A stretch of DNA of 64,000 nt from Nostoc sp. T09 (lineage in GTDB: Bacteria > Cyanobacteriota > Cyanobacteriia > Cyanobacteriales > Nostocaceae). Positions 1 to 64,000 of the stretch are shown here, one piece after another. Numbering within the stretch: the first letter of the stretch is position 1; each line of letters begins with the position of its first letter. The translations under genes and the position numbers were made by a program. The DNA lies in NCBI RefSeq assembly GCF_002154695.1, contig NZ_MTAV01000221.1, positions 1 through 64,000 of the forward strand, in the 5' to 3' direction. A model generated the notes under the pieces. The model had not been told where the DNA came from. It did no database searches and saw only the letters and a program-made list of their open reading frames with translations.

Positions 1-312
1 TAGGTGGGATGGGGGAGTGTGGGAAGAGGGGGAAGCTTAATATTTCATTCTTCCCACACCACCCACACTTCCCACACTCCCCACACTTAAGTCTCCCTCT
101 CAATTGATGATTGCTCTCGATTACTGAATTGATGCTCTAGGGTAGCGATGTAGGAACAGCCGAAAGCGTTTCTCAACTTGTAGCAACTGCCGTGCAGAGA
201 GCGCTAAGGAAGAGATAAGGCAATTTTTGTTTACCTGAACTCATACGAGGGAACTCTAGAGTAAGTACACCTAGAGCATTCAGGAAAACTAATACGCTAC
301 GGTCTCAAACAT
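1..312. other. Upstream intergenic region with G-rich inverted repeat
   Basis: I see no gene here. A 15-bp perfect inverted repeat (12-26 and 68-82, G-rich then C-rich) surrounds an AT-rich centre and could form a hairpin. It resembles the short repetitive tracts scattered between other genes in this window. The rest is the upstream region of the histidine kinase at 313; no clear ribosome binding site precedes that start. Confidence 0.5.
12..82. repeat. 15-bp inverted repeat
   Basis: The arms at 12-26 and 68-82 are perfect reverse complements (GGGGAGTGTGGGAAG type) separated by 41 bp. Seen directly. There is no T-run, so it is probably a repeat-derived hairpin and not a terminator. Confidence 0.55.
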
Positions 313-2967
313 ATGACTCAGCTTTCTCCCACCCACGACGAAATGTCTACAGAAAAAATACTTCTGGAAACCGAAACCGATGCAACTCTCAAGCAAGAAT
401 TAGTCACTCTCCGGCAGAGGGTCGCGCAGTTAGAGCAAGAGTTGGCAAACTTGGGACACTCAGAATTGTTTCAGCAACAGGTAAATCCAGATTTAGAAGC
501 TGAGAACTTCTTGAAGCAAGTAAGGGAAGAACAGCAAGCTTTGATCGCAATTCTTGAAGCCAGCGCTGATTTTATTGGCATTGCATCAATGGAAGGACAA
601 CCTTTCTATCTCAACCCAGCAGGGATGAAGTTGGTTGGACTCAAAGATATGGAAGAAACTAAAACCAAACATCTTAATGAATTTATATTCCCTGAAGACC
701 TGGAAGTCCTCTATCAAAAGATTTTACCGATTGTGATTCAGGACGGTTATTGGCAGAGTGAATTACGTTTTCGCCATTTCATTACTGGAGAGCCGATTTT
801 AATTGACTATACTCTTTTTGTTGTCAAAGATCCGAGCACAAACCAGCCCATTGGTTTGGCAACCATCAGCCGTGATATTCGCGATGTCTACGACGAGCTT
901 CACTTACGCAAATGCACCGAACAGCGTTTTTTAGAACAAGCACAGTTGTTACACAGTGTATGGGAAGGTGTAGACTACGGCATCTTTGTCTTAGAGGTTT
1001 TGGATGATGGTACGGAGTTCCGCTTTGTAGATTACAACCCAGCGATCGCCCGCACCAGCGCTGTGCCTATAAACCTCTTGGGTAAAACCTTAGCAGAAGC
1101 TTTCTCAGAAGACATGGCAGACCTCTATCGTCAACGCTATGCTGCGGCTGTCTCCTCTGGCAAGACTAACTTCTTTGAAGAGCATTTCTGTGCCAACGGT
1201 CAAGAAACTTGGTGGTCGTTGAGTGTCACACCCTTAAGAGATAATAGTTTGCGCATCCATCAGATTGTAGTTACCGCAACGGATATTACAGAACGCAAAC
1301 AAGCCCAAAGCGCACTGGAGCAACAAGAAATCCTCTACCGCAGTATTTTTGAAAATGTCAGCGATGGTATCAACATTATCGATTTGGAAACAGGAAAAGT
1401 TGTAGCAGCCAATCCTGCTGCTTGCCAGATACATGGCTATTCTCAGGAGGAATTTGTGACACTTCAGCCTCCAGACTTTATTCATCCAGATAGTTTGGCA
1501 AAGTTTGAAGAGTTTGTTAGCAAAATTCGAGCGGGTAGTCAATTTCACGATCGAGCAGTAGACGTGCGTAAAGATGGCACACTGATCGATGTTGAGGTGA
1601 CAGCAACCCCCTGCCTTTACGACGGTAAAATCCATGCATTGGCCGTAATTCGAGATATTAGTGAACGGCGGCGTGCCGAAGTAGCGCTTGCTGAAAGCGA
1701 AGCTAAATTTCGCAACCTCGTAGAAGGTACCAACGATATGCTGTGGGTTTGCACATTGGATGGGGTTCTCACCTATCTTTCACCCCAATTCCAAGTCATG
1801 TTTGGGTACAAATCATCTGACTGGCTAGGGCAATCTTTGGCACCCTTGGTTCATCCAGATGATTTAGCATTAGCATTAGCTTTGCTCAGTAAAGTTTTAG
1901 ATACTGTTGAGCAAGGAGCCGGAGTAGAATTCCGGCACAAATGCCTAGATGGAAGTTGGCGGTGGGTCAATTCTAATGCTTCCCCAGTCAAGAATGCCGA
2001 GGGGAAAATGATCGGGTTTCAAGGAATTATGCGGGACATTAGCGATCGCAAACAAGCTGAAATCGAACTCCAGCAGAAAACCAAGGAACTGGAACAAACT
2101 CTGCAAGAACTAAAACAAACTCAAATACAGATGATCCAAAGCGAGAAAATGTCCAGTCTGGGTCAAATGGTCGCAGGTGTTGCCCATGAAATTAATAACC
2201 CTGTTAACTTTATTCATGGCAATCTCACCCATATTAGTGAATATACTCAGGATTTATTAAATTTAGTAGAACTTTATCAGCAATACTATCCCCAGCCACC
2301 GCAGGAAATTGCAGATGCGATCGAGTTGATCGATGTGGAATTTCTCATTGAAGACTTGACTAAAGCTCTCCAATCCATGCGCTTAGGTACTAAACGGATT
2401 CGAGAGATTGTGCTTTCTTTGCGGAACTTCTCACGCTTGGACGAAGCGGAAGTTAAGGATGTCAATATCCACGATGGCATCGACAGCACCATTACCATCT
2501 TGCACAATCGTTTGAAAGCACAGCCGGAACGCCTGGAGATTCAAATTCTCAAAAAATATGGTAACTTGCCTCTAGTAGAATGCCACGCGGGACAGCTGAA
2601 TCAGGTGTTTATGAACATCATCAGTAATGCGATCGATGCACTGGAGGAGTACAATCAGCAGCGATCCGACACAGAAATTGCAGCAACTCCCAGCATAATC
2701 TCGATTCAAACAGAGGTAATCCAGAGTAACTGGGTGCGAATTTGTATCGCTGACAATGGCCCAGGAATCAAAGAAGAAATTCGCAAACGTCTATTTGATC
2801 CCTTCTTTACTACAAAGCCAGTTGGTAAAGGTACTGGCTTAGGTTTATCTATCAGCTATCAAATCATCACAGAGAAGCATGGTGGTAAGTTGTGGTGTGA
2901 ATCTATACTCGGATATGGGACAAAATTTAACATTGAGATTCCCATAATTTATACAAACTTGAAATAG
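313..2967 (+). CDS. Multi-PAS sensor histidine kinase
   Basis: Sensory histidine kinase without transmembrane segments, so likely cytoplasmic. After an N-terminal coiled coil (about residues 20-75) come four PAS-type modules (about 75-190, 205-330, 335-455 and 465-585), each ending in the usual D-I-(T/S)-x-R-(K/R) linker. A second coiled coil leads into the dimerisation helix, where GVAHEINNP places the phospho-accepting His at about 625. The ATPase domain shows the N box (NIISNAIDAL), G1 (DNGPGI), the F box (FDPFFTTK) and G2 (GKGTGLGLS). The kinase core is very like those at 20809 and 37422, suggesting duplication. No receiver domain or response regulator lies nearby, so the partner and signal are unknown. 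A second possible start is the Met at residue 11; no ribosome binding site favours either. Confidence 0.93.
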   Translation: MTQLSPTHDEMSTEKILLETETDATLKQELVTLRQRVAQLEQELANLGHSELFQQQVNPDLEAENFLKQVREEQQALIAILEASADFIGIASMEGQPFYLNPAGMKLVGLKDMEETKTKHLNEFIFPEDLEVLYQKILPIVIQDGYWQSELRFRHFITGEPILIDYTLFVVKDPSTNQPIGLATISRDIRDVYDELHLRKCTEQRFLEQAQLLHSVWEGVDYGIFVLEVLDDGTEFRFVDYNPAIARTSAVPINLLGKTLAEAFSEDMADLYRQRYAAAVSSGKTNFFEEHFCANGQETWWSLSVTPLRDNSLRIHQIVVTATDITERKQAQSALEQQEILYRSIFENVSDGINIIDLETGKVVAANPAACQIHGYSQEEFVTLQPPDFIHPDSLAKFEEFVSKIRAGSQFHDRAVDVRKDGTLIDVEVTATPCLYDGKIHALAVIRDISERRRAEVALAESEAKFRNLVEGTNDMLWVCTLDGVLTYLSPQFQVMFGYKSSDWLGQSLAPLVHPDDLALALALLSKVLDTVEQGAGVEFRHKCLDGSWRWVNSNASPVKNAEGKMIGFQGIMRDISDRKQAEIELQQKTKELEQTLQELKQTQIQMIQSEKMSSLGQMVAGVAHEINNPVNFIHGNLTHISEYTQDLLNLVELYQQYYPQPPQEIADAIELIDVEFLIEDLTKALQSMRLGTKRIREIVLSLRNFSRLDEAEVKDVNIHDGIDSTITILHNRLKAQPERLEIQILKKYGNLPLVECHAGQLNQVFMNIISNAIDALEEYNQQRSDTEIAATPSIISIQTEVIQSNWVRICIADNGPGIKEEIRKRLFDPFFTTKPVGKGTGLGLSISYQIITEKHGGKLWCESILGYGTKFNIEIPIIYTNLK

Positions 2968-3063
2968 TCATTTGTCAAGAGTCAACAGGCGACAGTTGAG
3001 TAGGCAATCGCTTTGAATAAAACATCTTAAAGTCATTAAGCTTTTGCCCTCTGACTTGTAAGT

Positions 3064-3094
3064 AGGGAACAGGGAACAGGGAACGGGGAACAGG
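3064..3094. repeat. Heptameric tandem repeat, GGGAACA type
   Basis: About four imperfect copies of GGGAACA occur in tandem between the convergent ends of the histidine kinase and the membrane protein gene. Short tandem heptamers of this kind are a known feature of filamentous cyanobacterial genomes. Confidence 0.7.
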
Positions 3095-3113
3095 TAAGAA
3101 CTACTTACATGCT

Positions 3114-3148
3114 TGGCGATGAAAATTTTTTCATGGGGACTGCCTTCT
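3114..3148. repeat. Dispersed hairpin repeat, copy 1
   Basis: The sequence TGGCGATGAAAATTTTTTCA is followed by TGGGGACTGCCTTCTC. A near copy occurs at 15538-15572. The GATGAAAA...TTTTCAT part is self-complementary. It touches the 3' end of the minus-strand membrane protein gene. Confidence 0.5.
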
Positions 3149-4527
3149 CAAAAAGAGTACTCTTTGATACGTGGCATTAATCCAAATAAAGTTAAAAGCG
3201 CGATCGCACTCACTGCAATTGAAGTTGTCATCTCAAAACTGTCTACATCGTGAAAGCCTTGCTGAATTGCCTTGTCGAAAGCTGCTTGGTTGATATCAAA
3301 GCTTTTTTGATTAGTCGTTTTGAACTGCTCAAACGCCCAATCTGACTGCCCTGGTTTGTTACCTATGCCTAAAGCGATCGCTTCTTGATGTTTGCCACTT
3401 TTTTCTAACTGACGAATCTGCTTATCAATAGCAACATAGGTTCCCAAGCTGGAGAGATTTGCCAGTGTCGCTTCTTTTTCACCTGCAAAGGTAATATTGT
3501 TCAGTTCGTCAGCCAAGTAACCTGTAAATCCATCGACTTTTTTACCCTGGGATTTATAAGCTTCTATGACTGACTCAAAGGTCTGCCCGGTGGGTAATTG
3601 AGCAATTGTAGAAACATTCTTGAAAAAAGCTTGTTCGTGATTAGTAGCAAAAGCTGGGTCAAGCAGATAGCGGCTTTCGACAGCATTGGCGATATAGGCG
3701 ATCGCACGCGCTTGACGCAATGCGTGCATTGAAGTGAAAGCGTCTTCTTTCGCCACCCGAAGATGTTGAGAAGCAGCAAGCAAAGCCCCGGCTGTGTAAT
3801 TCAAAAAGGCAATAGCGATCGCAGTTGCTACCAACAGCAGCGGATTAAAGGTGCGGCGCATCCGTTGACTAAGGAATAACTGAAGCCCAATTAACACAAC
3901 GATCAGTGCCATACCAATTAGGAAAATAGAAAATAGAGATTTTCTTGTTGCTACTTGTTTTTCAGTGTAGGTATCCTCTAAAGCTTGCAGATTTACCTTG
4001 TCTAACTCATCAGCTGCTGGCAGAAGCGTTTTATCCATGATTTCGGCAGATGCGCGATAAGCAGCAAGCATTCCATTAGTATCACCGCGTGCGTGAGAGT
4101 CTCTTGCTTGCTGGATTTTAGCTATGTAGTTACCTAACCCCAGTTGCATAGTCTCAATCGGTTTACGTTCTTTATCACCAAAGGTGATATTCTCAGCCGC
4201 AGCCACCAGCCTTTCAGTAACTCTTATGTATCGCTCTTCATAACCCTTAACGGCTTCTTGGTTTTGCCCTGTTGGCACTAGCAGTTCGTTAGCAATATTG
4301 GCATCCATACCTGCAAGCCCATCTTTGAGGCGTTGAGCAGTAACGATACTTGGTGTTGAATCTTGACCAACAGTTTTGATAGCTTGTCTCTGTGCTTGAA
4401 CTCCGCTAATAATAGCAATTAGCAGTAAGACACTGGTTGCCCAAGTTAAATATAAACCACCCTTCAGCAGTTGCGGGGTAGTAAGTCCGCGAATTGCTTT
4501 ACTTGAGACTGCAATAATTTTACTCAT
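3148..4527 (-). CDS. Four-helix-bundle sensor-like membrane protein
   Basis: 459 residues of unknown function. The hydrophobic segments are at about 27-45, 198-218, 227-250 and 438-452. Between the first two is an all-alpha region of about 150 residues resembling the extracytoplasmic four-helix bundle of chemoreceptor-type sensors (4HB_MCP-like); a second helical region of similar size lies between the third and fourth. There is no kinase, HAMP or methyl-accepting signalling domain, so it would need a partner. It is the last gene of a minus-strand run of FHA, HicA/HicB, vWA, PP2C and Ser/Thr kinase genes, 113 nt behind the FHA gene. A role as membrane input or target of that phospho-signalling cluster is inference from position only. 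Confidence 0.7.
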   Translation of the reverse strand: MSKIIAVSSKAIRGLTTPQLLKGGLYLTWATSVLLLIAIISGVQAQRQAIKTVGQDSTPSIVTAQRLKDGLAGMDANIANELLVPTGQNQEAVKGYEERYIRVTERLVAAAENITFGDKERKPIETMQLGLGNYIAKIQQARDSHARGDTNGMLAAYRASAEIMDKTLLPAADELDKVNLQALEDTYTEKQVATRKSLFSIFLIGMALIVVLIGLQLFLSQRMRRTFNPLLLVATAIAIAFLNYTAGALLAASQHLRVAKEDAFTSMHALRQARAIAYIANAVESRYLLDPAFATNHEQAFFKNVSTIAQLPTGQTFESVIEAYKSQGKKVDGFTGYLADELNNITFAGEKEATLANLSSLGTYVAIDKQIRQLEKSGKHQEAIALGIGNKPGQSDWAFEQFKTTNQKSFDINQAAFDKAIQQGFHDVDSFEMTTSIAVSAIALLTLFGLMPRIKEYSF

Positions 4528-4571
4528 TTGTCATTTGTCATTGGTCAATGGTCATTTGTCATTGGTCAAGA
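4526..4571. repeat. Heptameric tandem repeat, TCATTTG/TCATTGG type
   Basis: Six to seven tandem heptamers of the form TCATTTG, TCATTGG and TCAATGG lie between the membrane protein gene and the FHA gene. The same repeat family occurs at 10377, 53642 and 60221. Confidence 0.75.
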
Positions 4572-4640
4572 GTTAAAAGGCGGGCAATAGTTATGAGATA
4601 TTTCTTCCTTGCCTCCTTTGTCCCTCTTATTCCCCTCAGT

Positions 4641-5315
4641 TCATCGGATAGCTTTGATAGCAACCCGAGTCCAATGTCCTAAAGTAAATTCGTCTCCATC
4701 TTGCAATGGAATATCCACCATTGGCTTTAACTCTACGCCTTTGAATTGTGTACCGTTAGAAGAGCCTATATCGCGCAGAGTGAATGTCCCATCTGCTTGA
4801 CGGTTCAATAAAGCGTGGCGGTGAGAGACAGCATCATCAAAGTCCAGCGCAATTTCTGGTTGAATTGCTCGAACTTGGCTATTGCGACCGATGAGGTTAG
4901 TTGCTTTTTCTAAGGGAAATGTAATAGGTGCTTGATCAATTGGGGGTTCTGGACTTTCGGGATGGCGAAGTGATGGGTCGATTGTAACTACAACCTCCCA
5001 ACCGATAACGGGAGATTGGGGAGTAGGAGGAGACGCGGAGAAAGAACTTTGTTTTTGTGTTCCCTTGTCTTCTTCCCCTGTTGTTTTGGCGATCACTAAT
5101 TCACCATGTGCCTTGGTGACAAAGTTGTAACCGCAAATCTCACAATAGTCACCACTATCGGGTTCGTGGGGCGCACTACAATCTGGGCAGATTTCAACAT
5201 TTAGCGCATTTTTAGCCACAGTTTGTTGAGGTATCCCAAGAATTTTGGCACCGCACTCTGAACAAAAATCTGATTCCGTTGATTCGTGTCCTTTAGGACA
5301 TTTATATGTAGACAT
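4641..5315 (-). CDS. Zinc-ribbon FHA-domain protein
   Basis: 224 residues. Two short zinc ribbons come first: Cys6...Cys18-x2-Cys21, then CPDC with a YCEICG partner (about 43-60). A low-complexity linker follows, then a forkhead-associated domain at about 130-215 with the hallmark pieces (LIGRNSQ, SHRHALL, GSSNGT). FHA domains bind phosphothreonine peptides, so this is the likely reader of phosphorylation made by the kinase at 8181-10361 and removed by the PP2C at 7202-8161. All three share the same N-terminal zinc-ribbon style, which supports a common complex or targeting mode. It lies 51 nt downstream of hicA in the same orientation. Confidence 0.88.
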   Translation of the reverse strand: MSTYKCPKGHESTESDFCSECGAKILGIPQQTVAKNALNVEICPDCSAPHEPDSGDYCEICGYNFVTKAHGELVIAKTTGEEDKGTQKQSSFSASPPTPQSPVIGWEVVVTIDPSLRHPESPEPPIDQAPITFPLEKATNLIGRNSQVRAIQPEIALDFDDAVSHRHALLNRQADGTFTLRDIGSSNGTQFKGVELKPMVDIPLQDGDEFTLGHWTRVAIKAIR

Positions 5316-5366
5316 ACTTGTTTGTGTACTTCTTCCCGTTGAGAAGAAATAATATAAACTTCTTGA

Positions 5367-5585
5367 TTAACGAAGCTGCTCAAACTCTTCTTCGGTAATA
5401 CCCATCTGCTTGAGAATTTCGTAAAATAGCCAGCTACCAATTTCAGCATTTCTATGAATTGGAATCGTCGTTGCTCGCCCATCAGGATGCTTCCAACGTG
5501 CATGGCTACCTTTTTGGCGCGCCTTAATAAATCCTAACTTTTGTGCAACCTTTTCTAATTCACTGGCTTTAGCTGGCATTGGCAA
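5367..5585 (-). CDS. hicA: HicA-family mRNA interferase toxin
   Basis: 72 residues, the usual HicA size. The protein has the double-stranded-RNA-binding-like fold signature: an N-terminal helix (ELEKVAQKLGF), then QKGSHARWKHPDGR with the conserved catalytic-position His in GSH, a second strand (TTIPIH), and a C-terminal helix ending in TEEEFEQL. HicA toxins cleave mRNA and are neutralised by HicB. The start codon overlaps the 3' end of the upstream hicB by 17 nt, typical of translational coupling. The order hicB-hicA is the reverse of the E. coli order but is common elsewhere. It sits inside a signalling operon between the vWA and FHA genes. Confidence 0.87.
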   Translation of the reverse strand: MPMPAKASELEKVAQKLGFIKARQKGSHARWKHPDGRATTIPIHRNAEIGSWLFYEILKQMGITEEEFEQLR

Positions 5586-5790
5586 TTACTAGCTCAACAT
5601 CTTCAGGTAGCGATCGCCCAGCTTCTTGATATTCTTCTTGAATCATATCGAAAACGGAGACTAGCTCAGTACGTGCTTCATCTGGAGTTTTTCCCCAAGC
5701 ATGACAACCCTCAATTGCGGGAACGTAGGCAACAAAGGTGCCATTGTCATCAGGACGGATAACTGTTATGTAGTCTTGTAGAGACTTCAT
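5569..5790 (-). CDS. hicB: HicB-family antitoxin
   Basis: 73 residues from the chosen Met (MKSLQDYITVI). It shows the HicB partial RNase-H-like fold: DDNGTFVAYVPAIEGCHAWG followed by T-P-D-E-A-R-T-E-L and a helical tail. It should bind and neutralise the HicA encoded just downstream. The open frame extends upstream to 5853 with earlier Met codons (for example at 5829), but those extra residues look unrelated to the family. No strong ribosome binding site decides the start. There is no obvious C-terminal DNA-binding domain, so autoregulation is uncertain. Confidence 0.83.
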   Translation of the reverse strand: MKSLQDYITVIRPDDNGTFVAYVPAIEGCHAWGKTPDEARTELVSVFDMIQEEYQEAGRSLPEDVELVIANAS

Positions 5791-5849
5791 TAAATTGGAA
5801 TTTTGAGTAATGAGTCTTGATGTTGACATTAACATAATTACCGGGAGAA

Positions 5850-7130
5850 TCAATGAGATTTGGGAATGCGAGTGGTTTTAGTAGAACGAGTTTCCAATGC
5901 CATCGCATCTTCCTTCGCTACTTCTCGCTTCAGCCGCACTGTACCTGTCGGTGCATCCTGGACATCAACCACAGTTTTTAGTAGTTTGGCTGTGGCTTCA
6001 TTACCAGATTCATGAGCTAGTTTCACGGCTTTGCCCAATTTGGCAGTAGCAACCTCAATATCACCTCTAGCACGGGCTTCCAATCCCTCCTGAATAGATT
6101 GGGCAAGTTCTGCCTGTCCTGTGTAGTGAGCAACCCGGTTATTAATTTTGGTAGATTTGGCTTCATCGTCTGTCCAAGTTGCCAAGATTCGGGCTTCGAC
6201 GACTTTAGTTTCTGCACCGTTGAGGGTGTACACTAAGCTTGCCCGACCCGCTAACATTTCATCACCAACATTGCCGGGATTCACCTCAATGCAGAAATGG
6301 TAATCACGGGATTCGTTGCTACCCCAAGCGCCAGTAGGGTAATCCAAAATCTGCGGTTTGACGGGTTTGGCACGATGGGTAAGGTCAACAATATCTGGAC
6401 TCACCTGTTTGCAAAATAGTACCTTTGCTCCTTGGGGCGTCCACAAACGCATAGTCACATCGCTGACATCTTTGCTCATGGCTTTTTCTAAAATCGCCCG
6501 AAAATCGGCTTCAATCATTGCCGCATTGGGAATGATATCAGTCGTACCGAGGAGTTTGCCTGCAATTTGTTGGAGTTGGGCAACTCGCCAATCAGTACCG
6601 ACACCTCGACAATCGCACTGAAAAACACCCTCACACTGCTGTAAAATCTTTTTCAGTGCTTGCTCATCTGAATCGTCATTCATGCCATCGGTGAGCAGTA
6701 ATGCTTGTCGAACTGCATCAGGCTTCTTTTTGAATTGTGCCAGTGCCTCAGTTAGCCAGGTAGACATGAGGGTGCCACCATTAGCTAGGATTTTTTTAAT
6801 TGCTGCGATCGCCTCCGCTTTCTTTTCTAGAGTAGCTTTAGATACCGGGAAAACTACACTTGCTTTACTTGAGCCAGTCACAATAAAGAAGTAAGCCTCC
6901 TCTGGTAGCAAACTCACAACTTTGACCATTGCATCTTTGGCAGCATGAATTTTACCACCACCCATTGAACCGGAGACATCGCAGATAATCCCAAACAGTC
7001 TGCCGTTGTTGGGAGTTGCTGGTATAGCATCATCCTTTTCACCACTGACAGTCATGATGGCATGAACTTCTTTTGCACCTTGGGGTAAATGTTGGTTTTG
7101 AAAAACTTCGGCTTTAAATTGGTTAGACAT
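5850..7130 (-). CDS. von Willebrand factor A (MIDAS) protein
   Basis: 426 residues. The vWA domain starts near residue 43 and has a full metal-ion-dependent adhesion site: D-V-S-G-S-M at 51-56, the Thr loop in GGTLMSTWL, and LLTDGMND. The region after about 240 is a beta-rich segment and then a helical tail rich in Ala/Lys. No signal peptide or membrane segment is visible, so it is likely cytoplasmic. vWA proteins of the TerY type occur with PP2C phosphatases and protein kinases as a recurring triad, and the same three functions are side by side here. It lies 71 nt downstream of the PP2C gene. Likely role: metal-dependent scaffold of the phospho-signalling complex. Confidence 0.9.
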   Translation of the reverse strand: MSNQFKAEVFQNQHLPQGAKEVHAIMTVSGEKDDAIPATPNNGRLFGIICDVSGSMGGGKIHAAKDAMVKVVSLLPEEAYFFIVTGSSKASVVFPVSKATLEKKAEAIAAIKKILANGGTLMSTWLTEALAQFKKKPDAVRQALLLTDGMNDDSDEQALKKILQQCEGVFQCDCRGVGTDWRVAQLQQIAGKLLGTTDIIPNAAMIEADFRAILEKAMSKDVSDVTMRLWTPQGAKVLFCKQVSPDIVDLTHRAKPVKPQILDYPTGAWGSNESRDYHFCIEVNPGNVGDEMLAGRASLVYTLNGAETKVVEARILATWTDDEAKSTKINNRVAHYTGQAELAQSIQEGLEARARGDIEVATAKLGKAVKLAHESGNEATAKLLKTVVDVQDAPTGTVRLKREVAKEDAMALETRSTKTTRIPKSH

Positions 7131-7160
7131 AATATTTCTGAAGATATGAATTTAATAAAC

Positions 7161-7186
7161 CACAGAGACACGGAGGCACAGAGAAA
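7161..7186. repeat. Dispersed CACAGAGACACGGAGG-type repeat
   Basis: A 26-bp copy of the cyanobacterial intergenic repeat CACAGAGACNCNGAGGCACAGAGA lies between the PP2C and vWA genes. Related copies, one inverted, occur at 13071-13092 and 13138-13169. Confidence 0.5.
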
Positions 7187-7201
7187 GATAAAGAATTTAG
7201 T

Positions 7202-8161
7202 TCATAAAGCAAGAACTGCAACGGTAATATTGTCATGTCCGCCACTTTGTCGGGCAAATTCCACCAGGCTACGAGAGACGCTGATTGCATCTGTAGCTGA
7301 TGATTGCTGCACTAGGTTAGCCAATTGCCAAGGTTCAGGGGCATAGTTCCACAGCCCATCGGTACACAGGAGTAGGTATCCCGAACCAGGAATGCTAAAG
7401 TTCACAATTGAAGGGATAGCATCTGCAACTGCATCTGCTCCTAGCCAGCGAGTAATCGCATGAGCTTTAGGAGATTGTCTAGCTTCAGTTTCAGTCATTT
7501 CCCCGGCTGCTACCACTTCATATAACCAGGAATCATCTTGAGTTAATTGTTTAGAAACGTTAGGAGAAATCCAATAAGCACGGCTGTCACCCAGCCAACC
7601 AATAGTAGCGGTGTGGTTATGCACAACAGCAGCAATAATGGTAGTTGATGGTGGGTCAGAATTTACACTAGTTATATAAGGTATTTTACATACAGATGTG
7701 AGAGCAGCGGCAAAGGCTGATTTAACCGCTAACTCCGGTTTTTCCCCTGTTTGCCAAACAGTAGCTAGTTCCAAAGACGCACTTTCAGCAGCAGTGCGGG
7801 CTGCTAAATCTGGTTGATCGGCACTAGAAACACCATCGCAAACTACTAAGATATTTACCTGAGAGCCATTTATCTGTTGTAGAGCCAAAAAATCTTCATT
7901 GCGGTGATGTTTGAAACCGCGATCGCTCACTCCTGCTAACTGCGAATTAATTATTACTTCTAGCCGATCTCGCTCCTTTGGTTCTCTACGAAATCCACAG
8001 TTGGTACAGTAGCCCTCCGCATCTATTGCTTCGTTTCCAGCACCGCATTTTTCACAGCCTTGTCTGGTTGTTGGTGGTTTACTTGTAGTCAAAGGTGTAC
8101 CGCATTCTTCACAAAATTGATCGCCTGCTAGGACGGATGCACCGCAGCTCAAACATTGCAT
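7202..8161 (-). CDS. Zinc-ribbon PP2C-family Ser/Thr phosphatase
   Basis: 319 residues. Two zinc ribbons form the N-terminus: Cys3/Cys6/Cys17/Cys20 and Cys36/Cys39/Cys52/Cys55. The PP2C catalytic domain follows from about 70, with the metal-binding motifs GVSDRG (Asp80), RNED (Glu89, Asp90), VVCDGVSS (Asp109), WLGDSRAY, LLCTDGLWN and GGHDNITV. PP2C enzymes remove phosphate from Ser/Thr using Mn or Mg. The gene starts 19 nt after the kinase gene stops, so kinase and phosphatase are almost certainly co-transcribed and probably act on the same targets, one of which may be read by the FHA protein downstream. Confidence 0.93.
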   Translation of the reverse strand: MQCLSCGASVLAGDQFCEECGTPLTTSKPPTTRQGCEKCGAGNEAIDAEGYCTNCGFRREPKERDRLEVIINSQLAGVSDRGFKHHRNEDFLALQQINGSQVNILVVCDGVSSADQPDLAARTAAESASLELATVWQTGEKPELAVKSAFAAALTSVCKIPYITSVNSDPPSTTIIAAVVHNHTATIGWLGDSRAYWISPNVSKQLTQDDSWLYEVVAAGEMTETEARQSPKAHAITRWLGADAVADAIPSIVNFSIPGSGYLLLCTDGLWNYAPEPWQLANLVQQSSATDAISVSRSLVEFARQSGGHDNITVAVLAL

Positions 8162-8180
8162 AATTATCTCCTCACCACGC

Positions 8181-10361
8181 TTAAATTAAAGTTCTCGGAC
8201 GTATCTTATTAGCCTCATCAACTAAGTGAATTTTCTCCTTTCCACTGGACAGATGCGCCATGTCCCGCAAGGCTTTTTCTAAGCCTTTTCTCAGATGGAT
8301 TTCTTGAAAGGGTTGTCCTAGAATTTTCAGATCGGCAGCAGCTTGGAGTTGCTTTGAGGTTAGTAAATTCAAGGCTGTTTCTAAAACTTGCTTAGTCAGG
8401 CGATGACGATCCATACCTTCCAAGGTCAGCGTTTCAATTGCTGTGGAAGCTGCTTGGAGTTCTTGAGAACCGGGAGCAGAACGATCGCGATTAATTAAAG
8501 TCCGGGCAATTTCAACTCGCGATCGCGTAAATAAACTAGAGGCTGGCGGTACACGTTCTAAGGCGGCGACTGCACCTTTGCGATCTCCAGTTGCACAAAG
8601 ACAACGAGCTAAACCAAACGCTGCTGTTACATAGCCAGGATCGGTACGTGATACCAGATCGTACATCTTAATTGCTAGTTGGTAATTTTGCGCCTGTTCT
8701 GCTGCTAACCCCAGCGCCAGCTTGGGAGCTAACTCTCCTGGTAAGTCAAAATAAACTTGGTCAAATGCTTTCTGTGCCTCTATGACTCTACCTTGGGCCA
8801 TCAAAGCACGCCCGCGATACCAGAAAATTCGCCAGTCCCAAGGGTCTTTCGCTTCGACTTTTGCTAAAGATTGCTCTACTTCTTCAAAATCACCTGTATC
8901 AATCAGGGTATTTGCTAATCGTAACCATGCTTCGCTGGAAGTTGGAAATTGCTTGACGACCACATCTAAACTCACAGCCCGCTTAATTGGATCGGCGATC
9001 GCACTGGCGTTAAGCACTGCATTAAAGCCAGAATCGCTGGCATCTAATATGGGTATAGGTAATTGTTGATATTCTGGTTGAATGGGTTCCAAGCTACCGC
9101 TGTGAGCCAGAGCCAACATATCGCCGCTCAACAGATTGCTAGTAGATGGACGGGGGAGATTAGTTGCGATCGCCACGACTTCCCGCAGCACACCCAATAA
9201 CTGATCTGCCATTTCATCGGCTGACTGAAAACGGTCATCGGGATTTTCCGCAGTCGCTTTAATTAAGAAGCGATAAAGTGATTCTTGTTGGACAAATAAC
9301 GGTTCTTTTTGGGGGCTGGGTAATGTGTAGAGATGTTCTTTACTAAAGCCTTTAATATCAGTTAGCAGTACAGCCAAAGTTCTACCAACAGTAAATAAAT
9401 CGGAAACAACTGTGGGGCCTTCACCTGCTTCTGGGGCGCTGTAACCTACTGTGCCGTAAATATCGCCATCCAGGTCATCTATGCGGCGGACACCACCTAA
9501 GTCAATGAGCTTCACATCGCCGCCTTCGACCATGATATTGTCTGGTTTGAAGTCGCAATATACCATTCCCAAAGAATGCAAATAAGCAAAAGCACTGAGA
9601 ATGCGGTGAATATAAGCGATCGCTTCTGCGACTGGTAAAGGCCCCCGACTTTTACGAATTTCCTTGAGGGTTTTACCGCCGACATACTCCATAACAATAA
9701 AACCCTCAGTACCGTGGTTGACAAAGTTGTAAATTCCCACGATATTGCCGTGTTTTACGGCTGCGAGGAACTGCCTTTCTGCCACAGCAACGGCTGCACT
9801 AGCTGCATCTTCAGTATTGAGCAGTCCCTTTAACACTACGTAGCGAGATAGAGTTTTATCAAAACCCAAATAAATCCAGCCTAAACCACCATAAGCGATC
9901 GCTCCCTTGACTTCGTATTGCCCGACAACCAAATCACCAGGATTGAGGCTAGGAATAAACGAATACTTCTGTCCACACTTGCTGCAAAATCCCTTTTCTC
10001 GCCGCAAAGGATGATTGCAATTACTACAAAAGCGCTTATTCTCCGGCACCATTGGGTTTGGAATAATCGCTTTTTCTGGCTCAGTTGAAGGCAGTTCTGG
10101 CACAGAGATTAACCCTGCACCCAACTGTCTGCGGCTACTACGGGCAGAAGTACTACTGCTACGCCGCGAACCCTTGGAACGGTTGGTTAACGGTGAAGAA
10201 CCTGTACCTGTAGTAACTGGTGAACTTCTAGCTGTAATAGTTGCGCTTTGCTTCTGGCTGCTAACATTTTGAGATTTCACCGCTGCCAACCCGCAGACAT
10301 TACAGTAGCCATCTTCAATAGTGCCAGTGCATCCATTACGCGTGCAGCGATCGCTGTTCAT
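8181..10361 (-). CDS. PknG-like zinc-ribbon Ser/Thr kinase with TPRs
   Basis: 726 residues. Zinc ribbons at about 6-23 and 112-129 (C-x2-C pairs) flank a Ser/Arg-rich linker. The kinase domain covers about 145-390: glycine loop YGGLGWIYLG, Lys178 in VVLK, catalytic Asp270 in VYCDFKPDN, DLGG in place of DFG (Asp287), and YGTVGYSAPEAG. Helical TPR-like repeats fill about 430-720. Zinc module, kinase with DLG and LKPEN-like loop, then TPR is the architecture of mycobacterial PknG. It is probably soluble, with no membrane segment. It lies upstream of, and is co-oriented with, the PP2C, vWA and FHA genes. Confidence 0.92.
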   Translation of the reverse strand: MNSDRCTRNGCTGTIEDGYCNVCGLAAVKSQNVSSQKQSATITARSSPVTTGTGSSPLTNRSKGSRRSSSTSARSSRRQLGAGLISVPELPSTEPEKAIIPNPMVPENKRFCSNCNHPLRREKGFCSKCGQKYSFIPSLNPGDLVVGQYEVKGAIAYGGLGWIYLGFDKTLSRYVVLKGLLNTEDAASAAVAVAERQFLAAVKHGNIVGIYNFVNHGTEGFIVMEYVGGKTLKEIRKSRGPLPVAEAIAYIHRILSAFAYLHSLGMVYCDFKPDNIMVEGGDVKLIDLGGVRRIDDLDGDIYGTVGYSAPEAGEGPTVVSDLFTVGRTLAVLLTDIKGFSKEHLYTLPSPQKEPLFVQQESLYRFLIKATAENPDDRFQSADEMADQLLGVLREVVAIATNLPRPSTSNLLSGDMLALAHSGSLEPIQPEYQQLPIPILDASDSGFNAVLNASAIADPIKRAVSLDVVVKQFPTSSEAWLRLANTLIDTGDFEEVEQSLAKVEAKDPWDWRIFWYRGRALMAQGRVIEAQKAFDQVYFDLPGELAPKLALGLAAEQAQNYQLAIKMYDLVSRTDPGYVTAAFGLARCLCATGDRKGAVAALERVPPASSLFTRSRVEIARTLINRDRSAPGSQELQAASTAIETLTLEGMDRHRLTKQVLETALNLLTSKQLQAAADLKILGQPFQEIHLRKGLEKALRDMAHLSSGKEKIHLVDEANKIRPRTLI

Positions 10362-10376
10362 TTAAATCTCCTGATT

Positions 10377-10425
10377 AGTCATTTGTCATGTGTCATTGGT
10401 CATTTGTCATTTGTCAAGAGTCAAG
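10377..10425. repeat. Heptameric tandem repeat, TCATTTG type
   Basis: About six tandem heptamers (TCATTTG, TCATGTG, TCATTGG) lie immediately upstream of the Ser/Thr kinase gene, directly before the 21-bp array. They belong to the same family as those at 4526, 53642 and 60221. Confidence 0.7.
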
Positions 10426-10446
10426 CTCGAAATTTTAGTTTCAAAC

Positions 10447-10740
10447 GTGCAACTTCCAAGCTCAAAGGTGCAACTTCCAAGCTCAAAGGTGCAACGTCCA
10501 AGCTCAAAGGTGCAACTTTCCGGCTCAAAGGTGCAACTTCCAGGCTCAAAGGTTCAACTTCCAGGCTCAAAGGTTCAACGTCCAGGCTCAAAGGTGCAAC
10601 GTTCAGGCTCAAAGGTGCAACGTCCAGGCTCAAAGGCGCAACATTCAAGCTCAAAGGTGCAACATCCAAGCTTAAAGGTGCAACGTTCAGGCTCAAAGGT
10701 GCAACGTTCAGGCTCAAAGGCTCAATGTCCAGGCTCAAAG
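10447..10740. repeat. Array of fourteen 21-bp tandem repeats
   Basis: Fourteen head-to-tail units of exactly 21 bp (10447-10467, 10468-10488 and so on to 10720-10740), consensus GTGCAACNTCCAGGCTCAAA plus G, with a decayed unit at each edge. Most units differ from the consensus at one to four positions. Because 21 is a multiple of three, all frames stay open: the plus strand would encode heptads such as ATSKLKG and the minus strand heptads such as VAPLSLD. These open frames have no other gene-like property, so I read this as non-coding repeat DNA. It lies between the coiled-coil gene and the kinase gene, on the likely transcript of the cluster. Confidence 0.92.
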
Positions 10741-10810
10741 GCTCAAAAAATATCATAAATTCACAATGCAGCTTGTCCCCTTCGTCTCCCTTGTCTCATC
10801 TATAATTCCC

Positions 10811-12019
10811 CTACGACTTGCCATTTAAACGCTTTTCATATTGAGAGACTAATTCAGCAGCTTTATCTAAAGCAGTAGGGCGTGTATACAAAAGTTGCTT
10901 TGCTTGTTCCGCTAGCTCGGATAGTTTGGCATCTTCAATCAATCCCTTGGCGAATGCTTTGGCTTTGAGAGCATCCAAGCGTCCCCGTAACTCCCGACGA
11001 CTGTCAAGGAGAGTGCTATTAGCCGTGTATGCTCGTTGTTCCGATGCAATGTACTCTTTAGCTTTATTCATCCAATTGTCTAAACCAACCATAACTGGAT
11101 TAACTAAACCCTCCGCTAGCTTAGTTTCTAACCTTGTTAGCCATTGACTGAGCGCATCTAATTGCACATCAGTTAATGGAGTTTGCTGTATTAAATAATT
11201 CACAATTTTTTCTTGGCTTTCCGCAAAAGCAGCCACAGAACTTGAGTGGATTGTAGTTAATTTTTCTAATAAATCGTGAGCGATCGCAAATTTATCTCGG
11301 ATTTGGCGTTGCTGCTTCAGCGCTTGTTCTACAACCGATTTCACTTTTGCCAGCATTGGCTTAATCTGTTGTTCTACCTCTGCACTCACTCCCAGAGGAT
11401 CTTGCTCTATACGTTGACGCAAAGATGCGATCGCACCCTGAGATTGCACCAGTTCACTCAGAGAATTAGGATCTAAGGATTCAGCTAAGTTTTGCAGTGA
11501 GTAGATTTGTAATTCTGCATCCGCCAGTATGCGATCTAGATTAGTCCAAGCTGCATCCACGGCTAAAACTGTATCCCTAGCAACAGAGAAAGCATCATTC
11601 ATCACTTGGAGTAACTGTGCAGGTGCGATCGCATTTGCTATGTGAGTAGCAGTCAGTAGTTCTCTGTCTGCAAGCGGTGTTTGCACAGATGCTAACTCAA
11701 TTGAGGCTCCTGTTAACAGTTGTTTTACCTCATAAATTTTCTGTTCACTTGCCAAAAAGCGTGGTAATTGCTGCCGCAACTTGCTGGCTTTCTCCACTAC
11801 CTGCACTAATAAGTCGAAGTATTGAAACAAATCATTCATCGCCTCCAGCGCTGGAGTCACCCGCTTTGCAGTAATTCCCGTTAAATCAACTCTGGGAAAG
11901 CTTGGACTACCACAAAGTCGCTGATATGTTGGCTGTTCTTGTAGTTCTAGAAGATTTTGGCTGACAACTTTGATTTTATGTTTCCAGTCAGCTAAAAGTT
12001 GATCAATTTCATCTGTCAC
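10811..12019 (-). CDS. Coiled-coil protein of unknown function
   Basis: 402 residues, almost entirely helical and rich in Leu, Gln, Ala and Glu, with several long heptad-like stretches. There is no membrane segment, signal peptide or catalytic motif that I recognise. It is the first gene of the minus-strand run that continues (after the 21-bp array) into the Ser/Thr kinase, PP2C, vWA and FHA genes. A role as scaffold or substrate of that system is inference from position only. Confidence 0.72.
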   Translation of the reverse strand: MTDEIDQLLADWKHKIKVVSQNLLELQEQPTYQRLCGSPSFPRVDLTGITAKRVTPALEAMNDLFQYFDLLVQVVEKASKLRQQLPRFLASEQKIYEVKQLLTGASIELASVQTPLADRELLTATHIANAIAPAQLLQVMNDAFSVARDTVLAVDAAWTNLDRILADAELQIYSLQNLAESLDPNSLSELVQSQGAIASLRQRIEQDPLGVSAEVEQQIKPMLAKVKSVVEQALKQQRQIRDKFAIAHDLLEKLTTIHSSSVAAFAESQEKIVNYLIQQTPLTDVQLDALSQWLTRLETKLAEGLVNPVMVGLDNWMNKAKEYIASEQRAYTANSTLLDSRRELRGRLDALKAKAFAKGLIEDAKLSELAEQAKQLLYTRPTALDKAAELVSQYEKRLNGKS

Positions 12020-12151
12020 AGCGCTGACTCCTGTATCAAAGAGGCTGTTATGGATATGGGCGATCGCTATCTGCTAACCAAGCTATTATATGTATCTTTT
12101 TTTATAACAACTCGTGCTTCATTAATATTGAAGATTTCCACTTTTCGTTAT

Positions 12152-12364
12152 TTAACTGAAACATAGAGTTGATTTAGATGCCCGACTTCTTGAAGAAATC
12201 GGGCATCTGGGTAGCAACTTTTGCTGGTGAATAAACTCATGAATAGCCGTAAACACAAATTCACGACCGACAAAATTATGGCTTTTTGCTTGAATAATTT
12301 GCTGAAACTCCTTTGGGCGTCCTCTGGAATTGATTGTAGTGGGTGGTCTGGGTGGTGAGTTCAT
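12152..12364 (-). pseudogene. Truncated NTPase N-terminus remnant
   Basis: A 70-codon open frame whose middle reads SHNFVGREFVFTAIHEFIHQ. That string is typical of the start of the NTPase domain in large cyanobacterial AAA/NACHT-type proteins, often fused to WD40 repeats. Just after it the frame loses similarity and runs into a palindromic element (12178-12210), so the Walker A region and everything after are missing. I read this as the broken 5' end of such a gene. The similarity is from memory of the family, not from a search. Confidence 0.55.
12178..12210. repeat. Palindromic hairpin repeat
   Basis: Perfect 10-bp arms AGATGCCCGA and TCGGGCATCT surround a centre that is itself nearly self-complementary (CTTCTTGAAGAA). 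This hairpin type, with the CTTCTTGAAGAA core, is a dispersed element I associate with Nostoc-type genomes. It marks the break point of the NTPase remnant. Confidence 0.6.
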
Positions 12365-12409
12365 AATTGTGAGGAATAATTAAAAGATAAGGCAACAGTG
12401 GAGTTAGTC

Positions 12410-12985
12410 ATGACTGTGCAGTTACTAAGACGGAAATTTACAGTTGAGCAATATCATAAAATGATTGAGTTGGGGATTCTCACAAAGGATGACCGAGTGG
12501 AATTGATACGGGGAGAGATTATAGAGATGTCACCCATTGGGACAAAACATGCGGCTTGTGTGAAGTGCTTAAACAAACTTTTATCTAGCAAATTAAGAGA
12601 TAAGGTTCTCATTGCTATTCAAGACCCTGTGAAACTGGACAATAACTCACAACCTCAGCCAGATGTGGCATTGCTCAAACCCCGTGATGATTTCTACGCC
12701 ACTGCACACCCCCAACCCCAGGATATTTTTTTACTAATCGAAGTTTCTGATTCAACTGTCGTGTATGACCGGGAAGAGAAAATCCCTTTATTTGCAGAAG
12801 CTAACATTATTGAAGTTTGGTTAGTTGATATTAACGAGCAAATTGTCGAAGTTTATCAACAACCAACAGCCGCAGAATATCAGCTTATGCAAAAGTTCGC
12901 TAGCGGTCAAACTTTATCAATTCCAGCCTTCCCCGACGTAAACATAACCGTCAACGAAATCTTTGGTCAGTCATATCATGTCTAG
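12410..12985 (+). CDS. Uma2-family (PD-(D/E)XK-like) endonuclease
   Basis: 191 residues from the ATG at 12410, chosen over a GTG at 12398 because GGAG at 12400-12403 sits six bases upstream. The family pattern is complete: RVELIRGEIIEMSP near the N-terminus, then QPQPDVALL, then IFLLIEVSDST and a DREEKIPLFAEANIIEVWLV stretch. The acidic residues in these blocks form the restriction-like nuclease centre. Uma2 genes are greatly expanded in cyanobacteria; their biological role is not established and many are linked to mobile DNA. It stands alone between a broken gene and a repeat-rich gap. Confidence 0.85.
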   Translation: MTVQLLRRKFTVEQYHKMIELGILTKDDRVELIRGEIIEMSPIGTKHAACVKCLNKLLSSKLRDKVLIAIQDPVKLDNNSQPQPDVALLKPRDDFYATAHPQPQDIFLLIEVSDSTVVYDREEKIPLFAEANIIEVWLVDINEQIVEVYQQPTAAEYQLMQKFASGQTLSIPAFPDVNITVNEIFGQSYHV

Positions 12986-13070
12986 TTTCTCAATTACAAG
13001 TGACAAATGACCAATGACGAATTACACCCCATCTCCTCAAAACGCAAAAAATACACCCTAGCTGAAGAAT

Positions 13071-13169
13071 CTCTCTGCGTCCTTCTCTGCGAGACGCTGC
13101 GCGAAGGCGGTTCGATTGTATATAGATATTTTTGTCTCACGCAGAGACGCAGAGGCGCAGAGAAGAACG
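13071..13169. repeat. Inverted pair of CGCAGAGACGCAGAGG repeats
   Basis: The CTCTGCGTCCTTCTCTGCG tract at 13071-13092 and the CGCAGAGACGCAGAGGCGCA tract at 13138-13169 are inverted relatives of each other and of 7161-7186. They may form a long imperfect hairpin. Confidence 0.55.
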
Positions 13170-13305
13170 CCAGAGGTTTTACAAGACTTAATTGTTGAGT
13201 GCTGGGGCTACCCTCGTCATAGACATTCGCCATTCATCTCTAAAATAAACTGAAATATCGTGCGTAGGCGTAGCCTGTCGTAGAAATCGCCGGCTCATTT
13301 CGACT

Positions 13306-13431
13306 TCCAAACACCAAGTTTCAACCTTTGAACAAGAACATTCTTGTTTGGAACCCGAACATTCTCATTTAGAACCTAAACGTTCTCGTTTCAAGCCTCA
13401 ACCATCATGTTCTAGAGCCGAAGCTTCAAGT
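13306..13431. repeat. Decayed 21-bp tandem repeat array
   Basis: About six imperfect 21-bp units, clearest at 13327-13347, 13348-13368, 13369-13389, 13390-13410 and 13411-13431, with a shared TTNGAACCNNAACNTTCTCNT pattern. The period is the same as the 10447 array but the unit sequence differs. Confidence 0.55.
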
Positions 13432-13564
13432 AAAAAAGGCGTTGGCGTAGCCCGCCGCAGGCATCGCTCCATGATTATCTAAAATAAAATCTGGTGCGAT
13501 CGCACCTATCTCCAAAATTACTCGTAACATAGTGCGATCGCTGACAAATATACTTCATCCTTGA

Positions 13565-15292
13565 CTAATATTTCCGCTCCTTGGGTTGAAACATCGTAAT
13601 CGCTACTGGGCGATACTGGATATCAATGCCTGCTGGTGAATAGTAAGCCATTGTATGCTGAAGGAATTTGTCATCATCTCTTTGAGGATAATCTTCACGG
13701 AAGTGTGCGCCGCGGCTTTCTTGACGATTGAGTGCTGATGCGAGAATTGTCTGTCCCACTACCATTAAACTCCGCAATTCCAAGGCTTCTACAATTTCTG
13801 TATTCCAAGAATCGCCTTTATCGTCTAAATATATTTGTGGATATTGCTGTTGTAGTTCTTCGAGTTTATGTAATCCTTCCTGCATTAAATCTGCGGTGCG
13901 GAAAACGCCACAGTACTGAGTCATGCAATCTTGAAAAGCTTCACGGACTTGGTTAATTCGGTATTTCCCAGGCTGTTCTAGCAGAGCTTGAATTTGTTGC
14001 TGGGCTTCATGAATGTAACGTTGTTCGTCCACGATCGGTAATTTGCGATTTTGCACAAATTGCGCGATCGCCGCCCCGGTGCGCTTGCCATAAACTACAC
14101 ATTCCAATAGGGAATTACTACCAAGACGATTGGCACCATGCACGGAAACACAAGATGTTTCCCCAGCTGCAAAGAAGCCCTCGACAAAATTGTCGCCACT
14201 ACTACGGACTTTCCCATCAGTGTTAACAGGGATACCACCCATACAATAATGAATGGTAGGACGTACAGGCATAGGTTGAGTCACAGCATCAACACCCACT
14301 AAGCGATGGGCTTCTTCCCAACAGAAGGGAACGCGACTCATAATTTTTTCTTTGCCCATGTGGCGCAGATCTAAATAAACAAAGGGCCCACCAGCACTAC
14401 CATCTTGATGAATACCACGCCCAGCGCGAATTTCGTAAGCGATCGCCCTTGAGGTAATATCGCGCGGAGCTAGTTCCATGCGACTAGGTGCGTAGTTTGC
14501 CATAAAGCGATCGCCTTCGGAGTTGATGAGATACGCTCCTTCTCCCCGAACTGCTTCTGAAATCAGCACCCCTACTGGATATAAGCCAGTTGGATGGAAT
14601 TGCACAAATTCCATATCTTCTAGGGGCAAACCTGCGATCGCAGTCATTGCCAAACCGTCACCAGTAGAAGCGTAATCATTTGAGGTGGTGTTATAAACCC
14701 GACCATAACCACCAGTGGCAAACATTACTGCCTTAGCCCGTAGTACCTCGATATGCCCATCCAAAAGATGGTACATCACCACACCCTTTGCCTGCCCTTC
14801 TTCCAAAATCAGGCGCATCACGTACCATTCTTCGTAAACTTGCACACCATAACGCCGTAAGTTGTTCACCAATTCGTGCAAAATTGCGTGACCAGTCTTA
14901 TCAGCAGCGTAGCAAGTGCGATTGTGGGAATGTCCGCCAAAAGCGCGTTGGGCAATGCGACCATCCGGCAAGCGCGAGAACAAAACGCCCATATGTTCCA
15001 AGTCAATCACCACATCTGGCGCTTCTTGGGCAAGAATTGCTACAGCGTCTTGGTCTGCTAAGTAGTCAGAACCCTTGACAGTATCAAATGCGTGTGCTTC
15101 CCAACTATCTTCTGAATCAACATTTTTCAGCGATGCTGCCATACCACCTTGAGCCGCCACCGAGTGGGAACGAATAGGGTGAGTTTTGGCAACCACAGCA
15201 ATATTTAAACTGGGGTTAATGCGGGCAATTTCCACAGCCGCGCGGCATCCAGCCAAACCACCCCCGACAATAATCACATCATGTTCTAGCAT
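13565..15292 (-). CDS. sdhA: Succinate dehydrogenase/fumarate reductase flavoprotein
   Basis: 575 residues, normal for SdhA/FrdA. The N-terminal FAD-binding fold is [22 protein letters not shown] carries the His that covalently holds FAD in this family. Other landmarks are [18 protein letters not shown], and the C-terminal [13 protein letters not shown]. It oxidises succinate and passes electrons to an iron-sulfur subunit that feeds the thylakoid plastoquinone pool. No sdhB lies next to it, which fits the scattered sdh genes of cyanobacteria. Confidence 0.95.
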
Positions 15293-15537
15293 AATTAGTT
15301 TTCACTAGCCCCCGACTGCAAAAAGCTGCTGTTCTATTGTAGAGATGCGATTCCTCTGGCAGTGTTGTACCTGTTTACATTTGTCACATCTTTCCGATGT
15401 GCAAATATTCAGCCACCAGGATATTTGGCACAATTAGCTTGTTCTGTTGAATTTTGAATTACTTAATAAAACTTTTCCTACCAGCCTTGAAAGAGGCAAG
15501 AATTATTCTCCTTGTCCCCTTGTCTTTTTTTCAGGCA

Positions 15538-15572
15538 TGGCGATGAAATTTTTTCATTAGGGCTACCTTCGT
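15538..15572. repeat. Dispersed hairpin repeat, copy 2
   Basis: TGGCGATGAAATTTTTTCAT is followed by TAGGGCTACCTTCGTCT; this is a near copy of 3114-3148. The GATGAAA/TTTCATC-like core is self-complementary. Confidence 0.5.
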
Positions 15573-15590
15573 CTTCTACATTACTAGCCA

Positions 15591-15619
15591 CAAAAAATTC
15601 CCTGCCACAAGACAGGGAG
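15591..15619 (-). terminator. Rho-independent terminator (minus strand)
   Basis: Read on the minus strand, TCCCTG-tcttgtg-GCAGGGA forms a GC-rich hairpin followed by ATTTTTTG. It is well placed to end the transcript of the small membrane protein gene at 15745-16065, about 125 nt after its stop. Confidence 0.75.
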
Positions 15620-15744
15620 ATGATTGCGATTTTGGATTGTGAATTGAGATTTTGCCTAATTAGGTAACTCGTCGGTTAGATACTGATGATGCTTCAGCCA
15701 GACGGCTCAATCCCAAAACGCAAATCTCCAATTTGAAAATCTGT
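15620..15744 (-). ncRNA. Candidate structured 3' UTR or small RNA
   Basis: On the minus strand this stretch begins just after the gene at 15745 and ends at the terminator. GAGATTTGC (15728-15720) can pair with GCAAAATCTC (15655-15646) with a single-base bulge, closing a loop of about 64 nt that contains a small GCC-GTCT-GGC hairpin. It could be a 3'-UTR-derived small RNA. The evidence is structure by eye only. Confidence 0.3.
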
Positions 15745-16065
15745 TCAGCTAGTTGCTTGTACAGGTTTTTGCTGGGAAACATTACCTGGTATAGGTTCAG
15801 TCTTAGTTCCTGGCTCTACAGCAGTTAGCTCAATATGATTTAACAATGTAGTTACAAACGCAAATAACAAGAAAGGCAGCGATAGCAGAACTACGAGGCC
15901 AACAGTGGCTAAAGCATAAACTGGCCGTCTAGCACCCATCAGTGCCAAGGCTGATGCCAAACTAATGGTAATTGTAATTAACCAAACAATTATTTGACCA
16001 TAGATATCACCAAAGGTCAAGGTACAGACAAACCGATAGTTTTGAATATTATTCATGTTCATCAC
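15745..16065 (-). CDS. Small membrane protein of unknown function
   Basis: 106 residues with two clear hydrophobic segments (about 25-43 and 50-73), separated by a short basic turn (GARRPVYA), and a hydrophilic Pro/Thr/Glu-rich C-terminal tail. I do not recognise a family. It appears monocistronic: a hairpin lies upstream (16252-16287) and a good terminator downstream (15591-15619). The Met at residue 2 or 4 could also be the start. Confidence 0.7.
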   Translation of the reverse strand: MMNMNNIQNYRFVCTLTFGDIYGQIIVWLITITISLASALALMGARRPVYALATVGLVVLLSLPFLLFAFVTTLLNHIELTAVEPGTKTEPIPGNVSQQKPVQATS

Positions 16066-16251
16066 ATGTGCCTCAAGTCTCTCCTACTAGGTTCTACCTT
16101 AGAGCCAGGTTTGGCTAGCAGCCAATTTCTCAATATTTTTCCAAGCTTTGTAATATTACTTTACAATTAACTTTTTTTGATTAAGGCGCAATGTTCTGTT
16201 TCTCCGAATAATTTTTAATTCCGTAACATAAATATGGATTGTTGCGCTAAG

Positions 16252-16287
16252 AAGCCAAGACGCAAAAGTTGCTTTGAGTCTTGGCTT
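16252..16287 (-). terminator. Ten-bp perfect hairpin downstream of PEP-CTERM gene
   Basis: AAGCCAAGAC (16252-16261) and GTCTTGGCTT (16278-16287) are perfect complements around a 16-nt loop. It lies 98 nt past the PEP-CTERM gene stop. There is no clear U-run on the minus strand, so termination is plausible but unproved. Confidence 0.45.
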
Positions 16288-16384
16288 GGTTAAATATCTT
16301 TATCCAACTAACTTACGCCATCTCTGTTTCACCCATTGTCAGATAAGTAACAGGGTGGTTGTTGTTGAAATCTGATGAGTATGG

Positions 16385-17155
16385 TTACGCTTTAGCCTGT
16401 TGAGAAGCTGCTTTTCTCTTCTTCATTAGCAAGCCGATACCACCAGCTAGCGCTGTACCACCTATGGTTAGGGGTTCTGGTACAGATTTAGATTCAAATT
16501 TAAGATTATCTAACACTAGATAATCACCGTTGAAAGCAACTTTACGAATACCAGATATATTCTCTACACCCAAGAAATTTGAACGCCATTGAGATACATT
16601 AATGCTAGCAATGCTAACTGTTTCCAAAAGATTATTTGCAGCGTCAAATGCTGATAATGTTATGTCTCGTCCAAAATTAACACTATCAACAAATGCACCA
16701 ATACGTCTTATATCAGAAGCAAAGGTAAATTCTATAGGACCTGCTGATGCAACACTGTTTAACCCTAAGTAAGCAGTTCCATTAGGAACCTCAGCCGCAC
16801 TAACAGAGCCATTACCCGCGAGACCAAAATACGCAGATCCAATACTAAAATCTCCTACGATCACACCTTGACTTATCCCTGGATTTGGGATTGGACGTGT
16901 TAAAGTAACCCCCGATGCAAATGTAAACGGACCATTTATACCTGGAGAAATATAGCCAGCAAACTCTTGGCGAACATTTGTCCCTACAGAAACATTCTCA
17001 AAACTTTCTACAACAGCGCTTGGTCCGAATGCACTGGAGTTAATCTGGAATGCATAAGTTGGTTTAGTTTCAACAGATGCGAGCACTATACTTGTGACTA
17101 CAGCAGAAGCAAGACCGAGTTTGTTTGTAACTCTAGTAATAATCATTGAATTCAT
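16385..17155 (-). CDS. PEP-CTERM sorted exported protein
   Basis: 256 residues. The N-terminus has a signal-peptide-like hydrophobic stretch (about 12-36, ending near TYA-F). The mature part is beta-rich with small residues. The C-terminus is a textbook PEP-CTERM signal: VPEPLT at about 228, a hydrophobic Gly/Ala/Leu helix, and a basic tail (KKRKAA). Such proteins are exported, cleaved by an exosortase and attached to or released at the cell surface, often with exopolysaccharide. No exosortase is in this window. A second, broken PEP-CTERM gene lies at 31385. The ligand or role of the beta domain is unknown. Confidence 0.9.
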   Translation of the reverse strand: MNSMIITRVTNKLGLASAVVTSIVLASVETKPTYAFQINSSAFGPSAVVESFENVSVGTNVRQEFAGYISPGINGPFTFASGVTLTRPIPNPGISQGVIVGDFSIGSAYFGLAGNGSVSAAEVPNGTAYLGLNSVASAGPIEFTFASDIRRIGAFVDSVNFGRDITLSAFDAANNLLETVSIASINVSQWRSNFLGVENISGIRKVAFNGDYLVLDNLKFESKSVPEPLTIGGTALAGGIGLLMKKRKAASQQAKA

Positions 17156-17784
17156 TCCTTAAAAATTAGATGTTAGGGAAAATTGGGTATACAAAAATTG
17201 CGTGTGATTACGTGCTGTCTGCAACCCAACGCATAGTGTGTATCCAATGCAAATTATTGAAACAAGTAAATCGCTAGAAGATAGATGCTAAAAGCTACAC
17301 TAATACTTTTGTATTAGTAGCTGTACACCTGGCACTAAAAGTCATGTTTAAAGACAAATCCAGCCTTTAAATTTATTTTTTTGTGCGTAGATAATTTATG
17401 TATAAATTATCTAGCCCTGGAGAACATACTTAATTTACAGAAATTTAGTCAAAAAAACAACTTTATACCGTGTCTTTACGCAAAACACATATTAAATTAC
17501 CTACGTAGTTATGATGTAAATATGTCAAAAGATATATTTCCCCGTCTTAGTACGTAACTAGACAAGCTAAAGAGATGTATAAAGTTTTAGTAAAGTGAGT
17601 GATTTTTAATACAATCTATGTTAAACAAACAGAACGGGTAGATCACAGCCAAATTCTCCTTGTTTGCTAACCCACAAGGCATTGAAACTATGTCAGATGT
17701 AAGAGAAGCTAGTTTAACGATCTGCGTAGACACAAAGTGGCTTGTCATACTTGCAAGTGAGTTTCCAAGTATCTTTGGAGATTT
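17156..17784. other. Intergenic region above PEP-CTERM gene
   Basis: I see no gene. A perfect 8-bp hairpin ACTAATAC-TTTT-GTATTAGT occurs at 17299-17318. The region should contain the promoter of the PEP-CTERM gene and the 3' end of the WD40 transcript, but I cannot pick a clear promoter. Confidence 0.45.
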
Positions 17785-19578
17785 TTAACTCCGCTGCCAA
17801 ATTTTAATTGTCTTATCTAAACTCCCACTTACCAGCATTTCACCAGAAGCAGTAAACGCAACTGCTGTTACCGTGTCTGTATGTCCCGTAAAAGTACTTA
17901 GTAGTTCCCCTGTTTCTACATGCCACAATTTGATAGTTTTATCAGCACTACCACTAGCGATAATTTGTTCATCAGGACTGAGGGTGATTGTGCAGACTTC
18001 ATCCCTATGTCCCTTCAGGGTACGAATTAATTCCCCTGTTTCTAATTGCCAAATTTTAATTGTCTGATCGCGACTACCACTGATGAGCAGTTTCGCATCG
18101 GCACTGATAGCCAGGGAACGAACGATGTGAGAATGACCAGTGAAGGTATATAGGGGTTGCACATCCTTTAAATCCGTTACGCCTCCTAGGTGAGAGGTAC
18201 ACCAGACTTTGATTTTGCGGTAGCTACCTGTAACCAGAGTTTGACCATCTTGGCTCAACACCAGAGAATGCGCCGCTGTATCATCTAAAGAAAGTGCGAT
18301 CGCTACCTGACGCTTCATCAAATCCCAAAACAGAATTTTTCGGTCATCCCCACCAGTAATTAACATCCTGCCATCTGGGGTAAACGCAACGCATCTAACT
18401 ACCCCATTATGCTTGTGCAAGATATCTATCAAATCTAATGCACCTACATGCCAAATTTTAATCGTGGAGTCTGCGCCTACACTGGCTAAAGTCTGCCCAT
18501 CAGAACTAAAAGCTAAGGAATTGACTTCATCGACTAGCCCAGATACAACCCAAGGAGACTCTGACAATGTATCTATCAATTCACCCCTCGTTAAATCCCA
18601 TAGCTTCGTTTCGCCAAGACTCCCACTAGCTAATATTGGCGGCGTTTTGCTCAGGCTACACCTATTAATGTTCGCCGTATGCGTTCCCGAAGAGTAGGCA
18701 AGGCAATTAATTCCTCTAGTATGCCCTTTCAAGGTCTGCCAGTATTCCCAGTCACCGATTATCTTCTTAAGAGAATGTTCTGCTGGCACAGTCACAACCG
18801 TTTCTGCGATCGCTCCTTCATTAACTACTAGCACTGTATCTTTTTTGTGTACTAGTGATTCTAAATACCAACTTAATCCACCTGCATACAACAAGTTACT
18901 GGGAGTAATGGAAATTTTTTGTTCAGTAGATTCCAGTTGAGCGCTAGGTAAAAATCCAGTAATTACTACTTGTTTTTCGTATCCTAATTTACTATTACCC
19001 GGATAAAACAAACAGAGAAAAATTAATATTTGATGTTTTGTCAAGTCCTCTTGAGTAACTGACCACTTAATTTTATTTTTCTTAATCCCATTAAAACTTT
19101 CGCCATCAGCTGCGTAAACTTGAATACTGAGTTTTTGGTTAGCTGTGAGTACATAAGAAAATTTACTATCACTGCGCAAATTTCCCTCATCATCTAAAAC
19201 CATATTTTTTACAGTGTCTTGCGACACTTTTTTGACTAACTTACCAAAGCGTTCCGCCATGACTCGCTCGACAATTTGCTCGCGCAAAATATAATCTTGC
19301 GCTTGCTGCCGAAAGTGTTGGGGAAAGGGTATCGTCCAATCAGGCGGTTCAGGATATTCGGGTGGTGTCGGCGGTGGATTTTTTGCCAGAATTTCTGCTT
19401 GTTGACGAGACAATTCCATGAGTTTGTCTAACGACTCACCCCAAAATGTCATAATTTCACTATGACAACCTTTAATTTGGCTTTTTAGTAAAGATAAGTC
19501 ATGTGTTTTCAGTTTTTTGACACGTTGTAGAAAGTCAGCTTGTTGACCTTTTAGTAAGCTAATCCAATCCATCTGCAT
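17785..19578 (-). CDS. WD40-repeat protein with novel N-terminal domain
   Basis: 597 residues. The first 280 or so have no repeat: a helical start (SLLKGQQADFLQRVKKL), a proline-rich patch (PPPTPPEYPEPPDW) and a mixed region I do not recognise. From about 285 there are about seven WD40 repeats, each ending in patterns such as IKIWHV, ILFWDL, IKVWCT, IKIWQL, IKLWHV and IKIWQR, likely making a seven-bladed propeller for protein binding. No signal peptide or membrane segment. Unlike many cyanobacterial WD40 proteins it has no NTPase domain. It stands alone; partner unknown. Confidence 0.87.
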   Translation of the reverse strand: MQMDWISLLKGQQADFLQRVKKLKTHDLSLLKSQIKGCHSEIMTFWGESLDKLMELSRQQAEILAKNPPPTPPEYPEPPDWTIPFPQHFRQQAQDYILREQIVERVMAERFGKLVKKVSQDTVKNMVLDDEGNLRSDSKFSYVLTANQKLSIQVYAADGESFNGIKKNKIKWSVTQEDLTKHQILIFLCLFYPGNSKLGYEKQVVITGFLPSAQLESTEQKISITPSNLLYAGGLSWYLESLVHKKDTVLVVNEGAIAETVVTVPAEHSLKKIIGDWEYWQTLKGHTRGINCLAYSSGTHTANINRCSLSKTPPILASGSLGETKLWDLTRGELIDTLSESPWVVSGLVDEVNSLAFSSDGQTLASVGADSTIKIWHVGALDLIDILHKHNGVVRCVAFTPDGRMLITGGDDRKILFWDLMKRQVAIALSLDDTAAHSLVLSQDGQTLVTGSYRKIKVWCTSHLGGVTDLKDVQPLYTFTGHSHIVRSLAISADAKLLISGSRDQTIKIWQLETGELIRTLKGHRDEVCTITLSPDEQIIASGSADKTIKLWHVETGELLSTFTGHTDTVTAVAFTASGEMLVSGSLDKTIKIWQRS

Positions 19579-19981
19579 TAGAGCGACACACTATTGCATA
19601 CCTAAGGTAAGCTATACCAATACAATTACTCAAGTTTATAATCTTTATTGATTAAAATTCAGTAATCCTAGCAGTCTAATAGAACACAAGCGTAAGCCTG
19701 CATTCACGGTAAAGATACACCTAGATAGCGCCCAAACATATCATTAACTGATATGGCTAAGGTATAGAGAGTTAATTGATGTCAAATCATTTTAACTAAA
19801 ATAGAGAAGAATATATTGTTTCGATGGAAACAGTTCCAGCAGCAAAGAATAGTGTGATTAAAGGCTGACAAAAAGGGGAGCAGCGGTGGTATTCTGTTAA
19901 TATCTATGTCAAACTCATCTGATTTCGCTGACTCTGAGAATAACGATACCAGATGAATATAAATTACAATATAAGCTCATT
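19579..19981. other. Intergenic region, no clear feature
   Basis: AT-rich gap between two minus-strand genes. There is a small CATATCA-TTAAC-TGATATG hairpin near 19737-19755. I see no gene, terminator with a T-run, or recognisable promoter. Confidence 0.4.
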
Positions 19982-20380
19982 TTAAGCTTGATGTTCAGGA
20001 AGTGTCTGTTGAGTGCCTAGACGCGTAGCGGCTTGTCCCTGGAGATCGCTTGTCTCCAACTTTTGAATTTTCATATGTAAATCAAAGTCATTGCTGCTGA
20101 TAATCGTTTCTAAATTCGCTATTCTTGTTTCTAAAAGTTCTATCTGCTGTTGTTGCAGATAGTTATTTTTTGATTTTTTATCATCATAACGCCATACAGC
20201 CACCGTACCAGCTGCTGCACCACCAATAGCAGCTAAAGGCAGAATAGCACCACTTCTTGTAACAGCTGAAAGCGGAATGCATAATGCTAAAATTCCCACT
20301 GTAGTTCCCCAGATTTTTGAGGTAGCAGCTACTCTGATATCGTGGGATGACTCTAGGCTGTTGTGTGATTCTTTCGCCAT
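19982..20380 (-). CDS. Small membrane protein with coiled coil
   Basis: 132 residues, family not recognised. There are two hydrophobic segments at about 23-42 and 46-62, then a basic stretch (RYDDKKSK), and a coiled-coil segment (about 73-95, YLQQQQIELLETRIANLET) with a polar tail. The layout suggests a membrane hairpin with a cytoplasmic oligomerising tail. It is divergent from the large kinase gene at 20809; no shared function can be argued. Confidence 0.65.
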   Translation of the reverse strand: MAKESHNSLESSHDIRVAATSKIWGTTVGILALCIPLSAVTRSGAILPLAAIGGAAAGTVAVWRYDDKKSKNNYLQQQQIELLETRIANLETIISSNDFDLHMKIQKLETSDLQGQAATRLGTQQTLPEHQA

Positions 20381-20808
20381 AAATTTATCCTAGAAGAGTT
20401 ATTTCTAGATTCGCATAATCGCCTGTAAAAATACTTCCTACGTTTGGGTTAAGTATATTTACTCTATAGAGGCGATCGCGTTCTGAATTATTTCTTCAAG
20501 CTAGTAAACATATTGAGTAACAACTGCAACATTGAATTTGCTAGCAGTATCTCAAAATTAATGAGCAATCAAGCTCTGCCATTCTTTGATCAAACATCTA
20601 CAGCTATTAGAGAATTATAAAAAATGTCTTCCAAATTACTAAACTAAAATTCTGGAATGACTATTTTCTGATTGCTATATAAAGCTTGTGGTATTTACTT
20701 AATTGAAGAAATGTGTGTATTTATATACACATTTTTAAAATTTTAATGATAGTCGAAATTGTCAAATGGGAATACTAAATAGAGCCAAGACTATGAACCT
20801 AAAGTACA
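20381..20808. other. Divergent intergenic region
   Basis: 428 bp between the divergent small membrane protein and the large kinase. It contains one HIP1 site and a hairpin with a T-run, TGTGTAT-TTAT-ATACACA-TTTTT (20714-20736), about 75 nt before the kinase start, which could be a weak terminator or attenuator. No gene seen. Confidence 0.4.
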
Positions 20809-23800
20809 ATGCCAGCTTTAATAAATTCAGTAAATAATATTTCGGGCTATCGGATTACAGAAAAAATTTACTCAGGTAGTAAAACCCTTGTTTATCGGGG
20901 TATTAGAGAACAAGACCAAAAATCAGTCATTATCAAACTGATGCGGAATGAATATCCCACCTTCACTGAAATTGCCCAATTCCGCAATCAATACAACATC
21001 ACTAAAAACCTCGACCTCCTCGGCATAGTCAAACCTTTAAGCTTAGAAAGCTATCGTAACGGCTATGCCTTAGTTATGGAAGACTTTGGCGGCATTTCCC
21101 TCCAAGAGTGGCAATTGGCTAACAAGAGAATTGAAAAAAATTCTGTTTCCATCGGTGAGTTTTTTTCTATGGCCATCGAAATTACATGTATTTTAGAGGG
21201 ACTGCATCGCGATCGCATCATACATAAAGATATCAAACCCGCCAACATCTTAATTAATCCAACTACAGGCGAGGTAAGAATAATTGACTTCAGTCTCGCT
21301 ACCCTCCTACCAAGAGAAATTCAATTCCTTACCAATCCCAACGTCTTAGAAGGCACCTTAGCTTACATTTCTCCCGAACAAACGGGAAGAATGAATCGAG
21401 GTATTGACTACCGTACCGACTTTTATTCCTTAGGTGTCACTTTCTTTGAACTCCTCACTGGACAGTTACCCTTCACTACCACTGACCCAATGGAGTTAGT
21501 TTATTCCCACATTGCCAAAGAACCACCAAAAGCCAGCCGCATTAACTCCAATATCCCCCCGATGCTGTCTGAGATTATCAGTAAGCTGATGGACAAAAAT
21601 GCGGAAGACCGCTATCAAAGTACACACGGACTTAAGCATGACTTAGAAAAGTGTCGCTACCTATGGCAAGATACGGGAAAAATTCCCGCCTTTGAGTTGG
21701 GAGTGCGCGACTTTTCAGACCATTTCCTCATCCCCGAAAAACTCTATGGTCGCCAACGGGATATAGAAACCCTATTGATTGCTTTTGAAAGAGTAGCTGG
21801 CGGCACAACTGAAATGATGTTAGTCACAGGTTCATCTGGGATTGGCAAAACTGCTGTAGTTAACGAAGTTCACAAACCAATTGTGCGGCAGCGTAGTTAC
21901 TTCATCAAAGGTAAATTCGATCAGTTCCAACGTGACATTCCTTTATCAGGATTAGTGCAAGCCTTTCGAGATTTAATTGGGCAATTACTCATTGAAACCG
22001 ATGCTCAAATTCAACAGTGGAGAACTAAGATTCTGTCAGCTTTGGGTGAACAAAGTCAGGTAATTACTGATGTAATACCCGAACTACAACTAATAATTGG
22101 TAAGCAACCTGAAGTAACAGAACTCTCTGGTAACGCTGCTCAAAATCGCTTCAACTTATTATTCCAAAGATTCATCCAAGTATTCGCTACAAAAGAGCAT
22201 CCACTGGTAATTTTTTTAGATGACTTGCAATGGGCAGATGTGACTTCTTTAAAATTTATTCAATTATTAATGAGTGAAAACACATCTTCCCATCTTGTGG
22301 GTGAGCCTGGAAATAAAGCAGAAATTGGCGGAGGGATGCTACTGATTGGTGCTTATCGAGATAATGAAGTTTCAAATGCACATCCACTTTATTTGAAACT
22401 ACAAGAAATTGAGAAAATGGGAGTAACAATTAATACTATTAATCTTGCACCTTTAACTCAAGAAGATTTAAACAAATTAATTGCTGATACTCTTAATTGC
22501 CAAGAAGTCGTTGCTACTCCGCTCACCCAAATGGTGTTTGCAAAAACCAAAGGTAATCCTTTCTTTAGCAATCAATTTCTCAATACTTTGCATGATGAAA
22601 ATTTGATTAAGTTTAATTTTAATGGGGGTTTTTGGCAGTATGACCTTGTAGATATAGAGGCATTATCTCTAACAGATGATGTAGTCAAATTCATGGCCAT
22701 CCAAATTGAAAAATTGCCGATACATACTCAAAAAGTCTTGATGCTAGCAGCATGTATTGGTAATGAGTTTGACCTAAAAACTCTGGCGATAGTCCATGAA
22801 AAATCTACCTTAGATACATCTTTAGACTTATTACCAGCATTACGTGAGGGGTTAGTTTTAGCTCAAGATGATGCTTATAAGTTATTTCAAGATGAGCAAG
22901 CTTCAGTAATAACTGTTAATCATCAGGAAGAGGATCATTCCAAAATTCCAGATTTCCAATTTCCCAGATATAAATTCGTACATGATCGGGTACAGCAAGC
23001 AGCCTATTCTTTAATTGCCGTAGATCAAAAGAAGCCAATTCACTTAAAAATTGGACTCTTATTGTTAAGTAATACCCCAATCTCTGAACGTGAAGAAAAG
23101 ATTTTTGAGCTTGTTAACCAGTTAAATATTGCATTAGAGTTGATTACTCATCAGTCTAAACGCGATCATTTAGCTGAGATGAATCTGACTGCTGGACGTA
23201 AAGCTTTAGCATCAACAGCTTATTCATCAGCGCTCAAGTATTTAAAGACTGGAATCGAATTACTTGCTGATAATAGCTGGGATAACAAATATGAGCTGAT
23301 CCTAGCTTTGTATGAAACAGCAACAGAGGCCGCTTACTTGGCTGGTGAATTTGAGGAGATAGAGAAATTAGCAGAAGTAGTATTGGCACAGGCTAAAACG
23401 CTGGTAGAAAAAGTGAAAGTCTATGAAGCCAAAATTCAAGCTTATGGAGCACAAAACCGAACTATTGAAGCTGTCAATATTGCTCTAGCTGTTCTTAAGC
23501 AGTTGGGAGTTAACTTCCCTGAAAATCCCTGTCAATCTGATGTGCAACTGGCAATGCAACAAATAACAGCACACTTGACTGATAAGTGTATTGAAGACTT
23601 AATTTATCTACCAGAAATGGTAGAAGCTCAACAATTAGCAACTATACGTATTCTAGCTATTACAGGTACTTTTTCTTATGCAGTTGCTCCAGAGCTATTC
23701 CCGCTGGCTATCTTGAAACAAATTGAATTATCGCTTCAATATGGTAATGCCCCTTTGTCTGCTTTTGCCTATGTTACTTACGGATTTATACTTTGTGGGC

Positions 23801-26430
23801 TAGTAGGAGACATTGAATCTGGCTATAAATTTGGCAAGCTGGCTTTATGCCTGGTAGATCACTATAACTTCAAAGAAGTAAAAGCTAAGATAATGATGGT
23901 ATTTTATGGTGCTATCAGACATTTTAAAAAGCATACAAAGGAAACATTACAGTATTTATCAGAGGCTTACTCTACAGGACTTGAAACTGGAGATTTGGAA
24001 TTTGCAGCTTTTGCCCTTTACAATTATTCTTCGTATTCCTATTTTATTGGCAGTGAACTGACGGGGCTGGAATTGCAAATAGCAAGCTATGGCAATGCCA
24101 TTAGTCAAATCAAGCAAGAAAGAGCTTTTTACTGGAATGCTATTTATCACCAGACAGTGTTGAACTTGCTCGAATCCGGGGAAAATCCTAATTGTTTAAT
24201 CGGTAATGCATACGACGAAGAGAAAATACTACCGATTCATCTTGAAGCTAAGGATGGAAATGGGCTTTTATATCTATATTTATCCAAGCTTCAGCTAAGT
24301 TACTTGTTTCAAGAGTTTACACAAGCAGTTGAAAATGCCGCATTGGCAGAAAAGTATTTATATGCTGGTGTAGGAAGTCTCGTTGTTCCTCTGTTTCATT
24401 TTTACGACTCTCTCGCACAACTCGCGATTTATTCTGATGCTGGCGAGACTCAACAAAAGTACATTATTGATAGGGTACAAGCCAATCAGGAAAAGATGCA
24501 TCATTGGTCAAATAATGCTCCAATGAATTATTTACACAAATATTATTTAGTAGAGGCAGAAATAAATAGGGTTTTTGGTAAATATCTCGAAGCAATGGAC
24601 TGTTATGATCGCGCCATCACTCTTGCTAGAGAAAATGAGTATCTTAATGAAGAAGCTCTTGCTAACGAACTGGCTACTCGCTTTTATCTAGAATGGAGCA
24701 AACACAAGATAGCCCAAACTTACTTTACTGATGCATATTACTGTTATTTGCGGTGGGGGGCAAAAGCCAAAGTTGACGATTTGGAAAAACGGTATCCCCA
24801 ATTACTGGCTCCGATTCTCAAGGAAGACCAACTAAGTTTATATACCAGCGAAAAAAGTACTTCTTCTCATCACACCACTTTATCTACCCAAAGCAGTCAC
24901 CAGACTTTAATTAGCTCTTGCACAAGTATTTCTGACTCTTTAGATTTGACTGCTGTAATTAGAGCCTCACAAGCACTCTCTGGAGAAATTGAACTGGAGC
25001 AATTGTTATCTACTTTAATGAAATTAGTGAGGGAAAATGCAGGAGCTTCTAAATGTGCTTTAATGCTAAATCCAGGGGATGATTTGGACTTAACCGTTAC
25101 TGCTATTAGTTCTAATTCCGCATTAGCATCCACTTACACAGAATTCCCTGCAATTAACCTTTCTTGTAGCAATGACCTTCCGATTACTTTGATTAATTAT
25201 GTCAAACGCACAAAGGAAAGATTTGTTGTTGATGATGCTAAAGTGGAAGGATTTTTAGCAAATGATCGCTACATTCTTCGTGATCGTCCCAAGAGTCTGT
25301 TATGTATACCGATTATCAATCAGGGAAAATTTCTTGGTATATTGTATCTTGAAAATAATCTTACGACAGGAGCGTTTACACGCGATCGCCTAGAACTTTT
25401 ACAAGTAATTACTACCCAAGCAGCAATCTCTCTAGAGAATGCTATCCTCTATAAAGATTTAGCACAAGCAAAAGAAGGCTTGGAGGAATATAGCCATACT
25501 TTAGAAGAGAAAGTTGAACGCAGAACGCATGAACTTAACGAGAATAATCAGCGCTTAAAACAGGCAATAGTGGATTTGCAAAACGCCCAAACGCAACTAA
25601 TTCAAAGTGAAAAAATGTCTAGTTTGGGGCAAATGATAGCGGGAATTGCCCATGAAATCAATAACCCCATCAATTTTATTCATGGCAATATTACTCATAC
25701 ACAAGAATACGTACAAGATCTATTAGATTTGATTGCTATTTATCAGCAAGAATATCCCAATCCCTCTGATCAAGTTGCTGAAAAATCTGAAGAAATAGAC
25801 TTAGATTTCTTAGTGCAAGACTTGCCAAAAGTATTGGATTCTATGAAGCTAGGAACATCACGTATCCGGCATATTGTTTTAGGATTACGCAACTTTTCAC
25901 GCTTAGATGAAGCTGACATGAAGCCTGTAGATATTCATGAGGGCATCGACAATACTTTAATGATCTTGCAACACAAACTTAAACTAAATAATGACCGTCC
26001 TGAGATAGAAGTTATCAAAGAATATGGAGATCTGCCAGAGGTGGCTTGTTATGCTGGCCAGTTAAATCAGATGTTTATGAACATCCTGAGTAATGCGATT
26101 GATGCGTTGGATGATAACAATAAAGAATGGAGTACGGAAAATGAGAACAACCATCAATTTAAAGTTCCTAAAATTCGCATTTTAACTGACTTAGCCGACA
26201 AAAATACTATCAGGATTCGCATTATTGATAATGGTCTTGGTATGAATGCTGAGGTGCAACAAAAAATCTTTGACCCATTTTTTACCACCAAGCCAGTTGG
26301 GAGTGGTACAGGGCTAGGATTGTCGATTAGCTATCAAATTGTTGTAGATAAACATAAAGGAAAGTTGTTCTGTGAGTCTACACCAGGTAAGGGAACTGAG
26401 TTTGTGATTGAAATTCCAATGAGACAGTGA
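20809..26430 (+). CDS. Ser/Thr kinase-ATPase-GAF-histidine kinase fusion (HstK type)
   Basis: 1873 residues, a giant multidomain signalling protein typical of filamentous cyanobacteria (HstK-like). An N-terminal Ser/Thr kinase (about 14-280) has Lys43, HKDIKPAN with Asp141, DFSLA with Asp160 and SPEQTGR. Next is an AAA/STAND-type ATPase with Walker A SSGIGKT at about 342-348 and [11 protein letters not shown], followed by a long helical TPR-like region (about 700-1330). A GAF domain (about 1385-1545), a coiled coil and a histidine kinase core complete it: AHEINNP with His about 1615, [17 protein letters not shown]. It combines both phosphorylation chemistries on one chain. Its stop lies 12 nt from the convergent P450 stop. 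Targets unknown. Confidence 0.95.
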
Positions 26431-26442
26431 GGAAGTACTAGA

Positions 26443-27837
26443 CTATAGAGTTGGTGTAGTTACCATAGCAGTTGAAGACTGTTGACGCATACGCCGCCCT
26501 GTAATTATTATCTTGACTCCATTTCTAGGCCCAACCACAAGGCCTCTACGTTGAGGTCTCTCTGCTCGTTGATCTGCCAGTGAAAGTTGATACCTAGAGA
26601 TAATAGTTGCCAATACTAGCTTCATTTCAAATGTAGCCAAAGCCTGACCAATACAACCACGGGCACCACCACCAAAGGGCAGAAATTCATAGGGAGAAAA
26701 TTGCCGTTCCAGAAAGCGCTCTGGTTTAAACTCTTTGGGCTGCGGATATAAATCTGCACGTTGATGAGCGAGATAAATACAGCCAATGACTTTTGTACCA
26801 GGTTCTAATCGATGTCCGAGTATTTCAACTGGTTCTTGCACAACCCTGGGAAGTGTCATGATCGCTATAGGATAAATCCGCAGAGTTTCATTACAGACAG
26901 CGGTGAGATAAGGTAACTGGAAAATTTTCATGGGATCTGGAGAATCACCCAAGCTATCCAGTTCTTGCAGCAGTTTTTCATACACTTCTGGCTTGTGGAG
27001 AATCCAATATAATCCCCAAGTCATTGCCGATGCTGTAGTTTCATGCCCGGAAATCATTAAGTCGATCACTTCATCGCGCAACTCCTGATCTGTCATTGCT
27101 TTACCAGTTTCATCCCTCGCTAACATTAGCAAGGAAAGAATATCAATCCGGTCTGGAAGGAGATGCTGCCGGCGTTCAGCAATTTCTGCATAAAGCAATT
27201 CATCAACTTGCTCTCTTAAGCGCAGAAATTTCCCCCAAGGTGTCAAAGATCCCAAATCTCGTTGTAAAGAAGGAAAAAATAGGAAGCTAGAAATAAATGG
27301 AGAGCGAAACAACTCCATAACTAAGGTTGGTATTAAATGCTTGAGTTGTTGGCAACGTTCTCCTTCATAAAAACCAAAAACAGCCTGTAATATAACTTGT
27401 AAGGAAATCGCCTGCATTGTAGAAAGTGCAGAAAAAGGCTTGTTTAACGGTAACTGACTAAATATATTTTCTGTCAGATTGATAATTAGCTGACCGTAAG
27501 CTCGCATCCGTTCTCCATGAAAGGAGGGCATCAACAATTGTCGTCGCTGTTTATGGGACTCGCCGTCCAACACCAGGAGTGAAGAGTTTCCCACTAAGGG
27601 TTGCAAAATTCTATTCGCTTTGCTTGAGCCTGCAAACGCCTTTCTATCGTTAATTAAAATTTCTTTTATTGCTTGGGGATGGTTCACAAATACTAGATTG
27701 TCCCCAAAACCAACAACTTCACCAGTGAAAATATCAGGATATTGTTGAACAGCACTTTTCATGTATTTTATAGGGTCAAAAATCCATTGAAGCTTTTGTA
27801 GAAAAGAGGGAGTTTTGAGACGATTAGGTAGTTGCAT
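26443..27837 (-). CDS. Cytochrome P450, CYP110-like
   Basis: 464 residues, full length. Oxygen-binding I-helix motif SGHETTAS, the E-x-x-R of the K helix in NETLRIYP, the PERF motif, and the heme-ligand loop FGGGARGCIG with Cys at about 395. The N-terminus (MQLPNRLKTPS) lacks a membrane anchor. Over its length it closely resembles the P450 at 33871-35253 and CYP110 enzymes of Nostoc, several of which oxidise fatty acids or terpenes. The substrate is unknown; the adjacent UbiA-family gene suggests an isoprenoid, by inference. Redox partners are not encoded nearby. Confidence 0.93.
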   Translation of the reverse strand: MQLPNRLKTPSFLQKLQWIFDPIKYMKSAVQQYPDIFTGEVVGFGDNLVFVNHPQAIKEILINDRKAFAGSSKANRILQPLVGNSSLLVLDGESHKQRRQLLMPSFHGERMRAYGQLIINLTENIFSQLPLNKPFSALSTMQAISLQVILQAVFGFYEGERCQQLKHLIPTLVMELFRSPFISSFLFFPSLQRDLGSLTPWGKFLRLREQVDELLYAEIAERRQHLLPDRIDILSLLMLARDETGKAMTDQELRDEVIDLMISGHETTASAMTWGLYWILHKPEVYEKLLQELDSLGDSPDPMKIFQLPYLTAVCNETLRIYPIAIMTLPRVVQEPVEILGHRLEPGTKVIGCIYLAHQRADLYPQPKEFKPERFLERQFSPYEFLPFGGGARGCIGQALATFEMKLVLATIISRYQLSLADQRAERPQRRGLVVGPRNGVKIIITGRRMRQQSSTAMVTTPTL

Positions 27838-27924
27838 TTAATTTGCTATCCAAAAATTTTGCTCAATGTTTTTCTTTTATTTTGAGTATTACTAGTGCTA
27901 AGTAGCTCAAACTAATTAAAAGTG

Positions 27925-27968
27925 AAATGTCATTACGAGCGTAACGCAGTGGAGCAAAGTAATCCCAA
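27925..27968. repeat. Dispersed TCATTACGAGCGTAACG-type repeat
   Basis: The stretch TGTCATTACGAGCGTAACGC followed by AGTGGAGCAAAGTAATCCC is of the short dispersed type TCATTACGAGCG...AGCAATCCC. It lies between the P450 and UbiA-family genes. Confidence 0.4.
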
Positions 27969-28016
27969 ATAATCTATCTTACATTTTTCAAAGTTGACCT
28001 ACTTAAAAAAGTAAGT

Positions 28017-28931
28017 TTAAAGGATGATGATTGCACTAGCTAGTGTTAGACAAAACCAGTAGGTAAACAGCATATAGGTGCGATGATCTGCTTGTGGAGA
28101 ACGATAAAATATAATCCGTCCTGCAACTGTCAAACTCAAAACTGCAAGACCTATATCGCAAAGTAATACTTTTACTGTTATTCCTACAGGCATCATTAAT
28201 AATAAATGAGTTGCAAATGGCAACAATGCAAAGCCTAAACTCAGTATTACTCGACTTGCAGTTTCTCCAAAAGCAATTGGCAATGTGTTTCTACCAATAG
28301 CGCGATCGCCTTCAATATCTCGCAGATCCTGAACAGCAGATATGGTTAGCCACACACCAGCCAACATTAAAATCCAACGCCATGCAATAGGAGACAAAGG
28401 TGCTACTAGTTGATAAGCTGGTGCAAGTTGGGCAATTGTGCCGACTCCCATAATTATATTTTTGGTAATCCAGTGCTTGTCCCAGCTACCAAAGTTATTC
28501 AGAATAATGCAGATTTGCCAAAGTAGTGCCCACTCTAAAACCCCAAACCACCAACCTACCAACGAAAACAAAATCATGCTGACAACCCACCTTATAAAAG
28601 CTCCATGAACAGAAACAAGCCCTGTAACAAGTGGGCGATTAGGTTTATTGAGTTTATCTTCTTCTATGCCAACAATTTGGTTTGCAATACAAAATGACAA
28701 AATGTACAACCAAAAATAAATAATGCCGCGGCCTATTTGCAAGGGTAATTCATTTAAAGATAATAAATTAACTTTCCAAGCAGCTATTAAAAATAGTAAT
28801 CCAGGCAGCAAGGCGCTTGAGTAATCACGCCATATGAATTGCCACATTAGAAATAGTTCGTACAGCAAATTCCGACAAATGCGTGTTAGCACAAATAGCG
28901 GTGAAATTAATGCTTTTGTGTGTGTATTCAT
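28017..28931 (-). CDS. UbiA-superfamily membrane prenyltransferase or cyclase
   Basis: 304 residues with about eight hydrophobic segments. Two Asp-rich motifs bind Mg-diphosphate in this family. The first is altered: N84-Q-I-V-G-I-E-E-D92, followed by KLNKPNRP, where classic UbiA enzymes have N-D-x-x-D-x-x-x-D. The second is QDLRDIEGD (Asp202, Asp205, Asp209). The EED-x-x-NKP-x-RP pattern recalls a branch that includes UbiA-type terpene cyclases, though I cannot verify this. It probably handles a prenyl diphosphate in the membrane. Flanking P450s make a terpenoid or meroterpenoid pathway plausible. An 8-bp inverted repeat (28981-28988/29019-29026) lies upstream. Confidence 0.85.
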   Translation of the reverse strand: MNTHTKALISPLFVLTRICRNLLYELFLMWQFIWRDYSSALLPGLLFLIAAWKVNLLSLNELPLQIGRGIIYFWLYILSFCIANQIVGIEEDKLNKPNRPLVTGLVSVHGAFIRWVVSMILFSLVGWWFGVLEWALLWQICIILNNFGSWDKHWITKNIIMGVGTIAQLAPAYQLVAPLSPIAWRWILMLAGVWLTISAVQDLRDIEGDRAIGRNTLPIAFGETASRVILSLGFALLPFATHLLLMMPVGITVKVLLCDIGLAVLSLTVAGRIIFYRSPQADHRTYMLFTYWFCLTLASAIIIL

Positions 28932-29537
28932 AAACTATACTCACGACTCAAAGTAGTGTTAAATCAAAGTAGGCTCTCTAGCATTTTTAAGCAGGATTTA
29001 TCTCAAATAGGCATCTTGAAAAATGCTTATTTAAGTTGTATATGGTTAATCACAAGGGTGCGGCTCTTTTAGGAAGCCGTAATACTAAATTTGTAATACA
29101 ATCTTCAATCTCCTTCCATATCGACTTTTTACTTATCGGCTTATTTTAGAAGCATTTAAGCGATACTCCGGAAGAGTGGCTACGCCAACGCCAGAAATAA
29201 ACGCTCATACCCCTATTTTTATGTAATGAAATACTACAGCCTAAAAATAAAGACCGTTTTCTAAAATCTGAGCGAAGCTATTCCTAGAAGATTTACAAAC
29301 TCAAACCCTTGTTAAGTATGAAGTTAAGTCTTTATACCAAAATAAAAATTGTCTTCTAAAAAGAGTTGCACCCAACTCGAATAGTAGTCTTATATGTTTA
29401 CTTTTGTTCTAGAAATTAAAGTGAGGCACCCATAAGTAAGCATATTGTTCTAGAACATGAACATATAGTCTTAACAGAAAGAAAGCAAATTATTCAGCAA
29501 AGAAAACTAGTTACTGCTTAATCACTTGGAGATACAA

Positions 29538-29735
29538 ATGCACAATGACAACACTAATTTCAGTCACACAGAACATTTTAATCTCTTAATAACCATTAAG
29601 CGATATTTTTGGGAGAAAATTAAATTTCGTACTACCCTTCCAACAGTTTGTAAACAATATTTACTTCTACTGTTGGGAGTGTGTAATGTGCATAATTTAA
29701 AATTCCAAAAATTAATCTATGCAATTATTGTTTAA
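29538..29735 (+). CDS. Possible small protein
   Basis: 65 codons from an ATG with a good GGAG ribosome binding site six bases upstream (29528-29531). The N-terminus is polar (MHNDNTNFSHTEHF), the middle basic, and the end hydrophobic (YLLLLLGV and KLIYAIIV). No family is recognised and the AT-rich context makes chance open frames likely. It could encode a small membrane-associated peptide. The start at the TTG at 29526 is less likely. Confidence 0.3.
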   Translation: MHNDNTNFSHTEHFNLLITIKRYFWEKIKFRTTLPTVCKQYLLLLLGVCNVHNLKFQKLIYAIIV

Positions 29736-30059
29736 TTTTTCATTAAAAAAAGTATCCGTAATCCTCTGTAATTACTAATAATAATTAAACTTATAAAATA
29801 CTTTGTAATAAAAAAAACAATAGTTACATTAAAACTGATACCTTGTAACTCTTAGCCTGAAAAGCTTTACATACATGCATTCTGCTAAATATACGTTAAA
29901 AAATTTACTTAATATGTGCTTAATATTATGTTTATTTAATTACAAAAATATTAACTTTTACTTATAGCTTATATAAAATATATAAACCATGTTAATTTGT
30001 TTGAGCAATTAAATTTACATATTAAAATAAGTATAAACTCTTAAATGTCATATTTTCTT

Positions 30060-30260
30060 GACATAAACAGTGTATTCCGCACAGAAAGCGTGGCTTGTGG
30101 TTACCAGTCCCTATAAAGAGCAAACCCTGAGGATCGGGCAAAGCTAGGGACGAATGCAGTATTTATGCTTAGAAAAATAGGTTTGTAATGAGGCATTACT
30201 CCAGGAAATAACCAGGAGAGAGTGGGCTTTTCCTTGATGAATGTAATGCATAATTCTCTA
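30060..30260 (+). ncRNA. Candidate structured RNA element
   Basis: A GC-richer island in very AT-rich DNA. GTCCCTA (30108-30114) can pair with TAGGGAC (30144-30150) around a 29-nt loop containing GAGCAAACCC and GGGCAAAGC; the CCC and GGG can pair inside. Downstream is GTAATG-AGG-CATTAC (30186-30200) and a CTCC...GGAG stem. GAGCAAACC...GCAAAGC recalls the core of the GEMM (c-di-GMP-I) riboswitch, but spacing and the rest do not fit, so I do not assign it. It lies 220-420 nt upstream of the SDR gene and could be its leader or an independent RNA. Confidence 0.35.
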
Positions 30261-30480
30261 CCCAATTATAGATATATATAAGAGCATCTATCTTGAGTAG
30301 TAAATTAAACCAGTAAACAAATATCCAGTACCGCAACTTGTAATCAAAATATTTTGGTGGAATGTTACTACGTGTTTCAGAGGTATCTCAGCTACTTAAG
30401 TAGTTGCTAAATGCTGTCCATCCTTTGATAAAATCCTTGGAGCGTATGCAATTCAGTCGTTAAAAAAATAACAGTAAGCT

Positions 30481-31158
30481 ATGACAAAGACATCTTACAT
30501 TTTTTTGGCTGGGGCAAGCCGTGGTGTTGGTCGAGAAATTGTGAAATCTCTAACAGCACAACAGCTAAAAGTCAAAGCCTTGCTGAGAAAAGAAACTGCG
30601 GCGGCTGACCTAGAAGCATTAGGTGTTCAGGTGGTTTTTGGAGATGCCTTGAATGTCGATGATGTAGAACGTGCAATACTGACAGGTGAAGCCGTCGAGA
30701 CTGTTATCAGTACTATAGGTGGTTTACCTGATAATACTGAGCGACCTGATTATCTTGGGAATAAAAATCTAATTGATGCAGCGCTCAAAGCTGGGGTACA
30801 AAAGTTTATTCTTGTGTCTTCCATTGGCACTGGCAATAGTGTAAGTGCTTTGTCTCCTCAAGCGTTGGCAGCCTTAAGAGAAGTTTTGGTTGAAAAAGAT
30901 AAGGCCGAACAATACCTAATTGCCAGTGGACTCACCTATACCATCATCCGTCCTGGTGGGCTAAAGTCGGAACCTGCAACTGGTAATGGAGTTTTAACCG
31001 AAGATCCACGTGTTGTTGGGAGTATTCATCGTGCAGATGTGGCGCAGTTAGTTGTTCGTGCTTTAAATTCTGAGCGTATTAATAATAAAGTTTTATCGGC
31101 AATAGATAAAAAACAGTTATTTGGGCAATCAGAGTTTGTGGAATTTAATTTAGATTAA
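30481..31158 (+). CDS. Atypical SDR NAD(P)-binding protein
   Basis: 225 residues. N-terminal nucleotide-binding loop AGASRGVGREI, followed by VVFGDALNVDDV (the Asp after strand 3), ISTIGG, and KFILVSSIGTG; the Tyr-x3-Lys of classical SDRs is absent, but TYTIIRPGGL and HRADVAQLV are as in atypical SDRs with NAD(P)H-binding (SDR_a5/NmrA-like). Such proteins act as quinone or epimerase-type reductases or as redox sensors. It is monocistronic on the plus strand. A connection with the UbiA/P450 genes is possible but rests on proximity only. Confidence 0.87.
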   Translation: MTKTSYIFLAGASRGVGREIVKSLTAQQLKVKALLRKETAAADLEALGVQVVFGDALNVDDVERAILTGEAVETVISTIGGLPDNTERPDYLGNKNLIDAALKAGVQKFILVSSIGTGNSVSALSPQALAALREVLVEKDKAEQYLIASGLTYTIIRPGGLKSEPATGNGVLTEDPRVVGSIHRADVAQLVVRALNSERINNKVLSAIDKKQLFGQSEFVEFNLD

Positions 31159-31384
31159 TTCCCGGTGCGATCGCGCCAACCGTTAAACAACCCTTAGATA
31201 AGCTTTTGGATAGTTGCAGTCAATCCTAGCCGAAGTATTACTCTAGCGATCGCCTTTTATTCGACATCTTAGCAGCAGACATTTAAGCAACAACACAGAG
31301 CGATCGCCAATCAATATCTACAAGCTTTCTTTCCTTTTGCTTACCGTCTTCTTGCATACTATGGGGCTTTTGCTTTTATTCTAA

Positions 31385-31603
31385 GGAACTTCCTCACTAG
31401 CGCTTGATAATTCCGCTTCATTCTTAGGAATTCGCAGTGACACAGCCAATATCTCACGTCTTGTTGTTAGCAGTTCTGTGCCAAATCGCGCTTTGGGTAT
31501 TAATAGGGTGAGCATCGTTGCAGTACCGGAACCAACTCCTACTTTGGCTATATTAGCTGTTGGTGTTTCGGGCGTCATTTTGAGACGACGCCAACGTAGA
31601 TAA
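31385..31603 (+). pseudogene. PEP-CTERM protein C-terminal remnant
   Basis: An open frame of 72 codons without any start codon, opening right after a TAA at 31382. It ends in a clear PEP-CTERM sorting signal: AVPEPTPTLA (from 31520), a hydrophobic Ala/Val/Gly stretch, then LRRRQRR and stop. Upstream, SFLGIRSDTANISRL and NRALGINRVSI look like the end of the usual beta-sandwich. The N-terminal part and signal peptide are missing, so this is a broken gene. Confidence 0.7.
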
Positions 31604-31649
31604 GATTTATTGACAGATTATATAGATATCATACCCACCTTGATCTGGG

Positions 31650-32087
31650 CTACTCGCCAGAAATTTGTAAAAATACTGTACGTTTACGCGGGCCATCTAA
31701 CTCAAAAAACAATACTGATTGCCAAGTTCCCAAAGCTAATTTTCCATCCACAATTGGAATAATTGCACTAGTAGTTAGCATCATGGCCATTAAGTGAGAG
31801 TGAGCATTCATTGGTTCATCTTCTGGTACAAGCCTTAAATGCAAATCATTATGTAAATATCGCTCTGATTCTGGTGCTAATTTCCGCAAAAAGACTTTTA
31901 CATCTTCTAATAAGCGTTCTTCATTTTCATTAATAGCTAAAGCTGTTGTGGTATGTCGAGAAAAGACTAAAGCTTGCCCATTTTGAATCGATGTACTATT
32001 AATTAAATCCTGAATTTGTGGGGTAATGTTATGAATATTTATTCCTTGTTCAGTTGCGATTTCAATTAGCTGATTAATAATTGTCAT
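31650..32087 (-). CDS. YjbQ/UPF0047 family protein
   Basis: 145 residues, full length for the family. Typical signatures are FSRHTTTALAINENE, the H-x-D-L-H-L-R block (YLHNDLHLR), NAHSHLMAMM, LALGTWQSVLFFELDGPR and a VFLQISG end. The conserved His and Glu residues form a metal-like site; members have weak thiamin-phosphate synthase activity, but the true role is not settled. It begins 24 nt after the aminotransferase gene in the same orientation, likely in one operon with it and ccmK. Confidence 0.9.
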   Translation of the reverse strand: MTIINQLIEIATEQGINIHNITPQIQDLINSTSIQNGQALVFSRHTTTALAINENEERLLEDVKVFLRKLAPESERYLHNDLHLRLVPEDEPMNAHSHLMAMMLTTSAIIPIVDGKLALGTWQSVLFFELDGPRKRTVFLQISGE

Positions 32088-32111
32088 ATCTTCAATTATG
32101 AATTATCTTGA

Positions 32112-33281
32112 CTAATTTCCCAGTATTGTTTGCAAGCCTTGGATTAACCTTTCTATACCTGCTTTTGCTGACTCTTGCTGCAAGGCACCATAGGCTACAC
32201 GTAAATAACATCCATCTTCCATGCCAAAGGTTGTGCCAGGAATAACTGCTACTTGATGTTCCTGGATTAATCTTTTAACTAACTCGAAAGCATTGATTTG
32301 GGTGTGAACTTTTAAGAAAAAGTAGAAAGCACCATCAGCAGGGGTAATAGTACACAAGCCTTGTAAACGATTGAGAGATTCCAGTACCGATTGTCGCACT
32401 TGAGCAATTGCACCAATATTTTCTTTTAAATACTCGTCTTTTGCTTGCAATGCTCCTAAAGCCGCATACTGAGAAATTACTGGCGCACAAATCAAAATCG
32501 TGTCTTGAACTTTTTTGACAGGAACCAGCAGATGTTGGGGAATCACCATGTAACCGATGCGCCAACTGGCAAAACCATAGGCTTTGGAAAGGCTGTAAAG
32601 GGAAATAGTGTAGTCGCTACTACCAGCAAAAGCACCTGGGGAAATGTGTTTTACCCCGTTATAGGTAAAGTATTCATAGGCTTCATCGCTAATATGATAA
32701 ATGCCGCGAGTGCCACATAATTGATTAACTTCCCGCAATGCTGTTTTTGAATACACCACCCCTGTAGGATTATTGGGGGAAATTGTGACTATAGCCCGTG
32801 TTTTTGGAGTAATTGCTAGGGCGATCGCTTCCGGACGCAGTTGGTAATTTTCATCCGTCTCTACTAACACCGGACGACAACCAGCCATTGTAATCGCCAT
32901 TTCATGATTGAAATAGTAAGGCTTATTCAGAATAATTTCGTCGCCTGGGCTGGTGATTGCCAAAATGGCGTTCATAAACCCCATGTTGCTCCCAGCCGTG
33001 ACAACTATGCAGTTTTCTTCGTTAATTTCAATGCTGTTGAAAGCTTGTAACTTGGTGGCTAATGCTGCTACTAACGGCGGAATTCCTTCAACTGCTTTAT
33101 ATAAGTTATTGCTTGGCTCGGCCAGGAATTTAGCTAAAAACTCTACTGCTTGGGGTGGAGGATTGTAAGAAACCACACCTTGTCCTAGAGAAATAGTTCC
33201 GGGGGAGTTTTTAATCAGTTCCCCAACAACAGGAATGATTGGCGATTGTACCGCCTGCATACGGGATGTTAGGGATTTCAT
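32112..33281 (-). CDS. Class I/II PLP-dependent aminotransferase
   Basis: 389 residues. PLP-binding landmarks: SNMGF (about 98-102), SPNNPTG (168-174), ISDEAYEYF with Asp199, and the Schiff-base Lys233 in SLSKAYGFASWRIGY; a C-terminal substrate-carboxylate Arg lies in CYLRVAYG. It belongs to the aspartate/aromatic aminotransferase fold type I; the amino donor cannot be read from sequence. It begins 9 nt after the ccmK-like gene stop and is followed closely by the YjbQ gene, so the three are probably one transcript. Confidence 0.92.
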   Translation of the reverse strand: MKSLTSRMQAVQSPIIPVVGELIKNSPGTISLGQGVVSYNPPPQAVEFLAKFLAEPSNNLYKAVEGIPPLVAALATKLQAFNSIEINEENCIVVTAGSNMGFMNAILAITSPGDEIILNKPYYFNHEMAITMAGCRPVLVETDENYQLRPEAIALAITPKTRAIVTISPNNPTGVVYSKTALREVNQLCGTRGIYHISDEAYEYFTYNGVKHISPGAFAGSSDYTISLYSLSKAYGFASWRIGYMVIPQHLLVPVKKVQDTILICAPVISQYAALGALQAKDEYLKENIGAIAQVRQSVLESLNRLQGLCTITPADGAFYFFLKVHTQINAFELVKRLIQEHQVAVIPGTTFGMEDGCYLRVAYGALQQESAKAGIERLIQGLQTILGN

Positions 33282-33290
33282 AGGAATTTT

Positions 33291-33629
33291 TTACGCTGAT
33301 AGAGGCGGGGGAAACCGGATATCGGCACTGAACTGCTCAACATTGGCACTGCGATGAATCGGTAACACATATTCTAAATTTTCATGGGGACGCGGAATAA
33401 TATGATGTGAAAGCACCTCGCCACCATTAACTCGCCCTACCGCCTCTATACCTGCGAACACGGCAACATTTACTTCACCCACTTCTCCCCGAATTAACAC
33501 TGTAATCCGCCCCAAATCAGTATTTTCATAACCAACAAGAGTGATGCGGCTAGCTTTACACATAGCATCTCCGGCTTCCACTGCTGCGGGAATGCCATAA
33601 ACTTCTATCATGCCAAGTGCCAGTGTCAT
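33291..33629 (-). CDS. ccmK: CcmK-type carboxysome shell (BMC-H) protein
   Basis: 112 residues, one BMC domain. [25 protein letters not shown]-like LVGYE, the VRGEV block (LIRGEVGEV), [26 protein letters not shown] and LPI are standard for hexameric carboxysome shell proteins. The central pore loop, KIGSG in CcmK1/CcmK2, is here N36-T-D-L-G. Hexamers with a changed pore are expected to alter metabolite passage. It is a satellite gene away from the main ccm operon, as in CcmK3-CcmK6 classes; which class I cannot decide (CcmK6 is possible in heterocystous species). It leads an apparent operon with an aminotransferase and YjbQ. Confidence 0.9.
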
Positions 33630-33870
33630 ACTGCTAACAAAATTTGAGCTTGCGGATTTTTGAGTGTCAGACCAAGTAATGACTGCATTTTTAGCACGAC
33701 TATATTAGGAGTAACACAATCCAAATCCTATCACCTGTTGGTTTTCAGACCCCTGCTTCGTTTAAGATTAATCGCCTTCTACGTTTTTCAAGCGATCGCA
33801 ATAATTGAGTTGTTGTGCATATACCGGATGCCGATGGCGATCGCTACTGCATTTCTCCTTGCGCCCCTTC

Positions 33871-35253
33871 TTAAGTACTTGCCAGACTCAGTTGCGGTTC
33901 GTGACGTGCACGCCGTCCTGTAATTACCATCTTGACGCCACGGGCTGGAGCTAAAATGACACCTCGCCGCCTAGGAACTTCTGGTCGATCATCTGCTAAA
34001 GCAAGTTGATAGCGTGAGAGGATTGTTCCTAATACAAGTTTCATTTCAAATACAGCCAAAGCCTCGCCTAGACAACGACGAGCACCGCCACCAAAGGGCA
34101 TAAATTCATAGGGAGAAAATTGACGTTCTAGAAAGCGTTCTGGCTTAAACTGCTTTGGTTGGGGATATAAATCCTCACGCTGATGAAGTAGATACATACA
34201 GCCAACCACTACTGTACCAGGCTCTAAGCGATGACCCAGCAGTTCTACAGGTTCTTGTACTACTCTTGGAAAAGTTAACATTGTCACTGGGCGAACGCGT
34301 AGTGTTTCATTACAAACAGCGCTGAGATAAGGCAAGCGGAAAATGCTCAAGGCATCGGGAGAATTACCGATATTATCCAATTCCTGAAGCAGCTTTGCCA
34401 GAACTTCTGGGTGTTGGTGAGTCCAATATAATCCCCAGGCCATTGCCGTTGCCGTGGTTTCATATCCGGCCAATAAAAGAGTGATCAACTCGTCACGCAA
34501 CTCTTGATCGCTCATCGGTTCACCTGCTTCATCCCGCGATGAGATTAGCAAGGAGAGGATATCGATACGATTTGCATCAGGTTTCTCTCGGCGTTCGGCA
34601 ATTTCTGCGTAGAGCAATTTATCAATTTCTTCGCGATCGCGCACAAATTTTCCCCAAGGACTCCAAGGCCCTAAATCTTTTTGCAGTAAGGGGAAAAATA
34701 GAAAACTGGAAGTGAACGGTGAACGAAACAGATCTGCCATCAATGACAATTGCTGCTTGAGTTTTTGGAAACGTTCTCCCTCATAGACACCAAACACTGT
34801 TTCTAAGATGACTTGCAGAGAAATCTCCTGGGTGATACTACGTGCCGCAAAAGGCTGATTTGTTGGTATCTGATTAAACACCTTTGCTGTTAAATTACAG
34901 ATTTGTTGACCATAGACACGCATCCGCTCACCATGAAAGGAGGGCATCACCAATTGTCGCCGTCGTCTATGGCGATCGCCATCCAGCATCAAGATTGAAT
35001 AGTCCCCTACTAGAGGTTGTAAAACCTTGTTATCTTCACCAAGGGCGGCATATTTCTTTCTATCGTTGGTTAAAATTTCTTGTATTGCCTGAGGATGATT
35101 CACAAATACTAGAGTGTCACCAAAACCAACTACTCTCGCAGTGAAAATGTCAGGATATTGCTGAACTGCACTTTCCATATAGCCGATAGGATCGGCAACC
35201 CACTGGAGCTTTTGCATTAATGAAGGGGTTTGAACAGGATTAGGTAGCTGCAT
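33871..35253 (-). CDS. Cytochrome P450, CYP110-like
   Basis: 460 residues, full length. I-helix AGYETTAT, K-helix NETLRVRP, PERF motif and heme loop FGGGARRCLG with Cys at about 394. It is strikingly like the P450 at 26443-27837 from the first residues (MQLPNPVQTPS) to the end (VITGRRAR), so the two are probably duplicates separated by about 6 kb. No membrane anchor is present. Substrate unknown. Its 5' side faces a 210-bp gap in which I see no clear promoter. Confidence 0.93.
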   Translation of the reverse strand: MQLPNPVQTPSLMQKLQWVADPIGYMESAVQQYPDIFTARVVGFGDTLVFVNHPQAIQEILTNDRKKYAALGEDNKVLQPLVGDYSILMLDGDRHRRRRQLVMPSFHGERMRVYGQQICNLTAKVFNQIPTNQPFAARSITQEISLQVILETVFGVYEGERFQKLKQQLSLMADLFRSPFTSSFLFFPLLQKDLGPWSPWGKFVRDREEIDKLLYAEIAERREKPDANRIDILSLLISSRDEAGEPMSDQELRDELITLLLAGYETTATAMAWGLYWTHQHPEVLAKLLQELDNIGNSPDALSIFRLPYLSAVCNETLRVRPVTMLTFPRVVQEPVELLGHRLEPGTVVVGCMYLLHQREDLYPQPKQFKPERFLERQFSPYEFMPFGGGARRCLGEALAVFEMKLVLGTILSRYQLALADDRPEVPRRRGVILAPARGVKMVITGRRARHEPQLSLAST

Positions 35254-35464
35254 ACATTCGATCCTGTAATTGTTTAAAAAATAGATTTAAGTAAGCTGAT
35301 GCGCCTATAGTTAACTTTTTTCGCAGAAAAAGTCAAAAATCCCGAGTCTAGAGTTATTTTTAACTGTTGACTCTGGTCTAACCTCATGAGTAAATGTGTA
35401 ACTTTCAGGTGTAGTTATCTTTATTATCTAGTGTAGCTATTCTCGCTAAGAATCTTTATCATTA

Positions 35465-36028
35465 TCAGCTAAGTTTGCTGACTTCTATATATCGGTAGAT
35501 AGCAGCTATATTGCGGGCATCATCAATACCTCTATGGTGTATGCCTTGCAACTCCAACCCTAAATTTTGGAGAGCCTGTGCCATACCAAATCTTTTGGAA
35601 ACCCCAAGATGTTGTGAGAATTCCTCTTTAATATTTTTATGCTCTGAAGTAAAAGGATAAGGAATATTATGATATTTACAATCTTGAATAAATTGATTCT
35701 TATCGTAGCTTCCCCAGGAACAAAAAATATGATCGGGAAATAAGTTCATCCATTTTTTAAACCGAGCAATTGCCTCTATAAATTGTGGAGCTTGCTCAAC
35801 ATCTTGCTGCTGAATACTAGTTAAGTTTGTACAAAATGTTGTAAGTTGTGGATGTCTCACAGGCTGGATAAATTGTTGAAACTCTGAATCAATTTCCCAT
35901 GTTGTGCTATTGAGCATTACTGCACCAATTTCGATGATTTCCATTTCATGTCTAGGAATTGTGCCATCATCACAACACGTAGCCTCTAAATCTACTATTA
36001 AATAATAGTGGTAATTTTTAGTTTTCAT
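35465..36028 (-). CDS. DEDDh 3'-5' exonuclease (ERI1/KapD-like)
   Basis: 187 residues. All exonuclease motifs are visible: Exo I LIVDLEATC (Asp13, Glu15), MEIIEIGAVML, Exo II SWGSYDKNQ with Asp, and Exo III HHRGIDDARN with the His and Asp about 166-171. The spacing and the DLEATCCD start resemble the 3'hExo/ERI1 and KapD group, which trim RNA or DNA 3' ends with two metal ions. It is a single gene; the substrate is unknown. Confidence 0.9.
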   Translation of the reverse strand: MKTKNYHYYLIVDLEATCCDDGTIPRHEMEIIEIGAVMLNSTTWEIDSEFQQFIQPVRHPQLTTFCTNLTSIQQQDVEQAPQFIEAIARFKKWMNLFPDHIFCSWGSYDKNQFIQDCKYHNIPYPFTSEHKNIKEEFSQHLGVSKRFGMAQALQNLGLELQGIHHRGIDDARNIAAIYRYIEVSKLS

Positions 36029-36250
36029 ATTAAGGATTAAAAATATGTAAGTTTTTTGACCGAGTTACAAAGTAGCAACATAATTATGTAACTTAATACT
36101 ACAAATGTAATATTTTTTAGTCAATAGTCATTTTTAGACATTTTCCCACTTGTAAACTGTGTTCACCGGAGTTATCAGTGAAGGTTAATCAACAATTGGT
36201 GACCGATGAGCAGCTAGAATTGAGTGTAAATTTTGGTGATTTTAGAAGAT

Positions 36251-36715
36251 TTAGGTTGAAGAAAAAGGTTTAAGCCAGCCAATTTGCATAGCGGTATCGA
36301 TAGCCATAGCCGCGATCGCAAACCACGATACACTCTCAAAAGCCAATACCAGATAAGGCAAGACTGTAGCAGTAGAATTCCAGCCAACTTCTATCTGAGT
36401 TAAGCCTCGTACCAAGCCAAAAGCAAATACACCACCAGCTTTCAGTTGAGGATTCCGATCTAGGCGAATGATATAGCGGTAGGTGACACCAAACAGCAAG
36501 CCAGAGAAGGAAGCGATCGCCCCACTCAGCAAAAAATCTAAATTCAGCGGCGCAATTTCTAGATTCGCGAGTATCGGAAAATACTTTGCCAGCACTAGGG
36601 TATGCAAAAGACTAGAAATAATGAAGGCTAATAACAGGCAAATACCCCCAATTATCCCAGCTTTCAGCGATTCTAGGCGTTCTGCCATCAGTTGAGGCTC
36701 TAAAATTTTGTTCAC
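36251..36715 (-). CDS. Four-helix integral membrane protein
   Basis: 154 residues, with hydrophobic segments at about 17-45, 60-82, 92-108 and 115-145. It lacks a known motif; short hydrophilic loops (RLDRNPQLKAGG) separate the helices. Similar small proteins are widespread in cyanobacteria without known function. It is divergent from petN, whose start is 164 nt away. Confidence 0.75.
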   Translation of the reverse strand: MNKILEPQLMAERLESLKAGIIGGICLLLAFIISSLLHTLVLAKYFPILANLEIAPLNLDFLLSGAIASFSGLLFGVTYRYIIRLDRNPQLKAGGVFAFGLVRGLTQIEVGWNSTATVLPYLVLAFESVSWFAIAAMAIDTAMQIGWLKPFSST

Positions 36716-36878
36716 AATTGTGCAACGCCAGTTTGCAAATTCATTAGTCTTTAGTTAACCACACTGTTGCCCAAAGCCCCATGACAAATGACTCTTGACT
36801 CTTAAGTGCTGAATCAACTGCCCTTTCCCAGTATGATGAATATTAGAAACGTTTTGTAATTATTTTAAAAGTGGGACT

Positions 36879-36968
36879 ATGGCGATTTTGACACTGGGTT
36901 GGGTATCACTCTTGGTCGTATTCACTTGGTCAATTGCAATGGTAGTTTGGGGTCGTAACGGACTATAG
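36879..36968 (+). CDS. petN: Cytochrome b6f complex subunit VIII
   Basis: A 29-residue protein that consists of a single membrane helix: [15 protein letters not shown], then [14 protein letters not shown]. This is the almost invariant PetN sequence of cyanobacteria and chloroplasts. PetN is required to assemble or stabilise the cytochrome b6f complex in thylakoids, which moves electrons from plastoquinol to plastocyanin. No strong Shine-Dalgarno is seen directly before the ATG (only GTGGGA). Confidence 0.96.
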
Positions 36969-36975
36969 AGGAATT

Positions 36976-37137
36976 TTGGAAAGCCCATTCCTGAGTATTT
37001 TGGCATTGCTAGCTATACTGCTGCTAGTCGCAGTGACTGGAGGCGTTGGTTATTTAACCTTGGCAGATTGGCGCGATCGCCGTCTTCGAGAAAATGAAAA
37101 ACGCGAAACCCGACGCAGCACTCCAAAGCGGCGATGA
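36976..37137 (+). CDS. Small membrane protein downstream of petN
   Basis: 53 codons from TTG at 36976, with GAGGAA (36968-36973) as ribosome binding site overlapping the petN stop. It encodes one hydrophobic helix (LSILALLAILLLVAVTGGVG) and then a strongly charged tail rich in Arg/Glu (DWRDRRLRENEKRETR). Sequence quality, codon use and a spacing of only 7 nt behind petN support a real gene. I do not know its function; it may be co-expressed with PetN. Confidence 0.7.
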   Translation: MESPFLSILALLAILLLVAVTGGVGYLTLADWRDRRLRENEKRETRRSTPKRR

Positions 37138-37186
37138 TTTTTACTTGAGATAATCAAACCCAGTCTTCTTGGGTCAACAATGCTTT

Positions 37187-37218
37187 TATAGGGACACGAT
37201 GCGATCGTTGTCCCTATA
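37187..37218 (+). terminator. Strong hairpin after petN operon
   Basis: TATAGGGACA (37187-37196) pairs perfectly with TGTCCCTATA (37209-37218) around a HIP1-containing loop, followed by TTGTTATATTTA. It lies 50 nt after the small gene downstream of petN and probably ends its transcript. A smaller CCCAG-TCTT-CTTGGG hairpin precedes it. Confidence 0.6.
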
Positions 37219-37421
37219 TTGTTATATTTATTACCTATAATATTTAAGGCAAAACATTGTTAAAAAATATTGTTGTTTATATTACTAAAAATATTTAAAG
37301 TTGAATTTTCCACCGTTAAATTTACTACTTAAGACATATATCTTTGGATAGCTGTTACGTTTAGATTGGTTCAGGGAATTCTGAAGATAGAAGACTTTCA
37401 ACATTTAAAGTCCTATTTGGC

Positions 37422-40400
37422 ATGGAAAACTCCTCTACGCTACAACCCATACAACCGAATTCAGCCCCACAAGAACATTTGCCAGAACAGACACTACCGT
37501 CCTACCAAGGTGAGAAACATAAAGCTTTATCTAGAGTAATCGCTAGGATTCGCGAGTCACTGGATATAGACACCATTTTCAAAGTTACAGTCACTGAGGT
37601 ACGTCAGTTGCTGAACACTGACCGGGTTGGAGTGTTTCGTTTTTATCCTGAATTAGATTGGGAAGGGGAATTTATTTATGAGGACGTAGGTGAGCAATGG
37701 AGTTCGGCACTAAAAGCTAAACTGCGTGACCACTGCTTTGCTGCGGATTTTGCCGGACTTTATCAGCAAGGTCGAATTAAAATCATGGACGATATTTATC
37801 AAGCCATGATTACTGATTGCCATATACAGATTCTAGAAAAATTTCAAGTACGCGCTAATATTGTTGCTCCCCTGATGAAAGGTAAAGAGTTATGGGGCTT
37901 GTTGTGTATTCATCAATGTAGTGGACCTCGGCAATGGGAAGCATCAGAAGTTGAATTTGTGCAACTCATCGGCGAACATTTGGGAGTTGCCTTGCAACAG
38001 GCAGATTACCTAGAAAAAGCGAAATTACAATCAGCACAATTAGCACAAGCAACAGCAAGAGCAAAAATAGCAGAATGGCAGAAAACTATATCTATAACGA
38101 TTGAGAAAATTCGTCAGTTTCTCGATTTGGAAAGCATTTTCCGGACTAGTACAGAAGAACTGAGAAAACTGCTGAATGCTGACCGTGTTGCTATCTACCG
38201 TTTCCATCCAGATTGGAGTGGTGAATTTGTATTTGAATCAGTAGCAGCAGGCTGGAATTCTCTCATGGAAGAACAGTTGCGGCGGCCCGAGTTGGGTGAA
38301 AACGTTAGCGACTGTAGTGCCAAGGATTTAGCTGAAGCCCCGGTTATGGATACTTACTTACAAGATACAGACGGTGGTCGCTTCACAAGAGGCGAAGTGT
38401 ATCGTGTTTGTAATGATATTTATAACGCTGGGTTTACCGACTGCTACATTAAAGTCCTAGAAAGCTATCAGGCAAAAGCTTATGTGATCATTGCTATTTA
38501 CCACGGTCAAAAGCTCTGGGGCTTGCTAGCTGTTTACCAGAACAATGGAAGCCGCGATTGGCAAGAAGATGAGGTCTACTTGCTCACCCAAGTTAGTACC
38601 CAACTAGGCGTAGCTTTGCAGCAAGCCGAGTTCTTACAACAATTGCAGACCCAAGCAGCAGAACTGACCAAAGCTGCCGAAAGACAAAGGGCCTTGGCAA
38701 ATACTGTAGAAAAAATTCGTCAGTCCTTAGATATTGACACTATCTTTAAAGCTACTACTCAAGAAGTGAGGCGGCTGTTAGAAGTAGAAAGAGTTTCAAT
38801 TTATCGCTTCTACCCTGATTGGAGTGGTGAATTTGTTGCTGATTCAGTTGCTGATGACTGGACACCAACAGCAAGAACGCAGTCTGTAACAGAGCAAGTC
38901 CTTTTGTTAGGAACGCCAGCAGGCAAATATGCACGTCATGAAGTCTTTGTACCAATTTCTCAAGGAGAGAAACTTTGGGGATTGTTGGTAGCTTATCAAA
39001 ACTCTCAAGCACGCTATTGGCAAGATGAGGAAATAAATTTGCTGGCACAAGTTGGTGTGCAATTAGGAGTAGCAATCCAGCAAGCAGAAACCTTAAAGCA
39101 GGTACAGATACAAGCACAGCAACTAGCTCAAGCTGCGGAACGAGAACGGGAAGCTGCGGAACGAGAACGCAAAGCTACCGAAAGGGAGAAGGCATTAGCT
39201 GCAACGGTAGAGAAAATTCGTCAGTCCCTTGATCTTGATACTATCTTTGCTACCAGCACTCAAGAAGTCCGACGGCTATTAGAACTCGATCGAGCCACAA
39301 TTTATCGTTTCCGCTCTGATTGGACTGTGGAATTTGTTGCTGAATCATTAGCCCATAATTGGACACCAAATAGGGAAGTTGTACCTTTAATTATCAAGGA
39401 TTATTTGCAACAAACCCAAGGCAGAGACTACGCTAACAGTAAAATTTTAGTTATTAAAGATATTTATAGCACCGAAGATTATACTAGTCAGATTGCTCTA
39501 CTCAAACCAATTGTAGCTAGAGCATATATGATTGTACCGATTTTTCAAGGTGAGAAAATTTGGGGCTTGTTGGCAGCATATCAAAATACCAAACCCCGCG
39601 ATTGGCAACAAGATGAAATTGATTTACTAGTACATATTGGCAATCAATTAGGAGTAGGTCTTCAGCAAGCAGAATTACTGGACCAAACTCACCGTCAAAA
39701 AGAAGAACTTAAGGAGACCCTGCAAGAATTGCAGCAAACTCAAAGCCAGTTGATTCAAAGTGAAAAAATGGCTGGTTTAGGACAGTTAGTGGCTGGAGTA
39801 GCCCATGAAATTAATAATCCGATTAATTTCATTTATGGCAACATCACCCATGTCACTGAGTACGCTGAAGACTTATTGAAATTACTACATATTTATCAAA
39901 AAAATTATCCTAATCCGAAAGCAGAAGTTCAACGGCAAGCAGCAGCACTAGATTTAGATTTTATTGCGAAAGACTTGCCTAAAATTCTTAATTCTATGAC
40001 TGTTGGGGCAGAACGGATTAGTGAATTAGTACTGTCATTACGTACTTTTTCACGCCTAGATGAAGCCGAAATGAAGCCAGTTAACATCCATGAAGGTATT
40101 GAAAGTACCTTATTAATCTTACAACACCGTCTAAAACCACAGGCTGATTTCATTGCTATTGAGGTAGTTAAAGAATACGGCGAATTACCAAAAGTACAAT
40201 GTTATGCTGCTCAAATAAATCAAGTTTTGATGAATGTTCTCAGCAATGCGATTGATGCTCTAGAACACTCAATAATGGTAGAAAAAACCTTAGAAAATCC
40301 TAAAATTCAGATTTGTACAGAAGTAATAGATGAAAACTCGATTTTAATTCGCATTGCTGATAATGGTTGTGGCATAGCAGAAAGTGTGCGATCGCGGATT

Positions 40401-40568
40401 TTTGACCCTTTCTTTACTACTAAAGAACCAGGTAAAGGAACTGGTTTAGGGCTATATATTAGTTACCAGATTATTGTAGAAAAACACGCTGGTCAAATCA
40501 AATGTTTTTCCGAACCTGGGAAAGGTTCTGAGTTTAGGATACAAATACCCATCAAACATTCGGTTTAG
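37422..40568 (+). CDS. Tandem-GAF histidine kinase with cyanobacteriochrome signatures
   Basis: 1048 residues: four GAF domains (about 35-195, 225-395, 425-560, 595-750) joined by coiled coils, then a histidine kinase (AHEINNP, His about 795; [17 protein letters not shown]). GAF1 holds DHCF (Cys105), matching the DXCF motif, and [15 protein letters not shown] with Cys133, the canonical bilin-attachment position. GAF2 has [12 protein letters not shown] and DCYIKVLE with Cys341, like red/green cyanobacteriochromes but with Cys-Tyr where Cys-His is usual. GAF3 lacks that segment and GAF4 has Ser at the position. It is probably a soluble bilin-binding photosensor that signals through phosphotransfer. 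Response regulator not seen. Confidence 0.9.
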
Positions 40569-40570
40569 TT

Positions 40571-40597
40571 AAAAAAGCATGTGCGATCGCTTTTTTT
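40571..40597 (+). terminator. Rho-independent terminator
   Basis: AAAAAAGC (40571-40578) and GCTTTTTT (40589-40596) form a stem around a loop that includes a HIP1 site, ending in seven T. It follows the histidine kinase stop by 2 nt. Confidence 0.65.
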
Positions 40598-40644
40598 AGC
40601 TTATGTATGTAAAGACGCAAAGGAAGAAGAGAAAGGGCGATCGC
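40583..40644. repeat. Direct repeat flanking toxin-antitoxin locus, left copy
   Basis: It starts with GCGATCGCTTTTT and ends with CAAAGGAAGAAGAGAAAGGG plus a HIP1 site. The right copy at 41355-41404 has the same two ends and order, with one base more in the purine tract and less DNA between. Confidence 0.6.
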
Positions 40645-40775
40645 ATATTGGCGCGTGAAAGCCATCACTTTTTTATTTCACACAGAGGTGCAAAGTTTTT
40701 TGTAGTAGATTTGCAATTTTTCTTCAGATTAGAGATTATAGTATGATTAATTGTTCATACTAAGAGGTAAGACTG

Positions 40776-41006
40776 ATGATTAAAGTCACAATTACCTTAG
40801 AAGAAGACATTCTGCAATTTATCGATCTCCAGGCACAAGGCAACCGCAGTGGATATATCAACGCACTGCTAGCAGAACATCGCCGTCAGATTTTAGAAGC
40901 AGAAATGATTGCTGCCCTCAAGCAAGATGCTGAAGATCCAGAATATCAGGCTGAAATTGCAGCTTGGGATCGTGTTGTTGGGGATGGGATTAATGCCAGG
41001 GAGTAA
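40776..41006 (+). CDS. Ribbon-helix-helix antitoxin
   Basis: 76 residues. The N-terminus (MIKVTITLEEDILQFIDLQ, then GNRSGYINALLAEH) is a ribbon-helix-helix DNA-binding domain; the acidic C-terminal half is the usual toxin-binding tail. It would repress its own operon and neutralise the MazF/PemK-type toxin whose start overlaps its stop by 14 nt. The toxin gene is frameshifted, so the antitoxin may now be orphaned. A ribosome binding site AAGAGG precedes the start. Confidence 0.85.
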   Translation: MIKVTITLEEDILQFIDLQAQGNRSGYINALLAEHRRQILEAEMIAALKQDAEDPEYQAEIAAWDRVVGDGINARE

Positions 41007-41348
41007 TTTAACTTATCGACGAGGAGAAATCCGTTGGGTGAATCTTGATCCGACAGTGGGGGCTGAGGCGCAAAAAATTCGTGCTTGTTTGATTGTGCAG
41101 AATGACATTATGAATCAGTATGGATTGCTGACAATTGTCATGCCATTTAGACCAGGAAGTAAGCCCCTTATGTTGTCAATGTGAAAGCAACACCAACTAA
41201 TGGATTGGATCAAGATCGATTTATTAATATTGGGCAGATTCGTGCTGTTGACAATCGCCGGGTTTTGGAAATGCTTGGTGTATTGGAAGATGAATACTGG
41301 GAGCAAATTCGCACAGCTTTAAATGTGGTTTTGGGATTTGTAGATTAA
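40993..41348 (+). pseudogene. Frameshifted MazF/PemK-family toxin
   Basis: The first part (from ATG at 40993) reads TYRRGEIRWVNLDPTVGAE, QKIRACLIVQND and VMPFRPGSKP, standard for MazF/PemK ribonucleases. At a CCCC run (41164-41167) the frame slips; the rest, YVVNVKATPTNGLDQDRFIN followed by IGQIRAVDNRR and a full C-terminal helix, continues in the -1 frame to a TAA at 41346. A single lost base (for example one G, restoring Lys-Ala-Pro-Tyr) explains it. The gene is otherwise complete, so the mutation looks recent, or could be a sequencing error or programmed slip. Confidence 0.85.
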
Positions 41349-41354
41349 ATTCGA

Positions 41355-41404
41355 GCGATCGCTTTTTCATCTCACACAAAGGAAGAAGAGAAAAGGGCGA
41401 TCGC
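41355..41404. repeat. Direct repeat flanking toxin-antitoxin locus, right copy
   Basis: GCGATCGCTTTTT followed by CAAAGGAAGAAGAGAAAAGG and a HIP1 site; a near copy of 40583-40644. The two copies bracket the antitoxin and broken toxin genes exactly. Confidence 0.6.
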
Positions 41405-41600
41405 TTCTAATTTATAAAACAAGATCCAATACACGAAAAAATCATTAAGCAATAACTCTTTTTCACTGAGGTAAGGTTTGATAAAGCTTTACTCTACTTT
41501 AAGCTAAGGATAATTACTGAGGTATTTTGACCTTACCTAATCCAAAATTGTTGATGATTGATAATCATATCTGGATTTAGTGGTTTAGTACTTAATCAAA

Positions 41601-42788
41601 ATGAGCAAATTATCTGAATACCCAATGACTGATAAACCATTTCGATGTGGTCATTGTGGTAATACAACTGTGATGCAGAAGATAGCTGTTAATCAGTATA
41701 TTCGGACTATGGACAAAGGTACACCCGATCAATATCAAGTTGAGTATAAATGGCATCTTTTAGTATGTTGCACTTGTGAAGAAGTAAATCTTATTGAATA
41801 TTCAATCTGGCCTGATCAGGAAAAAATATATATTTTTAATGATGGGGATGAAGAGATATACAGGATAGAACCTGACGAAAAGTATTTATATCCATCATCT
41901 AATGATTTTACACATTTAAAAGAAGCTTCAACAATACTTAAACAAACATATCAAGAAGCTTTAAATTGTTTTAAATCAGGCCTATACACAGCAACCGTAA
42001 TTATGTGTAGAAAAACAGTTGAATGTTTGTGTGTAATACAGTTAGAAATTACAGAGCCTTACAAACTATCTGATAAAATCCAAAGAATGCTAGATGACGG
42101 ATGTATAGATAAACTGCTATACGATTGGTCAATGACTTTAAAGCAATTTGGTAATATTGCAGTACATCAGTTCAAAACATTTACTAAAGATGAGGCTCAA
42201 GACATTTTAGATTTTACCTATGCTTTAGTTGAATACTGTCTAGATTTCAAGTACAAATTTGCAAAGCTTAAAACCAATAGAAAAATAAAAAAACAATCTC
42301 AACAGTCCGAACAAGAAGTTCAACTAAATAGTTTAAGTAATTCTGAATTGGAGTCTTTAGATAAAATGTTAAGCGATCAAAATGAATTACTCCGTTATTA
42401 TGGAGCCATAAGTTTGGCAAAAGCAAATGTAAAAGTTGAAAAAATAGTACCTATATTAATCGAATTTTATCATCAAAATAACTTTAAACAGATAAAAAAT
42501 GAAATTATTGCCTTTGTGAGAAACTTTGGCTCAGTAGCAGTGTCAGAATTAATTAAATTACTTACAGATTCCTCAACTACGAAGGAAATTCGGATTATGG
42601 CTGTCAGTACTTTAGGAGATCTGGGATTTGAGGCAAAAGAATCTATACCAGCGCTTTTTGATGCACTTGCAGATCCAGATGTTAACGTTCAAGCTACTCA
42701 TGCTCTAATCAAAATCGGGGGTGAAGCTGTTTCTTCTGTGATTAAAATATATGAGGAAAAGCTAAATTCTGCTACCCCAACATTATAG
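41601..42788 (+). CDS. DUF4145-HEAT repeat protein
   Basis: 395 residues. A zinc-ribbon-like start (FRCGHCGNTT with CCTCEEVNLI near 57) leads into a DUF4145-type helical domain (about 105-215; hallmark RKTVECLCV and FGNIAVH). From about 240, four short HEAT-like repeats follow (LLRYYGAISLAKANVKVEKI, EIRIMAVSTLGDLGFEAKES). DUF4145 occurs alone and with restriction or nuclease genes, but its function is unknown. The gene is AT-rich compared with its neighbours, hinting at horizontal transfer. A small membrane protein gene lies 52 nt downstream. Confidence 0.8.
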   Translation: MSKLSEYPMTDKPFRCGHCGNTTVMQKIAVNQYIRTMDKGTPDQYQVEYKWHLLVCCTCEEVNLIEYSIWPDQEKIYIFNDGDEEIYRIEPDEKYLYPSSNDFTHLKEASTILKQTYQEALNCFKSGLYTATVIMCRKTVECLCVIQLEITEPYKLSDKIQRMLDDGCIDKLLYDWSMTLKQFGNIAVHQFKTFTKDEAQDILDFTYALVEYCLDFKYKFAKLKTNRKIKKQSQQSEQEVQLNSLSNSELESLDKMLSDQNELLRYYGAISLAKANVKVEKIVPILIEFYHQNNFKQIKNEIIAFVRNFGSVAVSELIKLLTDSSTTKEIRIMAVSTLGDLGFEAKESIPALFDALADPDVNVQATHALIKIGGEAVSSVIKIYEEKLNSATPTL

Positions 42789-42840
42789 CCTATCGTGACA
42801 CAGCCTTAGTTAGCTCAAGAAGTTTTATAATTAATTTTCT

Positions 42841-43176
42841 ATGATATTATCGGATTTTAATTATTTTTTTATTTTGATGATTTTTGGTTGTGTCTTGTTT
42901 TTAGCGCATTTGAGCGATGTTAAATCTAAGAATTTGATGTTAAGGGCTATATGTATATTATTAATATCTTTATCACTTTTATTTTTACTATCTAATGAAT
43001 GTTTCAAAGGTATTGAGAATGAGATAGAAAATATTAATGATAAGGAAAAATGTATACCACGGATACTTGTTGAATGTAAAACTTTTATTCTTTACAAAGA
43101 GCCTTTTCAACCAGTAGTTACTGTTTGTAAGAATAAACTAAGTAATAAAAGAATATATAAATATATTCAAGACTAG
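42841..43176 (+). CDS. Small membrane protein of unknown function
   Basis: 111 residues. Two hydrophobic segments (about 5-22 and 32-49) near the N-terminus, then a polar region with Cys residues (CIPRILVECK, VTVCKN) that may be outside the membrane. It is very AT-rich, like the DUF4145 gene 52 nt upstream, with which it may be co-transcribed. I recognise no family. The terminator at 43247 follows. Confidence 0.6.
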   Translation: MILSDFNYFFILMIFGCVLFLAHLSDVKSKNLMLRAICILLISLSLLFLLSNECFKGIENEIENINDKEKCIPRILVECKTFILYKEPFQPVVTVCKNKLSNKRIYKYIQD

Positions 43177-43246
43177 TTAAATCACTAAGACATTGTTTTG
43201 AAAGTTGTAAACTGTGATTTTACATATTAATTGAATTTATAAATGA

Positions 43247-43280
43247 ATTTGCCTTCAGATTCTTCAATCCGAAGGCAAAT
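43247..43280. terminator. Strong hairpin between convergent genes
   Basis: ATTTGCCTTC (43247-43256) pairs perfectly with GAAGGCAAAT (43271-43280), extended by GATT/AATC inside. It lies between the plus-strand small membrane protein and the minus-strand pntB, so it can serve as a bidirectional terminator; T-rich DNA follows on the plus strand. Confidence 0.7.
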
Positions 43281-43331
43281 AAACTTTCTGATTTTTTCTT
43301 TATTTCGCGCCCTTTGCGCCTTCGCGGTTCG

Positions 43332-44735
43332 TTAAAGCTGCTTCACTTCAGAAACCAACTTAGCCACCATATCCTTCGCGCTACCAAAAAGCATCGTAGT
43401 TTTATCTTTGTAGAACAACTCATTATCTACACCGGCAAAACCTGTACTCATCCCGCGCTTAATCACAATTGTCTGCTTCGCCCGATCTACTTCCAAAATT
43501 GGCATCCCAAAAATTGGGCTATTAACATCAGTACGCGCCGCCGGATTAACTACATCATTTGCCCCAATTACTAAAGCTACGTCTGCTTGCTCAAATTGGG
43601 GATTAATATCTTCCATGTCATACAACTGGGTATAAGGCACATTCGCCTCAGCCAACAACACGTTCATGTGTCCTGGCATTCTTCCCGCAACAGGGTGAAT
43701 GGCATACTTAACATCAACGCCCATCCGTTCTAGTTGATCTGTTAATTCCCGGACACTATGCTGCGCTTGAGCAACCGCCATTCCATAACCAGGCACAATT
43801 ACCACAGAACGGGCATAACCCAACATCATCGCGCCTTCTTCGGGATCGATGCTGCGGACAGTTTGATCGGTTGCACCACCACTAGCAGCACCACCAGTTG
43901 CGCTTCCTGTGCCAAAAGCGCTGAACAGCACGCTGAAGAGGGAGCGGTTCATTGCTTTACACATAATTTCGGTAAGGATTAATCCAGATGCTCCCACCAA
44001 TGCGCCAGCGATGATTAACATATTGTTCATCACCACGAAACCTGCGGCGGATGCTGCTACACCGGATAACGAGTTCAACAGCGAAATTACCACAGGCATG
44101 TCGCCACCACCAATGGGGATGACGAACATTACACCCAATACTAAAGAAACAGCAACTACTGCTAAAAATATGGGTAGGCTATCCGGCGTGATGATTAAGT
44201 AGGCACTACCCGCTATATAAGCACCCAGAAGTAAGAGGTTAAATGGTTGCTGGAAAGGAAATGTAATCGGTGAACCGCTAATTAAACCTTGCAATTTCGC
44301 AAAGGCGAGAAAACTGCCTGTAAAGGTAACACCACCGATTAACACATCCAGCAGCATGGAAATGTTAACATCAAGGGGTACAGGTGCTCCAGAATCCAAT
44401 AACCGCCAGAATTCGGCAACGGCGACTAATGCAGAAGCTGCGCCACCCAAACCGTTGAGTAAACCCACCATTTGGGGCATTTCTGTCATTTGCACTTTGT
44501 AGGCTGCGATCGCACCAATGCCTGAACCAATAGCCAAACCTAACAAAATCATCTCGTAGTTCAACACATGCTGATCCAGCATTGTGGCAACAATTGCTAG
44601 CAGCATCCCCACAGCTGCTACAACATTACCGTTCCTTGCTGTTGCTGGTGAACCCAGCTTTTTTAAACCCAGAATAAATAAGGATGCAGCGACTAAGTAC
44701 GTTAACTGAATCCCAGTTGGTAGAAAATCGCTCAC
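43332..44735 (-). CDS. pntB: NAD(P) transhydrogenase subunit beta
   Basis: 467 residues. An N-terminal membrane domain of eight or nine helices is followed by the NADP-binding domain III: GYGMAVAQAQHSVREL, HPVAGRMPGHMNVLLAEANV, and the GANDVVNPAAR plus FAGVDNELFY elements. It moves protons while exchanging hydride between NADH and NADP, and sits in the thylakoid or plasma membrane with PntA1 and PntA2. Its start overlaps the pntA2 stop by 4 nt, so translation is coupled. Confidence 0.97.
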   Translation of the reverse strand: MSDFLPTGIQLTYLVAASLFILGLKKLGSPATARNGNVVAAVGMLLAIVATMLDQHVLNYEMILLGLAIGSGIGAIAAYKVQMTEMPQMVGLLNGLGGAASALVAVAEFWRLLDSGAPVPLDVNISMLLDVLIGGVTFTGSFLAFAKLQGLISGSPITFPFQQPFNLLLLGAYIAGSAYLIITPDSLPIFLAVVAVSLVLGVMFVIPIGGGDMPVVISLLNSLSGVAASAAGFVVMNNMLIIAGALVGASGLILTEIMCKAMNRSLFSVLFSAFGTGSATGGAASGGATDQTVRSIDPEEGAMMLGYARSVVIVPGYGMAVAQAQHSVRELTDQLERMGVDVKYAIHPVAGRMPGHMNVLLAEANVPYTQLYDMEDINPQFEQADVALVIGANDVVNPAARTDVNSPIFGMPILEVDRAKQTIVIKRGMSTGFAGVDNELFYKDKTTMLFGSAKDMVAKLVSEVKQL

Positions 44736-45025
44736 GCCTTAATCTCCTTTTTCTTAAACATTTGCAACATTCTGTCTGTAACTAAGAAGCCACCCACAAC
44801 GTTAACTGTCGCTAGTACTACGGCAATTAAACCGAGAATGACTGACACATTCGTCTCTCTAGCACCAGAAGCTACTATCGCCCCCAGTACAGCAATGCCA
44901 GAAATCGCGTTTGATCCTGACATTAAGGGTGTGTGTAAGGTAGGTGGTACTTTGTTGATGACTTCAAACCCAATAAAAGATGCCAACACAAATACAAACA
45001 AAGCAGCAAGTAATGCCTCTGTCAT
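44732..45025 (-). CDS. pntA2: NAD(P) transhydrogenase membrane subunit alpha-2
   Basis: 97 residues with three membrane helices. The pattern FIGFEVINKVPPTLHTPLMS and GSNAISGIAVLGAIV is the standard start of transhydrogenase domain II carried on the alpha chain. In this organism the alpha chain is split, as is common in cyanobacteria: this gene holds the membrane part and pntA1 the NAD-binding part. It overlaps pntB by 4 nt and lies 94 nt after pntA1. Confidence 0.95.
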   Translation of the reverse strand: MTEALLAALFVFVLASFIGFEVINKVPPTLHTPLMSGSNAISGIAVLGAIVASGARETNVSVILGLIAVVLATVNVVGGFLVTDRMLQMFKKKEIKA

Positions 45026-45119
45026 GAAATAAAAACTCCTTCTGAATTAATGGGAATGGGGCATTGGGCATTGGTATTTCTTCTTGTCTCCCTTTTCCTC
45101 CTAGCCCCCTTCCTAGTCC

Positions 45120-46295
45120 CTAACTAACTGGCGATTGTTGAGTATTCAAAGCTGTTAAAGCGTCACTCACGCGTTGATTGCGAATTTCACCTGCATGAGT
45201 GACGCAAGCTGCTTCAACGATGTCATCGGCAAAGTTCACCTGCAAAGCTTTGTCTTTATTAATCAGCAATTGCATCAACGATGTCAGGTTCTTGGCATAC
45301 AGTTGGCTGGCATGGACTGGCATCGATGATGGTAGATTGATCGGCCCGATGATGGTAACACCGTTCCAAACGATGTCTTTACCGGGATCGGTGCAGGCGC
45401 AGTTACCACCTTGTTCAGCAGCCAAGTCTACAATCACTGAACCTGGCTTCATCTGCCTCACCATTTCCTCAGTGACTAGCAGTGGGGCTTTTTTCCCTGG
45501 AACTTGGGCGGTGGTAATCACCACATCCGCATTCTTGATGTGTTCGGTAACAACTTCCTGAGTGCGTTGCTTACTAACTTCGGAAATTTCTTTGGCGTAG
45601 CCGCCAGCTGCAACAGTGTCTTCTTCGAGTTTGACTTCGACGAATTTTGCCCCTAAGCTTTGGACTTCTTCTTTGACGGCGGGACGAATATCAAAAGCTT
45701 CTACCACTGCTCCCAAGCGCCTAGCGGTGGCGATCGCTTGCAATCCGGCTACACCTGCTCCCATGATAAATATTTTCGCTGGGGCGATCGTGCCTGCGGC
45801 TGTAGTCAGCATAGGGAAGTATTTCGGCAATGCTGCGGCGGCAATTAATACAGATTTGTAACCTGCTAAGGATGCTTGCGAGGACAATGCATCCATGCTT
45901 TGGGCCCTAGTAGTACGGGGGATCAATTCCATACTCAAGGCTGTAACTTGGCGATTTGCCAGTTGTTGCACCACCAAAGGATTTCCTAAGGGATTGAGGA
46001 AGCTAATTAGTACAGCCCCTTGTTTGAGAAATTCAATTTCTGAACGTCCATCTTCACGCTCTTGTGGCGGACTGACTTTCAATAAAATATCTGTTTCGCC
46101 CCATAAAGTAGCGGGATCAGCAATAATTTTAGCTCCTGCGGCTTCATAGGCAGAATCACTAAAGAATGATCGCTCTCCCGCACCTGTTTCTACCCAAATT
46201 TCTAAACCTTGTTTTACCAATCGGGCAACGATGTCAGGAATTAAAGCTACACGACGCTCACCAACTTCTATTTCTTTAGCAACTGCTATTCTCAT
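45120..46295 (-). CDS. pntA1: NAD(P) transhydrogenase NAD-binding subunit alpha-1
   Basis: 391 residues from the ATG at 46295, chosen because AGGAGA precedes it at good distance and MRIAVAKEIEVGERRVALIP is the family start; an upstream Met 15 codons earlier is not needed. NAD-binding Rossmann loop GAGVAGLQAIATARRLGA, RPAVKEEVQSLGAKF, and the domain I end NCACTDPG are present. It binds NAD(H) in the cytoplasm and pairs with PntA2 and PntB. It is the first gene of the operon. Confidence 0.96.
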   Translation of the reverse strand: MRIAVAKEIEVGERRVALIPDIVARLVKQGLEIWVETGAGERSFFSDSAYEAAGAKIIADPATLWGETDILLKVSPPQEREDGRSEIEFLKQGAVLISFLNPLGNPLVVQQLANRQVTALSMELIPRTTRAQSMDALSSQASLAGYKSVLIAAAALPKYFPMLTTAAGTIAPAKIFIMGAGVAGLQAIATARRLGAVVEAFDIRPAVKEEVQSLGAKFVEVKLEEDTVAAGGYAKEISEVSKQRTQEVVTEHIKNADVVITTAQVPGKKAPLLVTEEMVRQMKPGSVIVDLAAEQGGNCACTDPGKDIVWNGVTIIGPINLPSSMPVHASQLYAKNLTSLMQLLINKDKALQVNFADDIVEAACVTHAGEIRNQRVSDALTALNTQQSPVS

Positions 46296-47171
46296 GAAAT
46301 CTCCTGGAGATAAATACCTAAATCTCTGCCAACTGTGCAATTTCTTCGCTGAGTTATTCCCACTCTCATGCTTTATAGGCTGGGGATCTCAGCCATTGCT
46401 TTTATTCGTAGAATGAACCTTGACTATTTTCGGTTTCACTGTCGGTTCCCTAGACAAAGCCTGAGTTTGCCACTTACAGATGTCGCAATTTCAGATAATT
46501 TTAATGGGCTTACATACTGCACATCCTATGTTGATTCCCAAATTTTGCATCTGTGTCTTCAGCTTCTTTTAGGGATTGAAAAATTTTGTATTCCTATATT
46601 ACATAGTGCAATATGCATCCACTTAGAAAAACTTGATTATTCCCAAAGTAATTTTTGATGATTAGTACTTGGATTCACGCTTGTTTTTATCAATCTAGCC
46701 CAACTTAACAGGCGATCGCTGATTGTATGGCTCAATTTTTATAACAAAACTCTTACAATTTAGATACACTTATACATATTAAGAAACACAATCTCATCCC
46801 AACACTGTGTTTCTATCTAGCGGAAACAGGATAGTTCGACGTAATTTCAAGGCTTGTAGTTAGCGGCTCAACCGCTTACCGCAGCACTAAAGTACTTAAC
46901 TCAGAACTCGTCATAGTTTCTGTGGCAGGCTGCTAGTTCTCAGTTGAACCAGCCAACAAGCAAATAGCTAGTCCGTAAAGGTAGTGAGGCGAATAAAAAC
47001 AATGTCAAAAATATTACTACAATCCTCCTGTTCAGATAACTCAAGCAGATGGCACTTTTAATGACTATTTACCGTCTATTTTGAGAAAGCCAGTAGTAAA
47101 GTTTAGTTACGAATACTAAACTTTTAGTTATTTAGATAACCAAGCATACTATCTGATAGAGGAGCCTAACT
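46296..47171. other. Divergent region between pntA1 and DUF2808 gene
   Basis: 876 bp. It should hold the pnt promoter and the leader of the DUF2808 gene. Two small hairpins are seen: AGCGG-CTCAA-CCGCT (46862-46876) and GGCTG-cta-GTTC-TCAGTT-GAAC-CAGCC (46928-46954), about 220-310 nt before the DUF2808 start. An open frame at 46368-46658 has no gene-like features and I do not call it. Confidence 0.45.
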
Positions 47172-47726
47172 ATGCGACATTTACTTTTGAGAAGTTCAGA
47201 ACGGCGGAAGCCGCCGCTGCGACTTCTGTCTACTTTAGCCGTGACTAGCTGTTTGCTGACGGGTTTTCAAGCTGTAAGCTGGGCACAGAGTTTACCAGGA
47301 TTGACTTTATTTAGCGGTGTCAAAAGCGAGAATCAACTGCCATTCCGTTTAGATTTTGGCGGACAATCTGATGGCTGGGACCGATATATACTAAGAATTC
47401 CAGCCCAAAAAATGAAATTAGCAGTAGCGCAATTTGCTATTACATACCCTGATTATTACAAAGGGAAATTTGATCCCAAACAGATTGAGGTGAAGGTTAA
47501 AGACAAAGCAGTTCCCCTTTCTGAGGTGAAGTGGGATAAGGAAGGTCACGTGATTCAAATTTACCCGCAAGAGCCAGTACCAGCAGGTAGTAGGGTAGAA
47601 GTTGTGTTGTCTAACGTGAAAAACCCAACATTTGGTGGAACTTTCTATTTCAACTGCCAAATCCTCTCTCCTGGTGATGTACCACTATTGCGTTATTTGG
47701 GATCGTGGATTTTGATGATCAGTTAA
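47172..47726 (+). CDS. DUF2808 exported protein
   Basis: 184 residues. Positively charged start (RSSERRKPPLR), hydrophobic stretch and AWAQS-like cleavage region (about 22-40, WAQSLPG) make a signal peptide. The mature part is the cyanobacterial DUF2808 domain: FRLDFGGQSDGWDRYILRIP, AITYPDYYKGKFD, VEVVLSNVKNP, GGTFYFNCQI. It is predicted periplasmic or cell-surface; function unknown. The gene is single. A GAGGAG-like ribosome binding site (TAGAGGAG) precedes the start. Confidence 0.85.
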   Translation: MRHLLLRSSERRKPPLRLLSTLAVTSCLLTGFQAVSWAQSLPGLTLFSGVKSENQLPFRLDFGGQSDGWDRYILRIPAQKMKLAVAQFAITYPDYYKGKFDPKQIEVKVKDKAVPLSEVKWDKEGHVIQIYPQEPVPAGSRVEVVLSNVKNPTFGGTFYFNCQILSPGDVPLLRYLGSWILMIS

Positions 47727-47801
47727 TTCAAGGTCCATTTGTGATTGGGCTGAGGAAAATTAAGGGATAAAGAAGGCAAAGTGAGACAGATCTGCGAGAG
47801 G

Positions 47802-47873
47802 AACGCCACTGCGCCCTTACGGGTTTCCCGGCTTGTACTCCTGCGGAGAACCCGAAGGGTAGCAGGTGGCGTT
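47802..47873. repeat. GC-rich element with 8-bp inverted ends
   Basis: AACGCCAC (47802-47809) and GTGGCGTT (47866-47873) are inverted. The interior (GCGCCCTTACGGGTTTCCCG and CGGAGAACCCGAAGGGTAGC) is GC-rich and itself self-complementary. The style matches the element at 58335-58560 and dispersed repeats of Nostoc-type genomes. Confidence 0.5.
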
Positions 47874-47970
47874 TTCCCTCCGCAGGCGACTCCAAATCCG
47901 AAGGGGAGACAGGAGAATAATTAGGGGCAGTGACCCTTAACTCTTGACTGTTTACCGGAATCTCTAAGTT

Positions 47971-47992
47971 TTGCCTGTAATAGTGATACAAT
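47971..47992 (+). promoter_or_regulatory. Possible rpmH promoter (extended -10)
   Basis: TGATACAAT (47984-47992) fits an extended -10 box, 46 nt before the rpmH start. The nearest TTGCCT at 47971 is too close for a standard -35, so the assignment rests on the -10 alone. Confidence 0.3.
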
Positions 47993-48037
47993 AAGAGATT
48001 GTGACTTTTTATAAAAATCACCTAAGAGGAGCACAGT

Positions 48038-48172
48038 ATGCAAAGAACCCTGGGCGGTACCAACCGTAAGAGAAAAAGAACCTCTGGCTTTCGCGCTAGA
48101 ATGCGTACTCCAGATGGAAGAAACGTAATTAGCGCTAGGAGAAAAAAGGGTCGTCATCGTTTGAGCGTTTAG
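48038..48172 (+). CDS. rpmH: 50S ribosomal protein L34
   Basis: 44 residues: [31 protein letters not shown], and [10 protein letters not shown]. This is the standard L34 sequence with its Arg/Lys-rich body; it binds 23S rRNA in the large subunit. A good AGGAG lies seven bases before the start. As in most bacteria it is directly followed by rnpA and then yidC, so it probably leads that operon. Confidence 0.97.
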
Positions 48173-48196
48173 GGCATAGTAGGCGAAAGAGCATCT

Positions 48197-48619
48197 GTGG
48201 CTTTGCCCAAGGCGAATCGGCTGAAATCCCGAAAAGATTTCCAGGCAGTTTTCCGAGAAGGAATTCGGCGTCATGGTTCCTATTTAACATTAAGGGCCCT
48301 GAAACCGTCGGTTGCTAAACAGCCTTCTTTGGATACTGCCCCTGAGAATACACAGTTAACTGATACTGCACATCTGGATAGCACAAAGTTTGGCATTTCC
48401 ATTAGCACCAAAGTCAGCAAGCGTGCAGTAGTCCGCAACCGGATCAAAAGGCAAATAACGGTAGCTTTGTATCAGTTGTTGCCCAGATTGTCACCTGGAT
48501 GGCGGTTAGTGATAGTTGTGAAACCAACAGCAGCAGAACTAGAGTGCGTAAGCCAACAATTTCTGCAAGAATTAGAGCAGTTGTTAGCACAAGCCGAGGT
48601 ACTAAATGGGCATTCGTGA
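48197..48619 (+). CDS. rnpA: Ribonuclease P protein component
   Basis: 140 residues from a GTG start, giving the family start ALPKANRLKSRKDFQAVF. The RNA-binding motif is present as KVSKRAVVRNRIKRQI, and PGWRLVIVVKP near the end. It assists the RNase P RNA in maturing tRNA 5' ends. An extra loop of about 25 residues (PSLDTAPENTQLTDTAHLD) in the middle is longer than in most bacteria. The 3' end overlaps the PH-domain gene by 14 nt. Confidence 0.95.
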   Translation: MALPKANRLKSRKDFQAVFREGIRRHGSYLTLRALKPSVAKQPSLDTAPENTQLTDTAHLDSTKFGISISTKVSKRAVVRNRIKRQITVALYQLLPRLSPGWRLVIVVKPTAAELECVSQQFLQELEQLLAQAEVLNGHS

Positions 48620-48995
48620 AGAAATTTATTATGAAGGCGGCCCTCATATTGGGGATTTGATTGTGAACCTGCTGATTGGACTAACTGTCGTCGGGATACC
48701 ATTGACAGTTGGGGCTATTGTCAGGGCTTTGTGGCTACGCTTCCGCATCACCGATCGCCGGATTTCTGTGATGGGAGGTTGGATGGGACGCGATCGCACT
48801 GACGTAATTTACTCAGAAATTGTCAAAATCGTCAAAGTTCCCCGTGGTATTGGCATATGGGGAGATATGGTGCTAACTCTCAGAAATGGTAGTCGTCTGG
48901 AAATGCGGGCTGTTCCCAAGTTTCGGGAAGTTTATGACTATATCAGCGAAAGAGTTGCTGCAAAAAATTCTGAATATAGCGCGGCTGCTAAGTAA
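48606..48995 (+). CDS. Bacterial PH-domain membrane protein
   Basis: 129 residues. A membrane helix pair (about 13-40, LIVNLLIGLTVVGIPLTVGA) is followed by a PH-like beta domain (FRITDRRISVMGGWMGRDRT and IVKIVKVPRGIGIWGDMVL). This belongs to the bPH2/YdbS-like families. It is conserved between rnpA and yidC in many cyanobacteria, suggesting a link with membrane protein insertion; its function is not known. Start overlaps rnpA by 14 nt. Confidence 0.85.
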   Translation: MGIREEIYYEGGPHIGDLIVNLLIGLTVVGIPLTVGAIVRALWLRFRITDRRISVMGGWMGRDRTDVIYSEIVKIVKVPRGIGIWGDMVLTLRNGSRLEMRAVPKFREVYDYISERVAAKNSEYSAAAK

Positions 48996-49304
48996 TTAGA
49001 CAGTTGAGAGTTTTCAGTGCTGAGAAGAAGCGATCGCACTGCTTTCCCATGTAGTAGGTGGCGTTGCTGAGTAATGTGGAACAGAGGCACAAACAGTTAA
49101 TAATCAACCATTAAGATTGTGATGACTCAGTTAAATAAATTTAGTTTTCATCATTCTTGCCTACTTCCTCACTCATTACTCATCACTCAGCACTCAGCAA
49201 TTTGAATGTGCGGCTATCCGTAGTGAATGATAGTCGCAGACAAATCATGATTTAGATAAATTAGATTCAGTTAGTTTACAGTACCTCAGGTTGAATTCAG
49301 AATA
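48996..49304. other. Gap before yidC
   Basis: 309 bp with one HIP1 site, a copy of the CACTCATTACTCATCACTCA heptameric-type tract (about 49171-49200) and AT-rich DNA. No gene is seen. It may contain a secondary promoter for yidC. Confidence 0.4.
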
Positions 49305-50450
49305 ATGGATTTTGGTATCGGGTTTCTCTCGAACAACGTGATGCTGCCAATCATAGACTTTTTCTATGGCATTTTGCCTAGCTATGGATTGGCGATCGTT
49401 GCCTTGACATTGATAGTCCGCTTCGCGCTCTATCCCCTGAGTGCTGGTTCCATTCGGAGTATGCGGCGGATGCGGATTGTGCAGCCTCTGATGCAAAAGC
49501 GGATGGCAGAAATTAAGGAGCGTTATAAAGACGATCCGCAAAAGCAGCAAGAGGAAATGGTTAACGTCCAAAAAGAATTTGGCAACCCTCTGGCTGGCTG
49601 TTTACCACTACTGTTGCAAATGCCAGTGTTGTTGGCTCTGTTTGCCACTTTGCGGGGTTCACCCTTTGCTGGCGTTAACTACAGCGTTAATCTGCAAGTC
49701 TTTCCTTCCGAACAAATCGAACGAATTCAACCCCAAGCCTTTGCTACTCCTCCCCAAAACATCTACATTGCTGATGGGGAACACAGTCGTATTACAGCTA
49801 TTCTCCCTGGAGGCAATAAATTAGCCGTAGGAGAAAGAACCAAGATACAATACCAGACTGTTGACGGCAAACCATTTCAGGTGCTTTTGGCAGAACACCC
49901 AGAAAATAAGTTGATTCCCGAATGGAAAATTACTAAAGGGGAAGACAGAATCAAAATTGACGCTGACGGCAATATAGAAGCCTTACAGCCTGGAGATGTG
50001 ACAATTCAAGGCACTATTCCTGGACTGGCAGCAGATAAAGGATTTCTGTTCATCGATGCCTTAGGTAGAGTAGGCGCAACCGATCCCGACGGTACAATCC
50101 ACTGGGATATTGTCGCTATGGTAATTTTCTTTGGGATCAGTCTCTACGTTAGCCAAATTCTTTCCGGGCAAAATTCCAGCGGAGGCAACCCACAGCAGGA
50201 TACAGTTAATAAAATCACCCCAGTCATCTTTTCAGGGATGTTTTTGTTCTTCCCTCTGCCAGCTGGGGTTTTGATGTATATGGTGATTGGGAATATCTTC
50301 CAAACTCTGCAAACCTTTATTCTCTCGCGCGAACCCTTACCGGAAGAACTGCAAAAAATCGTAGCAACCCAAGAAAAAGAAGCAGCAACGGCAGAACAGA
50401 AGGCATTGCCGTTTGAGCCAAAAAGTTCTAAGAAAAAGGCTACAAACTGA
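49305..50450 (+). CDS. yidC: Membrane protein insertase YidC/Alb3/Oxa1
   Basis: 381 residues. Family signatures: [19 protein letters not shown] with the conserved Arg in the first helix region, [35 protein letters not shown], and a C-terminal pair of helices. Between the second and third membrane helices is a beta-rich insert of about 130 residues (about 140-265) facing the periplasm or lumen, as in other cyanobacterial YidC. It inserts membrane proteins, including thylakoid proteins, alone or with SecYEG. It is followed after 2 nt by the Jag gene. Confidence 0.95.
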
Positions 50451-50452
50451 TC

Positions 50453-50968
50453 ATGAGTAACAGTCCCATGCAGCGAGGGCAGCAGTGGTTAAAAACGCTG
50501 CTGCTACTTAATGGGGTATCTGCTGAGGTTGAGGGTAATTTAGAACCTGCTCAACCTCAGAGCGGCGACTCCGAAGAACCAGATAACTACTGGTTGACGA
50601 TTGACGAAACAAACCTCAACCCTGAACAAATCAGAGTTTTGATTGGGGCTGATGGTTCAGTCCTAGATGCAATTCAGTATCTAGCTAATTCAGTACTGAA
50701 CTTAAACCAACCACAAGAAGAGCAAGCCTCTTATACCATTGAGTTGAATGGCTACCGCGTCAAAAGAGAAGCGGAAATTCGAGCATTGGCAGAGGCCGCA
50801 TCCCAAGAAGTGCGAGCTACGGGTAGAGAGGTAGAAATCAAATCGCTTAGTTCGGCCGAACGGCGGCAAATTCACACATTTTTAAAGGAATTTAGCGATT
50901 TAGAAACCTTTAGTCGCGGTAAAGAGCCACATCGTCATCTTGTAGTTCGTCCCGCGATCGCACAGTAG
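50453..50968 (+). CDS. Jag-like KH-R3H RNA-binding protein
   Basis: 171 residues. A KH-like domain (about 50-105; IGADGSVLDAIQYLANSVLN) is followed by an R3H domain (about 108-168; REAEIRALAEAA, LSSAERRQIHTFLKEF, RHLVVRP). This is the Jag/KhpB/SpoIIIJ-associated family, which binds RNA and is usually next to yidC, as here. It lacks the N-terminal Jag_N domain. In firmicutes and streptococci homologues act in cell-wall and division control; the cyanobacterial role is not established. Confidence 0.9.
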   Translation: MSNSPMQRGQQWLKTLLLLNGVSAEVEGNLEPAQPQSGDSEEPDNYWLTIDETNLNPEQIRVLIGADGSVLDAIQYLANSVLNLNQPQEEQASYTIELNGYRVKREAEIRALAEAASQEVRATGREVEIKSLSSAERRQIHTFLKEFSDLETFSRGKEPHRHLVVRPAIAQ

Positions 50969-51169
50969 AAGAAGTTGGAGAGCAGGGAAAGCAGAGCAGC
51001 AAGGACAGGAAGAAATAATTAATAATTACTTGCTTCTTGAGTTTTGACTCTTAACTCATTGCTCAGCACTTTTTCTTGAGCGCTAAAAGCTAAAATAAAG
51101 ATCTAAATATCAGCAAATTTGCTGGTAATTAAACTAAGTTAAGTTTCGTGAGGATGTCTCACAAATCCT

Positions 51170-51676
51170 ATGGACGCAATTTTTATTCCGCAGCTCACCA
51201 AAGCCCCGGAGCGGACAGAGGAAATTCAAGTTCAGGATTTTCTGCCTGGTTTGGAAACTTTGACCCCTGTTCGTGGTGTTATTCGCGTGCAGCATCTAGG
51301 TAATTACTTAGAAGTATCTGGTCAGGCAGAAGCAATTATTACTTGTACTTGTAACCGCTGCTTACAGCAATACAATCAGCGTTTAGTAGTTGATACCAAG
51401 GAAATTATTTGGTTAGACGCAACAGCTAACCAACCGCAAGACTTGCCTCTGGAAAGAGAAGTAACGGTAGAAGATTTGGTAGAAAGTCTGCCACCTGATG
51501 GTTATTTTCATCCCAGCGAATGGCTGTATGAGCAGATGTGTTTAGAATTGCCTCAGCGCCAGCTATGCGATCTCAATTGCCCAGGTATTTTGAGTACTGC
51601 TGCTGATAGTTCCGAAAAGCCAGTTGATAACCGTTGGGCTTCTTTGGAAGCGCTGAAAAAGCAGCTTCCAGGATAG
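51170..51676 (+). CDS. YceD/DUF177 family protein
   Basis: 168 residues. The core CTCNRCLQQYNQRL (Cys pair about 62-65) and the later LCDLNCPG make the four-Cys pattern of the DUF177 family. In bacteria and chloroplasts this family is needed for 23S rRNA processing or large-subunit assembly. It closes the rpmH-rnpA-PH-yidC-jag block; no rpmF lies next to it, unlike in E. coli. Confidence 0.88.
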   Translation: MDAIFIPQLTKAPERTEEIQVQDFLPGLETLTPVRGVIRVQHLGNYLEVSGQAEAIITCTCNRCLQQYNQRLVVDTKEIIWLDATANQPQDLPLEREVTVEDLVESLPPDGYFHPSEWLYEQMCLELPQRQLCDLNCPGILSTAADSSEKPVDNRWASLEALKKQLPG

Positions 51677-51692
51677 TCGATTAGATTTATAC

Positions 51693-51733
51693 TCAGCACA
51701 CTTTAGTGCTGAATTTGAGCGCTCAAGCGCTCA
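51693..51733 (+). terminator. Tandem hairpins downstream of DUF177 gene
   Basis: The first stem is seven bp and the second eight bp with a two-base loop, followed after 10 nt by ATTTTTAAT. They probably end the yidC-region transcript. Confidence 0.5.
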
Positions 51734-51807
51734 CTACAGATATTTTTAATAGTGCTAGCAGTAGCCAATAATAATCAATATTTTGACGTTCTTGATTAAT
51801 CTTATAT

Positions 51808-51963
51808 CTAGCGACGTAGCACCAGAAAAGCAATTAAGCCAATAAGAAAACAAAGCGCAAATTTTGTCCAAGGTTTTTGAATTAATTGGATAAATCTTGG
51901 TATGGCTCCGGGTGAGGAAGTTTTGATCTGGTTGGAGATGGGTATAACTACGGACCAGAGGAT
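51808..51963 (-). pseudogene. Startless small membrane protein frame
   Basis: 51 codons plus stop on the minus strand with no ATG, GTG or TTG in frame. The peptide contains GAIPRFIQLIQKPWTKFALC and then a hydrophobic helix and LVLRR end, which looks protein-like. It may be the 3' end of a decayed gene. Low confidence because it is short. Confidence 0.25.
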
Positions 51964-52066
51964 TTATCAAATTCCTGATTGTTTCCGTTTTTAGTTTTTT
52001 AGTTGTGACAGACAGTACAACCCTTAACAATGAGAGAAGAACGAATAAACCAATTAACAGCTACTT

Positions 52067-53578
52067 ATGACCTTCCGTGATGAGTTTAAACTGCTGCTAC
52101 GTGCCCGTTATCCTTTAATTTATATTCCCACATACGAAGAGGAACGGGTAGAAGCAGCGATCCGGGAAGAAGCCACCAACCAGGGTAATCGCCCAGTGTA
52201 TACTTGGGATTTTGTTGATGGCTACCAGGGGAATCCTAATGATGCGGGGTTTGGGCGGCGTAATCCTCTGCAAGCTTTGGAATTTATCGAAAAATTGCCA
52301 GCTTCTGCACCAGCGGTATTGATTCTGCGAGACTATCATCGATTTTTAGAAGATGTGGCGATCGCACGTAAAGTCCGTAACTTGACTCGACTTCTGAAGT
52401 CGCAACCGAAAAATATTGTGATTTTGTCACCTCGGATTGCAATTCCTGACGATTTAACCGAAGTGCTGACAGTCGTTGAATTCCCCTTACCAGCCGCCGC
52501 CGAGATTAAAATCGAGGTGGAACGTTTACTGCAAGTGACTAGTAATTCGCTGTCTGGGAAAGTCATAGATGATTTAGTACGCTCTTGTCAAGGGCTATCA
52601 ATGGAACGGATTCGCCGGGTTTTGGCAAAAGCGATCGCCACTCACGGCGAATTGCAACCAGAAGATGTGGATCTAGTTTTGGAAGAAAAGCGTCAAACTA
52701 TCCGCCAAACCCAAATCTTAGACTTCTACCCCGCCACTGAGCAAATTTCTGATATTGGGGGACTGGATAACCTCAAAGATTGGCTGCTACGCCGGGGTGG
52801 CTCATTTACAGAACGAGCGCGACAGTACGGATTACCACACCCGCGGGGTTTAATGTTGGTGGGTATTCAGGGTACGGGGAAATCTTTAACAGCAAAAGCG
52901 ATCGCCCATCATTGGCATTTACCCTTACTGCGCCTAGACGTGGGAAGGTTATTTGGTGGTTTGGTAGGTGAATCGGAATCGCGGACTCGCCAAATGATTC
53001 AAGTAGCTGAAGCTTTAGCACCCTGTGTTTTGTGGATTGATGAAATAGATAAAGCTTTTTCTGGGCTTGGTAGTAAAGGGGATGCAGGAACTACGAGCCG
53101 CGTATTTGGTACATTTATTAACTGGTTAGCCGAAAAAACCTCGCCTGTCTTTGTTGTCGCTACCGCTAACGATATCCAAGCTTTACCACCAGAAATGCTC
53201 CGTAAAGGGCGATTTGATGAAATATTCTTTGTCGGTTTACCCACCCAAGAAGAGAGAAAAGCAATTTTTAACGTTCATTTATCCCGACTACGCCCTCATA
53301 ACTTGAAAAGTTATGACATCGATCGGCTAGCATATGAGACACCCGATTTTTCTGGAGCAGAGATTGAGCAAACTTTAATTGAAGCGATGCATATCGGATT
53401 TAGTCAAAATCGCGACTTTACCAACGACGACATTTTAGAAGCTGCTAGTCAGATCATCCCCTTGGCGCGCACTGCTGTAGAGCAGATCCAGCAACTACAA
53501 GAATGGGCTGCGGCTGGAAGAGCACGGTTAGCATCGAAACAAAGCCCGTTAAGCGATACCTTTGGTAAGCTACGCTAA
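52067..53578 (+). CDS. Ycf46-like AAA+ ATPase
   Basis: 503 residues. A degenerate N-terminal region (about 1-220; LRARYPLIYIPTYEEERVE) precedes a full AAA+ module: Walker A GIQGTGKS (about 267-274), Walker B VLWIDEIDKAF, sensor 1 VVATAND, arginine finger RKGRFDE. This matches the Ycf46 family encoded by red-algal chloroplasts and all cyanobacteria, linked in Synechocystis to CO2 uptake and low-CO2 growth. It is soluble. It is not close enough to the neighbouring genes to be in an operon. Confidence 0.92.
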   Translation: MTFRDEFKLLLRARYPLIYIPTYEEERVEAAIREEATNQGNRPVYTWDFVDGYQGNPNDAGFGRRNPLQALEFIEKLPASAPAVLILRDYHRFLEDVAIARKVRNLTRLLKSQPKNIVILSPRIAIPDDLTEVLTVVEFPLPAAAEIKIEVERLLQVTSNSLSGKVIDDLVRSCQGLSMERIRRVLAKAIATHGELQPEDVDLVLEEKRQTIRQTQILDFYPATEQISDIGGLDNLKDWLLRRGGSFTERARQYGLPHPRGLMLVGIQGTGKSLTAKAIAHHWHLPLLRLDVGRLFGGLVGESESRTRQMIQVAEALAPCVLWIDEIDKAFSGLGSKGDAGTTSRVFGTFINWLAEKTSPVFVVATANDIQALPPEMLRKGRFDEIFFVGLPTQEERKAIFNVHLSRLRPHNLKSYDIDRLAYETPDFSGAEIEQTLIEAMHIGFSQNRDFTNDDILEAASQIIPLARTAVEQIQQLQEWAAAGRARLASKQSPLSDTFGKLR

Positions 53579-53641
53579 CGCATTCAACGGCAGCTGCAAT
53601 CATAGGTAGTCAAAATTCTAGAGTCAATCATCTAATGTTCA

Positions 53642-53707
53642 GAGTCATTAATAATTGACTATTGACCCTTGACCATTGACCATTGACTCTTGACAATTGA
53701 GCATTGG
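53642..53707. repeat. Heptameric tandem repeat, TTGACCA type
   Basis: Tandem heptamers of the TTGACTA, TTGACCC, TTGACCA and TTGACTC type lie immediately upstream of the SH3-domain gene; same family, other strand, as those at 4526 and 10377. Confidence 0.7.
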
Positions 53708-53724
53708 TGATGAGGTTATAAATT

Positions 53725-54273
53725 ATGTTTTCTAACGTACTAAAATTTATACTTGGGTTTTTCTTGGCGATCGCTATTTTAATCGGTACTGGTGTTGCTA
53801 CAGCGCTTTATTTCATGAATCGAACTGCCATACCCCCGACTAAACCAGTTTTTTCCAACGATCACCCCACCCAGAGAACCCAAACTGTCAAAGCAACTGA
53901 AAAAGTAGCGACGAAGACTAGCTCCTCGCCCGAAACATCTCCCAGCCCAACTGCTTCACCTACACCTACTCCTACTGAATCTCCCAAGACTCAGGAATCA
54001 CCAAAACCATTACCACCAGGAGCTTACCAAGGAAAAGTAACTTGGTCTCAAGGCTTGAGTTTGCGAACCGAACCCAAACAAGATGCTCAACGTGTTGGTG
54101 GAGTTGGTTTTAATCAAAAAGTTGTAATTTTAGAAGAAAGTGACGATAAATTGTGGCAGAAAATTCGTCAGGAAGATACCAATCAAGAAGGCTGGGTGAA
54201 AGCCGGGAATACTCAACGAATTGAGGAAAACGAGGCAGTACAACAGCCAGAAAAACCAACACAAGACCAATAG
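53725..54273 (+). CDS. Membrane-anchored SH3-domain protein
   Basis: 182 residues. An N-terminal membrane helix (about 5-27) acts as signal anchor. A Pro/Thr/Ser-rich linker (SPSPTASPTPTPTESP) follows, then a bacterial SH3 domain (about 105-165; GLSLRTEPKQDAQRVGGVGF, WVKAGNTQ). Such domains bind peptidoglycan peptides, so it is a likely periplasmic wall-binding protein. The acidic tail is disordered. A good terminator follows at 54424. Confidence 0.85.
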   Translation: MFSNVLKFILGFFLAIAILIGTGVATALYFMNRTAIPPTKPVFSNDHPTQRTQTVKATEKVATKTSSSPETSPSPTASPTPTPTESPKTQESPKPLPPGAYQGKVTWSQGLSLRTEPKQDAQRVGGVGFNQKVVILEESDDKLWQKIRQEDTNQEGWVKAGNTQRIEENEAVQQPEKPTQDQ

Positions 54274-54423
54274 ACAGCTAAAGCACTGTAACTTGATTAA
54301 AGCAGAATTCAGGAGTTAGAATTCAGAATTCAGAAGTAAAACAATCTTTATGCTTGGGTTTGAGGCTTAGGCTCTGTACTTCACTAACTTGAAATTTGCT
54401 GTAAATATTTGTTTGATTCAATT

Positions 54424-54460
54424 AACCTGGGGTAGCCTTGCTCGCCAGGTTGCTTTTTTT
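54424..54460 (+). terminator. Rho-independent terminator
   Basis: AACCTGG (54424-54430) and CCAGGTT (54445-54451) form the stem; GC and seven T follow. It is the terminator of the SH3-protein gene, about 150 nt past its stop. Confidence 0.8.
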
Positions 54461-54663
54461 ATCAGTATTAATTCTTTTAAGTTCTGGATATCCTATAGTA
54501 TACTGGTACCAAAAATTTCTCATAAACTTACTAGCAAGTAACTCTACTGTTGTGATGTTCATCAACTCAAGTACTTAGATGATGCGATCGCACAACAAAA
54601 TATGAAAATTTTTATTTCTACTACCTACTGCCTTGAAAGTGCTGAGTCAAGAGTTAATAAGCA

Positions 54664-54711
54664 GGAGGCAAAGGTCATTAGGTATTCTTTGTTGCCTCCC
54701 TTGCCTTTTTT
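54664..54711 (+). terminator. Hairpin with T-run before PG-binding gene
   Basis: GGAGGCAA (54664-54671) and TTGCCTCC (54692-54699) form a perfect stem, followed by CTTGCCTTTTTT. It lies 44 nt upstream of the PG-binding gene start, so it may block read-through or act as an attenuator. Confidence 0.55.
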
Positions 54712-54754
54712 ATCCACCTATTTCCTAGCCCCTAGCATCTAACCCTCTATATTT

Positions 54755-56269
54755 ATGGAAGCCATTGGTTATCTACACTCCGAAGCACCTAAAAGCCTTG
54801 AGATTGTTCCTGCTCAAGGAAATTTTAGATTCTGGAATTGGACAAAGCTGTCTAGCACAGTTGCAATACGTTTTTTATCTGTAGGAATAACCTTGGCAAT
54901 TCTCAGTATAGCTGGGCAAAGTTTAGCACTTCAAAAAGTAGGAAATAATGGCTCTGAAGTGGCAAGTATTCAGAGTTGTTTAAAAAAGTTAGGTTACTTT
55001 CGCGGTCCAGTCAACGGTAACTTTGGTTCCATAACCCAGCAAGCTGTCATTGCTTTCCAGCAAGCTAATAAACTACCTGCTGATGGAGTTGTTGGCGTTG
55101 GTACTCAGCGATCGCTACAACAAGCGTGCCAAAGTAGAACAGTTAATAGGAATGTCAATAGTAATCTGCAATTAGGCAGTAGAGGACCAGAAGTTGTCAA
55201 GCTGCAACAGCGTTTGCAGCAGTCAGGCTATTTTCAAGGTCCAATTACAGGCTATTTTGGCCCACAAACTCAGCAGGCGCTAATCCGTTCCCAGCAATCT
55301 TCTAGAGGTCGTGCTAAACCTGTGATTCCTCGCAGAGTCCCACAAGCAACGCTGAACAGACCAAGCCAAGGAGGTGATTATCCTTCGATATCTCAAGGCA
55401 GTCAAGGCCCAGCGGTAACGAGATTACAACAGCGTTTGCAACAGTTAGGTTATTTGAATACTAATCCGACTGGTAATTTTGGACCCCTCACTAGAGATGC
55501 TTTAATTGCATTCCAGCGGAATTCTGGCATAACTGCTGATGGGATTGCCAATCAACAAACTTGGAATAGATTGCTGAATCCATCTGTAGGTGTATTGCCA
55601 GATAGAACTAGTCTTTCTGCTCAGCAAGTGCGAGAACTGCAAGAGCATTTACGAGATCTAGGGTACTTGCAAGCTAATCCGACTGGCAATTTTGGCCCTA
55701 TGAGTAGGGATGGTCTCATCCGATTCCAGAGAGATTACCAACTAGCTGCCGATGGTATAGCCGATACCCAAGCCTTGGAAGCAGTACGTGGAGCCTGGCA
55801 AAATAGAACTGCCAATCAACCAGCCAGAAACTATCTGACTATCGGTGACAATGGAGAGAATGTCAGGGCAGTTCAAGCACGTCTGTTGCAATTAGGCTTT
55901 TTTAATGGCAATCCTGATGGCTATTATGGTGAAAATACCAGAGCGTATGTGTATGCCTTCCAGCAATATTCCCGACTCAATCCTACAGGGAATGTAGACG
56001 CACAAACTTGGCAAGCCTTAGGTTTGAATAATTCTACTGGAGAGAATACTGTTAATCCTAATAATAAGAATCGCTATATAGTAGTAGTCCCGATTCACAA
56101 TGCTGATACTCTCAACAAAGTACGTCAGTATATAGCTAATCCTGTTGTGGAAAAATCAAGTTTAGGGGATTATGTCAATGCGGGAAGATTTGGCAATCGC
56201 ACAGAGGCAGAAAATCTCTCTAAACTTTTACGCTCTTACGGTTTAGATGCAAGAGTGGAATATTTTTAA
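54755..56269 (+). CDS. Peptidoglycan-binding repeat and SPOR-domain protein
   Basis: 504 residues. After a membrane anchor at about 33-55 come five PG_binding_1 modules (starting about 60, 138, 215, 290 and 365), each with a pattern like VTRLQQRLQQLGYLNTNPTG followed by NFGPLTRDALIAFQR. The C-terminus is a SPOR-like domain (about 440-504; RYIVVVPIH, GRFGNRTEAENLSKLLRSYG). Both domain types bind cell-wall glycan, the SPOR domain favouring denuded glycan at division sites. It is a likely periplasmic wall-organising protein. No catalytic domain is visible. Confidence 0.9.
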   Translation: MEAIGYLHSEAPKSLEIVPAQGNFRFWNWTKLSSTVAIRFLSVGITLAILSIAGQSLALQKVGNNGSEVASIQSCLKKLGYFRGPVNGNFGSITQQAVIAFQQANKLPADGVVGVGTQRSLQQACQSRTVNRNVNSNLQLGSRGPEVVKLQQRLQQSGYFQGPITGYFGPQTQQALIRSQQSSRGRAKPVIPRRVPQATLNRPSQGGDYPSISQGSQGPAVTRLQQRLQQLGYLNTNPTGNFGPLTRDALIAFQRNSGITADGIANQQTWNRLLNPSVGVLPDRTSLSAQQVRELQEHLRDLGYLQANPTGNFGPMSRDGLIRFQRDYQLAADGIADTQALEAVRGAWQNRTANQPARNYLTIGDNGENVRAVQARLLQLGFFNGNPDGYYGENTRAYVYAFQQYSRLNPTGNVDAQTWQALGLNNSTGENTVNPNNKNRYIVVVPIHNADTLNKVRQYIANPVVEKSSLGDYVNAGRFGNRTEAENLSKLLRSYGLDARVEYF

Positions 56270-56388
56270 GCACTTTAATAGCGGTTTGCTGCTGAGTACA
56301 ATCCAACTTGGAATTAAAATCTAAAATTGGTATCACTTGGTATCATTTCCATCTTTCGTCAGGTGCGAAGCTGAAGTGAAACAGACTA

Positions 56389-56419
56389 AGCTACCTCTAG
56401 CTGAGGTGGCTTTGTGTTT
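56389..56419 (+). terminator. Rho-independent terminator
   Basis: AGCTACCTC (56389-56397) and GAGGTGGCT (56403-56411) form a nine-bp stem with one G-U pair; TTGTGTTT follows. It ends the PG-binding transcript and separates it from the histidine kinase 23 nt later. Confidence 0.7.
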
Positions 56420-56441
56420 ACTGTTTTTGGTTGCTTAAAAG

Positions 56442-57665
56442 ATGGATTTTAGCCAAACTTTAATTGAAAAAAATGATGCCATTATCGATCGCTGGGTAGA
56501 AGCGGTTTACCAAGATCAACAAATTGAAGCTACTCAAGAATTGACTTTCAAAGCTGTCAGGGATAGCCTACCTCGTGTTTTGAATGCATTGGCGACAGTA
56601 CTTTCTGAATCTGCAAAGAGTGATTTGCAGACTGTAGTCGATGCAAGTCTAGAACATGGTAGGATTCGTGCAGAACAAGGATTTGAGCCAGCAGAGATTG
56701 CGCGAGAGTATCGTTTACTGCGATTTGTAATTTTTTCTCTTTTAGAAGAAGATTTAATACAAGCATCCCCAGTGGAGATGCTGCGAGCTGTACGCCTGAT
56801 TGATACGGTAATTGATGAAGCGATCGCCCGTTGCTTTAGCAGCTATACTTATGGACGATTAGAAGAGGTCAAACAACTCCAAAACCAGTTGCGTTTGACT
56901 AATCAAGAGCTAACTCGTTTGGTTCGCGCCAGTAAAGATAGTCTCTCTCATTTGGCTCATGAACTGAAAACGCCTTTAACTTCAATCATTGGTTACGCAG
57001 ACTTATTTCTGCGCCAGCATCGTCAACAACAGCCGGAGATCAAGGATTCACATCAAAATCTCGAAAGTATCGAGCGAGTTTTAAAAAGTGGTAGGCTGAT
57101 TCTACATTTAATTAACGATACTTTAGAAATTTCCCGTTATGATGCGGGCACGATGAGATTACAGCCGACCTTATCGAATGTACGTGGATTAATCAACTCA
57201 GTTGTGGAGATTGTTGAGCCTTTAGCACGTGCTAAAGAATTAGCCTTGATTGTTAATTGCGAAAGCGCTCCAGATCAAGTTATTACCGATCCGCTGCGAT
57301 TTCAGCAAATTCTTACCAATTTACTCAGCAATGCAATTCGATACACTGAATCTGGTAGCGTTACTTTGGATTGTTGGCAAGTATCTCAGCAGCAGTGGGT
57401 TATCTCTGTTACCGATACGGGTATTGGGATTCCGCTGGATGCTCAAACAGAAATTTTTCAACCTTATTTTCGTGCAGTAACCGAGCAAAAAGATCTAGGT
57501 TCTGATGGTACAGGATTGGGATTGGCAATTGTGTCTCGCTTAGTCCAGTTAATGCAAGGTGAAATCAAGGTAGTTTCACAACCAGGTGAAGGCTCTACAT
57601 TTACAGTGCTTTTGCCATTAGAAGCGATCGCCCATGAAAATAATCAAGTAAATGGCAGAAAGTAA
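56442..57665 (+). CDS. Sensor histidine kinase with RsbR-type N-domain
   Basis: 407 residues. The N-terminal helical domain (about 1-140; NDAIIDRWVEAVYQD, PRVLNALATVL) resembles the RsbT co-antagonist/RsbR sensory domain. A short coiled coil leads to the kinase core: LAHELKTPLTSIIGY with His173, N box NLLSNAIRYTESG, G1 DTGIGIP, F box FQPYFR and G2 GTGLGLAIV. It is soluble and lacks a receiver domain. The core differs from the other three histidine kinases in this window (HELKTP not HEINNP). Confidence 0.93.
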   Translation: MDFSQTLIEKNDAIIDRWVEAVYQDQQIEATQELTFKAVRDSLPRVLNALATVLSESAKSDLQTVVDASLEHGRIRAEQGFEPAEIAREYRLLRFVIFSLLEEDLIQASPVEMLRAVRLIDTVIDEAIARCFSSYTYGRLEEVKQLQNQLRLTNQELTRLVRASKDSLSHLAHELKTPLTSIIGYADLFLRQHRQQQPEIKDSHQNLESIERVLKSGRLILHLINDTLEISRYDAGTMRLQPTLSNVRGLINSVVEIVEPLARAKELALIVNCESAPDQVITDPLRFQQILTNLLSNAIRYTESGSVTLDCWQVSQQQWVISVTDTGIGIPLDAQTEIFQPYFRAVTEQKDLGSDGTGLGLAIVSRLVQLMQGEIKVVSQPGEGSTFTVLLPLEAIAHENNQVNGRK

Positions 57666-58243
57666 GGTTAAATAACCAACAATGTACAGCGAATATTGTT
57701 TTTTTTCAAAACCGCGATCGCTCAATTATTTATCATGTCTGATACTTTTTATCTATAACTAGTAGCAAAAGAAAAACTAAAAATACGAACTTATACTTAC
57801 TATAGCTTAGAAAATTATACTCAAATTCATCAAGCTAATTCTACCATTAAATTTTGAAGGTAAACAATTCATTCCTTCTATTAAGTATGCCTAATTACTT
57901 ATACTTTCCACAGTCATAGTACCCCAATCCGATTTTACTGTTAGAAAAAACCGGGTTAGGGTTATTTGAATTTATAAGTAATTAAACAAATTGGTATTAC
58001 AGGGCAAGGTGTTCCTGGTTTATATATAATTTAATCGATGATGAGTATTCACTCTACTATTAAGGATGAGTGCCTCTTGTCTTGCAAATCAAGCAGAAAA
58101 CAGAAGAGGTAAATACATTCATAAATTTGTTATATAGGAATTACATAGGTATTGCAGTTGAAATTGACGGTTCTATACTGTTCAACTTCTCAGGACATTT
58201 GTCAAAGGTAAGGTACTAGTACCGCTGCCGAGTAAATCAAAAG

Positions 58244-58280
58244 TTACCCTACCCTGCGGGAACGACTACGCTCAGGGTAA
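58244..58280. repeat. Hairpin repeat
   Basis: TTACCCT and AGGGTAA arms enclose ACCCTGCGGGAACGACTACG and CTC. It directly precedes the GC-rich block and may be part of the same dispersed element. Confidence 0.4.
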
Positions 58281-58334
58281 AAAAGTCAAAACAATTGTAT
58301 TCCGGCCTTTTGCAGCATTGTTAATGGTCTGTTG

Positions 58335-58560
58335 TCTTACAAAGTTTGGCGGGACGGAAACCGACACCGCCAACGCCCTTCGGGTTCGCCAGTTCCCTAC
58401 GGCGGGAAACCCGCCTTCAGGACTGGACTCACCAGTTGCTTTAAGCCGGGGAACCCTTTCGGCAGTTGCTCTGGGGATTGGGGGCGAACCCCCAAGACCG
58501 CACTGCCGACGCTCCTACGTCGCTACCGCTACGCTAACACCAAAACACTGGCTCAACTTT
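58335..58560. repeat. GC-rich dispersed repeat block
   Basis: A GC-rich island with several local palindromes (GGCGGGAAACCCGCC at about 58402-58416, GGGGGCGAACCCCC at about 58480-58493). It has the style of dispersed repetitive DNA in Nostoc-type genomes and shares short words with 47802-47873. No terminal inverted repeat or transposase was found. Confidence 0.5.
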
Positions 58561-58899
58561 GCGCTATTTACGCCGTGCTGTACTAGTATGCTGCAACTTC
58601 AAGTGATACCAATTTAAAAAGAGATGATCGCAGATTGATTACTTTAAAAATTGATTTGTATTTATCATGGACATTTAATTTTTTATATATGACAACCAAC
58701 TTTAACCTTTTATCTAGACAATAGCTTCTACAATTTGCTACTTTACTGGCTGATTAAAAAGTTACAGCTAATCTATGTTATCTACCCTACTTCCACATCG
58801 AAAAAACACCAGTTATTATGACTCCATGCTGATCGGCATAAAAAAGCTTGTATATTAGCACAGTAAACAACTTCACACATCCTAATAGAGGAATAAGGA

Positions 58900-60222
58900 A
58901 TGCTGGAATTATTGAGTTCAGGTTTGGTAACGCTCTGGTTGGAAATGGCTGGGTTACAGATCAAGCCTTTAGATGCCTTAGATGCATTGGCTTGGCAAAG
59001 TAGCCCTGGCTTGGTTCTTGCCCCTGATCCCAATCCAGCTAGCGCTAATACAGTCCAAGACTATCTTAAGGGGTTGATCACATCGAAACTAATTGCCCAA
59101 AATCTCACAGATAGTCAGGGAATTTGGATGCAGTCGGGACCTATGCTCATGGCTAATCACCAAGGGACGACACCTCTGCCGGCTGCTTCTTTAACTAAAG
59201 TTGCCACCTCTCTAGTTGCTTTCAAAACTTGGGGTCCCGATTACCAATTTGAGACTTTGATCAGTACCACAGGGCCAGTGGTCAATGGTGTATTGCAAGG
59301 TGATTTGGTGATTACTGGTGGTGGCGATCCGATGATGGTTTGGGAAGAAGCGATCGCTCTTGGTAATACTCTCAACCGCATGGGTATTAAGCAAGTGAAA
59401 GGAAATTTGGTAATTGCTGGCTCTTTTGCTATGAATTTCCAACGTCATCCGCTGTTAGCAGGTCAGTTATTTAAGCAAGCATTGAATTCTGCAATTTGGA
59501 CTCGCCCAGCGATTTATACATACTCGATTATGCCTAAGGGAACGCCCAAACCTCAGGTAGCGATCGCAGGTACTGTTAAAGTTGAGGCACAGCCAAATCC
59601 TCAACGAGCTGTGCTGATTCGTCACCTGTCTTTGCCGTTGAAACAAATCATCAAAGAGATGAACGTTTACAGCAACAACGACATAGCAGAAATGCTGGCG
59701 GAATCTGTAGGAGGAGCAACCGTAGTGCAATCAACTGCTGCTCAGTTGGCTAGAGTTCCCGATGCAGAAATTCAGTTAATCAATGGTTCTGGACTGGGCC
59801 CTGAAAATCGCATTTCTCCAAGAGCTGTATGTGCGATGTTTATGGCAATGCAACAAGAAGCGGCAGCCCGCGATTTGACTTTAGCCGATCTGTTTCCTAT
59901 GTCTGGATTCGATCATCGGGGAACACTACACTCCAGACATATACCTGTTGCAACAGTAATTAAAACTGGTACTCTCCGAGATGTCAGTGCTTTAGCGGGT
60001 GTAATGCCGACACGTGATCGAGGTTTGGTCTGGTTTGCTATTCTTAACCGTGGCCCAAATGTTTCAGGCTTCCGTGCTGGACAAGATCAACTATTGCAAC
60101 GTCTGGTACAAAAGTTGCAATTAGCTCCCCAAGTCCCTGCGTCTCTTACCCCGCACTCAACCATAAACACATTACCCGACCTAGGTGCAAGCAGCCGTAA
60201 TGAAGTTATTTTTAAAAGTTAG
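58900..60222 (+). CDS. dacB: D-alanyl-D-alanine carboxypeptidase, PBP4/DacB type
   Basis: 440 residues. Active-site motifs: S-L-T-K (Ser97, Lys100 in PAASLTKVAT), YSNNDIAEML as the S-x-N motif, and VIKTGTLRDV as K-T-G. The long insert between the first two motifs, with GGGDPMM, is typical of class C low-molecular-weight PBPs. It trims or opens cross-links in peptidoglycan in the periplasm. The N-terminus has only a weak hydrophobic stretch (LLSSGLVTLWLEMAG). Ribosome binding site AGAGGAA precedes the start. Confidence 0.92.
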   Translation: MLELLSSGLVTLWLEMAGLQIKPLDALDALAWQSSPGLVLAPDPNPASANTVQDYLKGLITSKLIAQNLTDSQGIWMQSGPMLMANHQGTTPLPAASLTKVATSLVAFKTWGPDYQFETLISTTGPVVNGVLQGDLVITGGGDPMMVWEEAIALGNTLNRMGIKQVKGNLVIAGSFAMNFQRHPLLAGQLFKQALNSAIWTRPAIYTYSIMPKGTPKPQVAIAGTVKVEAQPNPQRAVLIRHLSLPLKQIIKEMNVYSNNDIAEMLAESVGGATVVQSTAAQLARVPDAEIQLINGSGLGPENRISPRAVCAMFMAMQQEAAARDLTLADLFPMSGFDHRGTLHSRHIPVATVIKTGTLRDVSALAGVMPTRDRGLVWFAILNRGPNVSGFRAGQDQLLQRLVQKLQLAPQVPASLTPHSTINTLPDLGASSRNEVIFKS

Positions 60223-60292
60223 TCATTAGTCAAAAGTCAAAACTCCACAGTTCAATGAGCCTTGACCATTGACCATTGATTATCTACCCTTG
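60221..60292. repeat. Heptameric repeat tract
   Basis: TCATTAG, TCAAAAG, TTGACCA and TTGACTC-type heptamers fill the gap between the convergent dacB and LptC-like genes. Same family as 53642. Confidence 0.65.
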
Positions 60293-61542
60293 ACTCTTTC
60301 CTGAGGAATAATCTCTGTTACTACCCTACCGCCAGTATTGCCACCTTTGACGACAATATTTTCTGTTTGCAGATTACCAACGGCTGTTTCCCCAGTAAAA
60401 TTTAATGGTGGGTCAACTTGCCGATACACTACATTACCCTGCGCTTCGACTAATTTATTGTCTAAATACCAAGTTAATGTTCGCGATTTCAGAGACTGGC
60501 GACGCTGACCAATAGCATTGACATTGCCTGTTAAATAAACTGTTTTTTGCGGTATCTTCATTTCGCCTTGATTAGCGGTTACTGTCACATTTTCAGCCTG
60601 ATGAAAGACACGTACAAGGGAATTTGTAGTCACAGTTTCGGCATTCATGTTCCAAGTCATAGAGTTACTAGCTATCTGCATTGGTGGGTCTAGTAATTCT
60701 AACTGGGCATTTTTTGTGACGGTGGCAATCTTAGTTTTCAGATTAATTTCCGTAGCATTTCCGCGACCACGGTCAGTAATTTGATTATTTTTGTACCGAT
60801 CAATTTGTACAGGGCGATCGCCAATTAATTTTTCATCTTTGATCAGCCAAATTAAATGCTCAGTTCGCATTTGTAATTGCGGATCGGCAGAGTTTGCTAC
60901 TACTCCACCAGAGAATTCCATGCGCTGTTGGCGAGTTTTGACTCGCGCTTCCTGCGCCACTGCTTGTAGTTGTTTATGAGTTCCGTTTAGCTGGTTACGA
61001 ACAATCAATAAATCTTCGTTGGGACGCCATTCTAATTCATTACCTCGGAGCACAATGCCATTCCGAGGATCTGTAGCAACTATCTTCCCCTTAAGAAATA
61101 ACTGCTTTCCATCTTCCTCGATGTCTGCCCGTTCGGCTTTAACTTGGTAGACTACTTGGCCATCTTGATATAATTCTCCATAGGGGTTTTCTGCCTGTCC
61201 AATTTGTTTTTCTTTGGTATATTTCGCTTCTTTAGCATTGACTTTCCAAATTGGTCGCCCCACTTCATCAAACTGTTCAAAAGCAACACCATAAAAAGTC
61301 AAATTGCTATCTGTGTTTTGCCCGGATGAACCCGAATTATTTGCTTGATTTTTAGAGGATTTACCGCTGCAAGCAACTAATCCTACTATCAATAACAATG
61401 TCAGAGAGAGGCAAAACCAATTGGCTTTAATTGGTGAAACATTGAGAAATTGCCATAAAAAGAATAGGGGGGAATGTATTTTAATTCCCCCCTGATTTCC
61501 TGGACCTCTTTTGTCTTGATCCTTGTCTGCTTCCTGCTTCAT
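60280..61542 (-). CDS. LptC-like lipopolysaccharide export protein
   Basis: 420 residues. A membrane segment followed by a lipobox (about 45-60, LIVGLVACSGKS) makes it a lipoprotein or anchored periplasmic protein. The repeated beta-jellyroll pattern (LTFYGVAFEQFDEVGRPIWK, AKYTKEKQIGQAENPYGELY, and later KIATVTKNAQLEL) fits the OstA/LptC fold. LptC receives LPS from LptB2FG and passes it to LptA; cyanobacterial versions are longer and may include the LptA part. It shares its first base with the end of the NYN-domain gene upstream, so the two are probably coupled. Confidence 0.85.
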   Translation of the reverse strand: MKQEADKDQDKRGPGNQGGIKIHSPLFFLWQFLNVSPIKANWFCLSLTLLLIVGLVACSGKSSKNQANNSGSSGQNTDSNLTFYGVAFEQFDEVGRPIWKVNAKEAKYTKEKQIGQAENPYGELYQDGQVVYQVKAERADIEEDGKQLFLKGKIVATDPRNGIVLRGNELEWRPNEDLLIVRNQLNGTHKQLQAVAQEARVKTRQQRMEFSGGVVANSADPQLQMRTEHLIWLIKDEKLIGDRPVQIDRYKNNQITDRGRGNATEINLKTKIATVTKNAQLELLDPPMQIASNSMTWNMNAETVTTNSLVRVFHQAENVTVTANQGEMKIPQKTVYLTGNVNAIGQRRQSLKSRTLTWYLDNKLVEAQGNVVYRQVDPPLNFTGETAVGNLQTENIVVKGGNTGGRVVTEIIPQERVKGR

Positions 61543-62180
61543 TAATCTTGAATTTCTAGATGTCCATCAGTATCTCTTGGGTCTTCTAAAAAGCCCATAC
61601 CGGATAAAGGTCGGTATGGGTAGCTTTGGCGAGGGGTTTTTTGGATATCTTCTTTGATGGCTTCTAAGTCAATATAGCGATCGCTTACATTGATTAAGCT
61701 GTCGCTGGTCATTGAACGTAAACTTACCACCTCTACCCGCACACCCCGATAGCTAACTGAGTTCACCGCATAGGCCAAGTCCCCATCACCACTGACTAAG
61801 ACTGCCGTATCATATGAATCTACTAAAGCCATCATATCTACTGCTATTTCTACATCCAGATTGGCTTTTTTTGAACCATCTGGTAGCTGGACTAAATCTT
61901 TAGCAATAACTCTGTAGCCATTGCGACGCATCCACAGCAAAAATCCTTGTTGTTTCTCGTTTGTCCGATCTACACCAGTGTAGAAAAAAGCGCGTAACAG
62001 CCTAGATCCGCCAGTTAATCGACACAGTAACTTAGTGTAATCAATTTCGATTCCTAGTTGCAGTGCGGCATAAAATAGATTTGAGCCATCAATAAATATA
62101 GCTACACGACCCCGATTCTCTAAAACTTGTTCCGGCGTAAATATCGAGTCATTTTCTAAATTATTCAACATTGATGTCAT
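61542..62180 (-). CDS. NYN-domain protein (LabA-like)
   Basis: 212 residues. The PIN-like NYN fold shows VAIFIDGSNLFYA (Asp31), KANLDVEIAVDMMALV, and LVSGDGDLAYAVN, three sets of acidic residues forming a metal-dependent ribonuclease site, and SLRSMTSDSLINVSDRYIDL at the end. LabA proteins of Synechococcus act in circadian output, but the family is broad and this one may simply be an RNase. It stops where the LptC-like gene starts. Confidence 0.9.
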   Translation of the reverse strand: MTSMLNNLENDSIFTPEQVLENRGRVAIFIDGSNLFYAALQLGIEIDYTKLLCRLTGGSRLLRAFFYTGVDRTNEKQQGFLLWMRRNGYRVIAKDLVQLPDGSKKANLDVEIAVDMMALVDSYDTAVLVSGDGDLAYAVNSVSYRGVRVEVVSLRSMTSDSLINVSDRYIDLEAIKEDIQKTPRQSYPYRPLSGMGFLEDPRDTDGHLEIQD

Positions 62181-62334
62181 ACCTCAGTTTTTATCCTTGT
62201 AATATTTGATACTAAAATTTTACTTCTTACATGCAAGTTAGAGCGATTTATGATAATCTACCGAAGCTAATCAGTGCAGCCCCGATCATTTTTTGACAGA
62301 ATTAGAGATTAAGCAAAATCAAAAATTGAAAGAA

Positions 62335-63936
62335 CTAATCGTTTTTTGGGGGTTCTATACGCTTAAAAATTGGTTGGGGTGTGCCCAACTGTTGTTTAGT
62401 TGATAGTAGCCCCCAAGTTGCATGAATATCGAAAGGTGTAGTAATTGAACTTTCTATTGGATCGTTAAAGTTAATTCCGAAGCCCAATTGCTGATAAATA
62501 TCGCTACTGATATTCGGAATTATCGGGGACAACAGATAAGCTGCTAGTCTAACTGATTCTAGAACTGCATACAGCACTTTTTCCAATGTCTGCTGCTGTC
62601 CTTGCTTATATAATGACCAAGGGGCTTGTTCATCAATAAACTTATTGCTAGCTTGCACCAGCAACAGGATAGCCTCGCAGGCTTGATTGAAAGCCAGCAT
62701 TTCGTAGGCATTTTTCACCTGTTCCCCTAAAGTTAATCCAATCGCTTTTAAAGGATTTTCAGCCGGAATGGCTTCATTGGCAATTGCTGGCACATTACCG
62801 GCGCAGTACTTCTTCACCATGTTCAGTGTCCGATTTAGCAAATTACCTAAATCATTTGCCAAATCTGCATTCAGAACATTAATGAATCTAACTTCATTAA
62901 AATCGCCATCTTTGCCAAATTCAATTTCCTTAAGAAAGTAATAACGAACGGCGTCACTACCATAGCGCTGGACTAGTTCTATGGGATCGAGGGTATTACC
63001 CAGACTTTTACCCATCTTCTGACCATCTTTAGTTAAAAAGCCATGTCCAAATACTTGCTCTGGCAATGGTAGGCCAGCACTAAGCAGCATCGCCGGCCAA
63101 TAAACTGCATGGAAACGGAGAATATCTTTACCAATTAAGTGCAAGTTTATGGGCCACCATTTAGCTAAGGCATTTGCTAAAGTTGGTTCTGCATCTGGTT
63201 CTAACAATGCTGTTACATAACCCAGCAGTGCATCAAACCAGACGTAAAGAGTATGCTTGGGATCTACTGGTACAGGAAAACCCCAATCTAGATTCACCCG
63301 TGAAATCGAAAAGTCTTGCAACCCTTGATTCACAAAGTTGAGGACTTCGTTACGACGACTCACAGGCTGGATAAAATCCGGTCTAGACTGGTAAAGTTCT
63401 TGCAGTTGACTTTGGTATTTGGATAAGCGGAAAAAGTAGTTTTGTTCGTCTCGCCACTCCACTTCTTTGTTAGTATGAATCGGACAACGGTTGCCCTCTA
63501 GCAGTTCTCGTTCTTCTTTGAATTCTTCACAGGATACACAATACCAGCCTTTTTGTTGTCCCTGATAAATGTCGCCGCTCTCCCATACTCGCCCGAAAAA
63601 TTCTTTGACAATTGCTTCATGGCGAGGATCGGTGGTCCGAATAAAGCGATGGTATTTAATATTTAGTATTTGCCACAGAGAAAGGAAAGCCGGAGATATT
63701 TCATCACAAAATTCTTGGGGAGCTTTCCCTAAATTTTCTGCTGAGCGTTGAATTTTCTGCCCGTGTTCATCTGTACCTGTGATCAGCAGCACTTGATGCC
63801 CTAAAAGCCTTTGAAACCGGGCTACTACATCAGCAGCCATTGTTGTATAAGCACTACCAACATGGGGAACATCGTTTACATAATATAGCGGAGTTGTCAG
63901 TGTAAATGTCTTTTCTTTTTTATTCACTAGATTCAT
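62335..63936 (-). CDS. metG: Methionyl-tRNA synthetase
   Basis: 533 residues. Class I signatures: TTPLYYVNDVPHVGSAYTTM with the HIGH-like HVGS, and KMGKSLGNT (about 306) as the KMSKS loop. A zinc-binding insert is seen as WYCVSCEEF and CPIHTNKEVEWR. The anticodon-binding helices follow, and the chain ends at about residue 533, so the C-terminal tRNA-binding domain of larger MetG is absent. It attaches methionine to initiator and elongator tRNA. Confidence 0.96.
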   Translation of the reverse strand: MNLVNKKEKTFTLTTPLYYVNDVPHVGSAYTTMAADVVARFQRLLGHQVLLITGTDEHGQKIQRSAENLGKAPQEFCDEISPAFLSLWQILNIKYHRFIRTTDPRHEAIVKEFFGRVWESGDIYQGQQKGWYCVSCEEFKEERELLEGNRCPIHTNKEVEWRDEQNYFFRLSKYQSQLQELYQSRPDFIQPVSRRNEVLNFVNQGLQDFSISRVNLDWGFPVPVDPKHTLYVWFDALLGYVTALLEPDAEPTLANALAKWWPINLHLIGKDILRFHAVYWPAMLLSAGLPLPEQVFGHGFLTKDGQKMGKSLGNTLDPIELVQRYGSDAVRYYFLKEIEFGKDGDFNEVRFINVLNADLANDLGNLLNRTLNMVKKYCAGNVPAIANEAIPAENPLKAIGLTLGEQVKNAYEMLAFNQACEAILLLVQASNKFIDEQAPWSLYKQGQQQTLEKVLYAVLESVRLAAYLLSPIIPNISSDIYQQLGFGINFNDPIESSITTPFDIHATWGLLSTKQQLGTPQPIFKRIEPPKND

Positions 63937-64000
63937 GCAAAATAAAAAAACAACTTATTAAAACAGTTTATATCTTACTTTTGTGGGCAAAACCACGTAA

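Follow-up and report, generated by a model that had tools for sequence, protein, structure and literature searches.

A probable DXCF plus insert-Cys cyanobacteriochrome histidine kinase in Nostoc sp. T09

The window analysed here, a stretch of 64,000 nucleotides from Nostoc sp. T09, contains a photosensor kinase gene on the forward strand (37422–40568), as are all domains and codons given below. Its 1048-aa product has the order GAF1-GAF2-GAF3-GAF4-histidine kinase, as established from the open reading frame, its translation, Pfam and 58 orthologues of at least 70% identity. Pfam matched GAF in four stretches (E 7.7e-83) and HATPase_c once (E 1.4e-23), so that the domain content is far beyond chance; no separate HisKA match was returned for the 1048-aa product. 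The histidine kinase core (aa 780–1045; 39759–40556) comprises the H-box HEINNP with His795, kept in 58/58 orthologues, and the HATPase_c domain, which bears out the histidine kinase output proposed in a preliminary description of this DNA. The residues quoted in that description are all present (DHCF at 103–106, DIY at 124, Cys133-His134, FQVRAN, DTYLQ at 310, GGRF and Cys341-Tyr342), and in the translation GAF3 and GAF4 indeed lack a canonical cysteine. Its span of 37422–39700 has to be extended, since the frame continues to 40568 and the kinase core had been omitted.

Orthologues were taken as loci with at least 70% identity over more than 850 aa. This threshold retained 58 of 80 loci, themselves kept from 114 relatives; the other 22 loci, together with loci from the window's own genome, served as non-orthologue material. 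Such proteins are common: of the 217 genomes of the family searched, 112 (the window's own included) gave a match with an E-value no higher than 1e-250. One orthologue, L016 of Nostoc carneum NIES-2107, comes from a record with the title plasmid1.

Upstream of the kinase gene on the same strand is a frame of 29 aa (36879–36968) which, from its protein sequence, we take to be petN, encoding a cytochrome b6f subunit. It is found upstream and on the same strand in 55/58 orthologue loci, at a distance of 318–1020 nt from the aligned start, and the linkage holds also in loci with otherwise different neighbours; in the sequence examined of L045, L057 and L065 it was not found. Outside the orthologue set it also lies upstream in L046, L062, L067 and L074, and it was not found near L068, L069 and L071. 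The idea that petN and the kinase share an operon gained no support: in the window the two are 453 bases apart with a small open frame between them, and co-transcription is unsupported. A limited literature search returned no paper treating petN and a cyanobacteriochrome together. A homologue of the frame at 36251–36715 is found in 49/58 loci and one of the exonuclease in 31/58, some loci being cut short. Downstream of the kinase, 41601–42788 encodes a protein with DUF4145 and HEAT repeats, and the open frame 40909–41184 gives a partial match to a PemK/MazF-like toxin (profile positions 1–45 of 109), perhaps a fragment. ARAGORN, and Rfam at gathering score, gave no matches in the 64,000-nt window.

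GAF1 (aa 36–195; 37527–38006) is of the DXCF type on its motifs, its orthologues and the GAF tree. The class combines a cysteine within DXCF with a canonical bilin cysteine; in GAF1 these are Cys105 of the DHCF motif at 103–106 (codon 37734–37736), conserved in 57/58 orthologues, and Cys133 (codon 37818–37820), conserved in 56/58 and followed by His134. Phe106 is kept in 58/58, whereas position 134 varies, with Tyr in 29 orthologues, His in 28 and Gln in one. Cys105, Cys133 and His or Tyr at 134 are retained together in 55/58 orthologues. When GAF1, GAF2 and AnPixJg2 are aligned jointly, the Asp of the DXCF motif and the canonical Cys of GAF1 share columns with their counterparts in the other two, and in a 107-row GAF tree GAF1 grouped with DXCF domains (29 rows, SH-aLRT 98). 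The earlier assignment of GAF1 as a two-Cys DXCF domain holds. In the DXCF class the bond to C10 is labile, and many members carry phycoviolobilin. Typical DXCF domains are blue/green (PMC11284453).

GAF2 (aa 225–405; 38094–38636) is where our analysis departs from the preliminary description. Its proposal of a cyanobacteriochrome histidine kinase in which the two bilin-type GAFs are of different kinds, one of them DXCF, is supported; its red/green label for the second does not stand. Judged by motifs, loop, orthologues and alignment, GAF2 is an insert-Cys domain, not a red/green one. Insert-Cys domains are defined by a CXXR/K motif in an insertion loop plus a red/green-like Asp motif (PMC5578081; PMC5240096). 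The class is further characterised by a second thioether, to C10 of the bilin, and by a dark state in the near-UV or violet. GAF2 has an extended loop from Trp278 to Met309 (38253–38348) with the CXXK motif Cys298-Ser-Ala-Lys301, as well as a canonical Cys and the DTYL Asp motif. The loop, counted from Trp278 to the Asp, has 32 residues as against 14, 14 and 15 in NpR6012g4, AnPixJg2 and Slr1393g3, which makes it 17–18 residues longer, and alignments to solved red/green domains required an insertion before DTYLQ. The insert-Cys, Cys298 (codon 38313–38315), is found in 58/58 orthologues, Lys301 in 56/58 and DTYL in 58/58; the canonical bilin cysteine Cys341 (codon 38442–38444) and the following Tyr342 are each kept in 58/58. 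A hand-chosen alignment of 32 GAFs (that of the window and 31 from the 80 loci) shows no variation at Cys298, Asp310, Cys341 or Tyr342. Red/green domains are marked by WXDXXL with its Trp (PMC11284453). GAF2 has VMDTYL, with Val308 where that Trp would be expected two residues before the Asp, and no Trp occurs at residue 308 in the window or any of the 58 orthologues. Two cysteines of GAF2 had been overlooked, namely Cys298 of the insertion and Cys330, which precedes NDIY; the latter (codon 38409–38411) is a third conserved cysteine, found in 58/58 orthologues.

To place these residues in a wider context we used 88 GAFs outside the orthologue set, a set fetched by likeness to the window's GAF2. 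Tyr follows the canonical Cys in all 36 insert-Cys GAFs, three rows of which come from domain-deleted orthologues (L046, L062 and L067). Among the 22 single-Cys GAFs the residue is His in 21, Leu in one and Tyr in none, and among the 15 DXCF domains it is His in 10 and Tyr in five; the remaining 15 GAFs have no canonical Cys. A Cys before NDIY, as at position 330, is found in 22/36 insert-Cys, 3/22 single-Cys and 1/15 DXCF domains, frequencies that are biased upwards because the set was fetched by GAF2 likeness with VCNDIYNA among the search patterns. In the window's own genome, GAFs were read in 14 of 30 loci, using a pattern search in which some domains may be missed; there are at least two more insert-Cys GAFs, both with Cys-Tyr, in a 1765-aa protein. 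The same protein has one GAF without insert that also carries Cys-Tyr, and Cys-Tyr alone is therefore insufficient as a mark of insert-Cys domains. In this 1765-aa frame (L120/L121, contig C157) the two insert-Cys GAFs are consecutive and are followed by red/green-type GAFs; the protein is perhaps the homologue of the published NpF2164. A further insert-Cys-like GAF, at residues 38–219 of the L080 ORF, has Tyr in place of the insert-Cys and Ser in place of the canonical Cys.

For phylogeny, 395 GAF stretches were found and the 265 longer than 110 aa kept, which excluded GAF3 from the GAF trees. Among the rows of the 107-row tree, made by a quick method, are three domains of the window kinase, four reference domains and 7 of 58 orthologues; the near duplicates L082, L086 and L088 were omitted. 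The tree separates the window's GAF1 from its GAF2 by well-supported branches (98, 99), and puts GAF2 outside a 10-row group that holds the three red/green references (90). That group includes one insert-Cys GAF (L083), the insert-Cys GAFs L079, L084 and L087 fall elsewhere, and GAF4, which has no insert, lies inside the 39-row group of the window's GAF2 (92). Insert-Cys rows are thus scattered, one 70-row group (99) holds both kinds, and the tree does not cleanly separate insert-Cys from red/green domains; it is the loop with its cysteine, and not the tree, on which the insert-Cys assignment of GAF2 is based. An AlphaFold2 model of GAF2, built on the 32-row alignment, had a mean pLDDT of 79 and a pTM of 0.78, with pLDDT below 50 at model residues 79–96, directly after the insert-Cys (model residue 78). 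The top Foldseek matches were 6xhg (E 2.6e-18) and 3w2z (E 3.3e-18). As modelled, the fold of GAF2 is that of a cyanobacteriochrome GAF.

GAF3 (aa 423–570; 38688–39131) is a compact GAF in which the bilin-pocket segment is missing, and it is compact in 58/58 orthologue loci. It shows the highest mean pairwise identity among orthologues (0.877), followed by GAF2 (0.822), GAF1 (0.817), the kinase (0.778) and GAF4 (0.753). Invariant positions number 68/148 in GAF3, 73/181 in GAF2 and 92/266 in the kinase. In four distant relatives with overall identities of 50–62%, GAF3 is 66–73% identical, exceeding GAF2 in L068 and L074 and falling slightly below it in L069 and L071. It is conceivable that GAF3, better conserved than the neighbouring light sensors, forms a constant core of the protein and serves as an input that needs no bilin or as an obligatory coupler. 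With petN next to the gene, near-UV/blue perception could then be gated by another cellular signal while light channels, GAF4 above all, were gained and lost around GAF3. We consider this unlikely. L046 and L067 consist of GAF1-GAF2-kinase only and L062 has no GAF3, which argues against an essential role.

GAF4 (aa 601–762; 39222–39707) appears to be an eroded sensor, its canonical Cys being replaced by Ser689. The cysteine is found in 16/58 orthologues, and it changed at least six times on the family tree, counted without inferring direction. In five genomes the match stops at residue 562–572, in frames of 841–867 aa, which would fit a loss of GAF4.

A published counterpart is NpR1597 of Nostoc punctiforme. 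Its second GAF domain, NpR1597g2 (UB1), is reported to have C298 as second cysteine and to undergo a UV/blue cycle (PMC5240096; PMC5578081), and its second bond does not break, unlike those of the other three insert-Cys domains compared (PMC5240096). The insert-Cys of the window protein likewise lies in the second GAF and has the number 298, as it does in 39/58 orthologues counted from the aligned start; the number differs (288–299) in 17/58, and the start is missing in two. An orthologue from N. punctiforme NIES-2108 (L047) is 74.5% identical to the window protein. Because the insert-Cys has the same number in the second GAF, and given the GAF order and the distribution in the family, the window protein is most likely the orthologue of NpR1597. 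NpR1597g4 is described as photoactive, red/orange, with a dark reversion of 3.5 h (PMC6121604). This implies a canonical Cys in GAF4, where the window has Ser689, a difference that counts against the orthology, as do the deviating Cys numbers; the red/orange channel should therefore be lost from the kinase in the window's genome.

Two residues were considered as the cause of the stable second bond in NpR1597g2, and both were rejected. Tyr342 is a poor candidate, since Tyr follows the canonical Cys in all 36 other insert-Cys GAFs, and the 1765-aa protein likewise has Cys-Tyr in each of its two insert-Cys GAFs. As for Cys330, the position is Thr in one of the latter two GAFs, which resembles NpF2164g2 on a guessed homology. 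NpF2164g2 is called stable in PMC5578081. CH motifs in insert-Cys domains are mentioned in PMC5240096; since the insert-Cys rows here have Cys-Tyr, we took "CH" as the name of a region.

We also weighed whether GAF2 might, after all, be a red/green domain with an incidental Cys298. Its best solved relatives are red/green or far-red, namely 6bhn, 5zoh and 3w2z by sequence and 6xhg and 3w2z by fold, and GAF2 shares the DTYLQ and GGR context, as well as the 70-row group, with red/green domains. Red/green structures are, however, to be expected as best matches, because no insert-Cys structure had been deposited according to PMC5240096 (2017). The absence of the Trp before the Asp throughout the orthologues, the 32-residue loop and the invariance of Cys298 all argue against a red/green domain, as does the Tyr after the canonical Cys, seen in 36/36 other insert-Cys GAFs and 0/22 single-Cys GAFs with one single-Cys exception elsewhere. 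We therefore regard a red/green GAF2 as very improbable. Our preferred reading, to which we give a probability of about 0.87, is that the protein is a DXCF plus insert-Cys cyanobacteriochrome kinase; the UV/blue subtype of GAF2 is less sure.

Two variants would be compatible with a DXCF plus insert-Cys kinase. GAF2 might be of the labile insert-Cys type, violet/orange or near-UV/green like NpF2164g3, Mbr3854g4 and Mbl3738g2, given that the second bond is labile in three of four insert-Cys domains that PMC5240096 compares and that residues at beta-2 and helix 4 tune the colour. Against this, GAF2 shares its Cys number and its position among the GAFs with NpR1597g2, which is reported there to be UV/blue with a second bond persisting in both states, and the labile type seems to us rather unlikely. 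The other variant would make GAF2 the sole working sensor, with GAF1 decaying like GAF4. Key residues of GAF1 are lost in 3/58 orthologues, L032 (both Cys), L059 (Cys133 to Asp) and L027 (residue 134 to Gln), and the domain-deleted relatives L067 and L062 have EHSF and NHCF, respectively, instead of DXCF. The joint retention of Cys105, Cys133 and His/Tyr134 in the other 55, and an identity of GAF1 (0.817) near that of GAF2 (0.822), make such decay decidedly improbable.

Concerning chromophore, colours, bond chemistry, signal direction, partner and all photochemistry, we infer the following for a DXCF plus insert-Cys kinase. GAF1 would bind a bilin via Cys133, and Cys105 would add to its C10 to give a blue-range dark state, being released on photoconversion. 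GAF2 would bind phycocyanobilin via Cys341, with Cys298 of the inserted loop adding to C10; orthology makes a near-UV/blue switch most likely, with the second bond retained in either state. The pocketless GAF3 may be a relay or dimer support, and GAF4 a former red/orange sensor whose cysteine was lost. The two thioether-based short-wavelength switches would then bias one C-terminal orphan kinase (His795), which may phosphorylate a response regulator; none was found among eight neighbouring frames scanned. A single member of the bilin reductase family (PF05996, E 6.5e-82) was matched in the genome. Of the two colour ranges proposed previously, the notion of two light inputs survives; both inputs are now predicted to be short-wavelength, from near-UV to blue.

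The correction matters because a red/green label would point experiments to the wrong wavelengths, whereas a near-UV/blue prediction follows from the loop cysteine Cys298. A loop Cys together with Cys-Tyr is offered as a candidate sequence test for insert-Cys domains. The 58 orthologues, many of which have lost one light channel but kept the others, should be useful for studying how inputs are weighed in multi-sensor kinases. The details that appear to be new are the Tyr after the canonical Cys in insert-Cys GAFs, the erosion of GAF4 and the linkage to an upstream petN.

Among known systems, DXCF cyanobacteriochromes such as TePixJ have the DXCF motif and canonical Cys in common with GAF1; TePixJ is annotated as a chemotaxis protein, and its architecture differs from that of the window kinase. 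With the red/green (XRG) domains AnPixJg2, NpR6012g4 and Slr1393g3, GAF2 shares the overall fold and the Asp motif, but it differs in having no Trp, a longer loop and a second Cys; insert-Cys tuning is held in PMC5240096 to derive from an ancestral red/green domain. As described in the same paper, NpF2164g3, Mbr3854g4 and Mbl3738g2 have the CXXR/K motif in an insertion loop, the DTYL-type Asp motif and the canonical Cys in common with GAF2; their second bond is reported to be broken and remade, and they are located in other proteins. NpR1597, by its published description, resembles the window protein in having an insert-Cys domain with Cys 298 as its second GAF; the name g4 means that it has four GAF domains or more. 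The window's GAF4 differs in that Ser replaces the canonical Cys. The window protein, under its corrected assignment, looks like a sensor of an already studied kind, and an ordinary one.
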